A DNA stretch of 64,000 bases from Spirochaetota bacterium (GTDB lineage Bacteria > Spirochaetota > Brachyspiria > Brachyspirales > JACRPF01). The position numbers and the translations under genes were made by a program. Position 1 is the stretch's first letter. Each line of letters starts with the position of its first letter. The notes under the pieces were generated by a model, which did no database searches, was not told the origin of the DNA, and was given only the letters and a program-made list of their open reading frames with translations. This document shows, one piece after another, positions 1 through 64,000 of the stretch. The DNA lies in contig JACRPF010000005.1 of NCBI GenBank assembly GCA_016214035.1, positions 434,001 through 498,000 of the forward strand, given 5' to 3'.

Positions 1-1387
1 TCAGCGTTGTCCCGTTCAGTACCGCCGTCATCGTCCCTGCTTTTACGCCGGTGAACGAACCGAACGAAACGCCGGGTGTAAGTTCCGCCGTGCCGATGCC
101 TTCGACAGTGAGCGTCTGCTTCGAAGATACGTTCGCCCAGTAAAATACTTTCGGTTCATACGGCGGTGAGCTCCACGAGCCGTCGAGTTTTTCATGCGCA
201 TTTCGCTTGCCCCATACAGGCGATTTTGTTTTTACCTGTGCTGAAATACGGAACGGATAAGCCAGTACAACGCTTTCCGGTGCGGCAGAAGGTTTCATTC
301 CGGTTTTGAACCAGCGATTATAGAACGCGACAACATCGAGCAGATATGAGCCCTTGTGCGGTGACGGCGCAATGTCGGTGCGCTCCTCAAAATCATTCCA
401 GGTTAGAAAATAGATTCGTTCGGCGCCGCTCTGCATGGCCGCTCGATACGTCGCATCGATGCGTGCAAAATCGGGCTCGGTATACGACAGCCCCGGACGA
501 TAATACCCGGGGCTCACGGTCCACACGAACGGAATCGACAGCGCTTTGGAGATATCGCGCTGATAGTCAGCAAGGAATGCCATTGGTGCCGCGGGGGCGA
601 ACATATGAAGCCCGTCGGAGATATCGCCCCAGCGGAGTATGTAATCGTGCGGTCTGGCGTCGGCGATGAAGAAGAGCGATGAACCCTTCGTGCGGAGTCC
701 TGAAAGCACGTCGCGCCAGCCGCCGTCAGGTTTTATGTCAGCCGACACCGGTGCCGGTCCGCCGTAGACGATGTCGCTGCCGAAATGGATGACGACCGGT
801 TTCCCGTCGATGCGCCAGAGCGGGCGTTTGTCCTGTATCGCAGTGAGCGCGCCGCCGAGTACGTTTATCCACTCATCTCTATTCAGCTTTCTTCCCTCGG
901 GATAATCGCTCGATTTGTTCATAATGTCCGGCATAAGTCCCACACGCATACCCGTATCTTCGGCGGCACGTATCCACTCAAGATATGTCCTGAAATGTGC
1001 GAAGGGGATATTGGTATCCGACAACGGCTGTGACGGATCGTATTTCGGCATGGGCAGCATATCGAACGTGACAATATCGAAACCGGCGTTTTTCATGACA
1101 TGCTGTGTCGCACGCGCCGATTCGAACAACAGGCGATAGAACTCATCGCTGCCGATGTCGGGGGCGCGGGTCGGCAATGCGGTCTGCGGCAGCGGATAAT
1201 TCCAATCGTTCTCGGATGCTTCCTGATACCGGTATCCGCCGGGCCGCCATGCACGGCTTCCGGTAAAACCGCCGATCTCATTGAACCAGGAAAGATAACA
1301 CACCACGCTCTCGCGCTTCTGATCGGCCGGTAAGGAGACAGCCAGTGAAAGCATCAGCATCGCAAGTGATTGCGGAGTCACCTTCAT
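1..1387 (-). CDS. Secreted GH71-like glycoside hydrolase (3' end off the window)
   Basis: Reading the minus strand from the ATG at 1387 gives an open frame to the window edge (462 codons seen, stop outside). The N-terminus has a short hydrophobic stretch (LAMLMLSLAVSLPA) that looks like a signal peptide. The body has features of the GH71/GH99-like alpha-glucanase or endo-mannosidase group: an early YLSWFNE segment, VFHFGSD-like TIM-barrel strands, and IYFLTWNDFEERTDIAP followed by GSYLLDVVAFYNRWF, the typical end of that barrel. A beta-rich segment follows the barrel. It is the last visible gene of the LacI-led operon, 22 bases after the GH78 gene. Substrate is unknown; an exported endo-glycanase is inferred. 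Family assignment is by motif recognition only. Confidence 0.72.
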   Translation of the reverse strand, partial: MKVTPQSLAMLMLSLAVSLPADQKRESVVCYLSWFNEIGGFTGSRAWRPGGYRYQEASENDWNYPLPQTALPTRAPDIGSDEFYRLLFESARATQHVMKNAGFDIVTFDMLPMPKYDPSQPLSDTNIPFAHFRTYLEWIRAAEDTGMRVGLMPDIMNKSSDYPEGRKLNRDEWINVLGGALTAIQDKRPLWRIDGKPVVIHFGSDIVYGGPAPVSADIKPDGGWRDVLSGLRTKGSSLFFIADARPHDYILRWGDISDGLHMFAPAAPMAFLADYQRDISKALSIPFVWTVSPGYYRPGLSYTEPDFARIDATYRAAMQSGAERIYFLTWNDFEERTDIAPSPHKGSYLLDVVAFYNRWFKTGMKPSAAPESVVLAYPFRISAQVKTKSPVWGKRNAHEKLDGSWSSPPYEPKVFYWANVSSKQTLTVEGIGTAELTPGVSFGSFTGVKAGTMTAVLNGTTL

Positions 1388-1409
1388 ATTGTTCCTCGTG
1401 TATGTATGT

Positions 1410-3719
1410 TCATCGGCGGTATCGTTCTTCCGGTTCGATGGTAAGCGTCATACGTTCACCGGCGGGGATTATCGCCGATGTGCTGCCGTCTTCAAACTCG
1501 ATGCCGTTCGTGATAAGCGTGACCGGAGCGTGTCCCGCCCGCACCGTGATGCTGAAGTCATCGCTGGTGCGTTCAACAACGATAACGGCTGACGGCACAT
1601 TGAGCGAGAGCCTGAAATCGGGCGGATTCTCCGGCAGATGCGGTGAAAATAATACCGTCGTCCATCCCGGGGCTGCCGGTGAGAGACCGATGATGTCCTC
1701 GATGAGCAATGGAATCGGCGATGACGCCCATGGATGACAGAGGCTTGTGTTCCATTTCTGATCCTTGCCCCACGCTTCGAAACATGCCGTTGCATTTTCG
1801 GCAAGCATCGTGCCCCATGAATGTTCGTCGTTGCCCGTCAGGAGATCGTATATGAGCTCGTATTCACCGTATCTTGCGAGGCCTTTCAGTACGAAGTATG
1901 ACATATATACGCCGCAGGAAAAACGCTTTGTGCGGACAAGTTTTATCACACTCTCGACAGCCTCCGCGGGGACGAGGCCGATGAACAGTGCGAGCGCGTT
2001 TGCGTGCAGTGATGCGTGCGATGACACCGTAGAATCGACGAAGCATTTTTTGTCGTACCGGTAGAACGCGTCGATGAACGCTGATGCGGTGCGTACATCG
2101 TCATTCGTCGGCCGGATGCCGAGCGCATGGCGTATCTCATTCATCGCCCGGTGTGCTGAGACGTAGAACGCGTTGAGCACCGCATGGGGGCCGCTGCCGG
2201 CGCCTTTGGGGTCGAGATTGAAATCGTAGCCGTCGCGGAGATTCTCCGGCCAGTCGACAAGATTCCATTTGTCCGCCACGTTTTCAATAAGTCCGTCGGC
2301 GCGTTCATATTTTTTAAAATAACCGAGTGCGGCTTCTGCTTTCGGGAAAAGTGTTTCAAGCAGAGCACGGTCGCCGGTGTGGCGGTAATAAGTAAGGAGC
2401 TGCAGCGGATACTGGAGCGAATAATCGGCGATTTCCTGCATGAACGATCCCGGAGCAACGGCCATGAGCCCGGAACAGATGGTCATCGAATCGGCGAAAT
2501 CGTGAAGCGCTTTTTTGAAGAGCCGCCCGTCGCCGCCGGAGAGATACAGATGCGCATGCGCGGTGACGGTGAGGTCGCCGAGATACTGGCCTTTTTCGCG
2601 GCTCGGGCAGTCGAGGAATAATTCCTGCGAACCATAACGTACACCGTTCGCGCAGATGCGGAATATGCCGTTCAGGAGTTCGCTGCTGCTTTTGAATGCG
2701 CAGTTTTTTTCATCGAACGGGTAATGGCGCACCGTCGCGGCAAAATCTTCCATGCGGATGCGCGGATTCGAGGCGATGATCTCGACATACCGGAACGCCT
2801 TGTAGTCGTAATACTGAAGCCTGTCCGGCGCACGTCCGGCGAGTGTCCACGTTTCCTGATATGCGCAGTTGCAGCGCATCGCGAAACGGACATTGCCCGC
2901 GGCGTCGAGTTCTTCACCGTGACGTATCTCGATTGTGTCGCCTGATTCGCCAAAAGCATTGAGCGTAAACTGGCCGGTGATCTCGTGTCCGAAGTCGATA
3001 AAGAAATGTCCGGCACTGCGTTCCTTCACAACCGCCGGTTTCAGTTCGTAGATCGCAAGCTGCGGTGTTTCCTGAAGTGAAAGTGTGTGATCGTCATTGA
3101 GATTTTCATCAGCCGAAAGCCAGGCGCTGTCGTCGAAACCGGGGGCTGTCCAGCCAATAGGAAACTGCCGTTCGTCGATGTTTTCAAGATACTGAGTTTC
3201 ATAGCCGACGGTCGTGCCGCTGCTGTGTGCCGGAACGATATACTTCCATGACGCATCGGTTTTCAGGATGCAGGTTCCGCCGTTCACGATTTCGGCGATG
3301 AGTCCCTGACGATAATCACCGCTCTGCCAGACGCGGTTGATGCATCCCTGATAATACACATCAACAGCGATGACGTTTTCGCCCGGTTTGAGAACGCCGG
3401 AAAGGTCGATGCGGTTGTAGCGATAATTGAAATGATACGCCGGAGCCGGTCCCTGCGAGACAAACGTGCCGTTCACATACAGCTTGCAGTAATCGTCAGC
3501 GCTGATATCGATATACGGTTTGTCGATGTTTTCCACTACGAACGTCCGGCGCACGAACATGCGGCGGTTTTTCAGGTCCGCCCGGTGTTCCGGAAGCGTT
3601 TTCGGCGTGAGCTGTTTGTGGAACACATCGATGGGCATGCAATCGCTGAACGCCGCATCGCGTATCCATCGTGCGGTCCATTGCCTGTGTTCGGTTGTCG
3701 GATGTTCGTTCTGTGTCAT
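1410..3719 (-). CDS. GH78 alpha-L-rhamnosidase
   Basis: 769 residues with no signal peptide, so probably cytoplasmic. The N-terminal beta domains carry the bacterial rhamnosidase lectin-like pattern (ARWIRDAAF, then ISADDYCKLYVNG and AVDVYYQG). The (alpha/alpha)6 barrel has the GH78 acid signature LFLDCPSREKGQYLGD near residues 370-385, and later WGTMLAENATACFEAW and SLCHPWASSPIPLL, where the second catalytic glutamate lies. GH78 enzymes release terminal L-rhamnose from glycans or glycosides by inversion. The ATG is 3 bases after the stop of the agarase-like gene, so it is translated from the same LacI-controlled message. It would act on rhamnosylated oligomers imported after extracellular cleavage (inference). 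Length and domain order are typical of the family. Confidence 0.93.
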   Translation of the reverse strand: MTQNEHPTTEHRQWTARWIRDAAFSDCMPIDVFHKQLTPKTLPEHRADLKNRRMFVRRTFVVENIDKPYIDISADDYCKLYVNGTFVSQGPAPAYHFNYRYNRIDLSGVLKPGENVIAVDVYYQGCINRVWQSGDYRQGLIAEIVNGGTCILKTDASWKYIVPAHSSGTTVGYETQYLENIDERQFPIGWTAPGFDDSAWLSADENLNDDHTLSLQETPQLAIYELKPAVVKERSAGHFFIDFGHEITGQFTLNAFGESGDTIEIRHGEELDAAGNVRFAMRCNCAYQETWTLAGRAPDRLQYYDYKAFRYVEIIASNPRIRMEDFAATVRHYPFDEKNCAFKSSSELLNGIFRICANGVRYGSQELFLDCPSREKGQYLGDLTVTAHAHLYLSGGDGRLFKKALHDFADSMTICSGLMAVAPGSFMQEIADYSLQYPLQLLTYYRHTGDRALLETLFPKAEAALGYFKKYERADGLIENVADKWNLVDWPENLRDGYDFNLDPKGAGSGPHAVLNAFYVSAHRAMNEIRHALGIRPTNDDVRTASAFIDAFYRYDKKCFVDSTVSSHASLHANALALFIGLVPAEAVESVIKLVRTKRFSCGVYMSYFVLKGLARYGEYELIYDLLTGNDEHSWGTMLAENATACFEAWGKDQKWNTSLCHPWASSPIPLLIEDIIGLSPAAPGWTTVLFSPHLPENPPDFRLSLNVPSAVIVVERTSDDFSITVRAGHAPVTLITNGIEFEDGSTSAIIPAGERMTLTIEPEERYRR

Positions 3720-3722
3720 AGG

Positions 3723-6700
3723 TTATTTTGTTTCCAGGGAGAATGTCAGTATCGACATCGTTGATGAGCTTTTCAGCGTCTGTTCGAAAGCTGCCCACGG
3801 TTCAAGGTCGCCTTTGACGCAGCCTACGTATACCGGGATTTGCGGTTCCGCGTATTTCACTCCGGGTGCAAGGTCCAGGCCCACGCTGCGGAAAATATCC
3901 GGATGCTGACCGCCGCCCTTGTCCTTCCAGAAATTGACGGCGATCTCTTTTACCGGAGACACAGCGCCGTATGAAAGGTCGTTCGTCGCGTCATACCAGC
4001 GGTTCTTTTTCGCCTCATCATCCTTGCCGTCACCGCCGATGTTTGCGGTTGCGTGGAAAAAGTATGAGTTCATCTTCCAGGCAGTCGTATCGATATTCTC
4101 AACAGACAGCCACGCTGCGGTGAAATAATTTTTTCCCGGATACACGCTGATGCGTGAACGTATGCGGAATTTCTTCGGGCTGGTCTGCGCTTTGGCGAAT
4201 TTCCCGTCCTTGTCGACTTCCGTCGTCACGTCACCGGCGCCGGAAAGTACCGCCGTTATATCGAGCGTAAGACGTACCGCTCCCTGATATGCGGTGACCG
4301 ATTCTATCCTGTCCGGTCCCACCCAGAAGTTCTGCGGGGATGACTGCCATATGAGCGGAAGGAATTTTCCCGCCTCGGTGCCGTTCATCTCGATGCGGTC
4401 GAAAATGCTGCCGCCGCCGGTTTCTGCTTTTGTCATCTTCAGAACGCCGTTGTCGATAGTGTATGCGTTGCCGGTCTGTTCAAATGCTATTCCCGGTTTT
4501 ACCTGCTTCGGCATTTCACCGACGACGATGAAAAATGTTTCACATGTATACGCCGCAAGTTTTTTTGTCGTCACGGCTATCTCGCCGCCTTCGGGAAAGA
4601 GATCGATCTGGAACGCCGTGTCATTGTTGCCTGCATCGATGACGCGTATGTTGTCTTTCACGCTTTTCCAGTCAACCGCCGCGGCGATGTTCGATATTCT
4701 GATGACTCGTACGCCGTCAGGCATCGGTTTCGACGACGTGTTCGCGATGACGAACGGAATGCGTTTGCGTGCGCCGATAACCGCGCCCGGGGTGTAGATG
4801 ACTGCCGACGCGATGTTGTCGCTTCTGTCCGCCTCGACGAGCGTTCCATTTTTGTCGGCGATGCAGGCGAGTACATGACCGCCCGGTTTTTTCGCCGCGG
4901 TGTCGGGCGGTATCGATATGCTTTTCTTCGCGTCGATGGTGAAACTTTTCACGGATGCGACGCCGTCGGTGACGAGTGTGATATCCGCCTTGGCCGAAAT
5001 ATTGCCGCGGTTTTCGACGGTGAACGTTCCGTTCGCTCCGGCTGTGACGCTAAGCTCCGTAGTGTTGCCGGCGTGTATCTGATATGCCATCGCATTCACG
5101 CGCGTCGCCGTTTTCACGAGGAGTTCCCACGGTTCATCCTGCTCGTTGACGAGGCCGTAATTCGAGTCTTCGGGGAAGTTGGCTGATATGCCGAGCGCGG
5201 GCTCGTCGCCCCACATGAAATAATCGGAGCCAACCATGAACGGAAGGCCGAATATCATTTTCTGATATACCTCATAGCAGTAACTGCGTTCCGTCTGCGT
5301 GTTCACGCGCATGCCGGCGCCGTGTTTGCAGGGAAGGCCGCTGTCATATGCGGGAAATGCCCACTCGGTGATCATGAGCGGGCGTTTGGCGAGGCCGTGG
5401 AATTTCGTGAAAAGATCCGGCAGTGTCATGGTCCCGCCGGATATATGTGTGAACGTGACGCCGGTGTCGAGGTCGACGCTTCCATAATAGTTGAATGTCA
5501 CGATGTCGCAGTATTTTCCCGCGGCTTCCCATACCGGCTCATATGCGGGCGATGCTCCTCCCGCGAACCGGCAGCCGAGTATCATGTGGTTTTTGTCGAA
5601 TTTCCGTATCGATGACGATATTATCTCAAAATACTTATCCGCAATGAGCCGGACGAAATCTGTTTTGTCGTGTTCAACGGTCACGGTGTTCTTTCCGGTG
5701 AAACCGTTCGTGCCGGCACGTATCGCTTCATATGACGGCGCAGTCGCGCCCCAGGCCGCGTTAAGCTGTTCAACCGAAGGATATCGATTTTTCAGCCAGT
5801 CGATGAGCGCCGTTTTCGCCGGATGTGAGGCCGGTTTCTTCAATGTTTCCTCGGTGAGTCCGTAGGTTATGCGCTGATCCTTGCCGTACCACGCAAGTTC
5901 GTTGTCGAGAAAGTAGCCGAACAGCCACGGATCATTTTTGTCTTTCGCGTAACGCTCCTCAACGGAGAGCTCGCAGAATGCGCGGAACTCGGGATGAAAA
6001 ACGTTGGGGAAGAACGAACCCGGCGTGGGTTTTTTATTCGTGGGGTAGGTGAGCACATAGTCGTCACCGAAGCGGCAGAACGCACCGCCGAGTCCGGTTT
6101 CAATGGCATGCGTGAGCCCTTTGTAAAATACCGATTTTCCCGAACCGGCACCTGCAAGATTGAAATTCCATTCTTTCAGTCGCGACACGGATGCATCCGC
6201 CCACTTCTCTTCAGTGCCGTATTTTTTCACCGCGTTGCTGTGATACGGCGCATACCCGAGCGCCTCGCAGAAGTGGCTGCGATAGTTGATATGGTCGGTG
6301 CCGATGCCGAAGAACGCGCTGCCGTTCGGATCGAATACCCACCAGCGACCGCCGATGTTTTCCACACGGAAAAATCCTGTCGCTTTTCCGGTGAGCTTCT
6401 GCGGTGTCAGTGACGTATAGCCCGGATAGGTCCGCGCAACTTCGGTGATGGTGACGGTGTTTTTTACGGCAGCGGAGAGTGAACGGTATTCTGTGGCGAA
6501 TCCGCCGCTGTCGAGGCTCGGCTTTCCATACGTGACCGCTTTCGCCGTGAATGCATATCCGCTTTTCCAGACGACGGTGCCGTCTTCGGCGGTGATGATG
6601 CCGGTGATGCCGTTCGTCGTCATCTCGAGCGTCATGCGGTACGGTTTGCCGTATTCCCAGACGAAGGCGCTTCCGGTGCCGGGAACGGGTGTGAGTCTGG

Positions 6701-7121
6701 ATTCCTTCGCCCCCTGCGCAAGCCAGTTGCCTTCGAGCATCTCGACCAGTTCCACGAAATGTTTTTTACCCTGCGTGTCGGGAGATTCCACCAGCGCCAG
6801 ATGCCAGAAATTCTTTTTATCGATAAAGATGCTGACACCGGCGGTTTTCCATTCGGCGCCGGTTGCTTCCCGCAATGTCATCGCTGCGGACACCGAGACC
6901 TCTCTGCCGAGCGGCGCGTTGCGGAGCACGGCGAACTCACGCGGCGGGAGCGTGTAGGTGAGCGCACCGGATGCGACTTTCCATCCGAACGATGTAGGCT
7001 TCCAGATGTAGCTGAACGACGCGGCATCGGAGAGTTCGTCCTTGAACGTGAACGGCGCATCCGCCGCGGCTAGAGTGAACAGTATGGCGAGCAGCAGTGT
7101 GAGTGATAGAACGGACCTCAT
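3723..7121 (-). CDS. Secreted clan GH-A glycosidase, agarase-like
   Basis: 1132 residues with a clear signal peptide (SLTLLLAILFTLAAA). Residues about 20-220 look like a concanavalin-type beta-sandwich. The barrel begins with VENIGGRWWVFDPNGSAFFG, the opening typical of beta-agarase/GH50- or GH86-like enzymes. LFGYFLDNELAWYG carries the candidate acid/base (DNE) and LMITEWAFPAYDS the candidate nucleophile (TEW). The C-terminal 450 residues are beta-rich and CARDB-like. A strong ribosome-binding site (GAGGAGG) precedes the ATG at 7121. It lies 10 bases after the LacI gene and directly before the rhamnosidase. It probably makes the first extracellular cut of a marine-type or plant-type polysaccharide. 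Substrate is not readable from sequence; other GH-A families remain possible. Confidence 0.75.
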   Translation of the reverse strand: MRSVLSLTLLLAILFTLAAADAPFTFKDELSDAASFSYIWKPTSFGWKVASGALTYTLPPREFAVLRNAPLGREVSVSAAMTLREATGAEWKTAGVSIFIDKKNFWHLALVESPDTQGKKHFVELVEMLEGNWLAQGAKESRLTPVPGTGSAFVWEYGKPYRMTLEMTTNGITGIITAEDGTVVWKSGYAFTAKAVTYGKPSLDSGGFATEYRSLSAAVKNTVTITEVARTYPGYTSLTPQKLTGKATGFFRVENIGGRWWVFDPNGSAFFGIGTDHINYRSHFCEALGYAPYHSNAVKKYGTEEKWADASVSRLKEWNFNLAGAGSGKSVFYKGLTHAIETGLGGAFCRFGDDYVLTYPTNKKPTPGSFFPNVFHPEFRAFCELSVEERYAKDKNDPWLFGYFLDNELAWYGKDQRITYGLTEETLKKPASHPAKTALIDWLKNRYPSVEQLNAAWGATAPSYEAIRAGTNGFTGKNTVTVEHDKTDFVRLIADKYFEIISSSIRKFDKNHMILGCRFAGGASPAYEPVWEAAGKYCDIVTFNYYGSVDLDTGVTFTHISGGTMTLPDLFTKFHGLAKRPLMITEWAFPAYDSGLPCKHGAGMRVNTQTERSYCYEVYQKMIFGLPFMVGSDYFMWGDEPALGISANFPEDSNYGLVNEQDEPWELLVKTATRVNAMAYQIHAGNTTELSVTAGANGTFTVENRGNISAKADITLVTDGVASVKSFTIDAKKSISIPPDTAAKKPGGHVLACIADKNGTLVEADRSDNIASAVIYTPGAVIGARKRIPFVIANTSSKPMPDGVRVIRISNIAAAVDWKSVKDNIRVIDAGNNDTAFQIDLFPEGGEIAVTTKKLAAYTCETFFIVVGEMPKQVKPGIAFEQTGNAYTIDNGVLKMTKAETGGGSIFDRIEMNGTEAGKFLPLIWQSSPQNFWVGPDRIESVTAYQGAVRLTLDITAVLSGAGDVTTEVDKDGKFAKAQTSPKKFRIRSRISVYPGKNYFTAAWLSVENIDTTAWKMNSYFFHATANIGGDGKDDEAKKNRWYDATNDLSYGAVSPVKEIAVNFWKDKGGGQHPDIFRSVGLDLAPGVKYAEPQIPVYVGCVKGDLEPWAAFEQTLKSSSTMSILTFSLETK

Positions 7122-7131
7122 AACGGCCTCC

Positions 7132-8142
7132 TCAGGCGATGTTTTTTATCGATGCCCGGTCGCGGTAGACCGGCTCGTAATAATTGCGAAGCGGTTTCGG
7201 GTTTGCGGTCATGAAGAATGCGATGATGTCGTCGGCGGTCTTGTCATACGGGAGTGCGATGGTCGACAGCGGCGGTGTGAGGTATTTCGCGCAGAAGAGG
7301 TCGTCCACGCCGATTACGGACAGGTCGTCCGGAATGCGTATGCCGGTGTCATGCGTCGCGCGATAGAGCTTCATCGCCGCGAAGTCGTTCTCGCAGAATG
7401 CGGCTGTCACGGCATTGTCACGCATCGTGGAACGAAGCAGTTCCGGAGACAGCAATTCGTCGTAATCGTCATTGTTAAGTTCAATCGTCCCGGCAATGCG
7501 CATGCCGAGTGCATCGGCGTGTTTTTTGAATCCCACCAGACGCTGTGTATCGATGCCGGTAATCTTGTACGGCCTCGTCTTTGATGAAACATACAGTATG
7601 TTCCGGTGACCGTTCGACGCAAGCCGTTCAGCGGCGATTCGGGTAACGGCATCGTCTTCAAAGCCGACGTAACTGAAGCGCACTTTGCTCCGAATCGACG
7701 GGTACGGCAGACCGATGAAAAGGATGTTCTGCACGTATTCATTGATCTTCAAAAGCACCGCGTCGTGCACCTGAGCGCCGATGATGATGATACCGCGGGC
7801 GCGCCGGGCCGCGAGTTCATGCACGCAGGCTTCCTCGGCGTTGATATCGAAATCGGTGAAGAATATCTCAAGCGAGTACTGCTTCGCGCGTGCGGCCGCG
7901 CAGAGACGGTTGATGAACGGTTCGAAGAACGAATATTCAAGCTTCGGCATGATGAGCCCGAGCACGTTCGACGTCTTTCTGCGTATCATGCTCGCCGAGT
8001 GCGACGGTATATAGTTGTGTTTGGCGATGACAGTCTCGACTTTCAGCTTGGTTTTCGGCTTCACCAGCGGTGAACCGTTGATGACGCGGCTTACCGTCAT
8101 GTAGCTGACGCCGGCTTTTTTTGCGATATCGCGTATGTTCAA
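7132..8142 (-). CDS. LacI-family repressor of the upstream glycan operon
   Basis: LacI/PurR regulator: N-terminal helix-turn-helix (NIRDIAKKAGVSYMTVSRVI) with the hinge helix following, then a periplasmic-binding-type sugar sensor ending near ISVIGVDDLFCAKYLTPPLS-type sequence. The frame is open back to a GTG at 8169. That GTG sits only two bases after the -10 box, so it would not be in the transcript. The TTG at 8142 has GAGG six bases upstream and places the HTH at the protein start as in other LacI members, so it is preferred (336 codons). First gene of the operon and probably autoregulated through the palindrome at 8157-8170. The inducer is presumably a sugar released by the operon's enzymes. 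Confidence 0.9.
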   Translation of the reverse strand: MNIRDIAKKAGVSYMTVSRVINGSPLVKPKTKLKVETVIAKHNYIPSHSASMIRRKTSNVLGLIMPKLEYSFFEPFINRLCAAARAKQYSLEIFFTDFDINAEEACVHELAARRARGIIIIGAQVHDAVLLKINEYVQNILFIGLPYPSIRSKVRFSYVGFEDDAVTRIAAERLASNGHRNILYVSSKTRPYKITGIDTQRLVGFKKHADALGMRIAGTIELNNDDYDELLSPELLRSTMRDNAVTAAFCENDFAAMKLYRATHDTGIRIPDDLSVIGVDDLFCAKYLTPPLSTIALPYDKTADDIIAFFMTANPKPLRNYYEPVYRDRASIKNIA

Positions 8143-8156
8143 AAATGCCTCAATAA

Positions 8157-8170
8157 TGTGACTGTTCACA
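8157..8170 (-). promoter_or_regulatory. LacI operator candidate TGTGA-N4-TCACA
   Basis: TGTGACTGTTCACA has perfect 5-bp arms around a 4-bp centre. It begins two bases after the -10 box, so it covers the predicted transcription start of the LacI operon. That position would allow simple steric repression and autoregulation. Assignment to the adjacent LacI protein is inference; the core also resembles a CRP half-site pair. Confidence 0.6.
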
Positions 8171-8171
8171 T

Positions 8172-8200
8172 AGTATAGTACATACGCCTGTTGCTGTCAA
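8172..8200 (-). promoter_or_regulatory. Consensus sigma-70 promoter of the LacI operon
   Basis: On the minus strand a perfect -35 TTGACA (8200-8195) is followed by 17 bases and a TATACT -10 box (8177-8172). The start would lie near 8165, inside the operator palindrome, giving a leader of about 20 bases to the TTG start at 8142. Confidence 0.82.
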
Positions 8201-8368
8201 GGCGCGGGTGGTCTGAGCAATATTGTCCAGAAAAAAGCATATTTTTCCATATAAAAGTCGCATGAAATCATTGCCTTACCGCGGCTTCATCATTACCTTT
8301 AACGCCAAGACCCGGTCCGGCAGCGGCATCCGGGAACAAAAGATTTACGTTGAACAAAGGAGTTCATC

Positions 8369-10381
8369 ATGGCTACCGGCGAGAAGAAACTGCGTTGGGG
8401 TATCATCGGCACCGGCGGGATCGCTAAGGCGTTCGCGCGCGGCGTTGCGCATTCGAAAAAAGGGGAGCTTGTCGGCGTTGCAAGCAGAACCAAGGAAGGA
8501 GCCGAGAAATTCGGTGCAGAGTACAATATACCGCACCGACACGAAGGTTACGATGCGCTGTTGGCTGACAAGGATATCGATGCGGTCTATATCGCGACTC
8601 CGCATCCATTGCATGCCGAATGGGCTATCAAATGCGCCGAAGCGGGCAAGCACATCCTGTGTGAAAAGCCCGTGACGCTCAACTATTATATGGCGCTTGC
8701 CGTCATCGAAGCGGCACGCCGCAACGATGTCTTCTTTATGGAAGCGTATATGTATCGCTGCCATCCGCAGACGGCGAAGCTTGTAGAGCTTCTGAAAGCG
8801 AAAGAGATAGGTGATGTGCGTTTCATCCAGGCGTCGTTCGGTTTCCACGGCGGGTTCAATCCCAACGGACGTCTTTTCAATAACGCGCTCGGCGGCGGCG
8901 GCATCCTCGACGTGGGCGGCTACTGCACCACGATGGCGCGTCTCGTCGCCGGTGTCGCACTCGGCAGGGATTTCGCCGAACCGATAGAGTTCAAGGGCTC
9001 GGGTTATGTGGGCGAAAGCCGCGCGGACGAATGGGCGTCGGCAAGTCTCAAGTTCGAAGGGAACATCGTCGCATCGCTCTCGACCGGTGTGTCGGTGAAT
9101 CTCGATAACTCGGTGCGCATTTTCGGCACGAACGGAAATATTTATATACCGACACCGTGGGTCCCCGCACGCGAAGGCGGAACCGTTAAGATCATCGTAA
9201 CGAAAAAAGGAGAACCGGCACCGCGCGAGATACTCATCGAGACGAATGAATGGCTCTACGGCATCGAAGCGGACACGGTTGCCGATAACATCACAAACCG
9301 CGAGGCGAAATTCCCGGCGATGAGCTGGAACGATACGCTCGGCAATCTGAAGATGCAGGATATGTGGCGCGAGCAGATCGGCATGGAATATGACGCCGAG
9401 AAACCCGAAGGCTGGACACAGACGATACACCGCAGACCGCTTGCCGTGAAAAAAGGCAGCGTGATGAAATACGGCAAGGTTCCCGGCATCGACAAGCCGG
9501 TGTCGCGCCTGGTCATGGGCGTTGATAATCAATCGGTACTATCGCAGGCCTGCATCATGTTCGACGATTACTATGAACTCGGCGGGAATGCATTTGATAC
9601 GGCCTACATCTACGGCGGCGGCAAGCATGAATCGAATCTCGGTGAGTGGATACGTCTCCGGAATATCCGCGAGAAGGTTGTCATCCTCGACAAGGGCGCG
9701 CACACACCGTTCTGTAATCCGGTGGATCTGAACAAACAGTTCCTTGAAAGTCTCACGCGGTTGAAGACCGATTACGTCGACATCTATATGATGCATCGCG
9801 ACAACATCGACATACCGGTTGGAGAGTTCATCGACGTGCTCAACGAACATGTGAAGGCCGGCCGTATGCGCGCGTTCGGTGCGTCGAACTGGACTATCGA
9901 ACGCATTGAGGCGGCGAACGAATACGCGAAAAAGAAGGGCTTGAAAAGTTTCTCGGCCATCAGCAACAATCTGAGCCTTGCGCGTATGGTGAATCCGGTC
10001 TGGGGCGGTTCGCTCTCGTTCTCGGACCCCGTTTCACGCGCGTGGCTCAAGAAGACACAGATGCCGCTCATGCCGTGGTCGAGCCAGGCACGCGGGTTCT
10101 TTGTTCCGGAACGTGCACGGCCCGATCTGCATACCGACAAGAGCCTTTCACACTGCTGGTACAGTGATGATAATTTCCAGCGTCAGGCACGGGCACTCGA
10201 GCTTGCGAAGAAAAAAGGCGTATCGGGCGTCACCATCGCCTGCGCCTACGTGCTCTGCCAGCCGTTTCCCACGTTTCCGCTCATCGGCCCCCGCACGCCG
10301 CGCGAGACCGAGGATTCGTTCAAGGGACTGACGGTGGAACTGACGCCGGAAGAGCTTTTGTGGCTTAATCTCGAAAGCTGA
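8369..10381 (+). CDS. Gfo/Idh/MocA oxidoreductase fused to an aldo/keto reductase
   Basis: 670 residues, two complete enzymes in one chain. Residues 1-345 are a Gfo/Idh/MocA NAD(P)-dependent sugar dehydrogenase: dinucleotide motif GIIGTGGIAKAF and catalytic EKPVTLN. From about residue 366 (MKYGKVPGID) an aldo/keto reductase barrel follows with all four catalytic residues visible: Asp in NAFDTAYIYGGG, Tyr in the same segment, Lys in VVILDKGAH, His in DIYMMHRDN. Start ATG at 8369 has AGGAG 6 bases upstream. The AKR half suggests two successive redox steps on one sugar, with product passing from one active site to the other (inference). Cytoplasmic. A strong terminator follows, so it is probably monocistronic. 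Confidence 0.9.
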   Translation: MATGEKKLRWGIIGTGGIAKAFARGVAHSKKGELVGVASRTKEGAEKFGAEYNIPHRHEGYDALLADKDIDAVYIATPHPLHAEWAIKCAEAGKHILCEKPVTLNYYMALAVIEAARRNDVFFMEAYMYRCHPQTAKLVELLKAKEIGDVRFIQASFGFHGGFNPNGRLFNNALGGGGILDVGGYCTTMARLVAGVALGRDFAEPIEFKGSGYVGESRADEWASASLKFEGNIVASLSTGVSVNLDNSVRIFGTNGNIYIPTPWVPAREGGTVKIIVTKKGEPAPREILIETNEWLYGIEADTVADNITNREAKFPAMSWNDTLGNLKMQDMWREQIGMEYDAEKPEGWTQTIHRRPLAVKKGSVMKYGKVPGIDKPVSRLVMGVDNQSVLSQACIMFDDYYELGGNAFDTAYIYGGGKHESNLGEWIRLRNIREKVVILDKGAHTPFCNPVDLNKQFLESLTRLKTDYVDIYMMHRDNIDIPVGEFIDVLNEHVKAGRMRAFGASNWTIERIEAANEYAKKKGLKSFSAISNNLSLARMVNPVWGGSLSFSDPVSRAWLKKTQMPLMPWSSQARGFFVPERARPDLHTDKSLSHCWYSDDNFQRQARALELAKKKGVSGVTIACAYVLCQPFPTFPLIGPRTPRETEDSFKGLTVELTPEELLWLNLES

Positions 10382-10399
10382 TCGAACATACGTTATAAG

Positions 10400-10436
10400 C
10401 GGCACAGCGGCGAAAGTCGTTGTGCCGTTTTTTTTT
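10400..10436 (+). terminator. Intrinsic terminator after the fusion oxidoreductase
   Basis: CGGCACA pairs with TGTGCCG (10400-10406 / 10421-10427) and continues inward with G-U tolerant pairs to a GAAA loop, followed directly by nine T. A textbook rho-independent terminator. Confidence 0.93.
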
Positions 10437-10456
10437 ACCGAATGCTTTGCGGCGGT

Positions 10457-10484
10457 TTGACAACATTGAAAATGGCGATATACT
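10457..10484 (+). promoter_or_regulatory. Promoter of the sensor-GGDEF gene (leaderless)
   Basis: TTGACA at 10457-10462, 16-base spacer, TATACT at 10479-10484. The ATG at 10491 lies 6 bases after the -10 box, at or next to the expected +1, and no Shine-Dalgarno is present. This points to a leaderless transcript. Confidence 0.8.
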
Positions 10485-10490
10485 TTTCGT

Positions 10491-12470
10491 ATGGCACAGG
10501 AACGTGAAACAAAACAGCGGCACAACAGGATCGCATTGCTGCTCAGCGTCCTCGACAATAACGGCCATTCCAGCAAGTTCGTACAAGGCCTGCAGTCCGT
10601 TTGTTCTGCACACGGGGACACGCTGGTTGTCATGGACCTGTCTGACCCGGGTTCACTTGGGCAGGCAGAGTCGTTTTTCCGATTGGCGGCGCAGGGAGGT
10701 GTGGACGGTGTCGTTGCGGCGTCAGGGCTCCTCTCACATCATTATGCCGGTGATGATATCCGGAGTATGCTGACACGCATATTTTCCGTACCGGTGGTGG
10801 CGCTGGGAGGTATTCTCACCGGCATTCCTTCTGTAGTCATGGATAATGCCGGAGGGATAACAGCGGCAATCGATCATATCGTCCGGATACATAACCGCAA
10901 ACGCTTTGTGTTTCTTCAAGGCCCGCCGAAAAGCATCAACGCGACGGAACGTTATAACGCATTCTGCGCGGCAATGCAGCGGCATCAAATCACCGTTGAT
11001 CCATCACAGGTCATTCCCGGCGATTTTAACGAGGTGCGGGCGCGGTCCGCTTTTCTGAAATATCTTGACGCAGGCGGAATCTGCGATGCGGTGGTTGCCG
11101 CAAACGACAGTATGGCGATAGGCGTAATGGGTGCATGCATTGAACGCGACATACGTCCGGGAGACGATATCAGTATCGCGGGGTTCGATAATCACGAGGA
11201 TGCGATGTATCATGCCGTTCCGCTTACCACCGCGAATCAGGAGACCGCCGCAATGGGCGCTCAAGCGGGCCGGATGCTTTATTGTATGATGGATGGTGCG
11301 CCGGTACCGATGGTGACCACGGTATCGTCGGGTCTTGTGGTGCGCCGGTCATGCGGCTGCTCCGAAGCGGTGTACACGAAGGTCGGCACGACGGAGAAGG
11401 AACAGCGTTCGCATGATTCACTGCTTGCAGCGCACTATGCGTCGCGGAAAGCGCTGTATGGTCAGTTCAGGCAGCTTCAGGAACTCGGTTCAGAGCTCAT
11501 CACGCAGTTCAGCAGTGACCATCTGCGGGAACTGCTCATGAAACGGCTTCCCGGATTCGGAACTACCTATTGTTTCCTTGCGGAATTCAATACAGAGAAC
11601 GCGGTCCTTCCCTCGTTCAAAGATGGCGCGTTTCCGCCGTCATTGACGACGATCATGCATGCGCGTGACTGTCGCGATGTAAAGGAAAATCGCGGTACGG
11701 TCATTCCTGCGGATGCATTACTTTCCTCGGTTCCGGAACATTCGAAGCTGCCGATACTTGTTATGCCGGTTTCATCGAACGGACGTATGTACGGATTTTG
11801 GGCGCTCGATTTTTCCTTCGAATACGGCGAATTTATCGAATCACTGCGGAAACATGTAGGTGCTGTGCTTTCCGGTGAGCGATTGATACACATGCGTGAT
11901 GATGCTGAAGCGCAGCTCAGGCAGGCGCTCGTAATGCTTGAACGGCATAATATGGAATTGAGCTATCGTGCGCAGCGTGATGAACTTACCGGACTGCTGA
12001 ACCGCCGGGGCTTTCTGGATGTCGCATCGCGTGAGATGGAGATGCCGTTGGGAAACGGTGAGCGGCACATGGTCTTTTTCATCGATCTTGACAGGCTCAA
12101 AGTGATCAACGATACCTGGGGACATGCAGCCGGTGACGAGGCAATAGCCGCAGCGGCAAAGATACTGACCGACGGATTCCGTAAAAGCGATATCGTGGGG
12201 CGGATCGGCGGGGATGAATTCGTCGCCATGGCCCGTATCCGCGATGAACACGATATCGAGCATATCCGTGAGCGGCTGAACAAACTGGCGCAGGTCTGGA
12301 ACAATTCATCGGGCAGGCCGTTTCAGATCTCGTTCAGCATCGGCTCGTCTGAACCGAAGACCGAGCATGACACACTTGACGCATTACTCAGCGCGGCAGA
12401 TTCCATCCTCTATGAAGAAAAACGCCGGAAGAAGTCGGGTCAGGCCGGCGGCAGTCTCCAGCGCGAGTAG
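10491..12470 (+). CDS. LacI-type sugar-sensor domain fused to a diguanylate cyclase
   Basis: 659 residues. Residues about 12-300 are a periplasmic-binding/LacI-type ligand domain without any DNA-binding helix-turn-helix (IALLLSVLDNNGHSSKFVQG at the start; AVVAANDSMAIGVMG and ISIAGFDNHEDAMYH later). Residues about 300-480 are a GAF-like linker with a short coiled coil. A GGDEF domain closes the protein, with GGDEF at 573-577 and an RxxD inhibitory site (RKSD) five residues before it. It should make cyclic di-GMP from two GTP in response to a cytoplasmic sugar and be product-inhibited. No membrane segment. The 3' end overlaps the convergent BNR gene by 31 bases. Similar sensor-GGDEF proteins are known; the ligand is unknown. 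Confidence 0.88.
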   Translation: MAQERETKQRHNRIALLLSVLDNNGHSSKFVQGLQSVCSAHGDTLVVMDLSDPGSLGQAESFFRLAAQGGVDGVVAASGLLSHHYAGDDIRSMLTRIFSVPVVALGGILTGIPSVVMDNAGGITAAIDHIVRIHNRKRFVFLQGPPKSINATERYNAFCAAMQRHQITVDPSQVIPGDFNEVRARSAFLKYLDAGGICDAVVAANDSMAIGVMGACIERDIRPGDDISIAGFDNHEDAMYHAVPLTTANQETAAMGAQAGRMLYCMMDGAPVPMVTTVSSGLVVRRSCGCSEAVYTKVGTTEKEQRSHDSLLAAHYASRKALYGQFRQLQELGSELITQFSSDHLRELLMKRLPGFGTTYCFLAEFNTENAVLPSFKDGAFPPSLTTIMHARDCRDVKENRGTVIPADALLSSVPEHSKLPILVMPVSSNGRMYGFWALDFSFEYGEFIESLRKHVGAVLSGERLIHMRDDAEAQLRQALVMLERHNMELSYRAQRDELTGLLNRRGFLDVASREMEMPLGNGERHMVFFIDLDRLKVINDTWGHAAGDEAIAAAAKILTDGFRKSDIVGRIGGDEFVAMARIRDEHDIEHIRERLNKLAQVWNNSSGRPFQISFSIGSSEPKTEHDTLDALLSAADSILYEEKRRKKSGQAGGSLQRE

Positions 12471-13543
12471 AGCACCGAACACGGTTCATTTTTTTTAAAC
12501 TGCTGATAGTACGCCGTGAATATGCTGCCGTCAGCCAATTCCACGCTTGAAGGATATCCAAGATCGCCGGAGGGCCCGCGGTCGTTGATGATGATATCGG
12601 TTTCCCATGTCTTTCCTTCGTCGCGGCTTATCATCGCCCGTTGGCCGAACGGTTTTTTTCTATAGCCGTAGACGCAGACAAGCGCGCCGGACGAATGACG
12701 CAGCAGATGCGGCGGAGCGCCGTGGATGCCGAGCGGTTTTGCTTCACTCCAGGTCTTTCCGCCGTCGAATGAATCCGTCTGCAGCAGTGTGAATACATAT
12801 CCCTCGGCGTCTTTCTTTGAATAATCATTGTAACGGATAAGCCCGAGAATATGTCCGCCTCCGAGATCAAGCGCGTGCGGTTCATTGAAATTATCATGCA
12901 GCCAGTCCTTCGGCAGCGGCACCGTGCCGAGCTGTTTCCATTTCTTTCCGTCTTTGCTCGTCCACGCTTCAATATCCCCTTTGCCGTATTCCAGCGTGCT
13001 GTAGTGATACTTCCCTTTTACGATATTTGCGAAACGTTTTCCGAAATAGAGGAGTGTTCCATCCGGACGCAGTGCGGGGCCGTGCGGCGCCGACACCGGT
13101 GACGGGTATATTTCGCCCCACGAGGTGCCGTCATCGCTCATGCGGGTGTATGAACCCTGCCAGTGCTCGAGTTCTTTATTCCATAGCGCAACGGCGTTTT
13201 TCCAAACCGACGAACCTTTATACATTTTCATGTAAACGCGGATGTCGCTCGTGAACCACGAGACAAGAAGGTTCTTGCCGCCGAGTGAGATGATGCCCGC
13301 ATCGCGGTCATCGAGCGGCGTGTCGGTGATGATCTCCGGCATCGACCATGTCTGCCCGTCGTCCCTGCTCCGGAACAGCGTTGTCTTTCCCCACGGGCAG
13401 ATATGCGAATTACGGAATCCTGATGCCGCGACGATGAGTTCACCCTCCGGTGTCCGGCAGACGGTGGGCCAGCCGAAATAGCCGAGATAGGACTTCTCCT
13501 CGCGGTGTACGATGCCGTGTCTGGCGGATGCGCGTTTGCTCAT
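12440..13543 (-). CDS. BNR/Asp-box sialidase-fold protein
   Basis: 367 residues with no signal peptide. It shows five Asp boxes of a six-bladed beta-propeller: SRDDGQTW, SDDGTSW, SKDGKKW, SFDGGKTW and SRDEGKTW. This is the fold of GH33 sialidases and many unassigned sugar-active proteins, so enzymatic activity is likely but the substrate is open. ATG at 13543 has AAGGAG seven bases upstream. It is convergent with, and overlaps by 31 bases, the GGDEF gene, and lies downstream of the aldolase-SMR pair on the same strand. Related but distinct paralogues occur at 41747-45326. Confidence 0.83.
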   Translation of the reverse strand: MSKRASARHGIVHREEKSYLGYFGWPTVCRTPEGELIVAASGFRNSHICPWGKTTLFRSRDDGQTWSMPEIITDTPLDDRDAGIISLGGKNLLVSWFTSDIRVYMKMYKGSSVWKNAVALWNKELEHWQGSYTRMSDDGTSWGEIYPSPVSAPHGPALRPDGTLLYFGKRFANIVKGKYHYSTLEYGKGDIEAWTSKDGKKWKQLGTVPLPKDWLHDNFNEPHALDLGGGHILGLIRYNDYSKKDAEGYVFTLLQTDSFDGGKTWSEAKPLGIHGAPPHLLRHSSGALVCVYGYRKKPFGQRAMISRDEGKTWETDIIINDRGPSGDLGYPSSVELADGSIFTAYYQQFKKNEPCSVLYSRWRLPPA

Positions 13544-13618
13544 GGTAAACTCCTTATCGATCCGAATATAATTCGATATCGCTCATCGAGCGCGGGGAAA
13601 TATATGTGATATGTAGTG

Positions 13619-13957
13619 CTATATCTTTATCGCAACCAGCATCATACCGCCGGCTGCGATCACTATACCCGCGTACTGCAGCATCGTGAAATTAGACTTG
13701 AACGCCAGCGCAAGGATCAGCTGAGCGATAAGGAACGCCCCGCCGATGCCGATGCCGTACGCAATAGCCGGCGGGATTATCTTGTACATCTCTTTCAGGA
13801 CGAACATGCTGGGAATGACGATGGCGGTTGCCGCAATAAAGCCGGCGATGTTCCACGGCTTATATTTTTCAGGAATGCTGTATAAGAGGACGGAGCTTAC
13901 CTGCATTGCCCAGAATATGATAAGGAGCGGCAGTGCGGGAAATAATTTTATCGTCAT
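13619..13957 (-). CDS. SMR-family small membrane transporter lacking the usual Glu
   Basis: 112 residues with four hydrophobic helices, the size and layout of the small multidrug resistance/EmrE-like family. In transporting SMRs the first helix carries an essential Glu (Glu14 of EmrE). Here the equivalent segment FWAMQVSSVLL has no acidic residue. It may therefore be a heterodimer subunit, or belong to a related four-helix group not coupled to protons in the same way. It starts 3 bases after the stop of the aldolase gene, so the two are co-translated. A role in moving an aldolase substrate or product is inference. Confidence 0.7.
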   Translation of the reverse strand: MTIKLFPALPLLIIFWAMQVSSVLLYSIPEKYKPWNIAGFIAATAIVIPSMFVLKEMYKIIPPAIAYGIGIGGAFLIAQLILALAFKSNFTMLQYAGIVIAAGGMMLVAIKI

Positions 13958-13960
13958 GTT

Positions 13961-14776
13961 TCAATCCGCGTACGTTGATGGTGAGCCGTTCATCGTGCGA
14001 AGCGGAAATCCGAGCGGTTCAAAAATGTCCCGGAGTTTCGTAAAGCCCGCGCGCAGAATGCCGTAATCGCCTCCGGCCGCGATGAACTTTACGCCCATGT
14101 CCAGAAGCCGCTGTGTATATTCTACATCGATACCCGGCGTGCCGCAATAGATGCCGTTCTTTTCACAGGCGCGGGCTACGCGTTTGATCGCATCCTGCAC
14201 GCGCTGATGTTTGATGTCGCCGGAAAGCCCCATGCTGTTCGACAGGTCCGCGGGCCCGACGAAAAGAATATCGATGCCTTTGACGGCCGCGATCTCTTCC
14301 ACGCGGTCAAGCGCTTCCATATCCTCTATCTGCGGAACGATAAAGGTGTTCTCATTCGCGAAGCGCATGTACGTTTTCGTTTCCATGAAGCCCATATCGG
14401 CGTCGGGGTTCACGCCGTCGATGCCGCGATGGCCCTGCGGCGGGAATTTCGTGTCGGCGACGATGCGTGCCGCGTCTTCGGGCGTAAGGACATGCGGTAT
14501 CATGATTCCTTTCGCGCCCATCTCAAGCGGCTGTATGAGGTCGTCATACTGCCCCCGGACGATACGCACCATCGCATCCATATCGTTGATGCGTGCGGCG
14601 CGTATGAGATTTTCCAGCGTCTCGCGGTTGATGCCCACGTGTTCATTGCATATCCACAGACAGTCGAAGCCGAATTTGCCGATCAGTTCGACGATGGCCG
14701 GTGTTGTGTAATGGCTTGCGACGCAGAGTATGTTTTCCCCGCGTTTCATCTTGTCTTTGACCGTGCTTGTTTTCAT
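13961..14776 (-). CDS. HpcH/HpaI-family aldolase
   Basis: 271 residues from the ATG at 14776, which has GAGGTG six bases upstream; the frame extends 20 codons further but has no site there. It is a TIM-barrel class II aldolase of the 2-keto-3-deoxy sugar acid/HpaI type. The base His is seen in WICNEHVGIN, metal ligands Glu in PQIEDMEALD and Asp in FVGPADLSNSMG, and a substrate Arg in AMVRIVRG. The family cleaves 4-hydroxy-2-keto acids to pyruvate plus an aldehyde. It is divergent from the AraC regulator at 14904, which probably controls it, and is followed by the SMR gene. Confidence 0.88.
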   Translation of the reverse strand: MKTSTVKDKMKRGENILCVASHYTTPAIVELIGKFGFDCLWICNEHVGINRETLENLIRAARINDMDAMVRIVRGQYDDLIQPLEMGAKGIMIPHVLTPEDAARIVADTKFPPQGHRGIDGVNPDADMGFMETKTYMRFANENTFIVPQIEDMEALDRVEEIAAVKGIDILFVGPADLSNSMGLSGDIKHQRVQDAIKRVARACEKNGIYCGTPGIDVEYTQRLLDMGVKFIAAGGDYGILRAGFTKLRDIFEPLGFPLRTMNGSPSTYAD

Positions 14777-14794
14777 GGTGTCACCTCGCGTACA

Positions 14795-14807
14795 ATATAC
14801 TGTATAT
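14795..14807. promoter_or_regulatory. Palindrome ATATAC-T-GTATAT in the divergent aldolase/AraC region
   Basis: A perfect 13-bp palindrome located 19 bases upstream of the aldolase start codon. It is either a regulator site or the aldolase -10 region; the sequence alone does not decide. Confidence 0.4.
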
Positions 14808-14820
14808 GAGCATGATGCGG

Positions 14821-14849
14821 TTGCACAATCGTACATAACTATTGCACAA
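14821..14849. promoter_or_regulatory. AraC-type tandem half-sites TTGCACAA
   Basis: TTGCACAA occurs at 14821-14828 and 14842-14849, spaced by exactly 21 bases, i.e. two DNA turns in the same orientation. This is the standard arrangement of half-sites for AraC/XylS regulators. It lies between the aldolase gene and the AraC gene, just upstream of the AraC -35 box. Confidence 0.62.
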
Positions 14850-14868
14850 CGTTTCAGACGGAAAGCGC

Positions 14869-14897
14869 TTGTTCAATCCCCTCAAATCGATTATACT
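14869..14897 (+). promoter_or_regulatory. Promoter of the AraC gene (leaderless)
   Basis: TTGTTC at 14869-14874, 17-base spacer, TATACT at 14892-14897, and the ATG at 14904 only six bases later. No ribosome-binding site precedes the ATG, so a leaderless message is likely. Confidence 0.68.
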
Positions 14898-14903
14898 CGC
14901 CGT

Positions 14904-15872
14904 ATGAAGACGAAACTCGACCCGTTTTTCAGGGCATTCCATATCCCCGATGTGGATGTGGACACATTGTCCCGTACACTGGCCGCCGAATACTTTTCCG
15001 CAAATGCGGAAGGGGAAACGCTCACGGCGCGGGGCAGAAATATACGCATTGTGCCGAACGTCTTCGCAGCCGAGCAGGCCCGTACCGTGACGCCGACGGC
15101 GCATCGTCATCTGTTTCTTGAAATAATACTCATCGTCGAGGGGAACGGCGTATTCGAGCATAACGGCATCGAGCTCATGATACAGAAAGGCGATATCGTA
15201 TTTGTCGGCCATTATCTGCTCCATCGCATCAAGCGCGCGGAAAAAGCTTTCTCATACATCGGGATACGTTTCGTGCCGGAAGCGCTCGAGAACTCCGCAA
15301 CGATTTCCGGACAGCTCACGGTCACCGCGTTCAGGATATTCGATCCGTTCTATCCGCCGGACAGCGCATCGCCCGTACTGCACCTGACCGGAGCATCATT
15401 CTCGCGTATGCTCATCCATTTCCTGCAGGTCGTCCACGCTTTTTCACAGGCATCGAAACCGCGTGACCATCTCATTGCCGAGTTTCGCGCGCTCATGGCG
15501 GCGGTTATCACCGAGCGAGGAAGCGTCGACGAGGCGCATACACATGACGGCTCGCTTGCCGCCGTATTCGCGTACATACGCGAGCATGTCGCCGAACGGC
15601 TGTCGCTTGCCGCACTCGCCGAGACGGCCGGGATGAGCAGGACGTCATTGTCGGTGAAGTTCAACCGGATGACCGGGATGTCGCTGCCGAACTATATCAA
15701 CGAACTGCGCATCGAGCAGGCGAAACAGCTGCTCGCCTCGTCCCGATTAAGCGTGTCCGCGATTGCGGAACGCACCGGGTTCGCCAGCGATTCATTCTTC
15801 ATCCGTGAATTCAAAAAACGCGTCCGTGCCACACCGCAGACGTTCAGGGAACGTTCAGTGTCCGCCCGGTAG
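14904..15872 (+). CDS. AraC-family regulator with cupin sensor
   Basis: 322 residues. The N-terminal half is a cupin-type arabinose-binding-like domain (HRHLFLEIILIVEGNGVFEH, then MIQKGDIVFVGHYLLHRI). The C-terminal 100 residues hold the paired AraC helix-turn-helix motifs (SLAALAETAGMSRTSLSVKF and SVSAIAERTGFASDSFFIRE, ending in RATPQTFRE). The frame is open further upstream, but promoter placement and alignment favour this ATG. It is divergent from the aldolase-SMR unit, with 21-bp-spaced half-sites between them, so it is the probable activator of that unit. The ligand is unknown. Confidence 0.92.
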   Translation: MKTKLDPFFRAFHIPDVDVDTLSRTLAAEYFSANAEGETLTARGRNIRIVPNVFAAEQARTVTPTAHRHLFLEIILIVEGNGVFEHNGIELMIQKGDIVFVGHYLLHRIKRAEKAFSYIGIRFVPEALENSATISGQLTVTAFRIFDPFYPPDSASPVLHLTGASFSRMLIHFLQVVHAFSQASKPRDHLIAEFRALMAAVITERGSVDEAHTHDGSLAAVFAYIREHVAERLSLAALAETAGMSRTSLSVKFNRMTGMSLPNYINELRIEQAKQLLASSRLSVSAIAERTGFASDSFFIREFKKRVRATPQTFRERSVSAR

Positions 15873-15895
15873 CGGGCAAAGCGCGTCAGGCATGT

Positions 15896-16690
15896 TTACA
15901 GCGCGGTGTTCCGGTACGCGCGCGGGTCCATGCCGGTGAACTTCTTGAACATCCGTGAAAAATGGAACTCGTCATAGAAGCCGAGCGACAGCGCGATATC
16001 GTGAAATGTTTTTTTCGGCGAAGACGCTATCATGGCGGATGCGTCGGCGATGCGGCGTCGCAGCTGATATTCCTTGAGTGACATGCCGCATTCACGGTAA
16101 AAGAGACGCTTGAACGTACTGACGCTCATCGACGCCTTCTCTGCGCAGGAGACTTCCGTCCGCGGCTGCGACGGATCGGTATCTATTTCTTTGCGGATGA
16201 ACGCGATGCGCGAATTCCTGTCTGGTTCGGCATGTTCCCGCGCGAGATCGATGAACAGAGCGGCGAGTATGTGCGGTAACCGCATGCGGGCGAAGATGTC
16301 CGGCGAGTCTGCTGCGAATGCGATCTCCTCGAAGTATGACGCGAGGCGCGCATGTTTCGATCGCGTATGCCAGTTGATGGTGAGCCCCTTTGATGCGGCG
16401 GTAGTCGAATCGCCGCGATGTGCGGAGAACGTTATTGATATCGCTTCATACGGGGCCTCCGGAAGCGGATTGTCGAATGATATGTGCGCCGGAAACAGTA
16501 CGATATCCCCCTGCCTCAAGGTGACTATTTCATCATCCCAGCATGCGCGGCGTTCCCCCGATACCAGCAGGTATATCACATGCTGTTCCGGGACGTACGG
16601 GATATGCCAGTCGGAAAAATCGCTGCGTATGAAGCGGCGTGCCGAGATGATGGTGCGGTCGAACGGGGCGGCAAGTGTTACGGTTTTCAT
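15896..16690 (-). CDS. AraC-family regulator
   Basis: 264 residues from the ATG at 16690; the frame runs 27 codons further without a convincing start. It has a cupin-like sensor (VIYLLVSGERRACWDDEIVT, LRQGDIVLFPAHISF) and a C-terminal AraC DNA-binding domain (SMSVSTFKRLFYRECGMSLK; HDIALSLGFYDEFHFSRMF, ending DPRAYRN). It is convergent with the AraC gene at 14904 (23 bases apart) and divergent from the sulfatase gene at 16871, which is its most likely target. The start is not strongly supported by a ribosome-binding site (AAGAAAG only). Confidence 0.88.
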   Translation of the reverse strand: MKTVTLAAPFDRTIISARRFIRSDFSDWHIPYVPEQHVIYLLVSGERRACWDDEIVTLRQGDIVLFPAHISFDNPLPEAPYEAISITFSAHRGDSTTAASKGLTINWHTRSKHARLASYFEEIAFAADSPDIFARMRLPHILAALFIDLAREHAEPDRNSRIAFIRKEIDTDPSQPRTEVSCAEKASMSVSTFKRLFYRECGMSLKEYQLRRRIADASAMIASSPKKTFHDIALSLGFYDEFHFSRMFKKFTGMDPRAYRNTAL

Positions 16691-16743
16691 ATGCTGCTTT
16701 CTTGTCAGATCAGGTTGCAGGAATAGTCCCGCGCTATGAACTG

Positions 16744-16771
16744 ATAGTACATGAATTCCCTGTATTTTCAA
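16744..16771 (-). promoter_or_regulatory. Probable promoter of the AraC gene at 16690
   Basis: On the minus strand TTGAAA (16771-16766), 16 bases, TACTAT (16749-16744), giving a leader of about 45 bases. That leader includes an 11-base match (16727-16737) to the end of the stop-codon repeat described elsewhere. Confidence 0.5.
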
Positions 16772-16870
16772 TTCTCCTGCAGCGGGTTCCGAAGTATACT
16801 ATAGATATGCGCGTATCGCTCCTGCCGAACTCTTACGGTGCGATACCCATGTATGACGCAAGGAGAGACT

Positions 16871-18220
16871 ATGGCTGAACAACCGAATATCATTCTCATA
16901 ATGTGCGATCAGCTCAGGGCGTTCGAGGTTGGCTGCTACGGGAACGCCGTCATCCGTACGCCGAACATGGATCGTCTGGCAGCCGAGGGCGTGCGCTTTG
17001 AAACGGCGATCACGAACTTTCCGGTGTGCATGGCCGCCCGCTCGGTGATGCTATCCGGTCAGTACAATCGCACCTGCACCGGCGGGGTAGGTAATGTGAA
17101 TATCCCCGGCGCGAACGAGGGCGGGAACAATATGCCCGAATATCCGTCGGCGGGGCGTCCGCATCTGCCTGCGCAGACAGTAGCGGAACTATTGCGCAGC
17201 GGGGGGTATCATACATCCGTCATCGGAAAGTGGCATATCCATTCATGGCCGAATGACATCGGGTTCGATCACTGGCTTATCCCGCGGGTGCATCATGCGC
17301 ATACCGGGCAGCTTTTTACCGAGAACGGCGGACCGGAATTCTCGCCTCCCGGATTCAGTGTGGAGTATGAGGCTGAGCGCGTCGAATCATTTTTACGCCA
17401 GCCGCATGATGCGCCTTTTTTTCTCTTTTACAGTATATCCCCGCCGCATTGCCCGATGAGCGATGCGCCTGAAAAATATCTTTCGATGTACGATCCCCGG
17501 TCGATCCCGCTGCGCCCCAATGTCGATGCATCAAAGCGGCTTAAGGATCAGGATCACTGGTTCAAGGTATATCGCTGGGATTACCGGTATTACAATCTGC
17601 ATCTGCCGTATACCGAAGATCTTCCGCCGGAGTACGATCTGAGGCGCTGTATCGCCGATTACTACGGGCTTACCACCTGGGTTGATGACTGCCTCGGGCG
17701 TGTGCTTGCCGCGCTCGATGACACCGGCCTTGCGGAGAACACCGTTATCATATTCACATCGGACCACGGCGATAATCTCGGCAGCCATGGACTTGTTCAG
17801 AAAGGCGGGCCGAACGAAGAGTCTATACGCATTCCGCTCATCATGCGCGGTCCCGATGCCTGCATGCGGGGTAAAGCGGCCCGGAACGATGTTGTCGCGA
17901 GCCTTGTCGATATCGCGCCGACCGTACTTGCAAGGTCCGGTATTTCCATCCCCGGACATTTTCACGGGCAGGACCTTTTTTCGCCGCGGGATGAGCATGC
18001 AATTGTGGAGACCGGCGGGGGCGCTGGCGTGCGCACGCTGCAGCATCTCTACTATGTGCCTTTTGCTGAAAAGCGTGTTCTGTCCGGCAAGCCGCAGTCG
18101 ATATTTGATATGGAACATGACCCCTATCAGACACACAATCTGGCATCGGAACATGACGATATGCGGTCACTTGACGGCATTCTGCGGCAATGGGATGTGC
18201 GTGTTCCGTGGATGTCCTAG
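16871..18220 (+). CDS. Cytoplasmic-type sulfatase (formylglycine family)
   Basis: 449 residues. It starts with the alkaline-phosphatase-superfamily metal motif PNIILIMCDQLRA. The formylglycine motif is C53-M-A-A-R-S, the C-x-A-x-R variant that maturation enzymes accept. GKWHIHSW and SDHGDNLGSHGLVQKGG supply the further metal and sulfate ligands. There is no signal peptide, so it acts inside the cell, unlike the sulfatase at 57452. AGGAG lies five bases before the ATG at 16871. It probably removes sulfate from imported sugars before GH35 or aldolase steps; a phosphonate monoester hydrolase activity is the main alternative. The stop codon TAG is the first three bases of the repeat at 18218. Confidence 0.87.
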   Translation: MAEQPNIILIMCDQLRAFEVGCYGNAVIRTPNMDRLAAEGVRFETAITNFPVCMAARSVMLSGQYNRTCTGGVGNVNIPGANEGGNNMPEYPSAGRPHLPAQTVAELLRSGGYHTSVIGKWHIHSWPNDIGFDHWLIPRVHHAHTGQLFTENGGPEFSPPGFSVEYEAERVESFLRQPHDAPFFLFYSISPPHCPMSDAPEKYLSMYDPRSIPLRPNVDASKRLKDQDHWFKVYRWDYRYYNLHLPYTEDLPPEYDLRRCIADYYGLTTWVDDCLGRVLAALDDTGLAENTVIIFTSDHGDNLGSHGLVQKGGPNEESIRIPLIMRGPDACMRGKAARNDVVASLVDIAPTVLARSGISIPGHFHGQDLFSPRDEHAIVETGGGAGVRTLQHLYYVPFAEKRVLSGKPQSIFDMEHDPYQTHNLASEHDDMRSLDGILRQWDVRVPWMS

Positions 18221-18357
18221 CGCGGGACATCTCCCGCAACCCAATTGACGTAAAGAATAGTATAACAGCGAGAACACGCACATGGATGTGCGGGATCATG
18301 ATGTATCCCCGCGCTTCGCTAGCGCCAGCGGTGCCGGATGCACCGCGAGAGCGACAG
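18218..18357 (+). repeat. Stop-codon-anchored structured repeat, copy A
   Basis: A 140-base repeat whose first bases, TAGCGCGGGACA, include the TAG stop of the sulfatase gene. Read in the gene's direction it has a 5' arm AGCGCGGG, a hairpin at 18277-18292 (CGCACAT / ATGTGCG), a 3' arm CCCGCGCT (18308-18315) able to pair with the 5' arm, and a second hairpin at 18328-18346 (GCGGTGC / GCACCGC with a five-base loop). Copies B (44015-44156) and C (60698-60837) share all these parts. Function unknown; a 3'-end RNA structure or a small mobile element are both possible. Confidence 0.85.
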
Positions 18358-18422
18358 TAAATCTTGGTAAATAGTATGTACAGAATACGCAAAATATCCG
18401 AAGTAATAGTCCTAGCGCGTGA

Positions 18423-18450
18423 TTGACATTCTTCCCGTCCGTTGTGTAAT
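18423..18450 (+). promoter_or_regulatory. Promoter of the GH35 gene
   Basis: TTGACA at 18423-18428, 16-base spacer, TGTAAT at 18445-18450. Leader of about 28 bases to the ATG at 18485. The region 18358-18422 before it shows nothing else recognisable. Confidence 0.68.
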
Positions 18451-18484
18451 GTTCATGGCCATACGTTATCTTGAAGGAGATGCC

Positions 18485-20638
18485 ATGAAAACGCTCACGT
18501 GGGATCACAGCACGTACTATATCGATAGAAAGCCCGCGTTCCTGGTGTCCGGAGAATTCCATTATTTCCGTGTCCCGAAGGCGGACTGGGAACGGCGTCT
18601 CATCCTCTTCAAAAAGGCCGGCGGCAATTGCGTTGCCACCTATGTGCCCTGGATACTGCATGAGCCGAAGGAAGGCGACTTTCATTTCGGTGATATACCC
18701 GAGCGCGATCTTGAGGGATTCCTTTCGCTCTGCGCATCGCTCGATATGTTTGTCATCGCGCGTCCGGGTCCGTATCAGTATTCGGAACTCCGCTACGACG
18801 GGCTCCCGCCGTGGCTGTGCGATAATTATCCCGAACTCCGCGCACGGAATATCGCGGGGGAACCCTTCCGCATCTCGTCGATATCGTATCTGCATCCGCT
18901 GTTTCTCGAAAAGACCAAACGCTGGTTCGACGCCGTCTGTCCGCGCATCGCCAAACATATGCGCTCGAAAGACGGTGCTGTTGCTATGGTGCAGATAGAC
19001 AATGAACTCATGGGCATACACGAATGGTTCGGCGGCTGGGACTATAATCCCGAGACCATGGGCTTCGGCCGCGAGGACGGGCGCTATCCGCAGTTTCTGA
19101 AAAAAAGATACGGCACCATCGCTCCGCTGAATGCTGCGTACAACACATCGTTTGCGGCATTCGCCGATGTGCGCCCGACGACAGGGCCGAAAACAGCATC
19201 CGATGCGCGGCGCGTGAAGGACTATGACGAGTTTTATTTCACGACTATCGCCGAATACTCGTCGACGCTTGCGGGCTGGATGCGCGGCTACGGCATCGAC
19301 TGCACGATATGTCATAACTCGGGCAACCCGAACATGAACGCATATTTCCGCGAGACTGTGGCGGCGCTCGGCAATAAGGAGTTCATCCTCGGCTCGGACC
19401 ACTATTATAATCTGAACCTCGAATGGGCGCAGAACAATCCGACCCCGCAGTATGCCGCGAACATGTTCATGTCGCTTGAGATGCTGCGGAGTATGGGCTT
19501 TCCGCCGTCGGTGCTTGAACTTCCGGCCGGGAGCCTTTCCGACTGGCCGCCGATAACGGGGAAGGATCTTTCCGCGTGCTACATGACCAACTGCGCATTC
19601 GGCATGAAAGGAATAAACTATTATATTTTCACCGGCGGGAAAAATCCGGCCGGCACCGGCGTTACCGGCGAGATATATGATTACGGCGCTCCGGTATCCG
19701 CGAACGGCGAAGTCCGGCCGTCGTATAAAGCACTTCAGCGGTTCGGATCGTTCCTGAAAAGGAATGCGTGGATGGCCGGTTCACGCCGTGTTTCCGATGT
19801 GAACATCGGCCTGCAATGGCAGCTCCCGCGCGGTAAATACAGTTTCAACCGCGTCAAGGAGATCGGTTATTCCGATTCCGAGGCATGGGAGTTCACGATC
19901 AAAGGAGCACTGCTCTCGTCGCAGTACGCGTCGCTATCGCCGAACTTTGCCGATCTTTCATCGGATGAACTGCTCACGACGTTAACCACGCCGCTTATTG
20001 TACCGTCATCCGTGTCGATGAGCGCCGATATTCAGAAACGTCTTGTCTCGTTCGTCTCACAGGGCGGAAGCATACTGCTCGCTCCGGTTGTCCCGTATCT
20101 CGACGAAAAACTTAACGCCTGCACGATACTCCGCGACTATATCGGGTCGCCTGTCATAGAGCCCATCACGGTGCAGAGTCCCATCGTAACGGTGGGCGGA
20201 GTAAATACTGTCTTCATGAACGGCGGACTGTTCAAATGTGTAAAGCGGCCCGACCACGCAGAACCTATCGCCTCCGAAGAGACTACGAAGTCGGAGATCG
20301 GCTGGTCGCGTGAGATGCAGGGCGGCGGAACGGTTATATGGCTCGGTATGCACTGGAAGAACGCCACCAAAGAACATGCCGCGATGATGCGCTATCTCGT
20401 CCGCGAACTCGGCGGCCGCAAACCTGTTGTCTGGTGCGATAATCAGAACCTGCTTACGTCGCTCCGTGTGAAAGACAATAAGGCGATGCTCTTTGTCATG
20501 AATCTGTTCTCGGCGCCGGCACAGGCAACGGTCACGGTGGATATCGGAAACGGGAAACATAAGCGTATGCGGTTCTCGCTCGGCAGCATGGAAGTGAAAA
20601 CGCGGAAGTTCACGCTGGCGATAAAGGCCGGAAAATAG
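18485..20638 (+). CDS. GH35-type beta-galactosidase
   Basis: 717 residues with no signal peptide. It opens with the GH35 barrel signature FLVSGEFHYFRVPKADWERR and NCVATYVPWILHEPKEGDF. The candidate acid/base is Glu in AMVQIDNELMGIHEW and the candidate nucleophile Glu in SVLELPAGSLSDW. A GATase-like and a beta domain follow (residues about 480-717). AAGGAG precedes the ATG at 18485 by seven bases; the frame extends 22 codons upstream, but those lie around the promoter. It probably removes terminal beta-galactose from imported oligosaccharides, working next to the cytoplasmic sulfatase. Confidence 0.9.
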   Translation: MKTLTWDHSTYYIDRKPAFLVSGEFHYFRVPKADWERRLILFKKAGGNCVATYVPWILHEPKEGDFHFGDIPERDLEGFLSLCASLDMFVIARPGPYQYSELRYDGLPPWLCDNYPELRARNIAGEPFRISSISYLHPLFLEKTKRWFDAVCPRIAKHMRSKDGAVAMVQIDNELMGIHEWFGGWDYNPETMGFGREDGRYPQFLKKRYGTIAPLNAAYNTSFAAFADVRPTTGPKTASDARRVKDYDEFYFTTIAEYSSTLAGWMRGYGIDCTICHNSGNPNMNAYFRETVAALGNKEFILGSDHYYNLNLEWAQNNPTPQYAANMFMSLEMLRSMGFPPSVLELPAGSLSDWPPITGKDLSACYMTNCAFGMKGINYYIFTGGKNPAGTGVTGEIYDYGAPVSANGEVRPSYKALQRFGSFLKRNAWMAGSRRVSDVNIGLQWQLPRGKYSFNRVKEIGYSDSEAWEFTIKGALLSSQYASLSPNFADLSSDELLTTLTTPLIVPSSVSMSADIQKRLVSFVSQGGSILLAPVVPYLDEKLNACTILRDYIGSPVIEPITVQSPIVTVGGVNTVFMNGGLFKCVKRPDHAEPIASEETTKSEIGWSREMQGGGTVIWLGMHWKNATKEHAAMMRYLVRELGGRKPVVWCDNQNLLTSLRVKDNKAMLFVMNLFSAPAQATVTVDIGNGKHKRMRFSLGSMEVKTRKFTLAIKAGK

Positions 20639-20650
20639 CGAGTGTAACCA

Positions 20651-20670
20651 CACGCCTTTTAATAGGCGTG
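20651..20670 (+). terminator. Possible terminator hairpin after GH35
   Basis: CACGCC pairs with GGCGTG across an AT-rich eight-base loop 12 bases after the GH35 stop. There is no T run after it, so it may be only an attenuating hairpin. Confidence 0.4.
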
Positions 20671-20759
20671 GTATTCGCGCGCTTCGTTCCGGGAAACACG
20701 CAAAGGCTTTCCCTTTCGTAGGGTTAGCGAAGAATATATCATGGGCACGCGGGTAGACG

Positions 20760-21102
20760 GCTTTCTCGACCAAGTGGCGGACGGTTTTCTCGACTGAGCA
20801 GATGTCTTTCTCGACCGAGCGGATGACTTTCTCGACCGAGCAGAAGGCTTTCTCGACCGAGCGGAAGACTTTCTTGACCGAGCGGAAGACTTTCTTGACC
20901 GAGCGGAAGACTTTCTTGACCGAGCGGAAGACTTTCTTGACCTCGATCGAGCGGATGTCTTTCTCGATCGAGCGGATGTCTTTCTCGATCGAGCGGAAGA
21001 CTTTCTCGACCGAGCGGAAGACTTTCTCGACCGAGCGGAAGACTTTCTCGACCGAGCGGAAGACTTTCTCGACCGAGCGGACGGTTTTCTCAACAAAGAA
21101 AA
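20760..21102 (+). repeat. 21-bp tandem array, interrupted by an IS
   Basis: Sixteen successive units of the type TTCTCGACCGAGCGGAAGAC are visible, starting at 20763, 20787, 20808 and so on to 21087. Spacing is 21 bp, with one 24-bp and one 27-bp step. All steps are multiples of three, so a seven-residue repeat stays in frame. Each unit holds the near-palindrome CTCGACCGAG or the perfect CTCGATCGAG. One to two further degenerate units continue after the IS element (22501-22535). All frames lack stops inside the array, so coding direction is not certain. Nothing else is seen in 20671-20759. Confidence 0.9.
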
Positions 21103-22492
21103 GGGGGTGTGGGAAAGATTGTGTAAATACTCCTAAAACATAAAATGCAATAAGGAGTAGAAGATGTCAAAAGTCAAACAACTGAAACCAAAGGACAAGA
21201 TCATTAATGACCTTCTTGATCAACTATTGGATGAGTATGACGGCACGAACACAGAAATGATAACTGGAAAAGATGGGCTTATGCTTGCCATCAAAAAGCG
21301 GCTCATTGAACGGGCGATGGACAAGGAAATGGATCATCATCTGGGGTATGAAAAATACTCCAAGGATGGTATCAACTCCGGGAATTCGCGCAACGGAGAT
21401 TACCCGAAGACGGTACTCACAGAGCAAGGCAATATCGATATTGAGGTCCCCCGTGATCGCAACGGTGTCTTCCAGCCGCGTATCGTCGCGAAGGGTCAAC
21501 GGCGTTGGACGGGGTTCGATAAAAAGATTATCTCGATGTATTCACGGGGGATGACAACCCGAGATATTCAGGGTCATATTAAAGAGATGTATGGCGTTGA
21601 TGTTGACCCGACGCTTATCTCCGCGGTTACCGATGGCGTCATGGATGATGTTCATGAATGGCAAAACCGTTTGCTTGATGCCGTGTATCCGATCATGTAT
21701 CTTGATGCGCTGCGGGTAAAAATCCGCGATGAAGGACACGTTTGCAACAAAGCGGCACATTTGATTATTGGAATCAACATGAGCGGAAAGAAGGAATTAT
21801 TAGGTATTTGGCTTGAACAGAACGAAGGTTCTAAGTTTTGGTTAAAAGTGATTACTGACTTAAAAAACCGTGGTGTTCAAGATGTATTCATTGCCTGCGT
21901 TGACGGATTGTCGGGATTTCCCGAAGCAGTGCACGCCGTATACCCCAATACCGAGGTGCAGCGGTGTATTGTTCATATGGTCAGGAGTTCTCTGCGATAT
22001 GTGTCACGCAAATACCGCAAATCGGTCGCGGATGACCTGAGACAGATATATACTGCCACAAGTGAAACGACTGCGTCAACAGCACTTACTTCATTCACAA
22101 AGAAATGGGAACGACAGTATCCGACGATCGGCTTGCTGTGGAAAAACAATTGGAACAGTATATCGCCATTCTTTGCATATCCTCCAGATATTCGCAAAGC
22201 GATCTATACAACAAATGCAATCGAGTCATTGAACATGAGCGTCAGGAAGGTGATAAAAAACCGAGCATCATTTCCAAACGACGATGCGGCGCTTAAGATG
22301 TTGTACCTATCGATCAAACGTGCGTCTGAAAAGTGGACAAGGCCGATCCGTGATTGGGGAAGTGCGCTTAATCAATTTGCTATATTGTTCGGTCCAAGAG
22401 TGCCGATATATAATGGGACCACAATTGATGTACAAACTATTTCGAATGTGAAATAGAACGCGGGGCATTTACACAATCAATCCCACACCCCC
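21103..22492 (+). mobile_element. Complete IS256-family insertion sequence, 1390 bp
   Basis: Terminal inverted repeats begin GGGGGTGTGGGA at 21103 and, on the other strand, at 22492. They agree at 24 of the first 26 positions and both include GATTGTGTAAAT. The element is flanked by the 8-bp direct duplication AAAGAAAA at 21095-21102 and 22493-22500. One intact transposase gene lies inside. The target is the 21-bp array. Intact ends, intact gene and identical target copies suggest a recent insertion. Confidence 0.95.
21164..22456 (+). CDS. IS256-family transposase
   Basis: 430 residues, full length. AAGGAG precedes the ATG at 21164. DDE catalytic residues of the Mutator-like family are visible: Asp in PIMYLDALRVKI, Asp in VFIACVDGLSGFPEAV, Glu in YTTNAIESLNMSVRK. 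The N-terminal DNA-binding region is lysine-rich. HMVRSSLRYVSRK between the second Asp and the Glu is also typical. No frameshift or truncation, so the element is probably active or recently so. Confidence 0.97.
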   Translation: MSKVKQLKPKDKIINDLLDQLLDEYDGTNTEMITGKDGLMLAIKKRLIERAMDKEMDHHLGYEKYSKDGINSGNSRNGDYPKTVLTEQGNIDIEVPRDRNGVFQPRIVAKGQRRWTGFDKKIISMYSRGMTTRDIQGHIKEMYGVDVDPTLISAVTDGVMDDVHEWQNRLLDAVYPIMYLDALRVKIRDEGHVCNKAAHLIIGINMSGKKELLGIWLEQNEGSKFWLKVITDLKNRGVQDVFIACVDGLSGFPEAVHAVYPNTEVQRCIVHMVRSSLRYVSRKYRKSVADDLRQIYTATSETTASTALTSFTKKWERQYPTIGLLWKNNWNSISPFFAYPPDIRKAIYTTNAIESLNMSVRKVIKNRASFPNDDAALKMLYLSIKRASEKWTRPIRDWGSALNQFAILFGPRVPIYNGTTIDVQTISNVK

Positions 22493-22725
22493 AAAGAAAA
22501 TGGTTTTCTTGACAAAGAAAATGGTTTTCCCGGAGATTGGATAAAGATAAGACAAAAAAAAGGCCTCCGCAATCCCCAAATGATGAAAAGGCTGTATATA
22601 AAGGGTGATACGCGCATGGCGTTGCTGAGCCGAAGGCGAATAGCGCGTAGTAAATTTCACAAAACTGTATTGCCGAATATGGCGTTTTAGCATACACTTA
22701 TACCGGTGAGTCAGGAGCGCCCTTG

Positions 22726-25653
22726 ATGACAAACGAAGAAAGGATTGCCGCATTACGCACACTCGTTGCCACATTCCGTGACAATATCGTTGAGTATAAA
22801 GAAAAGGGTTATAAAGAAGCTAAAGTACGTCAGGATTTCATCAATAAATTCTTCAAACTGCTCGATTGGGACATCGACAACGACGGCGGGAAAAGCGAAC
22901 AGTACCGTGATGTCATAATAGAAGATTCTATCGAGATAGCCGGTGCGCAGAAAGCGCCGGACTACTGCTTCAAGATAGGCAAGGAACGCAAATTCTTCGT
23001 TGAGGCGAAAAAGCCCTCGGTATCCGTTAAGGACGAACACGACCCCGCGTATCAGGTGCGGCGGTACGGATATACGGCGAATCTGCCGCTGTCCATTCTC
23101 ACGGACTTCGAGGAATTCGCGGTGTATGATACGCGCATCAAACCGGCAAAGATCGATAAGTCCGGCGTGGGGCGGATATTCTACTGCACATACGAAGACT
23201 ACGAAAAGCAATTGGATTTCATCTATTCTACGTTCTCCAAAACGGCGATAGAAAAAGGAAGTTTCGACAAGTATGTCCATGAGGCCAAATCCAAGCGCGG
23301 AAGTGAAAGCGTAGACAAAGGGCTGCTCTCGCTCATCGAAGGGTTCCGCGTTGATCTCGCTAAGAACATCGCCAAGCTCAACAAGAAACTCGATATCTAT
23401 CAGCTCAATCATGCCGTTACCAAGATAATCGACCGGATAATATTCCTCCGCATCGCCGAGGATAAGGATGTTGAGAAGTACGGGATATTGTTGAATGCGG
23501 TGACGGGCACGGAGAAGAAGGGAACAAGGGGCTTAAGCCCCTTGTCCTCCAAGATAAAAGCAATCTTCAAAGCCGCGAACGAGAAATATAACAGCGAACT
23601 GTTCAAGGCGCATGAGACAATAGACACGGCGGTCATCGACGACGACGTGCTCAAGGACATCATCACCGCGCTGTATTATCCGGATTGTCCGTATGAGCTT
23701 TCGGTGCTGCCGCTGGAAATACTCGGGAATATCTATGAACAGTTCCTCGGCAAAACCATACGGCTCACTGAATCGCATCTGGCGAAGATCGAAGAAAAGC
23801 CGGAAGTGCGGAAAGCGGGCGGGGTGTATTATACGCCGCAGTATATTGTGGAATATATCGTGAAGAATACGGTGGGCTCACTCACCCTCTCCCCGGCCCT
23901 CTCCCTCTCTCAAGGAACGAGAGAGGGAGAGGGAGCGAACACAATGGGGCAGGTGACGAGTAAAACACCAGAGGAAGTATCGAAGCTCCGGATATGCGAT
24001 CCGGCGTGCGGGAGCGGGTCGTTCCTCATCGGCGCGTATGATTATCTGCTGGAATGGCATTACAAGTATTATGCGGATGAAAAGAACATCGAGCAGGCGA
24101 TCAAAGAAAAGCGCATCTATAAATACAGCAAAGGGTACAGGCTCACCATTGAGGAGAAGAAACGGATACTCATCAACAATATCTACGGCGTGGATATAGA
24201 CCCGCAGGCGGTTGAGGTTACGAAGCTTTCGCTGGTGCTGAAGATACTCGAGGGCGAGAACGCGGAAAGCGCGGGGACGCTCCTTACGTACAGTTCCGTG
24301 AAGATGCTGCCGGACTTGTCGAACAATATCAAGTGCGGGAATTCGCTCATCGGCAGTGATTTTTATAAAGACAAGCAGATGGATATGTTCGACACTGCAG
24401 AGATGCGGAAGGTGAATGCGTTCGATTGGGAGAAGGAGTTTCCCGCTGTTTTTGCGGCGGGTGGATTTGATGTGGTGATTGGGAATCCGCCATATGGAGG
24501 ATTACTTAGCGATTCTGAGAAAGAATATCTATGTAAGTCGTATTCATCGTATGAGTATCAGTTGAATAGTTTTTGTTTTTTTATGGAAAAAGGAGTGCGA
24601 TATTTACGAACTGATGGTTTATTGTCATTTATTGTTCCTGCGGTATTTTTAAATCAGCATTACTTTATGAATATTCGAAATATAATCTTGAAGAAAACAA
24701 CAGTAAAGCATTTAGTCCTTCTAAATTATAAGGTCTTTGAGCAGGCAGATACAGGGGATACCTGTATCTTTATTGTTGAAAATTCGAACATTCAGGCCGA
24801 TTTAAAATATAGCACAATACGAGATCGTGAATTGTTCTTATGTCCTGAAAAAGGGACGACCAATCAGACAATATTTTTAAATAACAAGAGATTTGAGTTC
24901 ATTTTTTCAAAACATGATAAGTTGATAAATAAGGTATTTGATCGTTCTGTAAAATTAGGAGATATTGCATTTTGTACTATGGGTATAAAACCATATCAAA
25001 CCGGAAAGGGAAAACCAAAACAAACAAAAACAATAGTTGATGAAAGGCCATACGATAGCGAAAAAAAGAAAAATGAGCTATATAAACAATATCTAATTGG
25101 CAAAGATATCGACAGATATGTAATTGCTCCAAAAGAGAAAAGGTTCATAAAATATGGTGAATGGCTCGCCGAGCCAAGGCCAGATGCCCCATTTGAACGT
25201 GAAAAGATTATCCTTCGGCAAACGTCAGATGTAATTCGTGCAACTATTGATAAAATGAAATATTATAACTTGAATAACATTTACAATATTGAATCAAAAG
25301 ATATGAAATATGATAATCGGTATTTACTTGGTATTTTGAACTCAAAACTTATGATATTTATATACCAACACATAGTTCCAGAAAAAGGACGCGTATTTGC
25401 TGAAATAAAAAAAATTAATCTTGAAAAATTGCCAATTATTTTTATAGATTCTCAGTCAGCTGAACAAAATCAATTAACACTGCTAGTTGATCAAATGCTT
25501 ACAGTTCAAAATGAATATTTGATGACAAAAGATAGTGATAAGGTCATATTGAGGCAGAAAATTGATGTAGTTGACACACAGATTGATGCGCTGGTATATC
25601 AGCTATACGGGCTGACGGAGGATGAGGTAATGGTGGTGGAGGGGAAGGCGTGA
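22726..25653 (+). CDS. Type IIG (Eco57I-like) restriction-modification enzyme
   Basis: 975 residues from the ATG at 22726 (GGAG eight bases upstream; a TTG one codon earlier is less likely). Order: PD-(D/E)xK nuclease near residues 79-95 (KAPDYCF then FVEAKKPS), helical linker, N6-adenine methyltransferase with motif I DPACGSGSFL at 425 and motif IV NPPYGG near 587, then a target-recognition domain. It would methylate and cut a specific DNA site in one polypeptide. Two palindromic elements sit in frame, giving residues about 265-277 (KKGTRGLSPLSS) and 385-408 (TLSPALSLSQGTREGEGANT). Codons 590-940 are strikingly AT-rich against the rest, suggesting a swapped recognition domain. Its stop overlaps the next start as GTGA. 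Confidence 0.93.
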   Translation: MTNEERIAALRTLVATFRDNIVEYKEKGYKEAKVRQDFINKFFKLLDWDIDNDGGKSEQYRDVIIEDSIEIAGAQKAPDYCFKIGKERKFFVEAKKPSVSVKDEHDPAYQVRRYGYTANLPLSILTDFEEFAVYDTRIKPAKIDKSGVGRIFYCTYEDYEKQLDFIYSTFSKTAIEKGSFDKYVHEAKSKRGSESVDKGLLSLIEGFRVDLAKNIAKLNKKLDIYQLNHAVTKIIDRIIFLRIAEDKDVEKYGILLNAVTGTEKKGTRGLSPLSSKIKAIFKAANEKYNSELFKAHETIDTAVIDDDVLKDIITALYYPDCPYELSVLPLEILGNIYEQFLGKTIRLTESHLAKIEEKPEVRKAGGVYYTPQYIVEYIVKNTVGSLTLSPALSLSQGTREGEGANTMGQVTSKTPEEVSKLRICDPACGSGSFLIGAYDYLLEWHYKYYADEKNIEQAIKEKRIYKYSKGYRLTIEEKKRILINNIYGVDIDPQAVEVTKLSLVLKILEGENAESAGTLLTYSSVKMLPDLSNNIKCGNSLIGSDFYKDKQMDMFDTAEMRKVNAFDWEKEFPAVFAAGGFDVVIGNPPYGGLLSDSEKEYLCKSYSSYEYQLNSFCFFMEKGVRYLRTDGLLSFIVPAVFLNQHYFMNIRNIILKKTTVKHLVLLNYKVFEQADTGDTCIFIVENSNIQADLKYSTIRDRELFLCPEKGTTNQTIFLNNKRFEFIFSKHDKLINKVFDRSVKLGDIAFCTMGIKPYQTGKGKPKQTKTIVDERPYDSEKKKNELYKQYLIGKDIDRYVIAPKEKRFIKYGEWLAEPRPDAPFEREKIILRQTSDVIRATIDKMKYYNLNNIYNIESKDMKYDNRYLLGILNSKLMIFIYQHIVPEKGRVFAEIKKINLEKLPIIFIDSQSAEQNQLTLLVDQMLTVQNEYLMTKDSDKVILRQKIDVVDTQIDALVYQLYGLTEDEVMVVEGKA
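23524..23545. repeat. REP palindrome inside the RM gene, family 1
   Basis: A perfect 22-bp palindrome with core AAGGGGCTTAAGCCCCTT. The same core (with AA or TC centre) occurs at 26555-26574 and 26633-26652 beside the tyrosine transposase gene. Here it is read through in frame as TRGLSPLS. Confidence 0.88.
23897..23933. repeat. Palindromic element inside the RM gene, family 2
   Basis: CCCTCTCCCTCTCTC and GAGAGAGGGAGAGGG form a perfect 15-bp stem with a seven-base loop. It lies between the nuclease/helical part and methyltransferase motif I and adds about 20-24 residues (SLTLSPALSLSQGTREGEG) where relatives have a short linker. Frame is kept. Confidence 0.85.
25539..25653 (+). repeat. RM 3'-tail repeat, copy 1
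   Basis: The last 115 bases of the RM gene, encoding LRQKIDVVDTQIDALVYQLY and GLTEDEVMVVEGKA. Copies of this stretch end the two following ORFs (26468-26525 and 27225-27363). Its end, GGAGGGGAAGGCGTGA, also supplies the ribosome-binding site and GTGA stop/start overlap for the next ORF. It is GC-rich after an AT-rich recognition domain. Confidence 0.85.
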
Positions 25654-26525
25654 GCGAAAGTGTTGTGTATAAAAATGCATTAATATTTTATTTTGATTTA
25701 TTAGGCACAAAAAATAGAATATCTGATAACTGCGCTAACATAAATTACGATATTTTTAAAACATTCAAAGATATGACGACTTCAAATATAAAAATCAAAT
25801 ATACTTTCAGCTTATCCGATACTGTTGTATATGTAGTTGATGAAATAAAGCCAAACACCCTTTATTATATTTATTATTTTATGACAACACTGCAGTATGA
25901 ATTATTTCAAAGGCATGGTGTTTTTATTAGAGGATCAATTGTTCATGGGAAAATATTTTATTCGTCCGATGAGAATCTTATTTTTGGACCAGCATTAATT
26001 AAAGCGCATGCTATCGCGGAAAAACACGGCATGCCGCCACTTATATACGTAGATAAATCAGTGTTCGATGTTTTCAATAATGACCCAAAAGCTTTAATCT
26101 CAGACAGTAATTATATTGGAACGCCAGAAAAAGATTATTATGATTCGACATGGGATTCAATAAAGACAAGTTTTTTCAGCACATATACTGATATAAAAGG
26201 CATTGAACATACATATTGCGATTATCTTTTTAACGGATTGGGGTTCGCATCAAGTAAGATGGAAACATATAAGGAAATAAATGATGCATATCCGAAATTA
26301 TTGCAGGAGCATAAATCTGTTATTATGAGATGTCTAGCGTATTATAACGATGACAGTATATTGTCAAAATATTATTGGTTAGCAAGGTATCATAATAGAA
26401 CGATTCTCCGGCACATGATAAATAGTTCGTTTCTTATAAACAATAATAGTATTAAATCGCTGCTTATCGAGGGCTATTATGGACTGACGGAGGAGGAGAT
26501 AAAGGTGGTGGAGAGGAAGGGGTAG
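25650..26525 (+). CDS. Class III nucleotide cyclase-like protein (PycC-type), with RM tail
   Basis: 291 residues starting at the GTG that overlaps the RM stop. It matches the bacterial class III cyclase pattern found in Pycsar-type anti-phage genes. First metal Asp is D16 (IFYFDLLGTK), second D57 (TFSLSDTVVYVV); then FIRGSIVHGKI (R94-G95) and NLIFGPALIKAHAIAEK followed by PLIYVD. Such cyclases make cCMP or cUMP on infection to trigger an effector. No neighbouring PycTM or PycTIR protein is evident. The body is very AT-rich. The last 15 residues (YGLTEEEIKVVERKG) are instead homologous to the RM C-terminus, at DNA level too, so the natural C-terminus has been replaced or extended. Cyclase assignment is by motif; nucleotide specificity is unknown. 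Confidence 0.68.
   Translation: MSESVVYKNALIFYFDLLGTKNRISDNCANINYDIFKTFKDMTTSNIKIKYTFSLSDTVVYVVDEIKPNTLYYIYYFMTTLQYELFQRHGVFIRGSIVHGKIFYSSDENLIFGPALIKAHAIAEKHGMPPLIYVDKSVFDVFNNDPKALISDSNYIGTPEKDYYDSTWDSIKTSFFSTYTDIKGIEHTYCDYLFNGLGFASSKMETYKEINDAYPKLLQEHKSVIMRCLAYYNDDSILSKYYWLARYHNRTILRHMINSSFLINNNSIKSLLIEGYYGLTEEEIKVVERKG
26468..26525 (+). repeat. RM 3'-tail repeat, copy 2 (short)
   Basis: Bases around GGACTGACGGAGGAGGAGAT to the stop closely match copy 1 and copy 3. It encodes YYGLTEEEIKVVERKG. After it, an ATG at 26527 opens only an 11-codon frame that ends in the following REP palindrome. Confidence 0.82.
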
Positions 26526-26554
26526 CATGGCGGGAGAATACGGGGTGGTTCTGG

Positions 26555-26574
26555 CAAGGGGCTAAAGCCCCTTG
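26555..26574. repeat. REP palindrome, family 1, upstream of RAYT
   Basis: CAAGGGGCT-AA-AGCCCCTTG, 9-bp arms, between the cyclase-like ORF and the tyrosine transposase gene. Confidence 0.88.
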
Positions 26575-26632
26575 TCCTATGGAATGGCGGAAAAGGACAA
26601 GCATATGACAAAAGACACAACGATTATTAGAA

Positions 26633-26652
26633 CAAGGGGCTTCAGCCCCTTG
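26633..26652. repeat. REP palindrome, family 1, second copy upstream of RAYT
   Basis: CAAGGGGCT-TC-AGCCCCTTG, 78 bases after the previous copy and in the same orientation. The pair lies 100-200 bases before the transposase start, the usual setting of REP sequences beside their RAYT gene. Confidence 0.88.
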
Positions 26653-26754
26653 CCAGAAATCTCGACTTGTTTCTTGCCCGCCGAGATGTTCAACCCCCCT
26701 TGCCAAGTAACTCGTCTGCTTCCATGCCAGACATCTCGCGGAGATTCTGATTCT

Positions 26755-27363
26755 ATGGAATTATGGCATATCACATTAGTGACACATAACTCACGCGTTT
26801 CTCAGCGGATGATTGAGTACAACGTGGAACGAGGAGAGCCGCTCAGACTTGACAGCGCGGCGGAACTGATAATCACGAGCGAAATAGCAAAGATCATCGG
26901 AAAACATGGATATCAAATCTATGCATACAATATTTGCGTTGATCATGTACACATACTGCTGAAATGTGCCGCTGATGCCGTGCCTGATGTGGTTAAGACC
27001 ATAAAAGCGTTATCATCGATGCAATACAAGAAAAGTTTGGGAATACAGGATGATGAGAAGTTCCATCTCTGGGCGCAGAAATTTAATCGCTGGCTCATCG
27101 AGTCGGATGAACAGTTGTATAACACAATGGCGTATATTATCAGCAACAGACGGAAACATGGTTTGCCGGAGATACAGGAACTCGACAATATCATATCGGG
27201 AATGGTTGCGGCGGGAGAATGTGGCAAGGAGGTATTGAAGCAGAAGATAGACGCGATTGACGTGCAGAATGATGCGCTGGTGTATGAGCCGTATGGGCTG
27301 ACGGAGGAGGACGATTCGGCTACGCTCAGCGCAGGAATAAAGGTGGTGGAGGGGAAGGCGTGA
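26755..27363 (+). CDS. REP-associated tyrosine transposase (RAYT, Y1/IS200-like)
   Basis: 202 residues from the ATG at 26755; the upstream frame extension translates REP sequence and is rejected. HUH motif H64-V-H66 (YNICVDHVHILLK) and catalytic Tyr candidate Y127 in MAYIISNRRKHGLPE are both present, so it should nick single-stranded REP hairpins. RAYTs are single-copy, domesticated relatives of IS200/IS605 that spread REP sequences. Two REP palindromes lie directly upstream. The C-terminal 45 residues (LKQKIDAIDVQNDALVYEPY onwards) are not RAYT sequence. They are a copy of the RM C-terminus, with a 27-base in-frame insertion. GGAG lies 12 bases before the ATG, a weak site. Confidence 0.82.
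   Translation: MELWHITLVTHNSRVSQRMIEYNVERGEPLRLDSAAELIITSEIAKIIGKHGYQIYAYNICVDHVHILLKCAADAVPDVVKTIKALSSMQYKKSLGIQDDEKFHLWAQKFNRWLIESDEQLYNTMAYIISNRRKHGLPEIQELDNIISGMVAAGECGKEVLKQKIDAIDVQNDALVYEPYGLTEEDDSATLSAGIKVVEGKA
27225..27363 (+). repeat. RM 3'-tail repeat, copy 3 (with insertion)
   Basis: Matches copy 1 from AAGGAGGTATTGAAGCAGAA to GGAGGGGAAGGCGTGA. A 27-base segment containing GGCTACGCTCAGCGCAGG interrupts it in frame between GAGGAG and ATAAAGG. The final GTGA again provides a coupled start for the next short frame. Confidence 0.84.
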
Positions 27364-27502
27364 ATATTTGTTCCAGTACTATTTCATATTTTACAAAAGC
27401 ATATAAAAATGTAATAAGAATATTACCTTTCGGTTTTTTTCATATAAATGATAAGAAAAAGCCGATAAAGAAGAAATTGCAATTTCAATTGACCACTAAC
27501 TA
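27360..27502 (+). CDS. Short AT-rich ORF coupled to tail copy 3
   Basis: A 47-codon frame from the GTG that overlaps the transposase stop (GTGA), with the tail's GGAGGGG as ribosome-binding site, to TAA at 27500. It is lysine-rich at the end (INDKKKPIKKKLQ). The same arrangement starts the cyclase-like gene, so it may be the remnant of another inserted module or a chance frame. No similarity recognised. Confidence 0.3.
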
Positions 27503-27504
27503 AA

Positions 27505-28464
27505 ATGCGTCACATTGTTCGAATTAAGTCATCTGAGTATTCTATGAAAAATTTAATAAAAGGCATAGATTCGATTCGGACTATGATCAATAAGCCGAGA
27601 CGACAAAATATAATATTACAAAATAGAGTGACTTGGAATACATTATGTTCTTCCCTAGATACTATAGAAGACACCAGTCACGCAATTGGAGAATACATAT
27701 CGTTGTCCAATAATAATTATTCAACTGGTTTTTCGTATGTGATAGTATATGGTGTTATGCAGGCAATGTTTTTACAGCAAGATGCAGTAATACACATTGC
27801 ATCTTCATTAGGAAATAATTTAGCGCTTGATGATGAGCTAAAGAAAATTCGCGAGATTAGAAATAGTAGTACCGGGCATCCTGTAAGAGATAGAGGAGAC
27901 AATAAATCATTCAACTATATCCAACACTGTGGAATGACTCATCTAAAATTTCGCCTTGTAAGTTATTGCCCAAATAAATCGGATCCAACGTTTTCTGATA
28001 TTGACATCTTAAAACTTATTGATAAACAAAAAGAAATAATATCGAAATATATTAATGATTTAATTCTATTTCTAGAAAAGGAAGAAAAAACACACAAAGA
28101 GGAATTTATGAATACAAAGCTGAAGGCGTATTTTAGTCATTTTAATTATAATATAGGCAAAGTATATGAATGCATAAGTAATATTGATTATAAACAATTG
28201 AGCTTAATTAATCTTAATGAGATTGTATCGAATATAGAAAAGGCCAAGAGCGAGTTAAATAAACGATCGTTGTTGGGCAATGTTCCAGGAATTGAATATA
28301 ATCTAGAAGAAATTAATTACCCGATAAATAAACTACAATCATATTTTAATGATGAGATCAAGTTGCATGACAAAGAAATAAAGATATTAATATATTTCAT
28401 ACATAAAAAAACCGAAGAGCTAATTAGAATGTTTGAAGAAATTGATAATGACTATTGTGAATAG
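27505..28464 (+). CDS. Uncharacterised protein with a HEPN-type R-x5-H motif
   Basis: 319 residues, AT-rich, mostly helical, no membrane segment. YGVMQAMFLQQDAVIHIAS followed by KIREIRNSSTGHP contains R119-N-S-S-T-G-H125, the R-x4/6-H signature with a polar residue after the Arg that marks HEPN ribonucleases of toxin and anti-phage systems. The second half is coiled-coil-like. Start at 27505 has no clear ribosome-binding site; the ATG at 27544 is an alternative. It lies between the transposase and the RhuM gene in a defence-like island and could be an effector of the neighbouring cyclase, but that is speculation. No family name can be given from sequence alone. Confidence 0.6.
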   Translation: MRHIVRIKSSEYSMKNLIKGIDSIRTMINKPRRQNIILQNRVTWNTLCSSLDTIEDTSHAIGEYISLSNNNYSTGFSYVIVYGVMQAMFLQQDAVIHIASSLGNNLALDDELKKIREIRNSSTGHPVRDRGDNKSFNYIQHCGMTHLKFRLVSYCPNKSDPTFSDIDILKLIDKQKEIISKYINDLILFLEKEEKTHKEEFMNTKLKAYFSHFNYNIGKVYECISNIDYKQLSLINLNEIVSNIEKAKSELNKRSLLGNVPGIEYNLEEINYPINKLQSYFNDEIKLHDKEIKILIYFIHKKTEELIRMFEEIDNDYCE

Positions 28465-28488
28465 TAATGAATCTTTTCGAGGTGTATA

Positions 28489-29517
28489 ATGCTAAGTAAT
28501 AGAAAAATCCCCGATGACCAAATTACCATATACCAAAACGCGGATGGGAACATCAATATAGAAGTCCTCTATGCAAATGAAAACATCTGGCTTCCGCAGA
28601 AACGCATGGCGGAACTATTTGAATGCAGCACCGATAATATATCGCTTCACCTGAAAAACATATACGATGAAGGCGAACTTGACCGGAAGGCAACTGCCGA
28701 GGATTTCTCGGTAGTTCAAAAAGAGGGCAGCCGGGAAGTGACGCGCACCGTTACATGCTATTCCCTTGAAGCTATCATCGCCGTGGGTTATCGGGTAAAC
28801 TCCGCGCGGGGCACGCAATTTCGTCAATGGGCTATAACAATACTGCAAAAATATATACACAAGGGATTCGCCATCGACGGTGACCGATTCAAATACGGTT
28901 CGCGGTTCAGTACGCGATATTTTGACGATTTGCTGGAAGAAATACGCGAAATTCGCGCGAGTGAACGGATGGCGTATCAGAAGATAACAGATATCTACGC
29001 GACATCGATTGATTATTCACCCAAGGCGGCGGATACGAAGCAGTTTTTTGCCGTTGTACAGAACAAGCTTCACTTTGCCATAACCGGAAAAACCGCCGCG
29101 GAGATCATTGCGGACCGCGTTGACAGTGAAAAGCCGCACATGGGGCTGTCCTCGTGGCGAAAAGGCCCTTCGGGAAAAATACTTCCGGGCGATGTAACGG
29201 TGGCAAAGAATTATCTAGATAAACAAGAGCTCGATCACTTGAACCGAATTGTATCCATGTACCTTGATTACGCGGAATTGCAGGCGGTTCGCAATAAGCC
29301 GATGTACATGAAGGATTGGGTGGAAAAACTGAATGCGTTTCTGAAATTCAGCGAATATGAGATTCTTACTAACGCGGGAGCAATAAGTCACGAGATTGCA
29401 CTTGCGCTTGCCATGAAAGAATATGATAAGTATCGTATTGCTCAGGATAAGGAATATCTATCGGATTTTGACAGGGAAATCAAACGTATCACAGAGAAAG
29501 ATGTTGATAAAAAATAA
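28489..29517 (+). CDS. RhuM-family protein
   Basis: 342 residues. Recognised by the RhuM pattern: an N-terminal domain (WLPQKRMAELFECSTDNISL, then SREVTRTVTCYSLEAIIAVG and GTQFRQWAITILQKYIHKGF) and a C-terminal helical domain with NKLHFAITGKTAAEIIADR and SHEIALALAMKEYDKYR. GAGGTG lies seven bases before the ATG. RhuM proteins were named from a Salmonella pathogenicity island. They are common in accessory and defence-type regions across bacteria, and their biochemical role is unknown. GC is higher than in the gene before it, so it probably arrived separately. Confidence 0.85.
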   Translation: MLSNRKIPDDQITIYQNADGNINIEVLYANENIWLPQKRMAELFECSTDNISLHLKNIYDEGELDRKATAEDFSVVQKEGSREVTRTVTCYSLEAIIAVGYRVNSARGTQFRQWAITILQKYIHKGFAIDGDRFKYGSRFSTRYFDDLLEEIREIRASERMAYQKITDIYATSIDYSPKAADTKQFFAVVQNKLHFAITGKTAAEIIADRVDSEKPHMGLSSWRKGPSGKILPGDVTVAKNYLDKQELDHLNRIVSMYLDYAELQAVRNKPMYMKDWVEKLNAFLKFSEYEILTNAGAISHEIALALAMKEYDKYRIAQDKEYLSDFDREIKRITEKDVDKK

Positions 29518-29870
29518 TGGGATAACCCACGTTACCTCGATACGAACACACGAAATACATGCAGGTATCCCGACGAATCCGTTGATTACCAAGACTACAT
29601 TGACATTGTGTTGCTTTCTGCTTTTATCATGCAACATTCCAATTCCACTCGGCGATAACATCTCTGGAAAAACAGAACATGTAAAACACTGAATGTCCGT
29701 GTACAGGGAAGGATTGGGGGAAAGTGAGACCCGTGAATTGTCACGGCATAGCCTGATTGGACAGAGGGGCATGCCCCGCTGTCCAATCAGGCTATGCCGA
29801 ATGACACAGTACCGCTTGTGATATTACCTGAATCAGATATTGGACGCGCTGTCGCTTGCGGGATGCGCCC
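29518..29870. other. Gene-free stretch with a large palindrome
   Basis: No frame here has coding character. 29518-29743 shows nothing I recognise; 29744-29799 is a near-perfect inverted repeat (separate entry); the rest is spacer before the GxxExxY gene. Confidence 0.6.
29744..29799. repeat. 56-bp near-perfect palindrome
   Basis: CGGCATAGCCTGATTGGACA pairs with TGTCCAATCAGGCTATGCCG around a GGGGCATGCCCC centre. It follows RhuM and precedes GxxExxY (convergent), so it could serve as a two-way terminator. The GGGGCA/TGCCCC core also occurs in the hairpin at 31911-31968. Confidence 0.85.
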
Positions 29871-30266
29871 CTACACCCCGTTCGCCACCCGCACAATTCC
29901 TTCCTTCAATAACGCGGTATTGAAATTCAACAACAGCCCCAGCTTCAGTCCGGTGGTTTTGAGATACGTCAGTAACTGTTTCTTATGCACCGGCTGAATA
30001 TTCTCCACCGACTTGACCTCAATGATGACCTTTTTCTCAACGATGATGTCCGCCCGAAACCCGAATTCAAATTCGATACCATCATAAACAACCGGGATAA
30101 CTGTTTCCGATTCAACCGCAAGACCCGCTTTGCGTAATTCATGCACCAGCACTTTATGATACACCGACTCGAGCAGCCCCGGCCCGAGTTTTGAATGAAT
30201 TTCAATAGCCTTTGAAACAATAATTCCTGAAATTCGGTTTTCAGTGATGTTGAGATCGTACTGCAT
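29871..30266 (-). CDS. GxxExxY-family PD-(D/E)xK-like protein
   Basis: 131 residues from the ATG at 30266, which has GGAGG at five to six bases; an ATG four codons earlier lacks one. The name-giving motif is in KLGPGLLESVYHKVL. FRADIIVEKKVIIEVKSVE has the D...E-x-K arrangement of PD-(D/E)xK nucleases. The function of the family is unknown. It is widespread near mobile DNA and in REP-rich regions. A truncated inverted copy of its 5' end lies at 30387-30412. Confidence 0.88.
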   Translation of the reverse strand: MQYDLNITENRISGIIVSKAIEIHSKLGPGLLESVYHKVLVHELRKAGLAVESETVIPVVYDGIEFEFGFRADIIVEKKVIIEVKSVENIQPVHKKQLLTYLKTTGLKLGLLLNFNTALLKEGIVRVANGV

Positions 30267-30412
30267 GAATGCCTCCATCGTTTTTTTATTAACCCAGAAT
30301 GCCGAACGAAGCAGGAGTCAAGGGTCGCCGTATCCGGCGACTCGCGCAGCCCTTGACTCCTGCGAGTGAGGCATTATCACGTGCAGAAAACGATGGAGGT
30401 ATTCATGCAGTA
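30258..30412. repeat. Inverted duplication of the GxxExxY 5' end
   Basis: The 26-base stretch at 30258-30283 (start region of GxxExxY, including GGAGG and ATG) reappears in opposite orientation at 30387-30412 with one mismatch. The right copy breaks off after MQY. A palindrome at 30298-30375 lies between them. Confidence 0.82.
30298..30375. repeat. Large palindromic element
   Basis: GCAGGAGTCAAGGG pairs with CCCTTGACTCCTGC; inside, GTCGCCG/CGGCGAC form a second stem, and outside AATGCC pairs with GGCATT. REP-like, single copy in this window. Confidence 0.82.
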
Positions 30413-30434
30413 CACGTATATCTCTGCGCTCCCT

Positions 30435-30470
30435 GCGTCTCTGCGAGAGAATGATTCCTCGCAGAGACGC
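30435..30470. repeat. Hairpin GCGTCTCTGCG / CGCAGAGACGC
   Basis: Perfect 11-bp stem with a 14-base loop, extended on both sides by degenerate GCGTCT-like repeats. Resembles dispersed palindromic repeats common in REP-bearing genomes. Confidence 0.75.
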
Positions 30471-30670
30471 AAAGACGCAACGGGCGTTTTCATATCCCCC
30501 TGCCTTGTCGCATGCGGGACGCGCCCCTTCCCCCAACCCCTACCCCGTTTCACAGGGCAGGGGAGCGCCTCATGCATGATCTGTGTCAAAGCCGAGAACG
30601 TCCGTGTCTTCCCTTTCCCTCCATTTATGGTACTATACACCTCATCCGTAATACTCGAGGAGCAACGAAA

Positions 30671-31900
30671 ATGGACAGCTACATTCAGAGCCTATTTTCC
30701 GAACGCATCGGCGGAATCAAGTTCGGGAAGGATACCACGATATACAAGTTCGAGAAGATAAAGCGCGCCAAGCGTGAAGCGGTAAAGAACCATCCCGACA
30801 TCCCGCTCATCGACGCGGGGGTGGGCGAGCCCGACGAGGGCGCATTCGCGGGTGTTGTGCAGAAGCTCTCCGAAGAGGCGGGTAAGCGCGAGAACCGCTA
30901 TTATTCGGACAACGGCATCAATGAGTTCAAGCAGGCCGCGGCGTCATATATGCAGCGCGTCTTCGGCGTCACGCTCGATCCGGATACGGAGATAATACAC
31001 GGCATCGGCAGCAAGCCCGTACTCGCGATGCTTCCGCTTACGCTCATCAATCCGGGCGATGTATCGATACTCACCGTCCCGGGCTATCCGGTGCTCGGCA
31101 CGCATACGAAGTATCTCGGCGGCGAGGTGTTCAATCTTCCGCTTACCAAGGCAAATAACTTCTTGCCCGATCTCAAGAGTATTCCGGCGGATATCGCCAA
31201 GCGTGCAAAGATATTATTGCTTAACTATCCGAACAATCCCACCGGCAGGAACGCGACGGTTGAGTTCTACAAGGAAGTCATCGATTTCGCGAAGAAGAAC
31301 AATGTCATCGTCGTGCAGGATGCGGCATACGCGGCGCTTACGTTCACCGGAAAGCCGCTGTCATTCCTCTCCGTCCCGGGCGCGAAGGATGTTGGCATCG
31401 AGATACATTCCATGTCAAAGGCGTTTAACATGACCGGCTGGCGTCTCGCGTTCGTCTGCGGAAATCCGCTGCTCATCAGCGCATACGGTACCGTGAAGGA
31501 CAACATCGATTCGGGTCAGTTCATGGCGATACAGAAGGCGGGCATCTACGCGCTCGAACATACCGAGATGACCGAAGCCATCGTCACCAAGTACAAGCGG
31601 CGCATGAAGAAGTTCACGGCGCTTCTCAGTAAGCTCGGATTCAAGGCCGAGATGCCCGACGGCACGTTCTATCTCTACGTTGAAGCGCCCAAGGGCACAG
31701 CGTCGGGAAAGACATTCGCCACCGCGGAGGATTTCTCGCAGTTCCTCATCCGCGAGAAGCTCATATCGTCGGTGCCGTGGGACGATGTGGGGCATTTCAT
31801 CCGGTTCACCGTCACCTTCGTTGCTGACGGCGAGGCTGAAGAGGACCGCATACTCGGCGAGATAGAAAAGCGGTTGTCGAGCGAAAAGTATATCTTTTAG
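30671..31900 (+). CDS. dapL: LL-diaminopimelate aminotransferase
   Basis: 409 residues, the usual DapL length, from the ATG at 30671. The PLP-dependent class I aminotransferase fold shows KILLLNYPNNPTGR, VVQDAAYAALTF and the cofactor Lys K250 in EIHSMSKAFNMTGWRLAF. The N-terminus, SERIGGIKFGKDTTIYKFEK, is characteristic of LL-DAP aminotransferases. The enzyme converts tetrahydrodipicolinate directly to LL-diaminopimelate, bypassing DapD/DapC/DapE, in lysine and peptidoglycan synthesis; it is known from chlamydiae, Leptospira, plants and others. A core gene directly after the accessory island, marking the island's right border. It is followed by a strong hairpin. Confidence 0.93.
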   Translation: MDSYIQSLFSERIGGIKFGKDTTIYKFEKIKRAKREAVKNHPDIPLIDAGVGEPDEGAFAGVVQKLSEEAGKRENRYYSDNGINEFKQAAASYMQRVFGVTLDPDTEIIHGIGSKPVLAMLPLTLINPGDVSILTVPGYPVLGTHTKYLGGEVFNLPLTKANNFLPDLKSIPADIAKRAKILLLNYPNNPTGRNATVEFYKEVIDFAKKNNVIVVQDAAYAALTFTGKPLSFLSVPGAKDVGIEIHSMSKAFNMTGWRLAFVCGNPLLISAYGTVKDNIDSGQFMAIQKAGIYALEHTEMTEAIVTKYKRRMKKFTALLSKLGFKAEMPDGTFYLYVEAPKGTASGKTFATAEDFSQFLIREKLISSVPWDDVGHFIRFTVTFVADGEAEEDRILGEIEKRLSSEKYIF

Positions 31901-31910
31901 ATGATGAAAA

Positions 31911-31968
31911 TACCGGATAGCGGGGCATCCCTCGACTACGCTCGGGAACCGTGCCCCGCTGTCCGGTA
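31911..31968. repeat. Palindrome after dapL
   Basis: TACCGGATAGCGGGGCA pairs with TGCCCCGCTGTCCGGTA (one mismatch). TCCC...GGGA forms an inner stem around CTCGACTACGCTC. No T run follows, so it is probably a REP-type element that may also end transcription. Confidence 0.8.
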
Positions 31969-32025
31969 ATAATACTGCTTTCAAATTTGTACGGGCATAT
32001 GTATATACAGGAGTGAGGATATATC

Positions 32026-33051
32026 ATGAACAAAATCCGAAAATCCTTTACCGTTGTTATTCTTCTGTTCTGCGGTGTGTTTTTGCCGCTTTCCGCCTGG
32101 GATTATACGGGACACCGTATCGTCAACCGGCTGGCACTTGCCGGACTTCCGCAGGGTTTTCCATCGTTTGTCGCGGCACCGGATGCGAGCGAACGGATTC
32201 TCTTTCTCGGGGGTGAGCCGGACCGTTTCCGTAATTCGCCGGAATATACGTTCCTGCATGTCGCCAATACCGATCACTACTTTGATATCGAATATCTTCC
32301 GCTGCACGGACTCGATCCTGTAAAAATATCTCCGTTCCGCTATGACTTTGCCGTTGCATTCGCCGCCGCGCGTACGTCACATCCCGGAGCAATCCCCGGA
32401 CTCGACAAACAGCGCAATCGCGATCACACGCGCGAGTGGCCGGGCTTTCTGCCGTGGGCTATAACAGAAAACTATGCGCGGCTCTCGTCGGCATTTTCAT
32501 ATCTGGCCGCATACCGCCGTTACGGTACGCCAACGGAGATTGCGAATGCAGAGGCAAGCGTGATCTATTATATGGGCGTGCTCGGCCATTATGCGGGCGA
32601 CGCCGCGCAACCGCTGCACACCACGAAGCATTTCAACGGGTGGACGGGCGATAATCCGAAAGCGTACACGACAGCACGTTCATTCCATCAGCTCATCGAC
32701 GGCGGATATATAGAAAAGTCGGATATCACTGCTGAAAAAATGCTGCCGCGCGCATTGACTGCACGGATATATTCGACCAACGTCGATAGTGAAGGGCGGC
32801 CGGGAATATTCAGTGAAGCCATGCGGTTTATCGAACATAATAATGATCTGGTCGAGCCTCTCTATGCGCTTGAAAAGACGGGTGCGTTCACGAACGCCGG
32901 CAATACCGGCGCGAAGGAATTCATCGATGCACGGCTGTATGCGGCGGGTGAATTCCTGTCGTCGCTCTGGCGCACCGCGTACGAGACTGCTCCGCCGGAC
33001 ACGTATCTTCTGAAACATCTTGAACAGCGGAAGACTGCTGCGGGGAAGTGA
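32026..33051 (+). CDS. Secreted S1/P1-type zinc nuclease / phospholipase C-like
   Basis: 341 residues with a signal peptide ending LPLSA|WDYTGH. In S1/P1 nucleases and zinc phospholipases C the first mature residue is a Trp whose backbone binds zinc, and here cleavage would give exactly Trp-Asp-Tyr-Thr-Gly-His. Further ligands are visible in FLHVANTDHYFD, VLGHYAGDAAQPLHTTKHFNGW and SFHQLIDGGYIE. It probably hydrolyses nucleic acid or phospholipid outside the cytoplasm. AGGAG precedes the ATG at 32026. The choice between nuclease and lipase cannot be made from motifs alone. Confidence 0.83.
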   Translation: MNKIRKSFTVVILLFCGVFLPLSAWDYTGHRIVNRLALAGLPQGFPSFVAAPDASERILFLGGEPDRFRNSPEYTFLHVANTDHYFDIEYLPLHGLDPVKISPFRYDFAVAFAAARTSHPGAIPGLDKQRNRDHTREWPGFLPWAITENYARLSSAFSYLAAYRRYGTPTEIANAEASVIYYMGVLGHYAGDAAQPLHTTKHFNGWTGDNPKAYTTARSFHQLIDGGYIEKSDITAEKMLPRALTARIYSTNVDSEGRPGIFSEAMRFIEHNNDLVEPLYALEKTGAFTNAGNTGAKEFIDARLYAAGEFLSSLWRTAYETAPPDTYLLKHLEQRKTAAGK

Positions 33052-33060
33052 CTGCTTCTG

Positions 33061-33088
33061 TTGACATAGTGTTCAGAATTATTATATT
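33061..33088 (+). promoter_or_regulatory. Promoter of the DUF1761 gene with inverted repeat over the -10
   Basis: TTGACA at 33061-33066, 16 bases, TATATT at 33083-33088. TTCAGAA (33072-33078) and TTCTGAA (33089-33095) form a spaced inverted repeat that encloses the -10 box, a good position for a repressor. Confidence 0.72.
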
Positions 33089-33115
33089 TTCTGAATATTA
33101 CCCAGGAGGATTCCA

Positions 33116-33544
33116 ATGATCGATCCGTCACAAAACCCGTTCGCAATCCTGAATTATCCGGCAATTCTCGTAGCTGCAGTCATCAATTTCATCATCGCTT
33201 TTGTCTGGTACACTCCGCTCTTCGGTAAAAAATGGGCGGCGCTGGTCGGGGCTGATATGAGTAAAAAGCCATCGGCTGCATCCATGGCCGGTTCCATGAT
33301 CGGCATGTTTGTTTCAACCTTCATCATGACAGTCGGACTGGCATTTTTCATCAAAATCGCGCCCTGGCAGTGCGGTCCGCTGCAGGCGGCTGTCATCGGA
33401 TTGCAGATCTCCATTTTCTTTATATGGACTACGGAATCGGGAAAGATATTCTTCCAGGGAAAACCGGCGCTTTATTTCATCGACGCCGGCTATCAGACAA
33501 TAGGAATCGTCATTTCAGCGATTATTCTTGGTCTGTGGAAGTGA
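33116..33544 (+). CDS. DUF1761 membrane protein
   Basis: 142 residues with four hydrophobic segments. The DUF1761 pattern is seen in IAFVWYTPLFGKKWAALVG near the N-terminus and IFFIWTTESGKIFF plus YFIDAGYQTIGIVI later. Function of the family is unknown. AGGAGG lies seven bases before the ATG. It is monocistronic, with its own promoter, and convergent with the next gene. Confidence 0.83.
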   Translation: MIDPSQNPFAILNYPAILVAAVINFIIAFVWYTPLFGKKWAALVGADMSKKPSAASMAGSMIGMFVSTFIMTVGLAFFIKIAPWQCGPLQAAVIGLQISIFFIWTTESGKIFFQGKPALYFIDAGYQTIGIVISAIILGLWK

Positions 33545-33603
33545 TGCAAGGCTATCCGCAAACGAGCCGGCTCCGTCCGATACGTATTACGCTCAAGTCA
33601 TGC

Positions 33604-34005
33604 TCATCTCGCTGTTTTTGTCCTTAGAAATCCTCCAAGCCAAACGCTGGGGAATGACAAGACCGCGAGCAGCACGGGATACCACGCAGATGATGCCGAT
33701 GTCTTATCCCAGTTCGCGACGGCACCAAGCACTGCCATGGCCGTTCCGATTGCCGCGAGTATCGTTACATTCCGCATGGGCTTATCGGGGGAAAGAACGG
33801 CGGTAAGATATCCCCCAAACACGGTATAAACGGTGCGGTAGACAAGCGCGAGCAGATACATCCACCAGATATAAGCTTCGATCCGGTTCTGCGGCGGGAA
33901 AACACCGGTTTTCTCCATCACCATATCGGTAAGAATTGACAGAACGGCAACTGAAGCAAATCCGGCAAGAATGGCACCGGTACTTTTTAGAATTTTAACG
34001 AACAA
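33604..34005 (-). CDS. Small membrane protein, unknown
   Basis: 133 residues with four predicted hydrophobic segments (STGAILAGFASVAVLSILTD; WWMYLLALVYRTVYTVFGGY; NVTILAAIGTAMAVLGAVAN; PVLLAVLSFPSVWLGGFL). The TTG at 34005 has AAGGAGG four to five bases upstream, so it is preferred over the ATGs further back. No family recognised with confidence. Convergent with DUF1761, 59 bases apart. Confidence 0.68.
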   Translation of the reverse strand: MFVKILKSTGAILAGFASVAVLSILTDMVMEKTGVFPPQNRIEAYIWWMYLLALVYRTVYTVFGGYLTAVLSPDKPMRNVTILAAIGTAMAVLGAVANWDKTSASSAWYPVLLAVLSFPSVWLGGFLRTKTAR

Positions 34006-34105
34006 ATTCCCTCCTTTTCCGACTCGGAGCATTACATATAGTGTAATGCAACATATACATGGCGTCAAGCCGTTATTTTAAATTCCAGCGATGTGCAAGA
34101 AACGA

Positions 34106-35563
34106 TTATTTCTGACCTCCGAAAAAGCTCTGGCCGATCTCGCATCCGTCCCCAATAAGCTTTTTCTGAAGCTCTTTCCGGTCCACGTTGCGCGGAGTTA
34201 CATCGTGCTTGAGTGATAAAGCCGCCGCAGTCCCGGCAGCCTGACCCATATTACAGCAGGTGAGCACGAGACGGCAGCCCGCCTGCGCCATGAACTCGGT
34301 GGAGAGACACCGTCCCGCGACAAGAAGATTATCGATCTTCGCAGGAACGAGACAGCGGTACGGTATGGAACTCGGTAGCGCTTTACGCTGGAACGCGTCG
34401 CCGGTGCGTCCGAAACCGTCGGATATCGCGTCCCATCCGCCCGGAGGGGGCCACGAACCGCTTTTACCGTGCGTGGATACATACCGTGTTTTGCCGTCGA
34501 TGACCAGTTCCGCCCATTTGATGTTGCCCGGTCCGTCGGGGTTATGCAGATCGTAGTGATGGCCGGTGAGACATACCGTATCATCGAACGTCTCTGCGCG
34601 CGCGAAGTCGAGTGTCGTGAGGACGTATTCGCCCACAACGCGGCGGCACTCGCGTACACCGAGCAAAGTTCCGGTGTCGATGATATAGGAACGCTCGAAA
34701 CCGGGAACGCATTTTTTGATGAACTTCCAGAGTATGTCCGACTGTCCGCGTCCTTCCACGTACATGCGCGTGAGGTCTTTCGCTTCGAGCGGTTTGCAGT
34801 TGCGTGAATGCGCGAAACACATGCTGATCTCATCCTGTCCGCAATGCTGCGGCCGTCCGGGAACATGCGTCACCCAGTTGAGATGATTGTCTATCATGTA
34901 GGGCATATCGCCCTGTGCAACCGCTTTTTCGATGAGGTTGATCCAGGTGGGGTCAGTTTTTTTCAGATCGCATTCATTATATTTATCCCAGTCAACGCCG
35001 CCGAGACGGAATTCCACCGAGCACGCCTGATGCTTGCCGTCGGACGGACGTCCCTGCATCATCTCGCATCCGGCGAAGTGAGCGATGTCCGCATCGCCGC
35101 TTGCATCGATGACGCGTTTGGCGAGTACCGCCTGTCGTCCGGTTTTGCTTTCCAGTACCACACCGCGCACCGTACCGTGCTCGACAATGGTGTCGACCGC
35201 ATGTGAGACAAGGAGGAGATCGCAGCCCGCTTCGGTGATCATCCGATCGAGTATCAGTTTGTGTTTCTCCGGGTCGCTGTTCCGGTGCCAGTGTCCTTCA
35301 ACGGCGTCCAGACGCGCGAGCATTTCTTTGCTGATGCCCGCCGCAAAATCGAGCGGTATGTTCACGAGGCCTATGGTCGCAAGGCCTCCGAGACTCGATT
35401 CGCGTTCGACGAGAAGCGTCCTGCATCCCATGCGCTGTGCGGCAAGCGCCGCGCCGAAACCCGCCATGCCGCCGCCGATGACAAGCACATCGTACTCGCC
35501 GATACATTCAAGCTCGCGTCCCGGGTCTATCACTCTGCCGTTCTTCATGTTCAGCGTGTTCAT
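34106..35563 (-). CDS. FAD-dependent oxidoreductase (FAD_oxidored family)
   Basis: 485 residues. The dinucleotide-binding motif is DVLVIGGGMAGFGAALAAQR, followed by TLLVERESSLGGLATIG as in the xanthan-lyase-associated/FAD_oxidored group. RVIDASGDADIAHFAGC and LLVAGRCLSTEFMAQAGCRL complete the FAD site. Its start overlaps the ferredoxin stop by four bases (ATGA), so the two are translated together and the ferredoxin is the likely electron partner. Substrate unknown, perhaps a sugar or cyclitol. Confidence 0.88.
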   Translation of the reverse strand: MNTLNMKNGRVIDPGRELECIGEYDVLVIGGGMAGFGAALAAQRMGCRTLLVERESSLGGLATIGLVNIPLDFAAGISKEMLARLDAVEGHWHRNSDPEKHKLILDRMITEAGCDLLLVSHAVDTIVEHGTVRGVVLESKTGRQAVLAKRVIDASGDADIAHFAGCEMMQGRPSDGKHQACSVEFRLGGVDWDKYNECDLKKTDPTWINLIEKAVAQGDMPYMIDNHLNWVTHVPGRPQHCGQDEISMCFAHSRNCKPLEAKDLTRMYVEGRGQSDILWKFIKKCVPGFERSYIIDTGTLLGVRECRRVVGEYVLTTLDFARAETFDDTVCLTGHHYDLHNPDGPGNIKWAELVIDGKTRYVSTHGKSGSWPPPGGWDAISDGFGRTGDAFQRKALPSSIPYRCLVPAKIDNLLVAGRCLSTEFMAQAGCRLVLTCCNMGQAAGTAAALSLKHDVTPRNVDRKELQKKLIGDGCEIGQSFFGGQK

Positions 35564-35778
35564 ACTGTCTCTCCTGTGGATGATATTTTATCGTTCTCTT
35601 CATGAATGCTGATCGCTTCGTTCGCGCAGTTCTGATAACATATCCCGCAGCCGATGCATTTCGCCTGATCGATATGACAGCGGTCGTCTTTTGCATAGAC
35701 GGCTTTCTGCGGACATGCCCAGTAGCAGGCATCGCACAATTTGCAGCCGCGGTCGATGATGTATTTTTTTGCGGCCAT
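35560..35778 (-). CDS. Two-cluster [4Fe-4S] ferredoxin
   Basis: 72 residues with two classic motifs: C12-x2-C15-x2-C18-x3-C22-P and C41-x2-C44-x2-C47-x3-C51. It binds two [4Fe-4S] clusters and carries low-potential electrons in the cytoplasm. Translationally coupled to the FAD oxidoreductase downstream (4-base overlap). GGAGGCG precedes the ATG. The AraC-PocR regulator at 35867-36769 lies just upstream on the same strand. Confidence 0.95.
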   Translation of the reverse strand: MAAKKYIIDRGCKLCDACYWACPQKAVYAKDDRCHIDQAKCIGCGICYQNCANEAISIHEENDKISSTGETV

Positions 35779-35866
35779 TGAACGCCTCCGTGCAGGTTAC
35801 GTTACAATGGTAATATAGCGGGACGGGGATTATTTTTCTATACCCGTTATTGTCCCGGAATTTGCA

Positions 35867-36769
35867 CTATTTTGTCCGGCGGTATTTGCGGCGGTATTCA
35901 AGCGGCGTGAGCCCGGTGAGCGCTTTGAACTTCCGCGCGAAATAACTCTGCCGGAGATACCCCACGTTCTCCGCGATATCGGCTACGGAAAGGCCGGTTG
36001 TGACGAGCAGATGTTTTGCCCAGCCGATGCGCCGCTCCGCAAGATAATCGCTGAACGTTTTTCCCATCGAGCGGTGGAACAGTCTGCTCAGATACGCTGT
36101 TGAATGCCGCACCCGTTTTGCAAGACGGCCGATGCTCACCTGTTCACGGAAATGCGCGTCGGCGTATGCGGCAATCTCGCGTACGGCCGGGTTTCTGGTG
36201 AGTGCGAGCGTCCGGTTGAATGCGGCGCGGTCTTCGGTCTCGGCAAGTTGTGTCAGCGCCAGCGATAATAGTTTTCCGATGCGAAGCAGTTTATCCGTAT
36301 CGGTCATATTAAGCGAATGGTATGCGGCGTAAAGTGCGGAGGGGTCGATGCCGAACGCTTTTGCGCGCCGGTAAAGCCATCGTTTCTGCGAGGCCGGAGC
36401 GCCGTTCACCTGCGACTGACCGCAGAACACCGTTGCAATGTGTTCACCGCGGTACATCACCGGCACCACCGCTTCTATGAGACCGGCATGACAGGTGTGC
36501 AGATACGGTTCGCCGCGTGTAAGGGCATCGGCGACCGCTTCATCCACATCGGAGGCGATGCAGGCGCATCTTCCCGCCGGTGTTGAACGGGCAAGCGTAC
36601 AGAAAGCAGAACGATGGCCGTCGAATGTCCAGTCAATCTGGCGGCGTCCGGCGCGTACGGTGAACCGGGCACGGTCATAGATGACGGTGCTTACACCGGT
36701 AAGCGCGGTTATCGTTTCAAGCAGTTCCTGAAAGAGATTTCCCGCCGTTGTGCTTCTTTTTTTCGGCAT
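35867..36769 (-). CDS. PocR-domain AraC-family regulator
   Basis: About 300 residues from the ATG at 36769 (start uncertain; the frame is open 45 codons more). The N-terminal half is a PocR ligand domain: FCTLARSTPAGRCACIASDV and PYLHTCHAGLIEAVVPVMYR hold its conserved cysteines and CHAG motif. The C-terminus carries the two AraC helix-turn-helix motifs (SIGRLAKRVRHSTAYLSRLF; SVADIAENVGYLRQSYFARK). PocR domains sense small hydrocarbon-derived ligands such as propanediol in Salmonella. Likely controls the ferredoxin-FAD oxidoreductase pair. Confidence 0.88.
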   Translation of the reverse strand: MPKKRSTTAGNLFQELLETITALTGVSTVIYDRARFTVRAGRRQIDWTFDGHRSAFCTLARSTPAGRCACIASDVDEAVADALTRGEPYLHTCHAGLIEAVVPVMYRGEHIATVFCGQSQVNGAPASQKRWLYRRAKAFGIDPSALYAAYHSLNMTDTDKLLRIGKLLSLALTQLAETEDRAAFNRTLALTRNPAVREIAAYADAHFREQVSIGRLAKRVRHSTAYLSRLFHRSMGKTFSDYLAERRIGWAKHLLVTTGLSVADIAENVGYLRQSYFARKFKALTGLTPLEYRRKYRRTK

Positions 36770-36847
36770 AACGGCAGTATACCCCATTGCGCCGGTATTG
36801 CCAGTTATGTGAATGCCGGCAGCATAACCGGAAGCAACGGATTTATT

Positions 36848-36876
36848 TTGACAAACGCTGAGGTTTAATATATAGT
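36848..36876 (+). promoter_or_regulatory. Promoter of the TMEM43-like gene
   Basis: TTGACA at 36848-36853, 17 bases, TATAGT at 36871-36876. This gives a leader of about 140 bases to the ATG at 37022, in which I see no riboswitch-like fold. Confidence 0.65.
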
Positions 36877-37021
36877 ATCTCTGTATGGTATTAGGAAAAA
36901 ACATTATAAGGTATTAATCCTGTTCGGAGGTGTGTTCCCGGTAATGCAGTAAAGGCGTCATCAAGGTTTCGGGCGGTCACCGCAACATCGCCCAGTATCG
37001 TAAAAAAAGCAGGAGTATATC

Positions 37022-38188
37022 ATGGGTGAGAACAACGATTCGGTGACCGAGGTTACAACACAGTCCTGGGGCAGCAAACTTAAAAGCAGTATCGGTTCGA
37101 TGTTATTCGGCATCGTGCTGTTCATCGGTGCGTTTCCGCTGCTCTGGTGGAATGAGGGACGCGCTGTCGGGACATTGCGTTCATTACAGGAGATGCAGAA
37201 GGTGGTCGTGAGTGTGGAGGACGCCAAGGCGCTTCCGGCAAACGAAGGTAAACTCATACACATCGTCGGTTCGGCAAAAACCGCCGACGTGCTTCGCGAC
37301 GATGAGTTCGGTGTGTCGGCAAATGCCATCGCGCTTACCCGCTCGGTGAGCATGTATCAGTGGATCGAGCAGTCACAGAGCGATTCGAAGAAGAAAGTGG
37401 GCGGCAGCACCGAGACCACCACCACATATACGTACAGCAAGGGCTGGTCGGACACGCTTCATAATTCATCGAAATTCAAGAAGCAGGAAGGACATCAGAA
37501 TCCCGGCGAGATGCGCTATCGGGGGGATAATTTTCAGGCAGAGAACGTTGCCGTGGGCGATTTCAAGCTGAGTCAGTCGCTGATATCACGCATCGGCGGT
37601 TCCGAGAGCTTCAGCATTTCAAAAGCGGCGCTTGCGGGTATTCCGAAAGCGAAAGTTACCGGAAGCATCATCTATATCGGCGCCGATCCCGACAATCCCG
37701 CTGTCGGCGATTACAAGGTAAGTTACAGCGTCAAGTCACCCGGCAAGGATGTGAGCATCATCGCAAAACAGATGGGCAAAAGTCTCACGCAGTACATGTC
37801 AAAGCGCGGCAAGCAGATGGAACTGCTCTCGATGGGAACACTCTCCGCCGATGACATGATCACGAAGTCCAAGCAGCAGAACACGCTCATCACCTGGCTT
37901 ATCCGTGTCGGCGGACTTGTGCTGATGGGACTCGGCTTCAGCATGATATTCTCGCCGCTCGTCGCACTTGCCGAAGTGCTGCCGTTCCTGAGCTCGCTCC
38001 TCGGCGCCGGCATCGGCCTCGTCTCTTTCCTGGTAGCTCTCGCATTGTCATTTGTGACCATTGCGATAGCATGGATCTTCTACCGGCCCGTGCTCGGCAT
38101 TCTATTGCTGGTTGCGGCCGCGGGGGCAATCGTGCTTGTGTTCGTGCTCGGGAAGAACAAGAAAAAGGCGCCGGCTGCGGCTGCGTAA
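37022..38188 (+). CDS. TMEM43/LUMA-family membrane protein
   Basis: 388 residues. One hydrophobic helix near residues 24-42 (MLFGIVLFIGAFPLLWWNEG), a large loop (60-290) with alternating beta segments, and three to four helices at the C-terminus, ending KNKKKAPAAAA. This is the layout of the TMEM43 family, and the NEGRA segment after the first helix is characteristic. The human member is an inner nuclear membrane protein. Bacterial members are uncharacterised, with proposals linking them to envelope stress or conflict systems. AGGAG precedes the ATG. A strong terminator follows. Confidence 0.85.
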   Translation: MGENNDSVTEVTTQSWGSKLKSSIGSMLFGIVLFIGAFPLLWWNEGRAVGTLRSLQEMQKVVVSVEDAKALPANEGKLIHIVGSAKTADVLRDDEFGVSANAIALTRSVSMYQWIEQSQSDSKKKVGGSTETTTTYTYSKGWSDTLHNSSKFKKQEGHQNPGEMRYRGDNFQAENVAVGDFKLSQSLISRIGGSESFSISKAALAGIPKAKVTGSIIYIGADPDNPAVGDYKVSYSVKSPGKDVSIIAKQMGKSLTQYMSKRGKQMELLSMGTLSADDMITKSKQQNTLITWLIRVGGLVLMGLGFSMIFSPLVALAEVLPFLSSLLGAGIGLVSFLVALALSFVTIAIAWIFYRPVLGILLLVAAAGAIVLVFVLGKNKKKAPAAAA

Positions 38189-38215
38189 GAATCAGTCGTC
38201 AGTATTGTCTGTATC

Positions 38216-38252
38216 ACGGCTCCGGCGGCAACGTCGGGGCCGTTTTTTTTTT
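38216..38252 (+). terminator. Intrinsic terminator after the TMEM43-like gene
   Basis: A 12-bp stem (ACGGCTCCGGCG / CGTCGGGGCCGT, with G-U pairs) capped by a GCAA tetraloop and followed by ten T. Confidence 0.93.
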
Positions 38253-38331
38253 ATCCGGCAGCCTTCACCCGCACCGTGTCTGGAGCATATTCCGCCGCGG
38301 GCGAAAAGTGCAAGTCGGGGTTAAACGTCCA

Positions 38332-38360
38332 TTGACTGCAGCCTCAAAAAGCAGTACTTT
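38332..38360 (+). promoter_or_regulatory. Promoter of the GH gene at 38398
   Basis: TTGACT at 38332-38337, 17 bases, TACTTT at 38355-38360. The start would be near 38367, downstream of the first in-frame ATG at 38365, which supports the GTG at 38398 as the translation start. Confidence 0.58.
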
Positions 38361-38397
38361 CTGAATGCGACAAAAAACTGCAACGAGGATGGAGAAC

Positions 38398-40836
38398 GTG
38401 GCTATAAAAATGAACTATGTGCTTGCGGCATGCATGCTGTGCGTCAGTATCGCCGCAGTCCCGGCTGAGATGCTGCCCGGGGTGAACACCGGATTCATAC
38501 CGCAGGATATTACGCAATTCTTCATTACGCCGGAACAGCCGTCGAAAATTGTGTTCTCGCTCAAATCAGGGAGCATGAAACCTGCGGGTTTGGCCGGTAC
38601 CATTTCCGATTATCTCGGCGCGAATGTCGGAACGGAGACGCTTGCCGAGGAAGCCGACGGCAGGTATACGCTCACGGTGACACTGCGCCGCGGATTTTAT
38701 GAATTATCGTTTCAAAGCGGTGAGCGTTTCGGTGTCGTGTCGCTTGAACCGGCGCGTGAGCCCGATCCGTTTTTCGGCATGGACCCGGTACTTACCTGGA
38801 TAGAACGCCGTCCGGCGTACCGGAAGCTGCTCGTGTCGGTTATGTCGCGGTGCGGCATTGCCATCGCCCGGGAACGCATCGCCGTCGGCCACATACACTC
38901 GAACCTCGATTCGTGGGACTGGAACCGTAATTCCCAATACGAGGATCTTCGCGGCATGTATAAAGAATATCGTATACCCGTACTCGATGTCATCCACGGC
39001 GCACCGGAATATAATTCCGGCAAAAAATACGGACAGCCGAACCTGCAATGGCCGCAGCATCAACCCGATGCGGTGGCGATGTACCGGAAGATGATACCGC
39101 ATTACGCGGCGGTATGGGGCGGTGCCGAGATACAGAATGAGCCCGATTTTTTTCAGCGGCCGGGGAGTTACTACGCCGTGCAGGTGAAGACGGCGAGCTA
39201 TGCGTTCGCGACATCATCGTCCGCGGCTCCGGTGGTGTCCGGGGTTACCGCGTTCATACCGCCGGGCGAGTGGTTCGACACCTGCGGTGAGAACGGGATG
39301 CTTGACGACAGCGACGTGTTCAGTTTTCATTCATACCGGACCGCGCCCGAAACCGAGTCGCTGGTGGAACGGACGCGCGCGTGGGTAAAAAAGTACGGAC
39401 ATGAGTCGATACCGCTCTGGCACACCGAATGCGGCTGGGCATGGCCTGCAGGCCCGTCCCGTCCGGAGCAGAAGCACGACATGCAGAGCGCGCTTGAGAT
39501 ATCGGCGAAAGCGGCGGAGAGCCGTGCGTGCGGTGTGGCCCGCTATTTCCCCTACATTATGGTCTATCAGGTGCTGGGAAAACTGAATTACGGCATGATG
39601 GGACAGGAAGTTACACCGCTGCGGAGCATGGCGGCATATGCATACTGCATCAGCGCGCTGTCGGGAAAGGACTATGCGGGCGATATCACGGGACTTCATC
39701 CGTCGGTCAGAATGGCCCGCGTATTTATGGATAAAAAAAGTGATACGGCGACGATCGTGCTCTACCGCGGGGAAAGTACTCCGGGCATTGCAGTCCCGTT
39801 TCCCGTTATCGGCGTTACGGGCATCGACGGCAGAACGCTTATACCGGAAAACGGATTGATACCGATTCCGGACGGAATGTGCTATGTCACGGCGCGGACT
39901 GCGGATATCGCGAAAACGCTTACCGCAGAAACATCGGCCATGCGTCTGTATATGCTGGGGAAAAATCCTGATGTCAGAAAACGACGTGCATCTCCGGTTG
40001 TCCTGCAGCTGGTTGAAGATTCTTTTCCATCTACACCGGCTGCAACGAAATATGGAATATCCCGGGAGACCGCACGAGCATTGTCGCTCCGCGTAAAAGT
40101 GAATAATCTGTCCGGCAGAGAACTGTCCGTGAAAGGGCTGCTGCAATTGCCGGCCGGAGGCGGTTCGTTCCCGGCCGAGTCTGCCGTGGTCGCGCCGTCC
40201 GGCAGTACCGAGATATCCTGGAACGCAATCGATGTCAGCAAAGCCGTCGATATTTCCGAGATACGTTTTCTTAAGATAGCGGCAGAGATTATGAACGATG
40301 ACGCATCATTGCCGAAGCCTTCTGTCCTTGCCCTGCCGGTGGTAATGGACGGCACCCTGGATGAATATCTCTCACGTCACCGGTCTAAAAAGGAACTGCC
40401 GGTCACCGATCTTTCACGGTGGACGAAGAATATCGCGGGCGGCGGTAGCTGTGAACTCGAGGCTGCTTCGGGAATATGGACGATGCACGTGCGATTCCCG
40501 AAAGGCGACTGGTCTTATCCCCGGTTCGCGGTGAGCGGAATGCTTTCTTCGGGCGATAATGGTCTGCTGATACGTGCGCGGATAGCGAAGGGCGCGCGCT
40601 GGGTACGATGCACCGCCAAGACATCGGCGGTCGACTTCTGGAAGACGGATCTTCTCCCGGCGGACGGCGAGTGGCATGTCATCTATGTCCCGTTCACTGA
40701 GTTCGTCGCGCAGGGCGCGGGAAACGCGAATACCCGGCTGGAAGCGGCAGGCCTGCAGACCATTGAACTGGGGATGATAAGCAATGTTCCGGAGAACACC
40801 TTTGAGATAAGCCGTCTGATAGTCGTCGGTGATTGA
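38398..40836 (+). CDS. Secreted clan GH-A glycoside hydrolase, family uncertain
   Basis: About 812 residues. GTG at 38398 has GGATGGAG just upstream; ATG at 38410 is also possible. A signal peptide follows (YVLAACMLCVSIAAVPA). After an N-terminal beta domain a TIM barrel shows the candidate acid/base in WGGAEIQNEPDFFQ and the nucleophile in SIPLWHTECGWAWP, typical spacing for GH5/GH39-like clan A enzymes. The C-terminal 200 residues form a carbohydrate-binding-like beta domain. Its own promoter follows a terminator, so it is monocistronic. Convergent with the aldolase at 40879. Substrate unknown. Confidence 0.75.
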   Translation: MAIKMNYVLAACMLCVSIAAVPAEMLPGVNTGFIPQDITQFFITPEQPSKIVFSLKSGSMKPAGLAGTISDYLGANVGTETLAEEADGRYTLTVTLRRGFYELSFQSGERFGVVSLEPAREPDPFFGMDPVLTWIERRPAYRKLLVSVMSRCGIAIARERIAVGHIHSNLDSWDWNRNSQYEDLRGMYKEYRIPVLDVIHGAPEYNSGKKYGQPNLQWPQHQPDAVAMYRKMIPHYAAVWGGAEIQNEPDFFQRPGSYYAVQVKTASYAFATSSSAAPVVSGVTAFIPPGEWFDTCGENGMLDDSDVFSFHSYRTAPETESLVERTRAWVKKYGHESIPLWHTECGWAWPAGPSRPEQKHDMQSALEISAKAAESRACGVARYFPYIMVYQVLGKLNYGMMGQEVTPLRSMAAYAYCISALSGKDYAGDITGLHPSVRMARVFMDKKSDTATIVLYRGESTPGIAVPFPVIGVTGIDGRTLIPENGLIPIPDGMCYVTARTADIAKTLTAETSAMRLYMLGKNPDVRKRRASPVVLQLVEDSFPSTPAATKYGISRETARALSLRVKVNNLSGRELSVKGLLQLPAGGGSFPAESAVVAPSGSTEISWNAIDVSKAVDISEIRFLKIAAEIMNDDASLPKPSVLALPVVMDGTLDEYLSRHRSKKELPVTDLSRWTKNIAGGGSCELEAASGIWTMHVRFPKGDWSYPRFAVSGMLSSGDNGLLIRARIAKGARWVRCTAKTSAVDFWKTDLLPADGEWHVIYVPFTEFVAQGAGNANTRLEAAGLQTIELGMISNVPENTFEISRLIVVGD

Positions 40837-40878
40837 TACGCGTTCTGCTTCGCACTATCAGACGGGACGATCAGTATG

Positions 40879-41628
40879 TCACGCGCACTGTGTCTGGAGC
40901 ATGTTCATGCCGCGTGCGAACACGGCCACATCCACGGAGAGTGCAATGTAGTTGACGCCCATCGAACGATACCGCTTTACCTCGGCGGGATTATCGGCGT
41001 AGATGCCGACATATTTGCCGTTTGCTGTGCACTGTTCGATGACCGACGCTATCGCACGCTGTACCTCGGGATGATCCACCTCGCCCGGATGCCCCACGGA
41101 TTGCGACAGATCATTGGGTCCTATGAAATACACGTCGATGCCGTTCACCGCAAGGAGTAACGGCAGATTCCGCACGCCTTCCATGCCTTCGATGTGTCCC
41201 ACCACCAGCGTGTCGTTCTGTTCGGCGAAGTATCGCGTTTTTTCGATGAACGAATAATCGGCGGCACGCACGTTGCGGCACATGCCGCGCATGCCGAGCG
41301 GATGAAACTTTGCGTGTGATACGAGCGACCGCGCCTCGGTCTCGTTGTTTATCTGCGGCACCTGCACGCCGGCAACGCCGATGTCCAGTATGCGCTGAAT
41401 CTCAAGCGCGTTGTTCTCCCCCACGCGGACGATGGGTTCCGCGCCGCCGGATTTCGCCGCCATGATGAGCGGCAGTACGTCGCGCGGCGAGTTGGGTCCG
41501 TGTTCGCAGTCGAGTATGACGAAGTCAAAACCCGTCTTGCCGATTATCTCGATGAAGAAAGGATCGTTTGTCTTTGCGAAGATACCGAGTACCGATCCGT
41601 TCGTTTGTAATTTTTCTCTAAGGTTCAT
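40879..41628 (-). CDS. HpcH/HpaI-family aldolase, second copy
   Basis: 249 residues, standard family length. Base His in FDFVILDCEHGPNSPRD, Arg in EPIVRVGENN, metal Glu in VVGHIEGMEGVRNL and Asp in YFIGPNDLSQSVG. It cleaves 2-keto-3-deoxy sugar acids or related 4-hydroxy-2-keto acids to pyruvate and an aldehyde. AAGGAG precedes the ATG at 41628. It lies 118 bases after three BNR-protein genes on the same strand. It differs clearly from the copy at 13961 (which has CNEH in place of DCEH), so the two probably serve different sugars. Confidence 0.9.
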   Translation of the reverse strand: MNLREKLQTNGSVLGIFAKTNDPFFIEIIGKTGFDFVILDCEHGPNSPRDVLPLIMAAKSGGAEPIVRVGENNALEIQRILDIGVAGVQVPQINNETEARSLVSHAKFHPLGMRGMCRNVRAADYSFIEKTRYFAEQNDTLVVGHIEGMEGVRNLPLLLAVNGIDVYFIGPNDLSQSVGHPGEVDHPEVQRAIASVIEQCTANGKYVGIYADNPAEVKRYRSMGVNYIALSVDVAVFARGMNMLQTQCA

Positions 41629-41698
41629 AATGTCTCCTTGCTGATAATAGTAATAGGATGTACCACTGTATGCTACGGGTTTGTTTTACCTTTGTGTG

Positions 41699-41713
41699 GG
41701 GTATTTTTACATT
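41699..41713 (-). promoter_or_regulatory. Shared upstream motif AATGTAAAAATACCC, copy 1
   Basis: Lies 71-85 bases upstream of the aldolase start. The identical 15 bases occur 53-67 bases upstream of the BNR gene at 45326, with a related TTTGTAAAAATCG just beyond. Could be a common activator site; the match alone is near what chance allows in 64 kb. Confidence 0.35.
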
Positions 41714-41746
41714 GCGCCGGGCGGCAGTGCGCGGATATGCGGCGGC

Positions 41747-42877
41747 TTATTCCAACTGCCCGAACATTATCCGTTCCTTGCGGCTGTCCGAATAGTCGCC
41801 CTGCGTGACGGCAAGGTAGACGTTTCCCTGATATTCGCGGAACACCGGATATTGGAACGACTTTTCTGTCTCAAAACGATATTTTCGTTCCCACGTTTTC
41901 CCGTCGATGGATACGTCCACATTGAACACGGACCGGTTCGCACCGTTGACCGCTGCCGCGTCCTGCCAGCCGAGATAATAGACGCCGTTGATACAGTCGA
42001 ATGTGGGTTTGGAATATGATCCGGTTTTTACATGGTCGCGGTGTGTGCCGCGGCTCCATGTCCTGCCGTCGGTGCTTGTCGTGATGAGGTAATTATTATT
42101 GCCGCCTTCCTGCCGGCATATCGCCATCCAGGTTCCGTCGGGAAGACGGTTCACGGCGGACTCGGTCATCTTCGGCTTGCAGGGTTCATTGTAATGGCCG
42201 ATCACGGTAAACGTGTCCATGCCGTCATTGAGCGTTGCGAGCGCATTCTGACCGGCGATGTAATTGTTCAGCACCACATACGTTTTTCCGTCCCAGCGCT
42301 TGAACGAATCGAAGATGTAGAAACCGAAATCCGCCGCGGGAAGCGGAAATCCCTGACGTGCGGCGTCTTCATGAAAATATTTCGGCTGCATGTCGAACGT
42401 TCCGGCCGATGTTGTCAATTTTGTCCGGAAGATGCGGTTGATGAACATCACTCGTTTCATGTCAAAATCGATATGCCACGTCTGCGCCTGACGTTTGCCG
42501 GGGTCTTCGCTCGCGAAATAACAGCGCAGCGTTGTAGTGTCCTTCTGTATGATGCGCGGCACGAAGCATGCGCCGGGCGGTAGTGCTTCATTCTCATATT
42601 CTTGGCCGGAACGTGCGAATGGAATGATCTTTTCTACAGCACCCGTTTTGACATCGACAACCGACAGCGCCGCGTAGACATAGTGCCACGCCGCACTCTC
42701 GCCCGGTTCTTTGTCGTTCGCCTCGTAGACGATATACGCTTTGCCGTTGACGATGGCCATCTCCGCGTCATGTGCGCCTTTGACCACCGGTGCGGATATC
42801 TTCACAAGTCCCGCGAGTACTTTGTCTGCCGCCGCTTTCGGGTTCCAATCGGATGCGAGTATACTCTGTCCGCTCAT
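41747..42877 (-). CDS. BNR/sialidase-fold protein, divergent
   Basis: 376 residues with no signal peptide. A beta-propeller with fewer clear Asp boxes: TSTDGRTWSRGTH and VSIDGKTWERK. Other blades are marked by GKAYIVYEAND, GKTYVVLNNYIAG and GNVYLAVTQGDYS. Its start overlaps the stop of the next BNR gene by four bases (ATGA), so the two are coupled and probably act on the same sugar or form a complex. Enzymatic role unproven; GH33- or GH43-like activity is possible. Confidence 0.72.
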   Translation of the reverse strand: MSGQSILASDWNPKAAADKVLAGLVKISAPVVKGAHDAEMAIVNGKAYIVYEANDKEPGESAAWHYVYAALSVVDVKTGAVEKIIPFARSGQEYENEALPPGACFVPRIIQKDTTTLRCYFASEDPGKRQAQTWHIDFDMKRVMFINRIFRTKLTTSAGTFDMQPKYFHEDAARQGFPLPAADFGFYIFDSFKRWDGKTYVVLNNYIAGQNALATLNDGMDTFTVIGHYNEPCKPKMTESAVNRLPDGTWMAICRQEGGNNNYLITTSTDGRTWSRGTHRDHVKTGSYSKPTFDCINGVYYLGWQDAAAVNGANRSVFNVDVSIDGKTWERKYRFETEKSFQYPVFREYQGNVYLAVTQGDYSDSRKERIMFGQLE

Positions 42878-43962
42878 GATATCCCCCCGAGCCTGCTGAC
42901 GGTTATTTTAAGTGCGCTGTTCTTGTCGATAATTTTGCCCGCAAGAATATCCCGTTCGGTGAACCGCGCCATGAGTATCTCGCGGGCCTGCTGTCCGGGC
43001 ACTACATCGTTACTATACATGGCGCCGCGCTCACGGTCATATACGGCATAGATGACGCCGTCGTCAGTCTCTACCGCATCGGGATACGACACACTTTGCC
43101 GTTCATCGAGCATGAGAAAACCTTCCCACGTTCTGCACTCATCGCGTGACAGCATCGCCGTGAGATTGTTTCTGCCGGAAAAGTTATGGTGATTGATGAG
43201 GAGGATATTTCCCGAGCGAAGCCGCCTGATAAAAAACCGCGAATTGGGCCCTTTAATACCGCTGTCTTCACCCGGTGTCCACGATACGCCCCGGTCGCTT
43301 GAGTAACTTCTGCCGATGCCGTAGGCGGTGCGTACCAGCATCAGAAGACGGCCGTCCTTAAGCTCCAGCACCATATGTTCGTCGAACGTCCGTTCGGGTA
43401 CGTCGGCGCCGCCGATACGGGTGAAATGCTGTCCATTGTCGGTCGAACGATACACGAATGACCGGCGGAGTTCATCATGTGACACGGCTCCCGGAACTAC
43501 ATGTACGCCCGTGTTCCATATTGCTATCGGGAACAGCCATTCGCCACCAGACAGTACGGTAGGTTTATTCATCATGATGTCATTGCCGATTATCCTTGGT
43601 GTAGACCACACAAGTTCTTCAGCATCGGGGTTATCGCATACGGATGCCCATACGGCATGCTCCGGCATAACGCTCCAGATGAACCACAGCCTGCCGAGAG
43701 GATCAATCCAGAGACAGGGATCGTAGCAGCGATAATCATCGCCCTTGTATGCGACTGCAACGGGTTCGCTCCATGTCCTGCCGTCATCGTCGCTTGTTAC
43801 GAGCAGACAATAGTTGCCGAGTTCTTCGGTTACTCCGCCGCTGTAGAAGGTTGCGAATATCCGGCCTTTCTTTGTCCGTTCGATGCCGGGTATGCCCTGC
43901 CATTTCCGATTGTCGGAATAGAAATCATGAAGGCGGTTTTTGTCGGTGAGTAACATAGTCAT
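42874..43962 (-). CDS. BNR/Asp-box sialidase-fold protein
   Basis: 362 residues with no signal peptide. Asp boxes are visible in TSDDDGRTWSEP, RSTDNGQHFTRI, YSSDRGVSWTPG and LSRDECRTWEG; the early IPGIERTKKGRIFATFYSGG is the usual first blade of this subfamily. It ends FTERDILAGKIIDKNSAL, nearly matching the end of the neighbour at 44157 (FTEDDVLNGKVTSQ), so these two are paralogues. TATATT lies just before the first two ATGs, so the message may be nearly leaderless. Coupled to the next gene by a four-base overlap. Confidence 0.82.
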   Translation of the reverse strand: MTMLLTDKNRLHDFYSDNRKWQGIPGIERTKKGRIFATFYSGGVTEELGNYCLLVTSDDDGRTWSEPVAVAYKGDDYRCYDPCLWIDPLGRLWFIWSVMPEHAVWASVCDNPDAEELVWSTPRIIGNDIMMNKPTVLSGGEWLFPIAIWNTGVHVVPGAVSHDELRRSFVYRSTDNGQHFTRIGGADVPERTFDEHMVLELKDGRLLMLVRTAYGIGRSYSSDRGVSWTPGEDSGIKGPNSRFFIRRLRSGNILLINHHNFSGRNNLTAMLSRDECRTWEGFLMLDERQSVSYPDAVETDDGVIYAVYDRERGAMYSNDVVPGQQAREILMARFTERDILAGKIIDKNSALKITVSRLGGIS

Positions 43963-44014
43963 ATAATATACCTTCTATTTTGAACATTGCACGCAAAATA
44001 TTTTCATAGAGCGA

Positions 44015-44156
44015 TGTCGCTTTCGCGGTGCGTCCAGCACCGCTTGCGCTCGGCGTTAGCGCGGGGGTATTTTCTTCCATGCGCATCCATGCGCGTACTA
44101 TTTTTTGTTATATCGTCATTTAATCTTTTTGATGCCGATGAATATGTCCCGCGCTA
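44015..44156 (-). repeat. Stop-codon-anchored structured repeat, copy B
   Basis: On the minus strand the repeat starts with TAGCGCGGGACA at 44156, immediately after the TAA stop (44159-44157) of the BNR gene. The inner hairpin is GCGCAT/ATGCGC at 44081-44094 and the second hairpin GCGGTGC/GCACCGC at 44025-44043. The 3' arm (44058-44067 region, AGCGCGGG read on plus) can pair with the start. Same order and spacing as copies A and C. Apart from it, 43963-44156 holds only upstream sequence of the next BNR gene. Confidence 0.85.
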
Positions 44157-45326
44157 TTATCTCCATTCCCATCCCTGACGCCACGGTCCCCGCGCCTTGT
44201 TCACGATATGACTCAACATGCCGCGTTGTGATGTGACTTTCCCGTTGAGTACATCATCCTCGGTGAAACGCGCGCAGAGTATTTCCCGCTCGCCGCCCCG
44301 GTCGCGGTCATAGGTGATGACGATACTGCCGTCGTCCTCCTGAAACCCGTCGGGATAGGTGACCGAGTCGCGTCCGTCGAGGAGCAGTCCGCCGCTCCAG
44401 GTCTTACCGTCATCATCCGAGACGAACGCCGAAAGATGCGACCGCTTGCCCGGCGTCTCGTTGATAATCGCGCCGTGTTTGACGATGAGTATGCGTCCCG
44501 AGGCGAGTCTTCGCAGAAAAAAACGCGCGTTCATGCTTTTGATGAATGACGGCTTTGGTTCAGTCCATGTGTGCCCCGCATCGGATGAAAAACTTTCGAC
44601 AAGACCCTTCGCATTGCGGCAGAGCATCCAGAGCGTGCCGTCGTTCTTTTCAACAATCATGTGCTCGTCGAAATCCGGATCGGGGTTCTTCACGCCGCCG
44701 CGCCGCTGCCATGTCTTTCCTTCGTCAGTGGAAACGAACCAGTTCGCCATGCGCATGTAGTCCAGCTCGTGATAGAGCTCGCGGCATTCGTCGGTGTTTA
44801 TTTTGCCGCGGTCCCAGAGCGATACCGGCAGCAGCCATTCGCCGTTTTTCAGTATGGTAGGTTTATTGAGCGTTGCGCCGTGCCAGATGCGGAACGGTTT
44901 GCTGAAGGAAAGTTTTTTTGCGTCGGGATTATTGCATATCATCGCCCATGATCCGCCGCGGCCGTCGAAGGATCCTATGGAGTAGGTGAAGAACACCCAC
45001 AGCCGTCCGCGCGGGTCTATCCATATATTGCCTACAAGAACGCTCCGGCGAAGCGGTGTGCCCGGGTCCTGCGAATCGATGACCATGCACGGTTTCGACC
45101 ACGTTTTCATGCCGTCGTCGCTTGTCGCAAGCACCATATACGCCTGCGGGCTGTCGCCGCCGCCGATCCACATGTTGAAATAGCGGCCTTTTTTCGTCCG
45201 TGCGATGCCTTCCGAAAGCGCGAAATGCCTTACAGCGTCGCCGTAGCAGGGACCTGGATTCATGATGATTGATGGCGGTGTGAGCGTAGATTCGAGGAAT
45301 TCAGCGGGCAGTTGTGAACGTTCCAT
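44157..45326 (-). CDS. BNR/Asp-box sialidase-fold protein
   Basis: 389 residues with no signal peptide. Asp boxes in TSDDGMKTWSKP, VSTDEGKTWQRR, SSDAGHTWTEP and VSDDDGKTWSGG; opening blade ALSEGIARTKKGRYFNMW. A close paralogue of the product at 42874. AAGGAG precedes the ATG at 45326. First gene of the BNR-aldolase cluster. Lacking a secretion signal, it must act on imported sugars if it is an enzyme. Its stop is directly followed by the structured repeat. Confidence 0.84.
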   Translation of the reverse strand: MERSQLPAEFLESTLTPPSIIMNPGPCYGDAVRHFALSEGIARTKKGRYFNMWIGGGDSPQAYMVLATSDDGMKTWSKPCMVIDSQDPGTPLRRSVLVGNIWIDPRGRLWVFFTYSIGSFDGRGGSWAMICNNPDAKKLSFSKPFRIWHGATLNKPTILKNGEWLLPVSLWDRGKINTDECRELYHELDYMRMANWFVSTDEGKTWQRRGGVKNPDPDFDEHMIVEKNDGTLWMLCRNAKGLVESFSSDAGHTWTEPKPSFIKSMNARFFLRRLASGRILIVKHGAIINETPGKRSHLSAFVSDDDGKTWSGGLLLDGRDSVTYPDGFQEDDGSIVITYDRDRGGEREILCARFTEDDVLNGKVTSQRGMLSHIVNKARGPWRQGWEWR

Positions 45327-45378
45327 GATGTGTACTCCTTGGGCATAATGATAGCTATGCGGTGCGCCCTAGGCCATA

Positions 45379-45393
45379 GGGTATTTTTACATT
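45379..45393 (-). promoter_or_regulatory. Shared upstream motif AATGTAAAAATACCC, copy 2
   Basis: Upstream of the BNR gene at 45326; identical to 41699-41713. A second TGTAAAAAT lies at 45403-45411, 22-23 bases further up. The remaining intergenic sequence 45412-45567 shows nothing else. Confidence 0.35.
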
Positions 45394-45567
45394 CAAGTGG
45401 TCGATTTTTACAAAGTGAATGCATCATATATGCGTCTGCTAATAAATGGAACGGCCTCAATGCGAACAAGGGGATATGCCAGTTCAAAATAACTATGAAA
45501 CGGGACATATACGGAGCAGATTCACATGCTAACCGGCAGAAATAAATACATCTCCCGCTGGAATACT

Positions 45568-46701
45568 TTAATTACATACGACGGATTTTCCGGTAGAGAT
45601 TGATTCGTAACAGGCATTCATTACACGCACTGCGGCCAGTCCGTCTTCTCCGGTACTTTCCACGTTGCGCATGCCGCGCACCGCGGCAAAAAAACTTCCG
45701 AGCCTGCTTTCGGTGATGAAGCGCTGTGCGGATACCACCGGCGGGATGAATCCCTGTGCCACACGCGGCGCACCCTCGAATATCAGCCTGTTGGGCGATG
45801 GATGAGCAGCCCCGAGCACATATGCGGGTTTATGCCAGTAGTCCGCCGCCATGAACGACTTTTCACCATAAGCCTTGATGAGCACCTCAAGAGACTTCGG
45901 CCAGAACAGTCTGCGTGTATCGCACTGCTCTTCCAGATGCGAATAGGATGGATTGATGAACACCGCGGTACCGTCGGTCAGTTCGGCGGTGATCGCCGCA
46001 TGATCTTCAACAGGAAGATCCGGGCGCATATTCTTTCCGGAGACGGCGAATACTTTTTTGAATTCCTTTCCCGTAAGCCAGCGGACGATGTCGTAGGGAT
46101 GCGGGTGGTCCGTGAGCGCCCCGCCGCGGCATATCGATTCCCCCGGACGTATCGCGACTTTCTTCCCGTACGAAAGCACTGGATCGCCCCAGTTCGGATA
46201 ATAGGTTATCGGCGACTGCGAGATATTGCTCACATAGAGCGCGTTGAGTTTTCCGAGCTTTCCGCCGCGTATCGCCTCGCGCATGGCGCGGTATTGTGCG
46301 TTGAAATGAAGCTCGAGTTCCACCTGCAGCATGACTTTCGCTTTGCGGCAGGCCGCTATCATCTCTTCGCATTGCTGTTCATCCATGGAGAGCACTTTCA
46401 TGCTGTACACGTGCTTGCCCATAGCCGCAGCCGCCAGTGTCTGCTCATGATGATGGAAATTGTCGCTTCCCACGATGACAGCCTCGACATCGCGGTGTTT
46501 TTCGAACATGGTCTTCCAGTCACTGTAGAATTGCACCGGGAGTCCCTTTGCGCGGAAAAAATCTTCGGCGTATTTCAATCGCACGGGATCGGTCTCGGTT
46601 ATCGCCTCGAGTTTGAAGAGTTCGGTGTGTGAGAGATCTTCATAATAAAATTTCACATGCGGATTTGCCGATGACGTGATGATGATCGACAGCGGTTTCA
46701 T
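45568..46701 (-). CDS. Gfo/Idh/MocA-family oxidoreductase
   Basis: 377 residues from the ATG at 46701 (GGGAGG seven bases upstream). N-terminal Rossmann domain, but the first glycine motif is altered to SIIITSSANPHVK. VEAVIVGSDNFHHHEQTLAA and MGKHVYSMKVLSMDE keep the catalytic Lys, although the usual EKP is M-K-V. C-terminal DHPHPYDIVRWLTG is typical. It probably oxidises or epimerises a sugar with NAD(P). Last gene of the six-gene operon, overlapping the gene before by four bases (ATGA). Confidence 0.88.
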   Translation of the reverse strand: MKPLSIIITSSANPHVKFYYEDLSHTELFKLEAITETDPVRLKYAEDFFRAKGLPVQFYSDWKTMFEKHRDVEAVIVGSDNFHHHEQTLAAAAMGKHVYSMKVLSMDEQQCEEMIAACRKAKVMLQVELELHFNAQYRAMREAIRGGKLGKLNALYVSNISQSPITYYPNWGDPVLSYGKKVAIRPGESICRGGALTDHPHPYDIVRWLTGKEFKKVFAVSGKNMRPDLPVEDHAAITAELTDGTAVFINPSYSHLEEQCDTRRLFWPKSLEVLIKAYGEKSFMAADYWHKPAYVLGAAHPSPNRLIFEGAPRVAQGFIPPVVSAQRFITESRLGSFFAAVRGMRNVESTGEDGLAAVRVMNACYESISTGKSVVCN

Positions 46702-47579
46702 GCCGCACCTCCCACGGCAACGGACTCGCCGGAGCGGAGTGCTTCCGCCACTGCGCCGGAGTATCGCTCCGCGGCACCGGTACACGGCGACGCATAGGCA
46801 CCGGCGAAGATAAGCCCGATCATCCGGAAATAGAGATCATCGATCTCGTCCGTGCCGTTCCAGTCCATATGCTCATTGACCTCATGACGCGAGTCCCGGT
46901 CATCGGCGATCAGTACGCCCTCATCGTTCTCGTATCCGTAGAGCGGCATGTTCGAAACGACGCCGCCGGTGAAATACGTGTGAAGAAAACGGACCGGCGC
47001 AAGCGATTCGGGGAGCATATCATTGACCGTAAGTTCCGCCACGATATTCCCTGCCAGCGTCACCAGTCCGAAGACGCCGTTCTTTCCCGCTTTCCGGAGC
47101 TGTATTGAGACGGCGGGGACTCCCGCGATATACGAGGCGAGATCGATGAATTCCGGAAGCCGTGATGCGAATGACGGTCTTCCCTTCGCGTATGATTTCG
47201 GCATTTCCCAGAATATGCGCATCGATGTCATATCACCGGGAATGTTCGCCGCCATGTACTGCCTCACTTTTTCCACGATGCCCCATGCGCGGAGCGGATG
47301 TGACTCGACGTACCGTGACATATCATCGCCCGCTGCTTTCAGCTTCGCGCCGACTGCGGGTGATACGATGACCGTTTTCACCTGCGCTGCGAACGCACGG
47401 GCACGTGACACATCGTTAGACGCGCTCACATCGGCGATATCCGCCGGTGCCGGTGAATCGCTCACGGCAGCATCACTATCGTAGAATGCGAACGCTTTTG
47501 TTTTCATCGCCCGTTCGCCGTCTTCCTTGAGGACTATCGCCCGCTTTCGGGAACCGGGTTCATTGCCAAAGTTTTTCAC
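46698..47579 (-). CDS. Uncharacterised protein, possibly degenerate Gfo/Idh/MocA-like
   Basis: 293 residues from a GTG at 47579 (AAAGGAA upstream). No canonical glycine-rich nucleotide motif. KTVIVSPAVGAKLKAAG and the C-terminal VSIQLRKAGKNGVFGLVTLA, then LHTYFTGGVVSNMPLYGYEN, recall the substrate-binding half of Gfo/Idh/MocA enzymes. Coupled by ATGA overlap to the true oxidoreductase at 45568, so it could be a non-catalytic partner subunit. Family not recognised with confidence. Confidence 0.55.
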   Translation of the reverse strand: MKNFGNEPGSRKRAIVLKEDGERAMKTKAFAFYDSDAAVSDSPAPADIADVSASNDVSRARAFAAQVKTVIVSPAVGAKLKAAGDDMSRYVESHPLRAWGIVEKVRQYMAANIPGDMTSMRIFWEMPKSYAKGRPSFASRLPEFIDLASYIAGVPAVSIQLRKAGKNGVFGLVTLAGNIVAELTVNDMLPESLAPVRFLHTYFTGGVVSNMPLYGYENDEGVLIADDRDSRHEVNEHMDWNGTDEIDDLYFRMIGLIFAGAYASPCTGAAERYSGAVAEALRSGESVAVGGAA

Positions 47580-47599
47580 GGTATATTCCTTTCGGACGT

Positions 47600-50548
47600 T
47601 TATTTTCCGCCGAGGCGGTATAATCTCGTCACCTGTTTCGGCATGTCTGCCGTTATTGCATCGACATCAGCACCGATCTGGCGTCCCGACAACGCATCGT
47701 AAACATCGCTCCGCTCCGGCAGCGATATCCTTTTCGGACCGCCGTTCACGGTGTGCAGCATGACGAAATTATTGTTTGCCGACAATACGTCATAGGTGTC
47801 GCTGTACACATGTACGCCGGCATATCTGCAAAGGCCGTTGAGCATTTCCTTGGTAAGCGGAACAAGCGAATACACCGAGCGCCAGGTGCCGAATTCTCTG
47901 ACTGCAATGATAGACATATCATTGTATCGCGCCAGCGTCCCGGCTTTCGGATCATCTGCCCAGAACAGCGGGCCCAGATTGTGTATAGTGCCGTCCGCAG
48001 CGTATTTCGCGGTTATCGGATGCGATACATCGGCAATGGATACCTTCACCTGCGCGTTTCTGTTCTCGCTTCGCATCGTAATCCCGGTCAGATCCGTCAT
48101 GGACGATACATCAAACCTGTTGCCGGATATCACTCCTGATGCATATACCCAGACGGATACGGCGTTGTTGCGCTTGATCTTCTGTTCAATCGCGGTGCGT
48201 ACTTCTTTTGTTACTTTGTAGGAATTCAGGAAGATATACATCTTATAATTCGGAAAACGCGCATTGGTGATGTCGTGCATCAGATACATATCAAAGGGCG
48301 CGCCCATTATGCTCGCGTTGATCATCGTGCCGTACAGGAATGAACGGTTTTCGGCATTGTCGTTCGGGTTCATGTAGGAGAAACCGTCCTCGTCGGTGAT
48401 GAATGCCACTTCTTTCCGCGACGTCTTGTCCATGGCGAGAAATCTGCCGCTCGCATTTTTCATGAGCGCAATTTCCCGCATGATCTCATCCTGGTGAAAC
48501 ACATAATCACCGGCGATGAGAAACCACCATAAACCGGTGCCCCGGGTGAGTGAATAGCCGAAACTTCTTTGAATGACGGCTATTGTCTCATCAAGGTCGG
48601 CGGTCCTGCCGTATTCGCCTTTGGGAAAAAGGTGTGTCCGTATATCGGCTTCATCAATATATAACTTATTGTGCAGCTGGTAACTGGAGAAATATGCCGA
48701 TATGAAATTGCCCTCTTCACCGCCCCGGCGGCGGGAATAATCCGTCGGTGAGCAGATGAAATCGACATACGGCGATTCAAGCACGCTGCGCAATTGCTGA
48801 AAGCCGTGGTTCTCAAGCGTCTGTCCGGAAAAATAGAACGAGTATCCGTAAAATACTCCGGCAATTTTTTTACCGCCGGTTTCTTCCTTGCAGATGCGGC
48901 ACATTTTTATTATCTGATGCGATACCATATCGCTTAAAAAATCACGATAGTCCTTCACCTGCGCAAGCTTTGCCGGATCGCGAAGCGTGAGATACTCGGA
49001 CTGTCTGCGCTGTTCCGGCGAAGGGATGATGTTTTCTCCATCAAACGAGACATCGGGTAAAGCCCATGCAGTGCGCAGCGCATCGATGGTCGCATATTTT
49101 CCCATCAACCATGAGCGGAAGCGTTTTTTGGCTGCCGGGCCGTAATCGATCTTTCCTTTGTCGTTGCCGTACCAGAACCATTCCGACGAATAGCCGCCTG
49201 CGGGGTGATATCCGATGACGTGTGATACATAATCGCTTGCCTCGATATGCCGGATGAAATCGCGAAGCATACGCTCATAACTTGTCTCCCATACCTCGGA
49301 GGCGAGCGAGTTCTGTCCCGAATCCCTGATCGCGTTGTTCGCACTGTAATAGCTGTGCTCGTCGGGGTGGCGGTCTGTCCACCACTTCGGCGACTCCACT
49401 TTTATGCGCACCAATATCCGCGCTTTGGGGTTAGCCGCGATGACTTTTTTTATACGGGCATCGACGTCCGAAAAATCGTATTTGCCCTCATCGAGCCAGA
49501 GGAGTTTACCGCCCACGGTAAACGCGCCGGTGCTGATGATATCGCTGTAGAGGTCCACACCGGCCGCGGCAAAATCCCTGCATGAGTCGATTGAATTGGA
49601 CCCGCCAAAGCAATACGGCATCATCGCCATGGGATACCACGGTGTATCGTTGATATGGAGCGCGGGTACTCCGGCATGGTTTCCGATGAATGCGGTCGGA
49701 TTAGCCGCGTTGCGTGATTCTGCGGGTATATTCGTTTCATAGGCCGCGGTCAATTGCAGTTTCTTTTTAAATAAAGGATCATATCCCGGCGTGACCACAT
49801 CGGCGGCACCGAAATCAACGTTTCTTGTCCGGTATTTTTTCATATCAGCGTCATAGATGGATCTTATTGCACCGGGATCAAGCTGCTTCGAATAGATGCG
49901 GACATCGTCGATGAGTCCGTCGAAAATAAATCCGTTCTTCGTTGAACCGCTCATCTGTCCGGCACCGAGTGTGACGGGTGCGTCATTTACCGGCAAATCG
50001 GCGCAATCGATCTTTACCTGAGCGACCTGTGTTCCATCGATATTAAGCGCGATGTTGCCGTTCCTGAACGTTGCGGCTACCTGCGTCCATCGCCGCATGG
50101 CGAGTTTCGGCGCCGTGATGCCGGGTGCATTGTAATCCTTTCCGGCGACCATGAACAGCCCCTGCCAGGCCCCCGCGGGGTCTTTGAATTTGAACTCCGG
50201 AAATCCGTTGCAGATCGAGAGGTAGAACTGTATCTTTTCGGGGGTGGTGCTTCTGTCGCCCTTTGAGACCACCGTCTGATACAGCGGCAGTGAATTCACG
50301 GCAACCCATGCAGACACGGTCATCTCGTTCTGAATATCGAACCGCTTTCCGGTATTCACCGACACATCGATGCTCGGTGTCGTGCGCAGCGCGCCGTTCA
50401 CTATCGTACTTTTTTCAGCGATGCATTCGTTCAGGCCGGTCTTGTCGGTAAATCGCCGGCCCGCTGCTTCACTGAAATCGATCCACACTACGGGGGTCTG
50501 CGCCGCCAGCGCATATACAAATGCCAGTAGAAACAGTATTTTATTCAT
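47600..50548 (-). CDS. Secreted LamG + GH42-like clan A glycosidase
   Basis: 982 residues: signal peptide (ILFLLAFVYALAAQ), a LamG/concanavalin-like domain to about residue 230 (GLIDDVRIYSKQLDPGAIRS is its typical end), then a GH42-type barrel. Candidate acid/base Glu lies in YHPAGGYSSEWFWYG and nucleophile in LYIDEADIRTHLF. A GATase-like trimerisation domain (KEVAFITDEDGFSYMN and MYIFLNSYKVTKEVRT) follows. GH42 enzymes remove beta-galactose or related sugars. Twenty bases before the next gene, in the six-gene operon. LamG probably binds the glycan or the cell surface. Confidence 0.8.
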   Translation of the reverse strand: MNKILFLLAFVYALAAQTPVVWIDFSEAAGRRFTDKTGLNECIAEKSTIVNGALRTTPSIDVSVNTGKRFDIQNEMTVSAWVAVNSLPLYQTVVSKGDRSTTPEKIQFYLSICNGFPEFKFKDPAGAWQGLFMVAGKDYNAPGITAPKLAMRRWTQVAATFRNGNIALNIDGTQVAQVKIDCADLPVNDAPVTLGAGQMSGSTKNGFIFDGLIDDVRIYSKQLDPGAIRSIYDADMKKYRTRNVDFGAADVVTPGYDPLFKKKLQLTAAYETNIPAESRNAANPTAFIGNHAGVPALHINDTPWYPMAMMPYCFGGSNSIDSCRDFAAAGVDLYSDIISTGAFTVGGKLLWLDEGKYDFSDVDARIKKVIAANPKARILVRIKVESPKWWTDRHPDEHSYYSANNAIRDSGQNSLASEVWETSYERMLRDFIRHIEASDYVSHVIGYHPAGGYSSEWFWYGNDKGKIDYGPAAKKRFRSWLMGKYATIDALRTAWALPDVSFDGENIIPSPEQRRQSEYLTLRDPAKLAQVKDYRDFLSDMVSHQIIKMCRICKEETGGKKIAGVFYGYSFYFSGQTLENHGFQQLRSVLESPYVDFICSPTDYSRRRGGEEGNFISAYFSSYQLHNKLYIDEADIRTHLFPKGEYGRTADLDETIAVIQRSFGYSLTRGTGLWWFLIAGDYVFHQDEIMREIALMKNASGRFLAMDKTSRKEVAFITDEDGFSYMNPNDNAENRSFLYGTMINASIMGAPFDMYLMHDITNARFPNYKMYIFLNSYKVTKEVRTAIEQKIKRNNAVSVWVYASGVISGNRFDVSSMTDLTGITMRSENRNAQVKVSIADVSHPITAKYAADGTIHNLGPLFWADDPKAGTLARYNDMSIIAVREFGTWRSVYSLVPLTKEMLNGLCRYAGVHVYSDTYDVLSANNNFVMLHTVNGGPKRISLPERSDVYDALSGRQIGADVDAITADMPKQVTRLYRLGGK

Positions 50549-50555
50549 TTGGATC

Positions 50556-53393
50556 TTACTTCTCTGTACGTACTATTGTTTCAATCATTTTTGCCACGGC
50601 ATCACGATATGATAACAGCACCGCGCTGTCCTTTGTCCAGTGCGACAGCGACGCAACGACGGTGTCCGGCATAGCCAGGAGTTTGTCGATCTCGGCAAGC
50701 AGGGCGGTATGTTTCGCCCGTTTGCCGGATCGTATCTCGCCGGCAAGTGTACGCAGCAGCGCAAGGTAATCAAAGTCCTCAATACCGTCGCGGAGATTCT
50801 CGAACCGCAGTGACGGGTATATCGTTCCGTTCCTGCCGGGATACACAAGATTTCCCTGCCCGCACTGGAAATTGTCCTTTTTCTCGAACACGTTCACGTA
50901 TTTTGCATCCCATTCTGCGTCGGGCCACTGCGCGTTTTTTCCCACATTATCCGGCCATTCACGGTTGATGCACCAGTACAGACAGCCGGGCAGATCGTAC
51001 TTGAATCCGATGAGCATCGCCATGCGGCTTTCGATCGCCGGATATCCGAGGAAAAAGTTCGGGAACGGCCGCGGTTCGCTTACCCAATACCACCAGAACT
51101 CATATCCCGCGCGCTTGCGGTATTCCGGCTTCACCAGCTCATAGGAATCGACGGGAGTGACCCATACATTGAACAGGTCGATGATCCCCGCATCGGGCGT
51201 TGATGTCTGCATGAGCTTGATGCCGGGGAACTCTCTTACAATACGGGCCGAGAAACGGCGGACGGAATCTTCATCGAAATGCCTGGTGCGGAATATAGCG
51301 AACTCGTCGAAGCAATAGAGATACGCCTGATCGGTGTCGAATCCCGCCGCTTTGAGCAATGCTATTTTTTTAGATATCGTCGATGCATACGTCTCGATGT
51401 CTGCGTCTGATATATGGTTATTGGGCCCATAATATCCGAGGGTGCAGAAATTCGCTTCAGGCATTCCGGGAAGATATTTCGTATCCGGATACACGTTCTT
51501 CTCATATATATTGTTCGGTGAAATGCGGTAAGACATGATGAACCGGTAGAGCGAAAGCCGCTGCTCATCCGTGAGTTTGCCGTATGCATTCCAATTCACA
51601 TAGTTCTGTTCAAAAAAACTGAATGCCACTTTCAGCGCACTTTTTTTCGGCAGGGTTAAGTCGTATACCGTGACCGCAAGCGGTATTTCTTTTACATAAC
51701 CGTCAGCGCTGATCGATACCGTCATCCGGCAGGTGCCGGCTTTTGCCGACGCTCCGGCATGGACACGAAGAAACAGCACGCGCGGAAGACCCGTTGGTAT
51801 CATGCACGACGTCTCTCCGTCAAGGATGATGTCGAATACATTCCCGCGATGATCGACGGGAACGACCGATTTCGTATTGTTGACGGTCTTCATGGGCGCA
51901 ACGGTAACGGTAAGGCCTTCCGGCACTCCGTTCACCGAAAAGCGCACCTGTACCGCCGATGCCGCTTTCGGATCGGGGAAAAGGACGATCTGCAGGCCTT
52001 CGTATTCGCTGCGTGCCAGTGAAACCGATGCTTCGCCGTTCATCGCTTCAAGACTTCCGAACAGTGAAGCCTGCTGCACGATTGTCTGTGCCGACGGTAC
52101 GACTACCGCCGCGAACAGCTCATGAGCGGAGAAGAACCGCGCGTTACGGGCGGTGATGGTGGCCGCCTGTGTAAAACCGCCGACCGCCGTCTGCATCACG
52201 GCAAACGTCGTGACAATCGTGTCGGATGATCTGTTCAGCATGGCGGTATCATCAGCCGTTGCTTCGCTGAGGCTATCGGCGATCTGCAGTACCGTTTTCT
52301 GGAGGCTCTCGGCGGTAGCCGCCACATGCTCAACCGCACGCGCGAGCGTCTCAGGAGCGGCCGCGGCAGCCGGTTCAGCGGCGATTGTCCCTGCGGTAAG
52401 TTTTATGCCGCAGCGGGCTGCAAGCGGCATGAGTGTGTTCACGGTTTCGTTCATAGCAAGCTTCATCCGCACGACAGACGTCATTGCTGCTGCAGTATCG
52501 GGGGCATTGCCGGCGGTCGGTACCGTAACGCCCGGCAGTGCCATCTCGGCGATCAGTGAGCGGAGCGATCCTGCGATGCGCCGCGAATCGCGTCCGACGT
52601 CGGTGAAGGTAGAGGCAAGCGTGCGGCAGGCGATGACCGGCGCCCGTGACGCGCCGATTCGGATATCGGTTCCGCGGTAGAATGCGATCTCATCAATATG
52701 ACCGCGGAAATGATACGCGGGATAACCGCCGGCCCCCTGCGCCACGCCGAAATAGAGCGGATATTCGTTACCCACAAGCGCGGTGAAGTTCCTGTCCGCC
52801 GCCGTGTCAGGAGGGACATTGAGCTCCTTGACGTTTCCGTTCACAGCGATGTATACAACACCGTCCTTGAACGTTACGGTTATCACCGACCAGCGGTCCT
52901 GTGCGACGCAGGCATCTTTTGTTACCCATGATATCCAATTGCCGTCTATCTTCTTCGCTTTGAACTCAACCTTGCCGTCACGGAGGTTGAGATAATAGCT
53001 CACCGCTTCGGGTTTCACCTTCCGCGATCCTTTCCAGAAAATCGTGCAGTAACCTGCAACGGACGCGGGTTTTATCGTCGCGGCGAATGTGACATCGTTG
53101 AGCGGTGATATACCTTCGCTGTGCGGGACCTCCACATATGCCTTGCCGTCCTCGAAGTAATATGCCCCGCCGTCCAATGCCGGATCTATCCTGAGCGCGT
53201 CGATGTTGCCCTGGATGATGCCGGGATATTTCCCAGTCTCCTCCCTGACGGTTGCATTCTCGCGTCCGTCGAATTTCCAACGGGCGATGAGTTCCTCCGC
53301 CGTAACAACAGTAGCACACATCACAAACACCGCCGCGACGAACAGCCGGCGTGACGGGATTGCAGCGCGGGAGCAGATGGACTTCGCATACAT
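50556..53393 (-). CDS. Secreted LamG + DUF4091/GH123-like protein
   Basis: 945 residues: signal peptide (RLFVAAVFVMCATVVTA), LamG domain to about 245 (RGHIDEIAFYRGTDI), an alanine-rich helical segment (270-410), a beta domain, then a GH123-like barrel with DTDQAYLYCFDEFAIF (acidic pair) and the DUF4091 ending LVYPGRNGTIYPSLRFENLR plus DGIEDFDYLALL. GH123 enzymes are exo-beta-N-acetylgalactosaminidases; DUF4091 members act on related amino sugars or are unknown. It is in the middle of the operon, 7 bases before the GH42-like gene. The helical insert between LamG and the beta domain is unusual. Confidence 0.82.
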   Translation of the reverse strand: MYAKSICSRAAIPSRRLFVAAVFVMCATVVTAEELIARWKFDGRENATVREETGKYPGIIQGNIDALRIDPALDGGAYYFEDGKAYVEVPHSEGISPLNDVTFAATIKPASVAGYCTIFWKGSRKVKPEAVSYYLNLRDGKVEFKAKKIDGNWISWVTKDACVAQDRWSVITVTFKDGVVYIAVNGNVKELNVPPDTAADRNFTALVGNEYPLYFGVAQGAGGYPAYHFRGHIDEIAFYRGTDIRIGASRAPVIACRTLASTFTDVGRDSRRIAGSLRSLIAEMALPGVTVPTAGNAPDTAAAMTSVVRMKLAMNETVNTLMPLAARCGIKLTAGTIAAEPAAAAAPETLARAVEHVAATAESLQKTVLQIADSLSEATADDTAMLNRSSDTIVTTFAVMQTAVGGFTQAATITARNARFFSAHELFAAVVVPSAQTIVQQASLFGSLEAMNGEASVSLARSEYEGLQIVLFPDPKAASAVQVRFSVNGVPEGLTVTVAPMKTVNNTKSVVPVDHRGNVFDIILDGETSCMIPTGLPRVLFLRVHAGASAKAGTCRMTVSISADGYVKEIPLAVTVYDLTLPKKSALKVAFSFFEQNYVNWNAYGKLTDEQRLSLYRFIMSYRISPNNIYEKNVYPDTKYLPGMPEANFCTLGYYGPNNHISDADIETYASTISKKIALLKAAGFDTDQAYLYCFDEFAIFRTRHFDEDSVRRFSARIVREFPGIKLMQTSTPDAGIIDLFNVWVTPVDSYELVKPEYRKRAGYEFWWYWVSEPRPFPNFFLGYPAIESRMAMLIGFKYDLPGCLYWCINREWPDNVGKNAQWPDAEWDAKYVNVFEKKDNFQCGQGNLVYPGRNGTIYPSLRFENLRDGIEDFDYLALLRTLAGEIRSGKRAKHTALLAEIDKLLAMPDTVVASLSHWTKDSAVLLSYRDAVAKMIETIVRTEK

Positions 53394-53402
53394 GGATATC
53401 TC

Positions 53403-54176
53403 CTAGAGACTTTTTATGCGTGCATTATATTTTTCGATAAGTTTCGCATTGTACGCATCGCCGCCCGGTACATTGGCGCTTTTCCACATCGGGGGTTCTA
53501 TCCCCCAGGCAAGCAGCATTCTCACCGTTTCTATCTCCAGCCGGTGCGCAATGTAGAAATCGACGATATTGGACACCGGTGCGATGGGGATGTCCATCTG
53601 TTCAAATTTCACAACGGCATCACCCAGCGGATTATAATCGTCAATGCATATATCCGCAAGCTCGAATAGATTCTTTTTACTCGAGTGACGGAGGAAATGA
53701 TCCATCGGAAGACCGTTCTGCCAGTGACTCGATGATATTGCAATCACCTTTGCGCCCGCTTTCTTTGCCTCGAGGACTGCGTCGATGGTCGTGGGATTTA
53801 CACCGATATTATGAAAGATGATGAAGACATCATCTTTTTTGAGGCGATAGTAGCGTACCAGGCTGGCGCCGTAATTCTCCGTGCGTTCCATCTCAAGGTA
53901 TTTCAGCGCATTGTTGAACGTCGATATGCCGATATCCATGATCGGGTTGATGCAGGCGAAACCGCCCGCGCGGAAGAAAACCTCGGCCATCACCAGCGTG
54001 GTGTGTCCGCCGCCGCCGTACACATTGAGGAGCCGGTCCTCTTTTATCGCCGTTGCCATCATCTCCGCGGCCTTGAGTATATTATCGATCTGTTTTTCCT
54101 CGACTTCGTAGATGTTCTTCATGATGGCTTCGATGTAGCGCGGATCGGTCTTCGTCAATTTTGAAAAGTCGAACAT
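53403..54176 (-). CDS. SIS-domain sugar isomerase/deacylase-like protein
   Basis: 257 residues. The SIS (sugar isomerase) fold is seen in RLLNVYGGGGHTTLVMAEVF and VFIIFHNIGVNPTTIDAVLE, followed by AKVIAISSSHWQNG; similar to UPF0309-type proteins. It binds phosphosugars and probably isomerises or deaminates an amino sugar phosphate in the cytoplasm. Nine bases before the GH123-like gene and 18 after the TIM-barrel gene, so it is in the same operon. It fits a pathway that takes up an amino sugar released by the secreted hydrolases (inference). Confidence 0.82.
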   Translation of the reverse strand: MFDFSKLTKTDPRYIEAIMKNIYEVEEKQIDNILKAAEMMATAIKEDRLLNVYGGGGHTTLVMAEVFFRAGGFACINPIMDIGISTFNNALKYLEMERTENYGASLVRYYRLKKDDVFIIFHNIGVNPTTIDAVLEAKKAGAKVIAISSSHWQNGLPMDHFLRHSSKKNLFELADICIDDYNPLGDAVVKFEQMDIPIAPVSNIVDFYIAHRLEIETVRMLLAWGIEPPMWKSANVPGGDAYNAKLIEKYNARIKSL

Positions 54177-54194
54177 GGTGTACTCCTGTTATTC

Positions 54195-55226
54195 TCAGCG
54201 TTTCAGTATGCGCCGGTAATTCTCGCCGAGGCGGTCCCAGAGCTTGAGCGCATCCGGCGCAGCAAGCGATGTGCCGTAGCCGCCGCGATATGTCCACGCC
54301 GCCAGACGGTCGACACCGAGCGAGTCGTAGAGATCGACGACGTCGTCCATCTGCGCGAAGTCCTCCGGCTGCTTGAAATAGTTCATGATCCAGCGTTCCG
54401 ACTGCTTGTTGTACTTCTTCGCCGCGGCGACCGTACGCGCGGTGATCTCGCGGAAAAAGCGCATCGGCAATTCCCACGCGATTATCGTCGTTGAAAAGAC
54501 ATCGAAATACGGCGACGCAGCCACCATGTCCCAGTTGTCATACCCGCGCTGCTCGGTCACATAATATGTGTTCATTGTCGCGTGCACGCAGCAGGTTATC
54601 TCCGACTTCGGATTGATCTGTTTGATGAGACGCGAGGTGTCTTCGAGGATGAACAGCGCCTCGCGCCAGCGGAACTGTTTCACGTCATCATTCATGATGC
54701 GCGGCATTTCATAGCCGTAATACGATTCGAACTTTTTCATGCATTCTCCGCAGCGGCAGGCCCAGTCATCGCCGGCACCGCCGGTGATCGAAGCGTACGA
54801 TTTCGGGAGCGCGTAATGCGGTTCATCCCAGAAAAAACCGTCAGCGTTCGTCTCACGCGCGAGTTTCAGGCAGAAGTTCCTGAAGTAATCGCGGAAGGAG
54901 TTCGTGTTGAAGCACGCATGGGGCAGCTGTTCGCCGGTGAAGGCGGATACCTGGCGATGACGGGTGTTGTTCTGCAGAAAAAGACTGATCTGCTCCCCGC
55001 CGAAATATTTACCGATACCCCAGGGGTCGAGAAGTACGCGAAGGCCTTTTTTCTTTGCCGCATCGACGATTTTCGGTATCGAGGGGAACCAGAAATCGAG
55101 ATCGAATTCGGTGATGGCGAGGATGACCGTTGTGCAGCCGTGGTCGGCAATCTCGGTAAAATCACGTTCGGCATGCTCCACATAGGACATGCCGTAATAA
55201 CTGACTGCTGTTTCGCGTATGGCCAT
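54195..55226 (-). CDS. TIM-barrel protein, glycosidase-like, unknown
   Basis: 343 residues from the ATG at 55226 (CGGAG upstream; the 15 extra upstream codons include the operator and are rejected). Barrel-like strands include TTVILAITEFDLDFWF and LRVLLDPWGIGKYFGGE. NADGFFWDEPHYALP holds an acidic pair as in glycosidase active sites, and DWACRCGECMKKFESYYG has a Cys-rich C-x-C-x2-C group typical of uncharacterised TIM-barrel proteins in Lentisphaerae and relatives. No signal peptide. First gene of the six-gene operon. Function unknown. Confidence 0.68.
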   Translation of the reverse strand: MAIRETAVSYYGMSYVEHAERDFTEIADHGCTTVILAITEFDLDFWFPSIPKIVDAAKKKGLRVLLDPWGIGKYFGGEQISLFLQNNTRHRQVSAFTGEQLPHACFNTNSFRDYFRNFCLKLARETNADGFFWDEPHYALPKSYASITGGAGDDWACRCGECMKKFESYYGYEMPRIMNDDVKQFRWREALFILEDTSRLIKQINPKSEITCCVHATMNTYYVTEQRGYDNWDMVAASPYFDVFSTTIIAWELPMRFFREITARTVAAAKKYNKQSERWIMNYFKQPEDFAQMDDVVDLYDSLGVDRLAAWTYRGGYGTSLAAPDALKLWDRLGENYRRILKR

Positions 55227-55256
55227 TACGTACTCCGATTGTACAGATATATTGAT

Positions 55257-55268
55257 TGTATCGATACA
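55257..55268 (-). promoter_or_regulatory. Operator palindrome TGTATCGATACA
   Basis: A perfect 12-bp palindrome starting 4 bases after the -10 box of the operon promoter, so over the transcription start. The GntR-LacI regulator encoded just upstream (55332-56366) is the obvious candidate to bind it. Confidence 0.66.
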
Positions 55269-55271
55269 CAT

Positions 55272-55300
55272 AGTATAACCAATTATTGCTGAAAGGTCAA
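55272..55300 (-). promoter_or_regulatory. Promoter of the six-gene glycan operon
   Basis: On the minus strand TTGACC (55300-55295), 17 bases, TATACT (55277-55272). It transcribes 55226 down to 45568 through six tightly spaced genes. Confidence 0.8.
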
Positions 55301-55331
55301 GTATTACTGCCGTTTGTCTGGATCCCGGACG

Positions 55332-56366
55332 TTACGCGCTTTCACGGACGATGATTTTCGGTTTCTGGATAATACATCGTTTCTGAGTTCCGTCCATCTG
55401 TCCGGTGACGAGTTTCAGCGCGTTCGCCGCGATCATACTGCTGCCGTAATCGATGCTGGTCAGTGATGGCGTCAGGTAATCCGCAATATCGAGGTTGTCA
55501 CAGCCGATCAGACGGATGTCGCCGGGGATGCGAATGCCGCGTTTATGGCACAGCCGTATCACACCGGCGGCGTAGATATCGTGAAATGTCATGATGCCGT
55601 CGATGGTTTTCATCTGCGTAAGCAGCTGCTCACACGAACGGAATCCCGCTTCGATGGTATTCTCGTTCGATAAAAATACTTCACGCCGGCGATTCATTGC
55701 GATACCGGAAGCGAGAGCTGTTTCACTAAACCCCCGATATCGCTCATCAGTTGATTTCAGCAGACGGTTCCCGATATAACCGAGTTCGCGGCATCCGTTA
55801 CGTATCAAACGCTCAGCGGCAAGTTTTCCCGCGGCGAAGTTGTCGGGAATGACCGACGGAATCGTGGTGTCGGTGAACGTACGCAGTACATTGACAATGC
55901 GAATGCCGCGGTCCATCATATTCTCAAAGTAGCGTTTGTTTTTTTCTGTCGGTTCGGGCAGAAGCAGTATGCCCTGTGCGCCTGCCCGAACAAGCTCATC
56001 GGCGGCGTTCCGTTCTCGCGCCGGGTCGAACGCTGATACTTTCGTGATTATGCTCAGCGCATGTTTATTTTTTATTGTAAGCTCATGCAGGAAACGGTTG
56101 AGGAACGGATTTTCCGCCTCGGTCAGAATCAGGCCGATGGTCGTTGTTTCGCGGCGCGCCGTGTTTTTGACATACAATCCGCTTCCGTGACGGCGTTCGA
56201 GCAGTTCGTCGCGGGTAAGCAGTTCAAGCGCATGGCTCAACGTGCTTCTGCTTACGTTGTATTTTTTTAAGAGCTCACGGACGCCCGGGATGCGATCGCC
56301 CGGCGATAGCTTTTGTGTCCGGATATATCCGGCTATCTTTTCTTTCAGCGTTGAATATTTCAGCAT
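55332..56366 (-). CDS. GntR-LacI hybrid transcription regulator
   Basis: 344 residues. N-terminal GntR winged helix (LSPGDRIPGVRELLKKYNVS, STLSHALELLTRDELLERRH) followed by a LacI-type sugar-binding domain (TIGLILTEAENPFLNRFLHE; RLIGCDNLDIADYLTPSLTS). This is the AraR-like architecture, which binds operators as a dimer and releases on sugar binding. It lies immediately upstream of the promoter and palindrome of the six-gene operon on the same strand. AAGG precedes the ATG at 56366. The inducer is probably a sugar freed by the operon's hydrolases. Confidence 0.92.
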   Translation of the reverse strand: MLKYSTLKEKIAGYIRTQKLSPGDRIPGVRELLKKYNVSRSTLSHALELLTRDELLERRHGSGLYVKNTARRETTTIGLILTEAENPFLNRFLHELTIKNKHALSIITKVSAFDPARERNAADELVRAGAQGILLLPEPTEKNKRYFENMMDRGIRIVNVLRTFTDTTIPSVIPDNFAAGKLAAERLIRNGCRELGYIGNRLLKSTDERYRGFSETALASGIAMNRRREVFLSNENTIEAGFRSCEQLLTQMKTIDGIMTFHDIYAAGVIRLCHKRGIRIPGDIRLIGCDNLDIADYLTPSLTSIDYGSSMIAANALKLVTGQMDGTQKRCIIQKPKIIVRESA

Positions 56367-56463
56367 CGATACGACCTTGCACGCATTGTATCTCCGCCGG
56401 TATGATATCGCAAGTCGTGCGCGGCGCGATAACTGATATCAGATGCGGCGTCGCATGTGTGAT

Positions 56464-57357
56464 TCACGTGCTGCGATATTTTTTCCGGTATTCAGCGGGC
56501 GTTTTCCCGTTGAAGGCGCGGAACTTTTCGTGGAAGAACGACAGATCATTATACCCGCAGCGCTCGGCGATTCGGTACACGGGAAGATCGGTCGATTTTA
56601 ACAGGCGGCACGCGCGTTCGATGCGCACCTCGGCGATGTATTCGCTCACCGTGTAACGCGTGGTCTGCGTGAACAACCGCGAGAGATAACTTTTATTGAG
56701 CGACGTCATCGCGGAAAGCGTCTCCGCGGAAAGATCGCCGTCCGGATGCGCCTGAATATATTCCATGAGCCGCACGATACGTTCGTCGATAGGTTTTTGT
56801 TTTACCGATCCATCCGCGTCAAGCGTCCGTGCGATATGAGCGAACAGCGTATAGAGCGACAATGATACTATGCCTTCGCCGCCGTGAGATGGACTCGTCA
56901 GCTCGCCATGCATCGTTCTGCATATCGACGCGGCAAGCGCCGCAGTTTTCGGCGGAAGCGATATTTTTCCATAACCGCCGGATTTGCCGCCAAGAAAACG
57001 GGCAATCGTGCTCTGGCGCATGAAGTCCGCATTGCTGATGTATTCCGTGATACTGCCGATGCATGCGGGCGTGAGTGCAAGAACGAAATAGGAAAAGTCT
57101 TTCTCGGGGATGACGGAATGCGGTTCGTCGATATTGAAAAATAGGATGTCGCCCTGCTTGATGATCTCTTTGCTGCGGAGTGTCTTCTGCGATGCGCGTC
57201 CGTGATAAATGAGATAAATTTCCATGAACGCGTGATCGTGCCATGGCAGGAGCGACGCGTCGTTCTCGCGATCCACGATGCCGAAGCTCTTCCCGCCGTT
57301 GAACACCCAGTCCGGTGCAAGTGTGTGTATGCTTTTATGTATCGTCGTTTTCGGCAT
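56464..57357 (-). CDS. AraC-family regulator
   Basis: 297 residues from the ATG at 57357; a TTG four codons earlier overlaps the -10 box. Cupin sensor (SLLPWHDHAFMEIYLIYHGR; KQGDILFFNIDEPHSVIPEK) and C-terminal AraC domain (SAETLSAMTSLNKSYLSRLF; PVYRIAERCGYNDLSFFHEK, ending KTPAEYRKKY). Its promoter puts the start about five bases before the ATG, so the leader is almost absent. It lies downstream of the secreted sulfatase on the same strand and may control it or the six-gene operon. Confidence 0.9.
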   Translation of the reverse strand: MPKTTIHKSIHTLAPDWVFNGGKSFGIVDRENDASLLPWHDHAFMEIYLIYHGRASQKTLRSKEIIKQGDILFFNIDEPHSVIPEKDFSYFVLALTPACIGSITEYISNADFMRQSTIARFLGGKSGGYGKISLPPKTAALAASICRTMHGELTSPSHGGEGIVSLSLYTLFAHIARTLDADGSVKQKPIDERIVRLMEYIQAHPDGDLSAETLSAMTSLNKSYLSRLFTQTTRYTVSEYIAEVRIERACRLLKSTDLPVYRIAERCGYNDLSFFHEKFRAFNGKTPAEYRKKYRST

Positions 57358-57368
57358 GGCTGTGCACA

Positions 57369-57398
57369 ATTATACAGGTGAACGTGCAGTTAATGCAA
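57369..57398 (-). promoter_or_regulatory. Promoter of the AraC gene at 57357
   Basis: On the minus strand TTGCAT (57398-57393), 18 bases, TATAAT (57374-57369). The expected start is about five bases from the ATG and no ribosome-binding site is seen. Confidence 0.58.
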
Positions 57399-57451
57399 GG
57401 GATTGCGGACAAGCGATGCGCCTCGCCGCGGGGGTGTCACCGGAATGCCGT

Positions 57452-59494
57452 TCAGTGCTGCGCGTTGCGGCGTACAGCCTCAATGCTCAGCTCGCCGCGG
57501 AATACCTGTACGTCATCAATGAGCCCGTTGAATCCCGGAGCGTTTCCGGCAAGCACGGGACTTCCCCCGTCACCGCCGATATCAAGACCGTCATTGGGGT
57601 CTGCGGCGATGAAGCGCCGTGAAGGAACCGAGCCGGCAGCTTCGCCGTTGATGAATAGTTTGAGTTCGCGTTTCGACGTGAGCATCGCGGTGATATGCGT
57701 CCATCCTTCGGGAAGTTCATTGCGGGCGCTCACACTCGCCGGTATTGAATTCGCACGCACGGTGAATACCGGTTTTCCGTTTTTAAGCGAGAGCGCAAAG
57801 CCCAGCGACGCACCGCCGCGTGCAAGTATTACGCCGTTCTTTCTCCCGGGTTTTATCCATGCCGATACCGTGAACGGTATGTCCCTGGGCGAAAGTGATT
57901 CCGATTTTTGCGCCGTGATTATCGTCTTCCCGTCGCATACGAGCGCATCTCCATGTATGCCGGGAGCGTAATGCGTTGATGCGGATGGCGTACCGTCGTT
58001 GCTGTGTCCGGACACGTCCATGATCTTCACGCCCGCACCGTCAAATGTATACTGCAGTACCAGCTCAGCCGGGATGTCGGCTGCGGAACGTTCTTCCTCT
58101 ACGCGGAATGATGACTGCTTGAGTGCGGCATCCAATTCCCGCTGCATCGTGTCGCGTGCGGCGGCATATGCGGGCAGGAGCGCAAGGTTCGTCATTTCTT
58201 TCGGGTCTTTCAGAAGCTGATACAGCTCGGGGACGTCATCGATGTCCGGATAGGTGACGTATTTCCATTCGGGTGTCCGCACCCCGAGCATCATCGGTAT
58301 CGACGGTGTAAGGTCAACATAATATTCATACAGGAACGAGCTGCGCCATGACGACGGTTTTCCGCCGAACAGCGGCAGCATCGACAAACCCTGCATCTGT
58401 TTCGGTATGGGAATGCCGGCCAGATCGAGCAGCGTCGGAGCCAGATCGATATTGAGCACCATGTCGCGCACGGCAGTTCCCGGTTTGATCTGCCGCGGAT
58501 AGCGGGCGATGAACGGTATCCGCATCGATTCCTCGTACGCCACACGTTTATCCCCGCGGCGATGTTCGCCGTGAAGAAATCCGTTGTCTCCGGCAAAAAG
58601 GATTATCGTGTCATCCAGCTGTCCGGTCTCTTCAAGCGCCTTGAATATGGCGCCGATACCGTCATCCACCGATGCAAGCGCGCGGAAATAGTCCACCTGC
58701 TTCGGCCGTTTGTCATTCCACGGTACCGGCGGAATGCTCGCGGGAACACGGTCTGCGCCGCCCTTGGCAAGCGATCCGCGCTGCCATGCGGGTTTTCCCT
58801 CGAAGGTGTCGTCAAAGTTCGCCGGTTTGGCGAATGTCATATCGGGATATATTGTTTTATGCGAATCTTCCGGAGTAAAGGGCTCATGCACCGCTTTATG
58901 CGAAAGATACAGACAGAACGGATTCGTGCGCTGCCTGCGTATGAACTGCAGTGCTTTGCTGTTCAATACCGTCGTAAGGTACTCATTGGTGATATATGAC
59001 GTACCGTTCTCGTTGATATCGGGTTTCTCATATTTGCCCTGGCCCTTGAAGCTCAGCCAGTAATCGTATCCCGGACGCGGACCTGAATAGTTGCTCATGT
59101 GCCATTTGCCGATGAATGCCGTCTCATATCCGCTGTCGCGCAGATACATCGGGAATGTGGGCGTCACCGCGTGATCGATCTCCTCTCCTTCATTGCGCCG
59201 CACCCCGTGTATATGCGGGTATACGCCGGTGAGAAATGATGCGCGGCTCGGCGAGCAGAGCGAGATGCAGACGAACGCGTTTGAAAATATAACCCCTTCA
59301 TGTGCGATGCGGTCGATATTCGGCGTCCGTATGCCGGGAAAACCGTTCGCATACGACGGCGCATCATAACGGAGATCGTCAACAAGGATGAATATGATAT
59401 TGGGTCTGCGGCGTTTATCTTCCGCGGCGAAGACAGTAAGCGGGATGCAGACCAGCGCGATGACCATGAGAATGATAATGCCGTATTTTTTCAT
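57452..59494 (-). CDS. Secreted sulfatase with C-terminal LamG domain
   Basis: 680 residues. Signal peptide (IIILMVIALVCIPLTVFAA), then a full sulfatase domain: PNIIFILVDDLRYD, formylglycine motif C80-S-P-S-R in ISLCSPSRASFLTG, FIGKWHMSNYSG and LFAGDNGFLHGEHRRGDKR. From about residue 470 a LamG/concanavalin-like domain follows (ELVLQYTFDGAG ... FNGLIDDVQVFRGELSIEAV). It would remove sulfate esters from an external sulfated glycan while LamG holds substrate. Maturation needs a formylglycine-generating enzyme not found in this window. AGGTGA precedes the ATG. Strong promoter upstream. Confidence 0.93.
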   Translation of the reverse strand: MKKYGIIILMVIALVCIPLTVFAAEDKRRRPNIIFILVDDLRYDAPSYANGFPGIRTPNIDRIAHEGVIFSNAFVCISLCSPSRASFLTGVYPHIHGVRRNEGEEIDHAVTPTFPMYLRDSGYETAFIGKWHMSNYSGPRPGYDYWLSFKGQGKYEKPDINENGTSYITNEYLTTVLNSKALQFIRRQRTNPFCLYLSHKAVHEPFTPEDSHKTIYPDMTFAKPANFDDTFEGKPAWQRGSLAKGGADRVPASIPPVPWNDKRPKQVDYFRALASVDDGIGAIFKALEETGQLDDTIILFAGDNGFLHGEHRRGDKRVAYEESMRIPFIARYPRQIKPGTAVRDMVLNIDLAPTLLDLAGIPIPKQMQGLSMLPLFGGKPSSWRSSFLYEYYVDLTPSIPMMLGVRTPEWKYVTYPDIDDVPELYQLLKDPKEMTNLALLPAYAAARDTMQRELDAALKQSSFRVEEERSAADIPAELVLQYTFDGAGVKIMDVSGHSNDGTPSASTHYAPGIHGDALVCDGKTIITAQKSESLSPRDIPFTVSAWIKPGRKNGVILARGGASLGFALSLKNGKPVFTVRANSIPASVSARNELPEGWTHITAMLTSKRELKLFINGEAAGSVPSRRFIAADPNDGLDIGGDGGSPVLAGNAPGFNGLIDDVQVFRGELSIEAVRRNAQH

Positions 59495-59528
59495 ATTTCA
59501 CCTATGGAATCATTAATATACCATATAT

Positions 59529-59557
59529 AATATAGCCCACTTCCACCCGCTTGTCAA
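59529..59557 (-). promoter_or_regulatory. Promoter of the secreted sulfatase gene
   Basis: On the minus strand TTGACA (59557-59552), 17 bases, TATATT (59534-59529), with a leader of about 28 bases to the ATG at 59494. Confidence 0.8.
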
Positions 59558-59601
59558 ATTGCCGGGCGGTTGCATGTCATTGTCTCCCGCCGATAGCATG
59601 C

Positions 59602-59629
59602 TTGACAAAGCCGATTGCTGGTTTATGGT
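59602..59629 (+). promoter_or_regulatory. Promoter of the srkA-like gene (leaderless)
   Basis: TTGACA at 59602-59607, 16 bases, TATGGT at 59624-59629; the ATG at 59636 is six bases after the -10 box. Confidence 0.65.
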
Positions 59630-59635
59630 AGGGAT

Positions 59636-60652
59636 ATGAGCGAACCGTATTACCGTCTGATCCCCGATGTCATCGCCGCGGCCGTTGAAAAAGCCGGCAT
59701 GATACCCACCGCGCGCATGAATCCGATGAACAGTTATGAGAACCGTGTGTACGACGTCGCACTCGATGACGGCAGCCACATCGTTATCAAGTTTTATCGT
59801 CCTGAACGCTGGTCGCGTGAACAGATACAGGAAGAGCACGACTTCATCAAAGAACTTGACGGTGACGAGATCCCCGTCTGTGTTCCGCTCGCCATGCCCG
59901 ACGGCAGCACGGTTGGCGAGATCGAGAGCTTTTATTTCGCGATATGGCCGCGCACGGGCGGACGCGTCCCCGATGAGTTAAGCGACACGGACCTTGCGAG
60001 TCTCGGCATGCTCATTGCGAGGCTCCATAATGTGGGTTCGGTGAAATCGTCGGCTCACCGGATAGCGCTTACCGCGGAACACTACGGCATCGTTCCGTTC
60101 GATTTTCTCGTGAAAAACAAATTCCTGCCGGCTTCATGTATTGCGCAGTACGGTGACGCGGTGCGAAATGCCGTCGACACATACAACGAGCGTGTCAGGG
60201 ATGTTCCGTTGATACGCATACACGGTGACTGTCACTACGGCAACTTCCTCACGCGTGATGACCGCTGGCATGTGCTCGACTTCGACGATTTTGTTATGGG
60301 CCCCGCTGTGCAGGATATCTGGATGCTCACATCAGGTGAGGGCGCCGAGGGTGAACGGAGGCGGAGGATATTTCTCGGAGGGTATCGCACGTTCCGCGAA
60401 TTTGACGAATCATGGCTTTCACTCATCGAACCGCTGCGTGCGCTGCGTTACATCAACTATGCCGGCTGGATAGCAAAACGCTGGAACGACCCCATGTTCC
60501 CGCGTTATTTTCCGCATTTCGGCACCACGGAATACTGGGTGAAGGAGACGGCGGACCTTGTCGATCAGGTTGCAAAGTTCAGTGCCCAGCCGATAACGGA
60601 TGATGAAACGGCAAAGCCGACGAAGAAGGATTATTTCTGGGATATGGATTAG
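59636..60652 (+). CDS. srkA: SrkA/YihE-type stress response kinase
   Basis: 338 residues, the SrkA length. Aminoglycoside-phosphotransferase-like kinase: nucleotide loop NSYENRVYDVALDDGSHIVI with the Lys in IKFYRPERWS (highly characteristic of SrkA), catalytic loop RIHGDCHYGNFL, Mg motif HVLDFDDFVMGPAVQDIWML. In E. coli SrkA (YihE/RdoA) phosphorylates Ser/Thr and protects against stress-induced death. ATG at 59636 is chosen from the promoter position; the upstream TTG lies inside the promoter. Convergent with purH. The TTGACA-driven message appears leaderless. Confidence 0.92.
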   Translation: MSEPYYRLIPDVIAAAVEKAGMIPTARMNPMNSYENRVYDVALDDGSHIVIKFYRPERWSREQIQEEHDFIKELDGDEIPVCVPLAMPDGSTVGEIESFYFAIWPRTGGRVPDELSDTDLASLGMLIARLHNVGSVKSSAHRIALTAEHYGIVPFDFLVKNKFLPASCIAQYGDAVRNAVDTYNERVRDVPLIRIHGDCHYGNFLTRDDRWHVLDFDDFVMGPAVQDIWMLTSGEGAEGERRRRIFLGGYRTFREFDESWLSLIEPLRALRYINYAGWIAKRWNDPMFPRYFPHFGTTEYWVKETADLVDQVAKFSAQPITDDETAKPTKKDYFWDMD

Positions 60653-60697
60653 TTTCAACTTTTACACAGGCTACGCAAAATATTTCATCTGCCCTAT

Positions 60698-60837
60698 TGT
60701 CGCTTTCGCGGTGCATCCAGCACCGCTTGCGCTCGCGTAGCGCGGGAGTTTTCAAACCTTCGCGCATCCATGCGCGCATCATGCTTTGGAATGTTATTTT
60801 TCCATAGTTTTTGAGTTGAGGAAATTGTCCCGCGCTA
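60698..60837 (-). repeat. Stop-codon-anchored structured repeat, copy C
   Basis: On the minus strand it begins with TAGCGCGGGA at 60837, whose TAG is the purH stop codon. Inner hairpin CGCGCAT/ATGCGCG at 60761-60776; 3' arm TCCCGCGCTA (60738-60747) pairs perfectly over 10 bp with the first ten bases; second hairpin GCGGTGC/GCACCGC at 60708-60726. Same layout as copies A and B. It fills nearly all the space between srkA and purH. Confidence 0.86.
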
Positions 60838-62004
60838 GTGATGAAACAGACGCACCTTGGAGAACATCATCGTCATCCCGTATTCGTCGCAGGCGGCGAT
60901 GACGTCTTCATCGCGGAGTGATCCGCCGGGCTGGATTATCGCGGAGACGCCGGAGCGGCTTGCGCGGTCGATGTTGTCACGGAACGGGAAGAACGCATCT
61001 GACGCGAGCGCAACGCCTTTCTTTGCATCGAGCCATGTGCGCTTCTCGGCTTCGGTGAGCATTGCGGGGACGACGGCGAAATTGGCGCGCCAGAACTCTT
61101 CCTCTTTCGGCGAGAGCGATGTTTCCAGATACGAATCGATGGCATTGTTACGCTCGGCACGGCTTATGCCCTGACGGAACTGCATGCCGATGACCGAGGG
61201 ATGCTGCCGCAGAAACCATTTGTCCGCTTTCGCCGCCGCGAGACGGTTGCAGTGAATGCGTGACTGCTGTCCCGCACCCACGCCGATAATCTGCCCGTCG
61301 TACGCGTAACAGACGGAATTGGACTGCGTATACTTCACCGTAATCATGGCGAGAAGAATATCGCGCGCCATCGCTTCGGAAAGCGTTTTATTTTTCGTTA
61401 CGATAGTGGCAAGATGTTCCTTGCCGGCGATAAGATCGTTGCGCCGCTGTTCGAACGTTATCCCGTATATCTCCCGCTGTTCCATGACGGGCGGCTTATA
61501 CTCCGGGTCGATCTTTATGATAGTATATTTTCCGCCTTTTTTCTGCTTGAGTATCTCTACCGCTTCCGGCGTGAAATCCGGAGCGATGACACCATCCGAC
61601 ACTTCGCGCTTGAGTATCAGCGCTGTCGCCGCATCAAGCGTGTCCGACACCGCCGCAAAATCGCCGAAGCTCGACATCATGTCGGCACCGCGCGCCCGCG
61701 CATATGCCGCGGCCACCGGCGTGAGTTTCATATCGTCTACAAAGAGCGATTTGGCGAGTACCGGGTCCGTGATGGGAAGTCCGAGCGCCGCGCCGGCGGG
61801 ACTCACGTGTTTGAACGACGCGGCCGCAGGGATTCCCGTCACCTGTCTGAGTTCCTGCACGAGCTGCCATGCATTGAACGCGTCGCAGAGATTGATATAT
61901 CCCGGCGCTCCGTTGAGTACCGTTATCGGCAGTTCATGCTCGGAAAATATACGCGCCGGCGCCTGATGGGGATTGCATCCGTATCTGAGTTTCAGTTCTT
62001 TCAT
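60835..62004 (-). CDS. purH: Stand-alone AICAR transformylase (PurH C-terminal domain only)
   Basis: 389 residues, covering only the AICAR formyltransferase half of bifunctional PurH. The family motifs are RYGCNPHQAPARIF at the N-terminus and the catalytic pair K65-H66 in ASFKHVSPAGAALG. The IMP cyclohydrolase (MGS-like) domain is absent, and the protein begins directly at the transformylase motif, so this is a natural single-domain form and not a truncation. It transfers a formyl group from 10-formyl-THF to AICAR in purine synthesis. IMP cyclohydrolase must come from elsewhere in the genome. Divergent from the PD40 gene. The stop is the repeat's TAG. Confidence 0.92.
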   Translation of the reverse strand: MKELKLRYGCNPHQAPARIFSEHELPITVLNGAPGYINLCDAFNAWQLVQELRQVTGIPAAASFKHVSPAGAALGLPITDPVLAKSLFVDDMKLTPVAAAYARARGADMMSSFGDFAAVSDTLDAATALILKREVSDGVIAPDFTPEAVEILKQKKGGKYTIIKIDPEYKPPVMEQREIYGITFEQRRNDLIAGKEHLATIVTKNKTLSEAMARDILLAMITVKYTQSNSVCYAYDGQIIGVGAGQQSRIHCNRLAAAKADKWFLRQHPSVIGMQFRQGISRAERNNAIDSYLETSLSPKEEEFWRANFAVVPAMLTEAEKRTWLDAKKGVALASDAFFPFRDNIDRASRSGVSAIIQPGGSLRDEDVIAACDEYGMTMMFSKVRLFHH

Positions 62005-62050
62005 GATGGGAGCCTTCTTATTGTTTTATCGTGCGGGAACGATTGGGCAC

Positions 62051-62078
62051 AGTATAATCCTGTATTATTTTGCGTCAA
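62051..62078 (-). promoter_or_regulatory. Promoter of purH
   Basis: On the minus strand TTGACG (62078-62073), 16 bases, TATACT (62056-62051); leader about 40 bases with a GAAGGC ribosome-binding-like site before the ATG at 62004. Confidence 0.78.
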
Positions 62079-62096
62079 CCCCATAGATCGCCTCGG

Positions 62097-62125
62097 TTGA
62101 CATTTACACTTTTTTCTACTAATAT
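62097..62125 (+). promoter_or_regulatory. Promoter of the PD40 gene
   Basis: TTGACA at 62097-62102, 17 bases, TAATAT at 62120-62125; leader about 25 bases to the ATG at 62158. Back-to-back with the purH promoter. Confidence 0.8.
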
Positions 62126-62157
62126 GAATATATCATGCGGGATAACGGCGGGCAGAC

Positions 62158-63285
62158 ATGCGTTTTGCGATATTTTTGACATTTCTCAGTGTTGTCTCAC
62201 TGTTCGGACAGCTTGAAACATTCGGACCGAATATCAACACTCCCTACGACGAGCTTGCTCCCGTCATCTCGCCCGACGGCCTTACGCTTTATTTCGTCCG
62301 GCAGAACCATCCTGAAAACAAGCTTGAAGGCAAACGGACGCTCGCCATCTGGATGAGCGAACTCGACGACAAAGGGGTTCCGAAACTGGCGCGGCGTATG
62401 AGCGAGCCGTTCAACAATACGGTGTTCAACAGTCTGTTCAGCGTCACGCCGGAAGGTTCTGTCCTCATCCTCGGCGCGTATGATAAAGGCGTGTATCAGG
62501 GATCGGGATTCTCCATCATTCCGCGTACACCCGAAGGCGGCTGGGGCGTGCCGCAGAAAATCGTCATTCAGGGGTATGATACGCTTGAAAAGAACCGCGA
62601 TCCGAACCAGGAAACCAGCCAGATGCAGCGAAGCGCCTATCTCGCCAATGACGAAAAGACGCTGTTTTTTTCCGCGTCAAGCGGCAGCGATGAGAATGAC
62701 AGCGACATCTATGTAACGCTTCTCTCCAACGGTGTGTGGACGAAACCGCTCAATCTCGGTACGCCGTTCAACTCCGAGGGAAACGAGATTACCCCGTTCC
62801 TCGCATCCGACGGCGAGACGATGTATTTCTCAAGCGACCGCAAAGGCAATCACGACATCTATATTTCACGCAGGCTCGGTTCAAGCTGGACACGCTGGTC
62901 GCAGCCGGTGGCGCTTCCGGCGCCGATAAATTCAAGCGCGTGGGAGGCGTATTTTTCTATTGATGCGCGCGGTGAGTACGCCTATGTCGTATCATACCAG
63001 AACCCGGCGAACAAGGCCGATATCGTACGCGTGAAAATGCGCGAGGAATACCGGCCGAAACCGGTGGTACTGAAGAAGAAAAAAGAGGAAGCGCCGCCGC
63101 CCCCTCCTCCGCCACCGCCCAAGGTAAAACCGGCCTTCGTGTTCACCGATGAACTCAAGGAGACGTTCTCCGAACTCATGCGCAAGGCGCGCGGTGCCAA
63201 TACGAACGTGAGCGATATCAATAAGAAAACGGAAAAATACAAGATTCCTTCCGGCATCGACAAGGAATTTCCGGAAAAGAAATAG
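62158..63285 (+). CDS. Exported PD40 beta-propeller protein
   Basis: 375 residues with a signal peptide (FAIFLTFLSVVSLFGQ). WD40-like PD40 repeats are visible: DELAPVISPDGLTLYFVRQN, SAYLANDEKTLFFSASSGSD and ITPFLASDGETMYFSSDRKG followed by NHDIYISRR. After the propeller a lysine-rich segment and nine consecutive prolines lead to a helical C-terminus. PD40 proteins such as TolB or OmpA-linked types act in the periplasm in protein-protein contacts with envelope complexes. The proline run probably spans peptidoglycan or acts as a rigid linker. No catalytic motif. Confidence 0.82.
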   Translation: MRFAIFLTFLSVVSLFGQLETFGPNINTPYDELAPVISPDGLTLYFVRQNHPENKLEGKRTLAIWMSELDDKGVPKLARRMSEPFNNTVFNSLFSVTPEGSVLILGAYDKGVYQGSGFSIIPRTPEGGWGVPQKIVIQGYDTLEKNRDPNQETSQMQRSAYLANDEKTLFFSASSGSDENDSDIYVTLLSNGVWTKPLNLGTPFNSEGNEITPFLASDGETMYFSSDRKGNHDIYISRRLGSSWTRWSQPVALPAPINSSAWEAYFSIDARGEYAYVVSYQNPANKADIVRVKMREEYRPKPVVLKKKKEEAPPPPPPPPPKVKPAFVFTDELKETFSELMRKARGANTNVSDINKKTEKYKIPSGIDKEFPEKK

Positions 63286-63316
63286 GCGATTTCCTTACTC
63301 TATCCAAAAGGCCCGT

Positions 63317-64000
63317 ATGAAACACTCCATGACAAACGTTCCTGACTACGCGCAGCGCATTGTGTCCGTATCCGGCGATGATATCGTGCTTGTCGTAAAG
63401 ATGGAACATATTTTTTATCTCACCGGTTTCCGCGGCACCGCGGGGATGCTGCTCCTCATGCGCGGCACGGCGTTCCTTTTTGTAGACGCGCGATATGCGG
63501 AACACGCCGAGCGTAACGTCAGCTCCGTGACAACGGTACGTGTTTCCGGCCAGTATTTCGACGCTGTCGTAACGTTTCTCAAAGAGCACGAGGTAAAGGA
63601 CGTTACAGTTGACGAGGACGGCGTACTGCTAGCCGATTATACACGGCTTACCGCACTGTGCGATGAGGCCGGTATTCGCGTGACGGCGGGACAGAGTGTC
63701 ATTGCGGACGCGCGCGTGCTTAAGGATAAGTATGAACTGACGCTGATGAAAGACACGCTCAGGGTAACCGAGATAGCGCTGACGAAGACGATTGGTTTTA
63801 TCAAGGAAGGAATGACCGAAAAGGAACTTGCCGCCGAGGTGGATTACCGGCTCAGACGTGAAGGCGGCGACCAGAGCTCGTTTGAAACCATTGCGCTTTT
63901 CGGCGCGAGGTCGTCGATGCCGCACGGGTGTCCGTCGGATGTGAAACTGGTCCACGGCGACATCATTCTCATCGACTGCGGGATGCGGCGCAGCGGCTAC
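63317..64000 (+). CDS. M24-family aminopeptidase (Xaa-Pro type), 3' end off the window
   Basis: 228 codons seen from the ATG at 63317. Creatinase/prolidase N-terminal domain (FYLTGFRGTAGMLLLMRGTA, FLFVDARYAEHAERNV), then the start of the pita-bread catalytic domain: VLKDKYELTLMKDTLRVTE, GMTEKELAAEVDYRLRREGG, DQSSFETIALFGARSSMPHG with the catalytic His, and DIILIDCGMRRSGY, where the first metal Asp lies at the window edge. It removes N-terminal residues preceding proline, in the cytoplasm. 31 bases after the PD40 gene, so it may be co-transcribed. Confidence 0.9.
   Translation, partial: MKHSMTNVPDYAQRIVSVSGDDIVLVVKMEHIFYLTGFRGTAGMLLLMRGTAFLFVDARYAEHAERNVSSVTTVRVSGQYFDAVVTFLKEHEVKDVTVDEDGVLLADYTRLTALCDEAGIRVTAGQSVIADARVLKDKYELTLMKDTLRVTEIALTKTIGFIKEGMTEKELAAEVDYRLRREGGDQSSFETIALFGARSSMPHGCPSDVKLVHGDIILIDCGMRRSGY

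Follow-up and report, generated by a model that had tools for sequence, protein, structure and literature searches.

How does a domesticated transposase that is accompanied by REP palindromes come to end in the C-terminus of the restriction-modification (RM) enzyme encoded upstream of it? The question is raised by a locus in a member of the phylum Spirochaetota whose genome was assembled to 5.2 Mb in 22 contigs (98 % complete, 4.65 % estimated contamination). The window, i.e. the whole stretch of DNA that was analysed, comprises 64,000 nt (contig JACRPF010000005.1, 434,001-498,000), and all coordinates given below are window positions. A preliminary description of this DNA had proposed a local unit of REPs and a REP-associated tyrosine transposase (RAYT), and had taken the C-terminus of the latter for a foreign piece gained from the RM gene.

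Organization of the locus

The gene order is a type IIG RM gene, a 291-aa ORF, an inverted pair of REPs, the RAYT gene, a 319-aa ORF and a RhuM-family gene, with all of the coding regions on the forward strand. The RM gene (22723..25653, 976 aa) encodes, by Pfam, an HSDR_N nuclease, an Eco57I/N6 methylase, a TaqI_C specificity domain and a conserved tail; nuclease, methylase and specificity domains (HSDR_N, Eco57I/N6_Mtase, TaqI_C) are thus united in a single protein, as is characteristic of type IIG enzymes, and PADLOC assigns the gene to REase_MTase_IIG (E=4e-172). The GTG start of the 291-aa ORF (25650..26525) overlaps the RM stop. Its product shows weak similarity to uncharacterized proteins from elsewhere in the phylum, which do not carry the tail; it yielded no Pfam, NCBIfam or PADLOC family and no PDB match, and its single-sequence structure model is poor (pLDDT 44). 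Relatives of this ORF have FxDxLGxK, SD and RGxIxxG...FGPA motifs in common, which may recall class III cyclase-like proteins. The 319-aa ORF (27505..28464), of unknown function, lies 3' of the last tail copy and is followed by the RhuM-family gene (28489..29517; PF13310, E=1.6e-107), which corresponds to the PADLOC phage-defence candidate PDC-S05 (E=2e-145).

A RAYT lineage beside the described subclasses

As now read, the RAYT coding sequence occupies 26755..27363 on the forward strand and specifies 202 aa, made up of a core, MELWHITLVTHNSR...YIISNRRKHGLPEIQELDNIISGM, and a tail. The natural start is the ATG at 26755, the longer frame from 26572 running through a REP. That the protein is a Y1 tyrosine transposase with HUH and Tyr motifs, as first described, is borne out by PF01797 (E=1.3e-9, residues intact), and the catalytic DHVH (H64, H66) and Y127 are invariant among relatives. 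A profile search (hmmsearch) with the RAYT family among solved structures retrieved the TnpA proteins of ISDra2 and IS608, and the predicted fold of the core matches, by Foldseek, both of these as well as the RAYT-REP structure 4er8. Against NF047646 (REP_Tyr_transpos), the protein scores E=3e-13 and 49.8 bits, under the curated cut-off of 80; it is related to, yet outside, the NCBIfam REP-associated tyrosine transposase equivalog. Its motifs (DHVH, W[AST], YIxNNRxKHG) also fall outside every subclass tabulated by Quentin 2018 (PMC6006769). The lineage, found at about a dozen sites among 393 Spirochaetota genomes, is thus, by the measure of that table, a related branch that has not been described.

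In its DHVH and Tyr motifs and its fold match to TnpA and 4er8, the Y1 HUH protein resembles RAYT/TnpA-REP (REPtron) systems, as it also does in being a single-copy gene flanked by palindromes that are dispersed through the genome; the in-frame insertion of a REP within a gene has its counterpart in subclass 2.4 (PMC6006769). Unlike known RAYTs, the window RAYT has an open frame that continues into the RM tail. The setting also differs from that of IS200/IS605 insertion sequences, which occur as multiple near-identical copies, often with tnpB, whereas the source genome has three divergent Y1 genes and no tnpB-like gene was seen among the ORFs neighbouring the RAYT gene. The window RAYT alone as query gave no match in genome contigs, and the RAYT alignment gave none in viral contigs.

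REP palindromes and their association with RAYT genes

The REP is the palindrome AAGGGGCT-NN-AGCCCCTT, found in the window at 23526, 26556 and 26634 (0.15 expected with 3 mismatches). The two copies noted at the outset beside the RAYT gene are present as an inverted pair, its left arm (REP copy 2, 26549..26579) on the reverse strand and its right arm (REP copy 3, 26628..26658) on the forward strand, the arms being 94 % complementary. REP copy 1 (23526..23543) indeed lies inside the RM gene, in frame, where it contributes the peptide GTRGLSPLSS to a loop that is missing or differently filled in aligned relatives. A second palindromic repeat, the inverted repeat LTLSPALSLSQGTREGEG at 23897..23933, is also in frame in the RM gene, and the alignment places other inserts in the same loop in two relatives (L108 and G188).

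Counted genome-wide, as the preliminary description had suggested, the palindrome is over-represented: there are 8 exact copies, three of them in the window, and 11 copies of the looser form CARKGGG-N6-CCCMYTG, where about 0 would be expected and the reversed control gave 0. Across the phylum, a matching REP stands within 250 bp of nine of the ten RAYT genes of the lineage. The RAYT-adjacent hairpins share one design, with variants CAAGGGGCT, CAAGGGGTT, CAAGGGGTA and CAGTGGG, and the variant is mostly common to RAYTs that are related in the tree (window and G064, G188 and G194, G057 and G178), G032 being the exception. The looser pattern occurs 2-35 times in the 8 genomes with a stand-alone RAYT against an average of 0.5 across the remaining 385, the reversed control being near zero throughout the 393 genomes. 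Since the pattern had been derived from RAYT-adjacent copies, RAYT-flanking REPs were removed and the test repeated; the means were then 11.4 in RAYT genomes and 0.5 in those without (p=1e-9, uncorrected for genome relatedness). The palindrome therefore exceeds chance and is not equally frequent in genomes that have no RAYT, and proximity, variant and genome association all agree with the local REP/RAYT unit originally proposed. Five or more REPs were also found in eight genomes in which no RAYT was detected, which argues that REPs can persist after the RAYT gene is gone or become uncoupled from it. In G001, G055 and G131 there are 12-32 REPs of the same design and no detected RAYT of the lineage, i.e. 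either orphan REPs or missing contigs.

These REPs differ from known ones in being symmetric CAAGGGG/CAGTGGG palindromes of low copy number (2-35) with no obvious GT[AG]G foot; inspection of the flanks by eye made no such tetranucleotide evident. Classes 2.6 and 3 likewise have no GT[AG]G (PMC6006769). The lineage would add to the described subclasses a REP/RAYT system with several REP variants that broadly track RAYT clades, and with few REPs per genome.

Copies of a restriction-gene end

The RM-like tail of the RAYT was regarded at first as an unusual gain of 45 residues by that protein. Among RAYTs, the tail is confined to that of the window, its relatives stopping where the tail begins. 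However, the 291-aa ORF carries the tail too; the RM 3' end is therefore present three times at the locus, and no further copy was found in the source genome. Copy 1 (25530..25653) is the native RM 3' end (...IDALVYQLYGLTEDEVMVVEGKA and stop). Copy 2 (26478..26525) makes up the final 16-18 codons of the 291-aa ORF (YYGLTEEEIKVVERKG and stop), homologues of which end differently, and is 85 % identical to the RM 3' end over 46 nt (26478-26523). Copy 3 (27216..27363) supplies the 45-50 residues at the C-terminus of the RAYT frame and is 75 % identical over 96 nt. All three are on the forward strand. The alignment of copy 3 is interrupted by a short dispersed repeat (GATTCGGCTACGCTCAGCGC, 27313..27332) that is in frame (DDSATLSA) and recurs in related form at other places in the genome. 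The tail ends in a conserved IVEG/VVEG, which (e.g. at 25636-25653) is written GTGGAGGGG, a ribosome-binding-site-like sequence just 5' of the starts of many downstream genes.

In the structure model of the RAYT, built from five sequences, the tail has a pLDDT under 50 and the core one of about 80. Such a lack of confident structure, in a model from only five sequences, fits a tail that is probably a passenger on the transposase.

Probable insertion of the REP-RAYT unit into a tail copy

The REP-RAYT unit is bracketed by an 11-bp direct repeat, GGCGGGAGAAT, the left copy of which (26529..26539) lies just 3' of the stop of the 291-aa ORF and the right copy (27210..27220) at the junction of RAYT core and tail. 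Sharing of 11 nt or more was seen in 0.0009 (0.09 %) of random pairs of stretches, a frequency to be read in the light of the repeat having been noticed post hoc. When the flanks are joined, they give an intact start-plus-tail mini-ORF, ATG GCG GGA GAA TGT GGC AAG ..., which reads MAGECGKEVLKQK...VVEGKA and stop (joined sequence ATGGCGGGAGAATGTGGCAAGG). In another genome (G064), two RAYT paralogues are 90 % identical up to exactly the stop codon, where the similarity ends; the natural unit thus ends there, close to the junction in the window. Because of the direct repeat and the intact mini-ORF, it is probable that the REP pair and its cognate RAYT are a small mobile unit that was inserted into copy 3 of the repeated end of the RM gene. 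The tail that had been taken for a foreign acquisition by the RAYT is therefore real, but the direction is more likely the reverse, the unit having entered a tail copy that already existed.

The following course of events can be envisaged. Genes would have been added beside the RM gene as its 3' end was duplicated, either by recombination at that end or by insertion with long target duplication, and tail copy 3 would then have been a mini-ORF directly behind the 291-aa ORF, like the mini-ORFs in other genomes. The REP-RAYT unit may have entered at the start codon of this mini-ORF, and the RAYT's own stop would have been lost or never included, such that the frame now reads through the tail. 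The putative activity of the RAYT, nicking and joining of single-stranded REP hairpins, would have dispersed a low number of REPs, among them the one in frame within the RM gene. Target duplications are not known from enzymes of the IS200/IS605 type, and the 11-bp repeat may be microhomology.

Several observations qualify this reconstruction, which is drawn from one genome, no empty site having been found among close relatives. Against an insertion, the REP pair is solely 5' of the window RAYT, whereas REPs lie on both sides in G188, G032 and G096. One contig of G064 begins at the REP, and the left boundary of the unit therefore could not be placed there. Moreover, the tails in the window are old (75 % nucleotide identity), which makes the order of events uncertain.

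Arrays of tails across the phylum

The tail as query matches 114 of the 393 genomes of the phylum, and about a dozen of these have several closely spaced copies. Near-identical copies of type IIG 3' ends, 75-196 bp in length, separate PIN, DUF3800, HEPN, SIR2 and Lamassu-like genes, and RES and NACHT genes are found in looser arrays. The array of G055 (locus L089, G055:C127, 3386-8205) has at least six copies (74-185 bp, mostly 87-100 % identical) interspersed with PIN, PIN, PIN, DUF3800 and DUF3800 genes, and the repeat extends about 47 nt beyond the stop codon. Each tail copy in this array is followed by a hairpin and CTTACGACCAGTAAAA; the hairpin was considered as a genome-wide REP and rejected, its sequence being confined to the array. 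The three copies of G057 share 93-97 % identity over about 190 bp; they set off a 304-aa and a DUF2326 gene and, after these, a HEPN gene. There are 2-3 copies in G339 and G275; in G339, copies flank a PDC-S42 gene, and copies also precede a SIR2 gene and follow it at a distance of some 2.3 kb. A search of plasmids with the tail gave only two weak archaeal matches. The downstream genes often begin at, or a few bases from, the tail stop, and the tail may act as a translational coupler.

In some genomes, longer pieces are repeated: the units of G018, G026, G009, G010 and G016 keep RM 3' halves of about 280-510 aa that end in the tail, and RES, ImmA/IrrE, Mrr and NACHT genes lie between or after the units in same-order relatives (G018, G026 and others). 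Tail-ending RM 3' halves alternate with other genes at loci L086, L087, L088, L097 and L098, where repeats of about 70 nt precede many of the units; RES, ImmA/IrrE, Mrr and NACHT genes were among those examined in L086 and L088.

A search of the literature for arrays of cassettes at RM gene ends returned only work on long target duplication. To judge from the passages of PMC1643837 and PMC3031569 that cite it (Nobusato 2000), insertion with long target duplication would, by analogy, be the nearest published process to array growth, since it also leaves RM-adjoining genes between long direct repeats. As portrayed in those passages, it is RM genes that are inserted; in the present arrays, the sequence that recurs, in as many as six copies, is the 3' end of the RM gene itself, and the inserts are other genes for defence or toxins. 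The arrays also recall integron cassette arrays, in which short recombination sites bound units of one or two genes and defence and toxin genes abound, a resemblance of layout only; unlike attC hairpins, the repeats are coding RM 3' ends.

Y1 domains within type IIG enzymes

A Y1 domain lies in frame inside the type IIG protein itself in G031 (ADurb.Bin133; loci L031/L101), G112 (GWF1_51_8; L034/L100) and a member of the Ignavibacteriales (L108), i.e. in two phyla, Spirochaetota and Ignavibacteriota. The site is the same in each case, between FDWxxxFPE(V/I) and GGFDxVIGNPPY, just before NPPY, and a decayed domain occupies the corresponding place in L035 (G104). The RM enzyme of the window has only three residues at this site, and that of G188 has a repeat-derived peptide. 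In the tree, three of the four (G031, G112 and L108) form a clade apart from the window RAYT, which argues that they are a second, independent link between Y1 and type IIG proteins and not the origin of the window RAYT. No published description of a Y1/type IIG fusion was found in the literature, and the occurrence of the domain at one fixed site in two phyla is testable.

Alternative explanations

Other accounts of the tail on the RAYT can be weighed against insertion into a tail copy. The RAYT core and tail might be the remnant of a type IIG enzyme that had a built-in Y1 domain and of which all else has been lost; this would be in keeping with the architecture just described, in which the domain immediately precedes NPPY in three enzymes and has decayed in a fourth (G104). 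The window RAYT groups, however, with stand-alone RAYTs (93/93 with G064), outside the clade of embedded domains, retains a free-standing N-terminus and an upstream REP pair, and has no methylase or TaqI_C sequence between core and tail; descent from an RM-embedded domain was rejected on the tree placement, and we consider the remnant very improbable. A functional fusion, in which selection keeps the RM tail as a means of docking the transposase on the RM enzyme or on DNA, would account for the open frame through the tail and for its still being recognizable at the protein level. Genes with the RM tail are, besides, present in 8 of the 11 genomes with the RAYT family versus 106 of the 382 others (p=0.003), a co-occurrence that may merely reflect genomes rich in mobile DNA. 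Yet a shorter piece of the same tail is on the 291-aa ORF, the RAYT copy is broken by DDSATLSA, every other RAYT lacks it and the model gives it no confident structure, all of which renders a selected function improbable. That the palindromes and the tail similarity are due to chance or to faulty assembly might be entertained in view of the 22 contigs and the estimated contamination, but this is exceedingly unlikely given the palindrome expectation of 0.15 per window, the empty reversed control and the recurrence of both RAYT-REP pairing and tail arrays in independent genomes.

A further alternative concerns where the tails came from and is compatible with insertion of the REP-RAYT unit as the best explanation for the RAYT. 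The tails might be the last remnants of silent cassettes for TaqI_C-type specificity switching, the intervening genes having come later. Like the silent TRD cassettes of phase-variable RM systems, the arrays repeat conserved RM segments 3' of an intact gene, and the units with RM 3' halves and other genes between them (G018, G026, G009, G010, G016) speak for such decay; specificity-domain sequence is present in the downstream units of G018 and G026. It is absent in the window, where there is tail only, and, unlike TRD cassettes, the repeats of G055, G057 and the window consist of the gene end only, with unrelated genes between. The extra copies in G055, G057, G339 and the window comprise just the last 75-196 nt of the RM gene, and in G055 they take in the nucleotides past the stop codon; duplication of the gene end fits these features better, and cassette decay is a possible but doubtful origin for the tails as a whole. 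Both processes may have operated, in different lineages.

Gene-end repetition in defence loci

The repetition of a restriction-gene end between defence genes offers a computable signature for finding uncharacterized defence genes, and is possibly a way in which defence islands grow. One might go further and suppose that defence or toxin cassettes of one gene each land repeatedly at the reiterated 3' end of type IIG RM genes, which would then form a gene-capture array with no obvious integrase, and that Y1 HUH enzymes of the RAYT lineage are mechanistically tied to the array, e.g. by cutting and copying single strands where the gene ends. Such enzymes lie within the array in the window and, in other genomes, in frame inside the RM protein; we regard this wider proposal as speculative and, on balance, unlikely.

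Other repeats in the window

A near-perfect, spacerless 28-nt inverted repeat (29744-29799) lies between the RhuM gene and a PDDEXK_3 gene (29871-30278), and a 27-nt inverted repeat (30258-30413) is formed by the start of the latter, which recurs in inverted orientation 102 nt upstream. At 20659-21096, tandem repeats with open frames on both strands (SARSRKS... / FSTERKT...) adjoin an IS256-type (Mutator) transposase gene (21164-22456).
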